From assembly GCA_025354075.1 (NCBI GenBank), contig JANXNO010000157.1, positions 1-11,849 on the forward strand: a DNA stretch of 11,849 bases, in the 5' to 3' direction. The notes beneath the pieces were generated by a model. The model was not told where the DNA came from, made no database searches, and saw nothing but the letters and a program-made list of their open reading frames with translations. The stretch is from Burkholderiales bacterium (GTDB taxonomy: Bacteria; Pseudomonadota; Gammaproteobacteria; Burkholderiales; Casimicrobiaceae). Shown one piece after another: positions 1 to 11,849 of the stretch. How positions within the stretch are numbered: position 1 is the stretch's first letter; every line of letters begins with the position of its first letter. The translations under genes were made by a program, and so were the position numbers.

Positions 1-37
1 CCCACGCGTCCGCGGACTGTTGAATTTAGTCTGCACC

Positions 38-60
38 GGCAAGCCGCTTGCCCAACCTAC
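38..60 (-). repeat. REP-like hairpin, copy 1
   Basis: On the minus strand this reads GTAG, then a short link, then the stem GGCAAG, a 3-nt loop and CTTGCC. The stem occupies 38-52 and the GTAG end lies at 57-60. A 5' GTAG tetranucleotide followed by a GC-rich hairpin is the usual layout of REP elements mobilised by REP-associated tyrosine transposases (RAYTs). The neighbouring unit at 80-103 has the same orientation, the same loop length and a similar sequence, which supports a repeat family over chance. No further intact copy was noticed in the window. Confidence 0.55.
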
Positions 61-79
61 TTCGATCACTTTGACACGC

Positions 80-103
80 GTGGGCACGGGGTGCCCACCC
101 TAC
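80..103 (-). repeat. REP-like hairpin, copy 2, abutting lysC
   Basis: A perfect 8-bp stem, GTGGGCAC (80-87) with GTGCCCAC (91-98), encloses a 3-nt loop and is flanked on the right by CCTAC, which is GTAGG on the minus strand. The resemblance to the unit at 38-60 and the GTAG end suggest a REP element. It ends only 11 nt before the ATG of lysC, so the hairpin would sit in the lysC leader and could affect ribosome access. The first nine bases of the window are the reverse complement of 76-84, so a third, inverted unit may be cut by the left edge. Confidence 0.6.
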
Positions 104-114
104 GAATTCCTTCT

Positions 115-1371
115 ATGTCCCTAGTCGTTCACAAATACGGCGGCACGTCGATGGGCTCGGTTGAGCGCATCAAGAATGTCGCCAAACGCGTCGCTAAGTG
201 GCACCGCGCTGGCTACCAGATGGTGGTTGTGCCCTCCGCCATGTCCGGCGAAACCAATCGGCTGCTGGCGTTGGCCAAAGAGGTTGATCCGAACCCAAGC
301 CCGCGCGAGCTCGACATGATCGCCGCTACCGGTGAGCAGGTTTCGGTGGGCTTGCTGGCCATCGCGTTGCAGGCTGAGGGCGTTGAGGCGGTCAGCTATT
401 GCGGCTGGCAGGTTCCGATTCGCACGGACGACTCGTACACCAAGGCGCGCATCACGAGCATTGATGATGCCCGTGTTCGTGCCGATCTTGAACTCGGCAA
501 AGTCGTCGTCATCACCGGCTTTCAGGGCATCACGGATGATGGCCACATCACCACGCTGGGTCGTGGCGGGTCGGATACACAGGCGGTTGCCGTCGCCGCT
601 GCCATGAAAGCGAGCGAGTGCCTGATCTACACCGATGTGGATGCGATTTACACCACCGATCCACGCGTCGAACCGGACGCGCGACCGCTGAAAACGGTGA
701 CCTTCGAAGAGATGCTCGAAATGGCGTCTCTAGGTTCGAAAATTCTGCAAATCCGTTCCGTCGAATTTGCCGGTAAGTACAAAGTCCCCACGCGTGTCCT
801 GTCGAGCTTCACCGATCCGATGATTCCGATCGCAGAAGAGGCCAGCTCGGGCACGCTAATCAGTTTTGAGGAAGAAGAAAAAGTGGAACAAGCCATCATC
901 TCCGGCATCGCCTTCAACCGCGACGAAGCCAAAGTGTCCGTGCTCGGCGTGCCCGACAAACCGGGCATCGCGTTTGCGATCCTCGGCCCCGTGGCTAAAG
1001 CCAACATCGACGTCGACATGATTATCCAGAACGCTGGCGTGGGTGGAACCACGGATTTTTCATTCACTGTGCACAGGAACGAGCTGCAAAAAACGCTCGA
1101 CGTGCTGAAGCACGAGGTGCAGGACGTCATTCATGCCAAAGAAGTGATTGGCGACGCCAAATGCGCCAAAGTTTCCGTCGTCGGCATTGGTATGCGCTCG
1201 CATGTGGGGATCGCAGCGCTGATGTTTGAAACGCTCTCGAACGAGCGCATCAACATCCAGATGATCTCCACCAGCGAAATCAAAATTTCGGTCGTGATCG
1301 ACGACAAGTACATGGAGCTCGCCGTGCGTGCGCTGCACAAGGCGTTTGACCTCGACAAGACGCCGGCTTGA
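115..1371 (+). CDS. lysC: Aspartate kinase (aspartokinase)
   Basis: Phosphorylates L-aspartate with ATP, the first step of the cytoplasmic pathway to lysine, threonine, methionine and diaminopimelate. The 418-residue length is normal for single-function bacterial aspartokinases. The N-terminal kinase motif KYGGTSMGS is at residues 7-15. The ATP/aspartate-binding region includes TLGRGGSDTQ (about 148-157) and TDVDAIYTTDP (about 173-183). Two C-terminal ACT domains follow, at about 262-330 and 350-405, containing VPDKPGIA and GMRSHVGIA; they are the usual site of lysine/threonine feedback inhibition. I chose ATG115 (MSLVVHKYGG) because homologues begin there; a GTG at 91 would put eight extra residues inside a REP hairpin. 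No clear Shine-Dalgarno or promoter is visible, so transcription may come from an upstream gene outside the window. A tRNA-Ser follows 47 nt downstream. Confidence 0.96.
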   Translation: MSLVVHKYGGTSMGSVERIKNVAKRVAKWHRAGYQMVVVPSAMSGETNRLLALAKEVDPNPSPRELDMIAATGEQVSVGLLAIALQAEGVEAVSYCGWQVPIRTDDSYTKARITSIDDARVRADLELGKVVVITGFQGITDDGHITTLGRGGSDTQAVAVAAAMKASECLIYTDVDAIYTTDPRVEPDARPLKTVTFEEMLEMASLGSKILQIRSVEFAGKYKVPTRVLSSFTDPMIPIAEEASSGTLISFEEEEKVEQAIISGIAFNRDEAKVSVLGVPDKPGIAFAILGPVAKANIDVDMIIQNAGVGGTTDFSFTVHRNELQKTLDVLKHEVQDVIHAKEVIGDAKCAKVSVVGIGMRSHVGIAALMFETLSNERINIQMISTSEIKISVVIDDKYMELAVRALHKAFDLDKTPA

Positions 1372-1401
1372 CTGAGCAGAATGCGGCTCGCGCAAACCCG
1401 C

Positions 1402-1407
1402 TACAAT
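1402..1407 (+). promoter_or_regulatory. Possible -10 box for tRNA-Ser
   Basis: TACAAT lies 11 nt upstream of the tRNA 5' end, which fits a start just before the mature tRNA. No convincing -35 hexamer is found 16-18 bp upstream, so the tRNA may instead be read through from lysC. Confidence 0.35.
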
Positions 1408-1418
1408 AGATGGTTAAC

Positions 1419-1511
1419 GGAGACGTGACCGAGTGGCCGAAGGTGCTCCCCTGCTAAGGGAGTATACGGTGATGAGCTGTATCAAGGGTTCGAATCCCTT
1501 CGTCTCCGCCA
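1419..1511 (+). tRNA. serX: tRNA-Ser (anticodon GCT)
   Basis: A full class II cloverleaf can be drawn. Acceptor arms GGAGACG (1419-1425) and CGTCTCC (1501-1507) are followed by discriminator G and an encoded CCA. The anticodon stem CTCCC/GGGAG encloses loop CTGCTAA, giving anticodon GCT at 1453-1455, which reads AGC/AGU serine codons. A long variable arm pairs about 1463-1468 with 1477-1482. The T-arm AAGGG/CCCTT encloses TTCGAAT. The long variable arm and G discriminator are serine-type. The symbol is a conventional label, not a verified locus name. Confidence 0.97.
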
Positions 1512-1518
1512 GCAAACA

Positions 1519-1541
1519 AGCCACCCACGGGTGGCTTTTTT
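1519..1541 (+). terminator. Rho-independent terminator after tRNA-Ser
   Basis: A 7-bp GC-rich stem (AGCCACC at 1519-1525 with GGTGGCT at 1530-1536) has a 4-nt loop and runs straight into six T residues. It starts 8 nt after the tRNA CCA end and should end the tRNA (and any lysC read-through) transcript. Confidence 0.88.
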
Positions 1542-1744
1542 GTTGCCGGTTTTTCTCCATGTTTCCAGGCTGCCGCCTGCATCGGTGCCGTGGCGCACGC
1601 GGTGCCATTGGGCTTGCCGGTGCACGCATTTTTCGCATTGCTGGCACCCTGCGGGCCCAAATCGTCGGTGCCGCTGTCCCTACACAATCCTGCCTGATCG
1701 CCTACAAGGATCCTCGATTTCAGCTGACAGCGTTTGAGGCGTCC

Positions 1745-1769
1745 AGCGCATACATTCAATGTTGGCGCT
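1745..1769. promoter_or_regulatory. Dyad-symmetric candidate operator
   Basis: A 25-bp palindrome around a central base has 10 of 12 positions paired: outer arms AGCGC/GCGCT and inner arms ACATT/AATGT, with two mismatches between. It lies about 130 bp upstream of the yfiR-like ATG. It could be a transcription-factor site or an RNA hairpin; no known consensus was recognised. Confidence 0.3.
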
Positions 1770-1840
1770 CGCTGGGCGTTAAAGGTTAGTGCGTGTAGCA
1801 CCGCCTGTCGTCGAAGGTGAGTTGTGCGCCGATTACTGTT

Positions 1841-1861
1841 ACGGACGGCAAGTCCGTTTTT
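1841..1861 (+). terminator. Terminator-like hairpin in the yfiR leader
   Basis: Stem ACGGAC (1841-1846) pairs with GTCCGT (1852-1857) around a 5-nt loop and is followed by T residues to 1861. It ends about 40 nt before the chosen start of the yfiR-like gene. If real, it either ends an upstream transcript or acts as an attenuator in the operon leader. The 6-bp stem is short, so confidence is moderate. Confidence 0.42.
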
Positions 1862-1900
1862 CGTTCTACAGACAGCACGCGTTGCACGCGTTTCAGCGAC

Positions 1901-2440
1901 ATGCCGCGTCTGATTGCGTTCCGTTTTCGGTGTGGATCAACGTTATTTGGCGTGCTGGCTTGCCTCCTACTCACGATAGCGATGGCACCCGCCGCGGCCG
2001 TTGCCGAAGAGGAGTGGGTGAGGACGTTCGTTCGCTTTGTCGACTGGCCCATGTCGCCCGCCGACAATGTGATTGTTGTTTGTCAGCCGCATGAAGCCGT
2101 GCCGCTTGCACTTAACGGCGTGCAGATCGGTGCCATGACATTGCAGGTGATGCCGCTGAAGCGCGCACGAGACGCTGAGCGATGTCACGTGTTTTCTGCG
2201 ATGTCGCAGCGCGAGAAGCAGTGGCGACCGTGGCTTGCATCATTCCGATCCCGGCCGATTCTGGTGATGGGCCCGGGTTCGCGATTTTGCGAGACTGGGG
2301 GCGCGATTTGCGTGGTCAGGGACGACGCAACCGGTGCCGAAAAATACCGCGTCAATCTCGATGCCATTGCCCGCGCGGGCCTTAAAGTGCGGTTGCCGTT
2401 GTTGCGTCACCAGCGCATGGGCAAGCCCAATGCCGAATAA
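1901..2440 (+). CDS. yfiR: YfiR-like periplasmic repressor (DUF4154)
   Basis: Predicted periplasmic inhibitor of the diguanylate cyclase encoded next; in Pseudomonas aeruginosa YfiR represses YfiN through its periplasmic domain. From ATG1901 the product is 179 aa. It has a basic N-terminus, a hydrophobic core (about residues 14-28) and a probable Ala-rich cleavage site near residues 31-35. The mature part starts with VRTFVRFVDWP, typical of the family. Four cysteines remain (C61, C95, C130, C137). The last two are seven residues apart around a GG, in the context FCETGGAIC, matching the two-disulfide pattern known for YfiR. The C-terminus AGLKVRLPLLRH is also family-like. A GTG at 1817 would add 28 residues before the signal peptide, across the leader hairpin, so I reject it. 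No clear Shine-Dalgarno is seen. The 3' end overlaps the next gene by 11 nt. Confidence 0.85.
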   Translation: MPRLIAFRFRCGSTLFGVLACLLLTIAMAPAAAVAEEEWVRTFVRFVDWPMSPADNVIVVCQPHEAVPLALNGVQIGAMTLQVMPLKRARDAERCHVFSAMSQREKQWRPWLASFRSRPILVMGPGSRFCETGGAICVVRDDATGAEKYRVNLDAIARAGLKVRLPLLRHQRMGKPNAE

Positions 2441-3755
2441 GCTACCAACGGCGTCGGCTGCATCGGCTGCATTGGGTGCGCCACCTCGATCCAACACCGT
2501 CTCCATTTCGCATCAGATCAGTCGCGTGGTGCTGGTAACAGCCGCAATTGCCGTCCTCTTCACCATGACGGTGATGCTTGCGGTGGCAGCCATGCTTGCC
2601 CAGTCCGCCACCGAAGAGCGCGCACGAACCATTGCCCAGCTGCTTGCCGCAGGTGCTGAGGTGCCGCTGGTGCTGCAAGATCCCGAGCGGGGCCGCGAAG
2701 TGCTCTCCGCGCTGTCGCCGTCCGACGGGCTCATCGGTGCTCGCCTGATTGACCGCAACGCCAGAGTGCTCGCCAGCACCCGGGCATCGGACGCCGCATC
2801 GTTTGAAGGGGGCGGCACCTCAATTCTGCGTCGTCTCGACATGAGCAAGGTCACCGCCACGATCCCTGTGATCGATCAGGGCGACACGCTGGGCTACGCT
2901 GAGGTCACCATTCGCGAGCAATACCTGTCGCGCGCGCTGTCGGGTTTTGTTGCGTCGGGGTTCGCGGTGCTGGCGTTAATGGCGCTGATCTGGATCGTGA
3001 TTTCCCGGTCAATCGGTCGCCGTTTATCGATGCCGCTGACCCGATTTTCGGAGGTGACGCGCAAAATCCGTGACACAGCCGACTTCACCCATCGCTTGTC
3101 GGCTAACGATCACGTCGCCGAAGTCCGAGCATTGAGTGAAGACTTCAACGCCATGCTGGACGTCATCGAGCGCAGCACGCTTGAAGTCAAAGAAAGAAAT
3201 CGCGATCTTGTGCAGCTCGCGTTTTACGACCCGCTCACCGGCGCGGCCAACCGCGTGTTGCTGCTTGATCGCCTGACGCAATTGATAGATGCGCACCGCC
3301 GCGACGGACAACCTTTTGCGGTCGTCGCGTTCGACCTCGACGACTTCAAATTGATCAACGATCAACGGGGTCATCAGGTGGGCGACGCCTACCTTCGCGC
3401 CATGAGTCTGGCCTGCAAGTCCGAACTGCGCACCACCGACACCTTTGCCCGTCTCGGTGGCGATGAATTTATTGCGCTGCTGCCCGAAGTTGCCACCCGC
3501 GACAACGCGCTTATTGTGGCGCGCAAGCTGGCTGACGCCGTGCGTAGTGCGAACCACGTGCACACGTTGCCCCACTGTTGCAGCGCGAGCATGGGTGTGG
3601 GCCTGTACCCTAAGGACGGCGATACGACCGATGCGCTGTTGGCCCGCGTTGACGCGGCCATGTATCAGGCGAAATCCGCAGGACGCAACCAGATTAACTG
3701 CGTAAGCGAAGCCGCGCCCCACGAACATCCTGCAAAGGCGACACATGAAATCTGA
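2430..3755 (+). CDS. yfiN: YfiN/TpbB-like membrane diguanylate cyclase
   Basis: Makes cyclic di-GMP from two GTP; expected in the inner membrane under control of the YfiR-like protein. From ATG2430 it is 441 aa. Segments in order: short N-terminal tail; TM1 (about 32-58); a periplasmic sensor of about 110 residues resembling CHASE8; TM2 (about 172-192); a HAMP linker (about 193-248); and a GGDEF domain from YDPLTGAANR (266-275). The metal-binding stretch DLDDFKLIND is at 302-311. The active-site GGDEF is intact at 343-347. An RxxD (RTTD, 334-337) sits five residues before it, where the product-inhibition I-site lies. No EAL domain is present, so only synthesis is predicted. ATG2430 overlaps the yfiR-like stop by 11 nt, implying translational coupling. 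An in-frame upstream start at 2334 would read through yfiR in another frame and is unlikely. Confidence 0.9.
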   Translation: MPNKLPTASAASAALGAPPRSNTVSISHQISRVVLVTAAIAVLFTMTVMLAVAAMLAQSATEERARTIAQLLAAGAEVPLVLQDPERGREVLSALSPSDGLIGARLIDRNARVLASTRASDAASFEGGGTSILRRLDMSKVTATIPVIDQGDTLGYAEVTIREQYLSRALSGFVASGFAVLALMALIWIVISRSIGRRLSMPLTRFSEVTRKIRDTADFTHRLSANDHVAEVRALSEDFNAMLDVIERSTLEVKERNRDLVQLAFYDPLTGAANRVLLLDRLTQLIDAHRRDGQPFAVVAFDLDDFKLINDQRGHQVGDAYLRAMSLACKSELRTTDTFARLGGDEFIALLPEVATRDNALIVARKLADAVRSANHVHTLPHCCSASMGVGLYPKDGDTTDALLARVDAAMYQAKSAGRNQINCVSEAAPHEHPAKATHEI

Positions 3756-4284
3756 CATTACGCCGCGTTCGCGGAGCGCATTCATCGGCGTCTTATTGAC
3801 CCTTGCCACCGTGCTGCTCTCGGCCTGCGCAACACCCGTGGCGGTGGTGCCCGTCGCGCCACCGGTCGTCTCGCCGCAGAAGGCGCGGGCAGCGCTGCGA
3901 TCCCTTAATTTTGACCAGCGCGAGGACGGTTTTCACCTGTCATTGCCTGCCCCGCTGATTTTTCCGTTTGACAGCACCGACCTCTCGCCTGAAGCGCACA
4001 CCAACCTGCTCGGGGTCGGTCGTGAACTGCACGAGCTCGGCATCGACCAGGCCCTCGTCTACGGCTACACCGACAACGTGGGTGCCGCCGCCTACAACCG
4101 CGCGTTGTCACGACGCCGCGCCGACATCGTGGCGCGTGTGATCGCTGAAGGCGGCTATCCGCCCGCGCGCATAGTCGTCAAGGGACTCGGTGCCAGCACG
4201 CCGATTGCCGACAACACGACGGCACTCGGGCGGTCACAAAATCGCCGGGTGGTGATCATCGTGCAACTGCCGCAACCTGACTAA
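3745..4284 (+). CDS. yfiB: YfiB-like OmpA-family lipoprotein
   Basis: Predicted outer-membrane lipoprotein that binds peptidoglycan; in P. aeruginosa YfiB sequesters YfiR and so releases the cyclase. The product is 179 aa. A hydrophobic signal ends in the lipobox LLSAC, with acylated C28. Alanine at +2 favours the outer membrane. A Pro/Val-rich linker (about 31-45) leads to an OmpA_C domain (about 65-175). That domain contains YGYTDNVG (106-113) and NRALSRRRA (118-126); D110 and R125 match the residues that hold diaminopimelate. GRSQNRRV (162-169) closes the domain. The ATG overlaps the cyclase stop by 11 nt, and AAAGG (3734-3738) lies 6 nt upstream as a ribosome site. Any Pal/OmpA lipoprotein would look similar, so the YfiB assignment rests mainly on gene order. 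Confidence 0.85.
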   Translation: MKSDITPRSRSAFIGVLLTLATVLLSACATPVAVVPVAPPVVSPQKARAALRSLNFDQREDGFHLSLPAPLIFPFDSTDLSPEAHTNLLGVGRELHELGIDQALVYGYTDNVGAAAYNRALSRRRADIVARVIAEGGYPPARIVVKGLGASTPIADNTTALGRSQNRRVVIIVQLPQPD

Positions 4285-4439
4285 CTTACGCATCAGCTTT
4301 TCGCTGAAATAGCCGTTTAACATCGGCTAAGACCTGATTTGCGGTGTATGTCGATAGTCAGAGTAAAACCATGCGATGCCCAATCAGAGTGTGCATCTCA
4401 GGCTAAAGCTGTTATGGAAAAATATCAGGTGCTGCTGAC

Positions 4440-4600
4440 TTAGGCCGGGGCGAATTGTGCGTCGCCGACCTGGTGCGTGCGCCCCAGCGCAACGAGGGTG
4501 GCGAGAATTTCCGGCAGCTGCGTCTTCTGCTCCTTTTTATCGTCGGTGCGGCCATAGAACTGCACGGTGGTGAGCGGCGCAGCGCAGATGGGAATAGAAA
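4440..4600 (-). pseudogene. C-terminal fragment, possibly a DNA methyltransferase tail
   Basis: On the minus strand the frame ending at TAA 4440-4442 reads LPEILATLVALGRTHQVGDA before its stop. This helix plus 'TLVALG' pattern resembles the extreme C-terminus of some class I SAM-dependent (type IIG-like) DNA methyltransferases, but only about 45 residues look protein-like and no catalytic motif is present. The preceding sequence (plus-strand coordinates above about 4580) does not continue the similarity. I read it as a decayed 3' remnant. The family assignment is from memory of similar tails and is weak. Confidence 0.3.
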
Positions 4601-4679
4601 CAAGAAATAGGAATGGGCTCAAGTGTTGCAATATTCAACGCCGTGCGCAGACCCAGTCGCTGGACCATTGTCGCGATAC

Positions 4680-4803
4680 GTCTGGAGACAGAAAGCTTGG
4701 CATGGCTGCTGCTTATGCAACGGGCGGCTTCACGCTAAATCAGGTGGCAAATGCTTTTGATATGCACTACGCGACCATCAGCCGCGCTGTAAGTGGGAAG
4801 TAA
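4680..4803 (+). pseudogene. Remnant of a Y1/REP-associated transposase C-terminus
   Basis: The frame ending at TAA 4801-4803 finishes with DRKLGMAAAYATGGF, then TLNQVANAFDMHYATISRAV. This is the helix-turn-helix tail typical of IS200-like/REP-associated tyrosine transposases (often misannotated as RelE-like), whose ends commonly read 'MARAY..GGYTL.EIG..FG.HYSTVSR'. The catalytic HUH motif and the Tyr-bearing part are missing: the frame upstream (to 4567) shows no Y1 features. So only the last 40 or so codons survive. The REP-like hairpins at 38-103 are the kind of repeat such proteins act on, though a link is only inferred. Confidence 0.5.
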
Positions 4804-5339
4804 GGCATTGCTTTGTTCTGTTGGGTTGGTATGTCTATGTCGCCAGTCTTACCCAATTGTTGACGCAATTCTTGCGTGACCCGATTCTTGCGCGCTGCTG
4901 TCGCGCGTGGAGGGTTGAAAACACATGTCTGATCCGCTACGTTGAGGTTGTCATTTATTGCGTAGCGATTGCTTTGAGCGCCTGCGTGCTCGCGATGCTG
5001 CGCATCGAGTCGATGAGGTCGGCGAGCACGCGCGCATCAAGGTTGGCACAGCGCGTGAGTCGAACAGCAGCTCTGAGCTGAATGCCGCCGGCGCATTGGG
5101 CTAAAAGCACTTTTTTGATAGAAGTCGACAATGTAGAAAATGTCATGCCAGCGCAAATAAAATAAGAGCTAAGGGCATATTGCTGTTGCTGGCCCTGTTC
5201 GCGCTCGCAGTGAAAGGAAATCGCTCCGCGCGACGACTGAACAGCAGGGCGTGGTTTGACATTCGCGGCTACGTGCATTTGCCCGAATCTGCGCATCAGC
5301 AGTAAACTTGCCGCGACCCAATTTTCATGTCTTTTTTGC

Positions 5340-5344
5340 AGGGA
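5340..5344 (+). promoter_or_regulatory. Ribosome binding site that fixes the phnD start
   Basis: AGGGA ends 8 nt before the GTG at 5353. It favours that GTG over the TTG at 5308, which would put 15 residues before a normal signal peptide. Confidence 0.6.
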
Positions 5345-5352
5345 TTTCTTTT

Positions 5353-6219
5353 GTGAAACACATCCTCCTCGCCGTTGTTGCCGTTCTTAATCTGGCGTTT
5401 TCTTTTGTCCTGCCGACGCACGCTGCTGACGTGCTTCGCTTTGGTGTGGGCCTCTACCAGCCCGACAAGGAAAAGAACGACGCGACCTATCGTCCGCTCG
5501 CCGAGTACATCGGTAAGCAGCTGGGGCGCGAGGTCAAGCTCTACACCGTGGACACTTGGGAGGGTCTGGCCAAGTCGCTGGCCAACGGCGAAACCGACAT
5601 CGCACTGATGGGCCCCTGGGGTTACGTGCTGGCGAATCACGTTGCGGGCGCGCAAGCCGTGTCGACCATCCTGTACGACGGCAAACCGGAATACTTTGCG
5701 ATCATGATCACGCATCCGAAATCCGGCATCAAGTCGATTGCCGACCTCAAGGGCAAGACCTTTGCATTTGGCGACAAGGGCTCGACCTCGGGTTACCTGA
5801 TTCCGAGCTATCACTTCCAGAAAAACGGTATCGATATCAACACGTTTCTCGGCAAGGTCATCAACACCAAGCATCAGACTATCGAACTGCAAGTGACGCG
5901 CGGCGAGCTGGATGCCGGTGCAGACTACAACCGCAATCGCGATGCGATGATTTCTGATGGCCTCATCAAAGCCGCTGACAGCGTGATTTTCTGGACCTCC
6001 GATCCGTTGCCGAACGACGCCATTGCCGTGAGTGCAACGCTTGCCAAAGACGCGGCGTTTGTCGGCACGCTTCAGGCAGCGCTGGCCGCGATTGGCCCGG
6101 AACTCAAGCGCACGCCGAATCTGTTGCCGCCGCGCTACACCGGCTTTGTGTCGAAGGACAACACGTTTTACCGCCCCATTCGTGACGCCGGGCTGGCCAG
6201 TGGGCAACTGCCAGCGCAG
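5353..6219 (+). CDS. phnD: Phosphonate/phosphite-type ABC transporter binding protein (PhnD family)
   Basis: Periplasmic solute-binding protein that delivers a phosphorus compound to the PhnE permease. The coding part ends at 6219, with stop TGA at 6220-6222. From GTG5353 it is 289 aa. A signal peptide (about 1-24) has a likely cleavage site THA/AD. Family landmarks are FGVGLYQPD after cleavage, GETDIALMGPWGYVLA (about 79-94), the ligand-loop STSG (144-147), a His at 174 in TKHQ, and DAGADYNRN (about 187-195). In E. coli PhnD the corresponding Tyr, Ser/Thr, His and Asp regions hold the phosphonate group. Length is somewhat under E. coli PhnD (338 aa). The ligand cannot be deduced: phosphonate, phosphite or a phosphoester are all possible. 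The stop overlaps phnE by 4 nt (GTGA). Confidence 0.9.
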
Positions 6220-7148
6220 TGAGTGTGGAGCAGCGCACCGCGCGCCTGCATGACACTCAGCCCATCGCCGAAGCCCATCGCAGTCCGCCGCCACCGGGTC
6301 GGGTGACGGTGCTATCGCTGCTGCTGATTTTCTGCGGTCTGCTGGTGCTGGTGAGTTTGTGGACGCTGGCGTCAGAGGACGAGCTGAGCCTCGGCCGCAG
6401 ACCGTGGCAGAACCTGAAAAAAACGGTCGCTGAAATGTCGGAGCCCAGTTTTTTGCGGGTGTGGTTTGGTGACACCCACGCCGAGGCACGCGATGCCGAC
6501 GGTAAGGTGCTGCGCGTAGATGATCAGCAGGCCAATGAGCGCCGCTATCTCGCGGGCGTGGGCCGCGCGCTGTGGACGACGTTGCGCATTGCCACGCTCG
6601 GCACCGCGCTCGCGGCGCTGATCGCACTGCCGCTCGGGTTGCTGGCCGCGCGTACGCTGCACGCGCCGCGACCGCTGTTCTGGGGGGCCAAAGCGGTACT
6701 CGACACCATGCGATCCATTCACACGCTGGTGTTCGGCCTTTTTCTTGTGGGCATTGTGGGCCTTGGCGCGACCGCAGGTATCCTCGCCGTGGCCCTGCAT
6801 TCGGCGGGCACGCTCGGTAAGTTGCTGGCTGAAGCCATTGAATCGCTGGATGCGCATCCGGTCGACGCCGTGCGTGCGACCGGTGCGACTGGGGCGCAGG
6901 TCTTCTTCCTCGGCGTGTGGCCCGCGGTGCTGCCGCAGTATGTCTCGCAAGTGCTCTACGTGTGGGAATTCAACATCCGTGATTCAACAATTCTTGGTTT
7001 GGTGGGGGCCGGTGGTTTGGGCCTGTTGCTGTCCGAGGCGATGTCGCTGTTTCAATGGGGACGACTGGCCACCTTGCTGCTCGCCATCGTGATCATGGTG
7101 ACGGCCTTTGATGCGGTGAGCCGCGCCGTACGACGGAGGCTCGTATGA
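6219..7148 (+). CDS. phnE: Phosphonate-type ABC transporter permease (PhnE family)
   Basis: Inner-membrane permease of the phn importer, 309 aa. TM1 is at about 31-50. Then comes a soluble stretch of roughly 60 residues (about 52-112), followed by the conserved transport domain with helices near 118-144, 162-195, 225-250 and 283-300. The cytoplasmic EAA loop, which contacts the ATPase, is seen as EAIESLDAHPVDAVRATGA (205-223). The PhnE signature EFNIRDSTILGLVGAGGLG lies at 250-268. The GTG start shares 4 nt with the phnD stop, which indicates translational coupling, and the gene overlaps phnC by ATGA. The charged insertion between TM1 and the core is the main departure from a minimal PhnE. 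Confidence 0.92.
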   Translation: MSVEQRTARLHDTQPIAEAHRSPPPPGRVTVLSLLLIFCGLLVLVSLWTLASEDELSLGRRPWQNLKKTVAEMSEPSFLRVWFGDTHAEARDADGKVLRVDDQQANERRYLAGVGRALWTTLRIATLGTALAALIALPLGLLAARTLHAPRPLFWGAKAVLDTMRSIHTLVFGLFLVGIVGLGATAGILAVALHSAGTLGKLLAEAIESLDAHPVDAVRATGATGAQVFFLGVWPAVLPQYVSQVLYVWEFNIRDSTILGLVGAGGLGLLLSEAMSLFQWGRLATLLLAIVIMVTAFDAVSRAVRRRLV

Positions 7149-7891
7149 CTGCGCTCGCCGTGGTCGAAGCGAGCGGGTTGTACGTCAACGCGGGTGATCA
7201 TGTGTTGCTGCGTGACGTGAATCTGAGCGTTGCTGCCGGCGAACGAATCGCCATTGTTGGCCACAACGGCGCAGGTAAATCGAGCTTTCTGCGAGCGGTA
7301 TCGGGATTCAATGGCGTGCATCGCGGCAGTCTGAAAGTGTTGGGCACCGATATCTCGGTGATCCGTGAGCGACGCGCGCTTCGCGACCTGCGCAGCCACG
7401 TGGCTCAGGTGCATCAGGGCCTGCATTTGATCGGTCGATTAAGTGTGCTCGACAACGTGCTGATCGGCGGCGCGGCGCGCAACGCGTCATGGCTCACCTG
7501 GATCCGTCGCTGGCCCGCGCATGAGGCGGAACACGCGCGCGCAGCCCTGGCGCGCGTAGGCATGAGCTGGGCTGCCGGTCGGCGCACCGATTCGCTGTCT
7601 GGCGGCGAACGGCAGAAGGTCGCCATTGCGCGCGCGCTGCATCAGAACGCCCCAATGCTGCTCGCGGACGAGCCCACAGCGAGTCTCGATGCGGAAGCTG
7701 CCGACGAGGTTATCAATCTGCTCACCGCACTTGTTGCCGAGCGTAAATCAACGCTGATCTGTGTGGTGCATGATCTCGATCTGGTGCCGCGTCTGGCGGA
7801 TCGTGTGATCGTGTTGCGACGCGGTCAGGTGGTGGCAGACGTGGCCGTGACCGCCAATACCGCGAGTGAACTGCGTGGAGTCATGAAATGA
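7145..7891 (+). CDS. phnC: Phosphonate-type ABC transporter ATP-binding protein (PhnC family)
   Basis: Cytoplasmic ATPase that powers the phn importer, 248 aa (normal length). Walker A is GHNGAGKS (39-46), the Q-loop glutamine is near residue 91, and the ABC signature LSGGERQKVAIARAL spans 151-165. Walker B MLLADE (171-176) carries the catalytic Glu, followed by the D-loop SLD and switch His at 209 (VVHD). All catalytic motifs are intact. GGAGG (7135-7139) lies 5 nt before the ATG; the ATG overlaps the phnE stop by 4 nt. The next gene again starts in an ATGA overlap, so the operon continues without a gap. Confidence 0.93.
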   Translation: MTALAVVEASGLYVNAGDHVLLRDVNLSVAAGERIAIVGHNGAGKSSFLRAVSGFNGVHRGSLKVLGTDISVIRERRALRDLRSHVAQVHQGLHLIGRLSVLDNVLIGGAARNASWLTWIRRWPAHEAEHARAALARVGMSWAAGRRTDSLSGGERQKVAIARALHQNAPMLLADEPTASLDAEAADEVINLLTALVAERKSTLICVVHDLDLVPRLADRVIVLRRGQVVADVAVTANTASELRGVMK

Positions 7892-8895
7892 TGCAAATGA
7901 CCGGATCTGAGCCAACCGCGCAAACTCAGCAACCGGAGCCAGGGCGAGTTTGCCCGTTGCGTTATCGCTACGGAGCCGCAGCAATTGCACAAGTCGAGCC
8001 ACGTGTCGCGCAAACGCTGTACGTGATCGGCGGGCTCTATGGCAACCTGCCTGCTCTGGATGCCGTCGAGCGCATGGCTTCCGCTGAATCGACGAAGCCA
8101 ACGCTGTGCTTCAACGGCGATTTCAACTGGTTCAACATTGCCGATGGTCAGTTCACCGAGATTAATCGACGTGTGCTTTCGCATGACGCGATTCAGGGTA
8201 ATGTCGAAGCGGAATTTGACGCAACCGGCGATGACGCAGGCTGCGGCTGCGCCTATCCCGAAAGCGTGGATTCCGGAATCGTTGAGCGTTCCAACTTGAT
8301 TCACGCACAGCTCAAGGCAACGGCGCGACGTCACCCCGACCTGTCCGCTCGCATCAACAGGCTGCCGATGTTTGCGCGCTATCAGGTCGGCGATTGCCGC
8401 ATTGGCGTGGTGCATGGCGATGCAGATTCGCTGGCAGGATGGCGGTTTGATGTGAATGAGCTGGACGATCCCGCTGCTGTGCCGTGGCTTCAGTCGGTAT
8501 TTGCCCAAGCCGATGTACAAATGTTTGCCAGCACGCATACCTGTCTGCCCGCGATGCGTGAGTTCGCATTGATCGGCACGCACCGTAATGAGCGCGGCTG
8601 GGTTGTCAACAACGGCGCGACCGGCATGCCCAATTTCTCAGGCGATCTGTCTGGACTTTGCACCCGAATCGGACTCACGCCGTCGCCCCATCCTGCCGTT
8701 CATGAAGTCAGGGTGGCTGGTGCGTACATTGCGCTGCTGCCGGTTCGTTTCGACATCGAGCGCTGGCGCGCGGAGTTCCTGCAGCAATGGCCCGACGGCT
8801 CGGCAGCGTGGGCGTCCTACTGGCAGCGCATCAACAGCGGACCGACGTATCAGGCTGCGCAGGCGATTAGTCGCGGGTCGTCAGCTATTGGCTGA
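7888..8895 (+). CDS. Calcineurin-like metallophosphoesterase homologue with altered metal site
   Basis: 335 aa, coupled to phnC by a 4-nt overlap with GGAG 7 nt upstream (7877-7880). The fold is recognised from five ordered motifs: VIGGLYGNLPALDAV (46-60), the position of DIHGNLPAL; FNGDF (75-79); QGNVE (103-107); VVHGD (174-178); and STHTCLPA (215-222) with NNGATGMP (241-248). The bridging Asp (D78) and the site-2 ligands (N105, H176, H217) are present. The three site-1 ligands are replaced: Asp by G49, the first His by Y51, and the last His of HxH by C219. A CGC pair (C119, C121) follows the GNVE motif. No signal peptide or TM is seen, so it should be cytoplasmic. Its place in the operon suggests processing or sensing of the imported phosphorus compound. 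Classic two-metal hydrolysis may not occur; a one-metal enzyme or a binding protein are alternatives. Confidence 0.75.
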   Translation: MMQMTGSEPTAQTQQPEPGRVCPLRYRYGAAAIAQVEPRVAQTLYVIGGLYGNLPALDAVERMASAESTKPTLCFNGDFNWFNIADGQFTEINRRVLSHDAIQGNVEAEFDATGDDAGCGCAYPESVDSGIVERSNLIHAQLKATARRHPDLSARINRLPMFARYQVGDCRIGVVHGDADSLAGWRFDVNELDDPAAVPWLQSVFAQADVQMFASTHTCLPAMREFALIGTHRNERGWVVNNGATGMPNFSGDLSGLCTRIGLTPSPHPAVHEVRVAGAYIALLPVRFDIERWRAEFLQQWPDGSAAWASYWQRINSGPTYQAAQAISRGSSAIG

Positions 8896-8936
8896 AGCAC
8901 AGGCATCGCTCGCGGTGTCGGAGTACTGCGTGCAAG

Positions 8937-9911
8937 CTAAAGCCACTTGGCCTTGCGGAACCGCCAATACAAAATTGAGCAGGCCGTAGCGATGATGACC
9001 AGTGCGGTCGGGTAGCCGTACTCCCAATTCAGCTCGGGCATCGCCTTAAAGTTCATGCCCCAGATGCCTGCGAATGCGGTGCACACGGCGAAGATACTGG
9101 CCCAGGATGCGAGCCGCTTGGTCACTTCGGTATCTTCAATGGTGACCATTGCCAGATTGACCTGAATGGCAGTGCCGATGGTGTCGCGCATGCTCTCGAT
9201 CAGACCGTTGATGCGGCCCAGGTGATCCACCACGTCGCGAAAATAATCCTGCACACCGATGCACACCTGAGGCACACGACCACCATGCAATTTGCCTGCA
9301 CTTTCCATCAGCGGAGCGACAGCGTGTTTGAGCACCATGACGCGGTTCTTTAGTTCGTAGAGCTGCTCCATGTTCGCTCTGGCCGTGCCTTTGGTGAAGA
9401 TTTTGGCCTCAATGGCTTCAAGCTCGGTTTCGAACGCGTCGATGATCGGAAAGTAGCGGTCGACCACGGCATCCATCAACGCATAGAGCACAAATCCCGA
9501 GCCAAACCTCAGCAACTCGGGCTCGCTTTCGCAGCGCGTGCGTACGCCGAGAAATCCGTGGGTGCTGCGATTGCGAATCGACAGCACGTAATTGCTGCCG
9601 GTAAACACGTCGACCTCGCCAACGCTGAGATTTTTCAGATCACCATCGACCGGTTCAACCAGATGCACCACCGTGAAAAGTGACGCACCGTATTCCTCGA
9701 TTTTTGCGCGCTGGTGGCCGTGTCGCGCGTCTTCCACCGCGAGCTCATGGAGGCCAAATTCGTGCTGCATTTCTGCCAGCTCTAGCTCAGTTGCGTCCTG
9801 TAGCGCCACCCATACGAACGCGCCGGGTCGCGCGAGGTAGTCGCTGATTTCTGCCACGGGAATATCGGCGAGTTTTTTGCCGTTTTGGTAGACGACGCAG
9901 TTGATCAGCAT
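8937..9911 (-). CDS. corA: CorA-family magnesium/divalent cation transporter
   Basis: Inner-membrane homopentameric channel for Mg2+ and related ions, 324 aa. The N-terminal alpha/beta cytoplasmic domain contains VEDARHGHQRAKIEEYG (about 59-75). A long helical stalk (about 165-265) leads to TM1 (about 268-284), which ends in the signature GMN (285-287, context WGMNF), then a short acidic loop and TM2 (about 301-316). The C-terminus RKAKWL is basic, as in the family. It begins MLINCVVYQNG at a start codon complementary to 9909-9911. It converges with the phn operon, with only 41 nt between the stops and no obvious bidirectional terminator. The Crp/Fnr gene lies 110 bp upstream on the same strand, so some read-through is possible. 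Confidence 0.94.
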   Translation of the reverse strand: MLINCVVYQNGKKLADIPVAEISDYLARPGAFVWVALQDATELELAEMQHEFGLHELAVEDARHGHQRAKIEEYGASLFTVVHLVEPVDGDLKNLSVGEVDVFTGSNYVLSIRNRSTHGFLGVRTRCESEPELLRFGSGFVLYALMDAVVDRYFPIIDAFETELEAIEAKIFTKGTARANMEQLYELKNRVMVLKHAVAPLMESAGKLHGGRVPQVCIGVQDYFRDVVDHLGRINGLIESMRDTIGTAIQVNLAMVTIEDTEVTKRLASWASIFAVCTAFAGIWGMNFKAMPELNWEYGYPTALVIIATACSILYWRFRKAKWL

Positions 9912-9969
9912 GGGGGTCTGTCAATCGAGATTGGATGATCCTGTTATTTTGTCAGGGCTGCGTTACAGG

Positions 9970-10010
9970 GTGGCGACGGTTGCACCCACCGGGCTAAACG
10001 GAGCCGCCAC
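9970..10010. repeat. Inverted repeat between the Crp/Fnr gene and corA
   Basis: Arms GTGGCG (9970-9975) and CGCCAC (10005-10010) enclose 29 nt that contain a further CCG/CGG pairing. The element sits just after the regulator's stop and before corA on the minus strand. It could be a weak stem-loop separating the two transcripts; it lacks a T tract, so I do not call it a terminator. Confidence 0.3.
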
Positions 10011-10021
10011 GCTCGCAGGTG

Positions 10022-10759
10022 CTAGACCAGTGGGCGCTGCGGGGGCCGACCATCGCCGTACAAATCGGCCAGCCGGACGAGCGCTTTTACGTCGCGCATG
10101 TAGAGCCGCCCGTCGAGCACTTGATGCAAGCCGCGGCGCTCCAGTTTGCGCAGCGTTTTGTTGGTGTGCACGAGCGACAGGCCGAGCCCGTCGGCCACGT
10201 GTTGCTGCGTGAGCGGGAACGGCACGCCCGATGCACCGCCGTCAGCTTGCAGCGCGGCCGCGCGTTTGAACAGCAGAATCAACAGCGTCGCAATCCGCTC
10301 TTCAGCACTGCGCCGTCCGACCGAGAGGAGGGTGTCATCCACCAGTGATTCTTCGTGCGCAGTCAGCCAGGTGATGTTGAAACCCATCGACGGCGACTGC
10401 CGGTGCAGCTCCCACAACGCGTCGCGCTGAAACACGCAAAAAACCGAGTCGGTGAGCGTGACCACACCATGCGCCGAGGCGTCGCCCATTTTTTGCTGCA
10501 CGCCAATGAAATCGCCGGCGAGCAAAAAATTAAGAATTTGCCGGCGCCCATCGCTCAGCGTCTTGAAGCGAAACGCCCAACCGCTGAGCAGCGTGTAGAG
10601 CGGCGCATCGGTCTGGCCTTCGAGAATGAGAGTTTCTCCCGCTGCGAGCGTTTGCTGCCGCCGCCTCAGCGTTTGCACCAATTCGATCTCTTGCGCGGTG
10701 TTTGAAAGGAAAAGCGGTAGCGTCCGCAGGGGACATTGCTTGCAAGGAATTTCGGTCAT
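10022..10759 (-). CDS. Crp/Fnr-family transcriptional regulator
   Basis: Cytoplasmic DNA-binding regulator, 245 aa. An N-terminal CKQC (C6, C9) is followed by a cyclic-nucleotide-binding-like beta barrel (about 35-115), with GETLILEGQ and FLLAGDFIG in family positions. A dimerisation helix (about 125-150) and a winged-helix domain (about 155-225) follow, with the turn and recognition helix at about 183-207. Only three cysteines are present (C6, C9, C108), so the usual four-cysteine FNR [4Fe-4S] set is incomplete. The recognition helix reads LVHTNK where FNR has the VETISR pattern (ExxSR), so its DNA site probably is not the FNR box. A promoter-like pair and a palindrome lie just upstream. The effector is unknown; oxygen, NO, redox or a small molecule are possible. 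Confidence 0.88.
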   Translation of the reverse strand: MTEIPCKQCPLRTLPLFLSNTAQEIELVQTLRRRQQTLAAGETLILEGQTDAPLYTLLSGWAFRFKTLSDGRRQILNFLLAGDFIGVQQKMGDASAHGVVTLTDSVFCVFQRDALWELHRQSPSMGFNITWLTAHEESLVDDTLLSVGRRSAEERIATLLILLFKRAAALQADGGASGVPFPLTQQHVADGLGLSLVHTNKTLRKLERRGLHQVLDGRLYMRDVKALVRLADLYGDGRPPQRPLV

Positions 10760-10785
10760 GGCGCTGGCCCCAGGTCAGGTTGAAC

Positions 10786-10800
10786 TTGCGCAAATCGCAA
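10786..10800. promoter_or_regulatory. Palindrome upstream of the Crp/Fnr gene
   Basis: TTGCG-N5-CGCAA is a perfect 5-bp inverted repeat centred about 34 bp upstream of the regulator's ATG. It resembles a Crp/Fnr-type half-site layout but not TTGAT-N4-ATCAA. It lies just after the predicted transcription start, a position suited to autorepression. Confidence 0.4.
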
Positions 10801-10808
10801 CATGTCTT

Positions 10809-10837
10809 TTTACACAATTGCTTGATTGATTCGCCAA
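10809..10837 (-). promoter_or_regulatory. Candidate promoter of the Crp/Fnr gene
   Basis: On the minus strand TTGGCG (complement of 10832-10837) and TGTAAA (complement of 10809-10814) are separated by 17 bp. This gives a start near 10802, about 45 nt before the ATG. Confidence 0.4.
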
Positions 10838-10895
10838 TATATTGCGGCCCAGCGTGTCGGTTCGCACATAACCGACTTTGCCAAGGAAATTCAAC

Positions 10896-11375
10896 ATGCC
10901 GACACGCCGATTGCCCGTAGGACTGCTGCTCACCCCACAGTTCATCTCGACCCGGCCCGTATTGCACGCTGTCACCGTGCATTGCCACGCTTTGGATCGA
11001 ACCAAAACCCCTCGATTACTGCCCCAAAAGTCGCCGCACGCTGTGAACGCACTACCCATTAATCGCACTTTCATCGATCACGAGACCGCGAACGTGCAGG
11101 CAGAGGGCGTGGGTGAAGTGTCCCCCAGTGCGTGCCTTCGCCTTGCGCCGGATATCGACCTGGCAGGGGACGCGCCCGCTGCCGCTGTAGAACACTGGGA
11201 CGTGTTGTTTTCGGCGGTGATAGCGCGACTCTCCCACGCATCCGACGTGTTGGGCGAGCCCGACAGCCCACATGATGATCGTGTCGCTCGCATGCAGGTG
11301 ACAGTGCGGGAGTGCATTGAAGCACTTGAGCAGTTGCACGCCACCAAGCTGCGTGCGTTTGTAGCTCGAAAGTAA
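10896..11375 (+). CDS. Hypothetical protein
   Basis: Not recognised. From ATG10896 it is 159 aa, supported by AAGGA (10883-10887) at good spacing. The first 45 or so residues are basic, nearly free of acidic residues and look unlike a folded domain, so translation might instead start at GTG11043 (111 aa, VNALPINRTF). The C-terminal half is more protein-like: an acidic linker, then helical stretches HWDVLFSAVIARL (about 108-120) and VRECIEALEQLHATKL (about 138-153), probably a small helical domain. No signal peptide, TM or catalytic motif is seen. It is divergent from the Crp/Fnr gene and might share its control region. Confidence 0.5.
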   Translation: MPTRRLPVGLLLTPQFISTRPVLHAVTVHCHALDRTKTPRLLPQKSPHAVNALPINRTFIDHETANVQAEGVGEVSPSACLRLAPDIDLAGDAPAAAVEHWDVLFSAVIARLSHASDVLGEPDSPHDDRVARMQVTVRECIEALEQLHATKLRAFVARK

Positions 11376-11388
11376 TGCGCTTAAGCAA

Positions 11389-11420
11389 GCGGGTAGGCGG
11401 GTAAGCGGGAAAGCGGGTGC
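11389..11420 (+). repeat. Four tandem 8-bp GCGGG-containing units
   Basis: Four imperfect units, GCGGGTAG, GCGGGTAA, GCGGGAAA and GCGGGTGC, follow each other without spacing. They start 14 nt after the hypothetical gene's stop. Confidence 0.6.
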
Positions 11421-11520
11421 GCCGATAAACGGGTTTGACGTTGCCGATTCGCAGCATCAGCATCCGATCGAAAGTCCTGATGCGGGCGAGAGAGCCTGCA
11501 ACAGGAGTACGTGTGAGATA

Positions 11521-11551
11521 GCCACAAAAATAGCGTGAAACCCATTGTGGC
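11521..11551. repeat. Inverted repeat downstream of the acyl-CoA synthetase gene
   Basis: Perfect 7-bp arms GCCACAA and TTGTGGC are separated by 17 nt, starting 33 nt beyond the stop of the minus-strand gene. On the minus strand a T5 run lies inside the loop and first-formed arm, not after the stem, so it is not a classic terminator, but it may stabilise the 3' end. Confidence 0.35.
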
Positions 11552-11584
11552 AGATTTTACGAACTCGCTAAATGCTGCGCCTAC

Positions 11585-11849
11585 TCACTTCGTTGCTTCG
11601 CGTTCCTGCAGCGCACGCCACATGACCTTGCCAGAACCACTCTTCGGCAACACGTCGACAAATTCCACAATGCGGGGCGCTTTGTACGCAGCCATGTTGG
11701 CGTGCGCCCATTCGGTGATGTCTTTTTCTGAGGTATCTTTTGCATTGGCCCGCAGTACGATCACGGCCTTGACCGACTCGCCGCGATAGGCGTCGCGCGT
11801 TGAAATGACGCAGGCTTCCTGCACCGCCGGATGGCGGAACAGCAGCGCT
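11585..11849 (-). CDS. AMP-forming acyl-CoA synthetase, C-terminal part (truncated by window edge)
   Basis: Only the last 87 codons are inside the window; the start lies beyond 11849. The piece is the mobile C-terminal domain (AMP-binding_C) of the adenylate-forming enzyme superfamily, which activates a carboxylic acid to an acyl-AMP and then an acyl-CoA. It contains HPAVQEACVI, the hinge-proximal RGESVKAVIVL, MAAYKAPRIVEFVDVLPKS, and SGSGKVMWRAL with the conserved catalytic Lys of the A10 motif. The wording of the tail is closest to fatty-acyl-CoA ligases of Burkholderiales, but the substrate cannot be set from this domain. The stop is TGA (complement of 11585-11587). Confidence 0.92.
   Translation of the reverse strand, partial: ALLFRHPAVQEACVISTRDAYRGESVKAVIVLRANAKDTSEKDITEWAHANMAAYKAPRIVEFVDVLPKSGSGKVMWRALQEREATK

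Follow-up and report, generated by a model that had tools for sequence, protein, structure and literature searches.

The DNA analysed here encodes a protein of metallophosphoesterase fold that carries a Car1-related CGC cysteine pair and half a metal site, and its family is found at importer and arsenosugar loci. The protein has 335 residues and is encoded by an open reading frame at positions 7888–8895 on the forward strand of the window, by which we mean the whole stretch of 11,849 nucleotides under study (Casimicrobiaceae, contig JANXNO010000157.1). The ligands of its metal site 1 are replaced, whereas the CGC pair is kept. The best reading, which we infer from these and the following features, is that of a dithiol reductase, related to Car1 and acting on As(V) compounds, in which metal site 1 was given up, and the family may handle arsenic rather than phosphate. 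As far as sequences can tell, this arsenic reading is supported by the loss of site 1, the CGC pair held in common with the Car1-type family, the co-occurrence with arsS and the coupling to importers.

The gene occupies the last place in a run of four genes on the forward strand. The run begins with a periplasmic binding protein that is HtxB-like (5308–6222, start codon uncertain; above the cut-offs of PF12974 and TIGR01098), followed by an ABC permease of the PhnE family (6219–7148; TIGR01097, 240.8 bits, cut-off 216.7) and a PhnC-like ABC ATPase (7145–7891; TIGR02315, 205.7 bits, under the cut-off of 266.1). All three junctions are 4-base overlaps, including that between the ATPase stop and the open reading frame of the 335-residue protein. 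An ordinary tRNA-Ser (GCT) lies after the first open reading frame of the window, at 1419–1511. Pfam and NCBIfam scans of the 335-residue protein returned no match even at E 1, PF12850 and PF00149 of Pfam included, and a distant family member (L080) scored 22.1 of the 27 bits needed in the gathering-score test of these two families. None of the best 120 of its 5759 homologues carries a Pfam label, and no solved structure in the PDB was matched by the window protein sequence or by its family profile. The window protein has the calcineurin-like fold of the dinuclear metallophosphoesterases.

We aligned 293 distinct relatives, namely 240 database proteins among the matches listed and 53 genome loci. 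A search with the window protein gave 5759 homologues at E 1e-3, not all of them necessarily members of its family, among the 7994 candidates with the most shared words, and a second search with a distant member as the query gave 3806 homologues of 5265 candidates; the best 120 of each were used. The 293 sequences are mutually related, and the counts that follow measure constraint, not independent events. The DxH position, G49-L50-Y51 in the window protein (8032–8040; G49 codon 8032–8034, Y51 codon 8038–8040), reads G-L/V-Y throughout, with V in three sequences, and a canonical DxH occurs in 0 of 293. The HxH position, H217-T218-C219 in the register favoured below (8536–8544; H217 codon 8536–8538, C219 codon 8542–8544), reads H-T/S-C in 291 of 293 and never has both His: H217 and C219 are each kept in 292, the exceptions being P0074 and L076, respectively, both with G. 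The bridging Asp of the GDxx motif (D78, 8119–8121), the GNxE motif of site 2 (N105-V-E107, 8200–8208; N105 codon 8200–8202) and the motif-IV His of site 2 (H176, 8413–8415) are retained, so that the GD, GNxE/D and motif-IV His residues D78, N105 and H176 are present in 293 of 293. Invariant along with them are G49, Y51, E107, D178, C119 and C121. A further cysteine, C22, is found in 291 (the remaining two have gaps), and the window-family C74 is invariant in the close set, yet present in just 222 of the full alignment. Five more family members, from genomes without arsS, show the same motifs, with E107 changed to D in two.

The alignment indicates that replacement of the site-1 ligands with retention of site 2 is family-wide and fixed. 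A preliminary description of this DNA had read G49-L50-Y51 as the former DxH and H217-T218-C219 as the former HxH, with D78, N105, H176 and H217 retained, and had argued from the selectivity for one site and from the intact frame, coupled to an active-looking operon, that this was not random decay. All of these residues are present in the open reading frame, and the conservation of G49 (293/293), Y51 (293/293) and C219 (292/293) accords with that argument; sequencing error or recent decay is ruled out by conservation across the 293 sequences. The archaeal structures 2gju and 1nnw, of the same fold, have a degenerate DxH (N-I-A) and GN for GD, and constitute another lineage lacking metal ligands.

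The preliminary description had further claimed that exactly the three site-1 ligands are gone, and this depends on the register of HxH. When BLASTP and hhalign align the window protein with the canonical Car1-type family introduced below, S215 falls opposite the first and H217 opposite the second His of GHTH, so that the loss would comprise two ligands of site 1 and one of site 2, and the claim would not hold. A profile-to-profile scan of Car1-type residues 160–178 gave 18.6 for the gap-free offset +49 against 7.8 for +47; the eight other offsets tried scored below zero, and when one gap was allowed plain +49 was still the best path. Predicted secondary structures of the Car1-type and window families agree with +49 at a helix end (159/208) and two strand starts (163/212 and 173/222), and deviate from it by one residue at a strand end (167/215) and by three at a helix start (149/195). 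The S215/H217 register is thus disfavoured by the profile scan and by most of the predicted secondary structure. The register with H217 as the first and C219 as the second His position appears favoured, although not proven, and with it the loss of exactly three site-1 ligands. In either register, one HxH His and both DxH residues are lost.

The preliminary description did not mention the pair C119-G-C121 (8242–8250), which is invariant in 293 of 293 and is aligned by BLASTP and hhalign to C74 and C76 of the Car1-type family. Car1 of Rufibacter tibetensis (Shen et al. 2024) is described in a citing paper (PMC12124457) as an As(V) reductase of the metallophosphoesterase type in which Cys74 and Cys76 are essential. 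A plasmid search with the window protein led to a Hymenobacter metallophosphoesterase of 25.6% identity that sits in an ArsR-DUF6428-MPE-GNAT-ACR3 operon; it has canonical DxH and GHTH motifs, and a CGCAY motif is common to it and the window protein. Among the best 120 relatives listed for the Hymenobacter protein, which we call the Car1-type set, both CGC-x-Y and GHTH are found in 120 and the DxH pattern in 117, and the intact metal ligands of this set are absent in the window family. A Rufibacter member of the set has its CGC cysteines numbered C74 and C76, and our use of the Rufibacter and Hymenobacter proteins as Car1 orthologues rests on genus and Cys numbering. Other metallophosphoesterases of the order have no CGC (0/10).

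Comparison of the two families by hhalign gives a probability of 96.6 (E 6e-10). The window-family profile finds all 120 listed Car1-type proteins at E 1.1e-10 to 0.013, and the best other metallophosphoesterase found with the same profile, L138, has E 9e-5, outranking the weakest Car1-type rows (E 0.013); the next has E 0.27. L158, itself a member of the window protein's family, was left out of this ranking. In a tree, whose outgroup was limited to the 10 of 29 loci that yielded a usable protein, the window family forms one clade on a long branch; with three groups and no root, the tree gives no sister-group placement of the window and Car1-type families. The loop holding CGC is the less certain stretch of both predicted models (block means 73 and 51). 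Overall, the window protein has in common with Car1 the metallophosphoesterase fold, the CGC pair and an arsenic setting. Unlike Car1, it has DxH and the second HxH His replaced, is longer, and is set beside an importer and arsS rather than in an ars operon. The structures 3qfn and 3rqz, which we take to be SapH / COG0639-like metallophosphoesterases, differ from the window protein in site-1 ligands, and the examined part of 3rqz has no CGC. In two further papers, a metallophosphoesterase in an ars operon appears as an uncharacterised protein (PMC10652896) and as a figure label (PMC6620896). A literature search, much subscription literature being outside its reach, found no description of the window protein's family in the sources it covered.

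We then consider the genomic setting of the family. Of 300 genomes surveyed in the order, 49, spread over 15 families, match the window protein (in five of them the match is split or fragmentary), and arsS, which encodes the arsenosugar radical SAM enzyme, is called above the curated cut-off in 93. The two co-occur strongly: arsS is present in 48 of 49 protein-bearing genomes against 45 of 251 others (p 2.6e-28, kinship ignored), and 45 of the 93 arsS genomes of the order are without the protein. The two genes lie no more than 15 kb apart in 34 of the 49 genomes, on one contig but far apart in one, and on different contigs, or with arsS missing, in 14. The window's own genome has arsS on another contig (C374; 447 bits, cut-off 300), where two genes with the name of arsenosugar glycosyltransferases come after it. 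In a neighbourhood set of 81 loci (80 of named genomes and one plasmid locus), arsS is near the protein gene in 47, and the two named glycosyltransferases are also near in many. ArsS arsenosugar loci (TIGR04167, TIGR04283 and TIGR04282) thus have arsS and both glycosyltransferases in common with many window-family loci, relative to which the importer and the window-family protein are an added module. Two genomes of the same genus as the window's (G228 and G163) have arsS and lack the protein, so that presence of the module varies within a genus. On Burkholderia glumae plasmids, arsS is directly followed by the protein gene (L081:5021-7035), and 47 of 50 plasmid records matching the protein are from Burkholderia. 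The full arsS-symporter-protein locus occurs (L076:6001-6951) in a bin from a lake metagenome whose title, Bordetella parapertussis, may be a mislabel.

A separate search for arsS at E 1e-40 covered 28 protein-bearing genomes; it was found in 21 of 21 further genomes reached through loci but in 2 of 7 others, and 4 of 7 protein-bearing genomes of a phylum sample are without it. The search at E 1e-40 did not find arsS in five protein-bearing genomes (G242, G368, G433, G467 and G655). G242 offers a short contig with ABC genes and has 6% contamination; the other four belong to the class. The protein gene follows a symporter gene in G368, G433 and G467, where the locus also has a VTT-oxidoreductase fusion together with a radical SAM gene other than arsS; in G655 the symporter alone clearly adjoins the protein gene. 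The radical SAM gene lies between the fusion and the symporter (L169:4700-5662, L172:4897-5859 and L173:10022-10984), and the two that were scanned, those of L169 and L173, are nearest NF049973 (Rv1681 family), at about 100 of 380 bits.

The protein could instead be a phosphoesterase, working with one metal or re-liganded by Tyr51, Asp78 and Cys219, on a phosphate-containing intermediate of, for example, arsenosugar or phosphonate metabolism. The kept fold and site-2 residues, the full or near invariance of Tyr51 and Cys219 at former ligand positions and the frequency of glycosyltransferases at arsS loci all fit such an enzyme, but it would have to operate with DxH replaced in every relative and beyond the reach of PF12850 and PF00149 at E 1, and it leaves the invariant CGC pair unexplained; we regard it as unlikely. 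A one-metal phosphoesterase, a different metal and a ligand-binding sensor were the interpretations offered in the preliminary description, which are partly supported here, while its metal-site observation is confirmed.

The gene directly upstream of the protein gene encodes an HtxB-like ABC ATPase in 31 of the 81 loci, a sodium:solute symporter in 27, ArsS in 12 and another product in 11. An importer is thus directly upstream in 58 of 81, and the ABC and symporter types never occur together in one locus. Importer genes also lie beside the protein gene in genomes without arsS, and the protein is therefore linked to an importer no less firmly than to arsS. Two other genes recur at these loci. 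In 26 of 81 (for example, L022:6939-9080), a gene near arsS or the protein gene fuses a VTT (TVP38-type) membrane domain to a mercuric-reductase-like flavoprotein, and this fusion might supply electrons to a dithiol enzyme. A type II haloacid dehalogenase (TIGR01428, above cut-off) adjoins the protein gene on either strand in 20 of 81 (L020:6961-7644, L002:7002-7706).

The binding protein of the window operon is nearest HtxB (E 1e-41, against 4.9e-20 for PtxB, 3.3e-19 for PhnD, 6.2e-12 for ArrX and 2.6e-10 for AioX-type proteins). Alignment to 5me4 shows the pocket residues W52, T129, S130, R178 and D206 kept and, relative to HtxB, N128 changed to Ser, F158 to His and M176 to Tyr; a count of all of them except the Tyr, over the binding protein of the window and 31 others from these loci, finds no variation (32 of 32). 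The Trp cap, Ser, His, Tyr/Phe and Arg-Asp pair place it by alignment in the HtxB-like class, named 'hybrid' in PMC5700983: the Trp cap, Thr-Ser loop and Arg-Asp pair are shared with HtxB and this class, and the Ser, His and Tyr changes are those of the hybrid class. Where HtxB systems have phosphorus-oxidising genes, the operon has the gene for the window-family protein after that for the binding protein. PMC6629693 gives the class a larger pocket (88 versus 68 cubic ångström) and considers its affinity for phosphite likely. The operon might take up reduced phosphorus, as phosphite or hypophosphite, with the protein in phosphorus metabolism and only an indirect link to arsS. The kinship to HtxB, the class-specific changes and the retained Trp cap, which speaks for a P-H ligand, point this way, but a sodium symporter takes the importer's place at 27 of 81 loci and the arsS link within the order is strong, and we find this explanation improbable. 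HtxB itself selects a two-oxygen anion, according to the literature, and the ligand here may be dimethylarsinate, a bulkier two-oxygen anion. A non-catalytic role, in which the protein binds or senses the imported ligand and controls the transporter or the pathway, is as improbable as the reduced-phosphorus explanation: close coupling to two unrelated importer types and the existence of degenerate fold members such as 2gju and 1nnw suit it, but Pfam and NCBIfam recognise no DNA-binding or signalling domain in the window protein and the unvarying CGC, GN and H176 suggest catalysis.

The distribution of arsM bears on where methylated arsenic would come from. An arsM-like methyltransferase (E 1e-40 or better) is found in 8 of 48 genomes with the protein and arsS against 17 of 45 with arsS alone (p 0.034), and within 7 kb of arsS in 0 of 48 against 10 of 45 (p 0.0004). 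All ten arsS-adjacent methyltransferases score under the family cut-off, which just 13 of the 300 genomes exceed, so they may not be arsM. Among 28 arsS loci without the protein and without a methyltransferase, neither importer type was found in 20, several of the stretches stopping at contig ends, and 12 of those 20 have the VTT-oxidoreductase fusion. That the window-family protein replaces ArsM, or that methylated arsenic has an outside source, is only hinted at by these counts. In the window's own genome, arsM was not matched at E 1e-40, ACR3 was not found and the single arsC-family match is far under its cut-off; by these tests, the organism is therefore no arsenic-resistance specialist.

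ArsS puts an adenosyl group on arsenic, as is generally known and as PMC12159101 describes. We tentatively place the window-family protein in the same pathway, as a Car1-related cytosolic enzyme of metallophosphoesterase fold, a placement with a little less than an even chance of being right. In thiol arsenate reductases, one Cys attacks arsenic and another resolves the adduct. By analogy, the importer would bring in a pentavalent arsenic oxyanion, the oxygens of which would be held by the remaining half metal site; one CGC cysteine would attack the arsenic, the other would resolve the adduct as a disulfide, and trivalent arsenic would be released and passed on to ArsS. Most speculatively, the substrate would be a methylated arsenical; dimethylarsinate, for example, offers fewer oxygens than arsenate for bridging two metals. 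The scavenging scheme that results is a good deal less secure: methylated arsenicals made by others would be imported through the HtxB-like ABC system or the sodium symporter, reduced by a dithiol enzyme that lacks one metal site or has it rebuilt with Tyr and Cys, and the product handed to ArsS.

Several observations weigh against the arsenic reading: the five protein-bearing genomes without arsS, the retention of metal ligands in Car1 and their absence in the window family, the unrooted tree, the rank of L138, the lower certainty of the CGC loop in the models, the lack of ACR3 in the window's genome, the phosphite affinity thought to mark HtxB-like binding proteins and the HxH register shifted by two aligners.

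If the arsenic reading is true, the family would represent a further step in the conversion of a phosphoesterase into a redox enzyme, and many 'hypothetical proteins' would gain a candidate function. Import and reduction would be added to arsenosugar synthesis, for the first steps of which the literature covered names ArsM and ArsS, and the ligand of the HtxB-like binding proteins would become a testable question.
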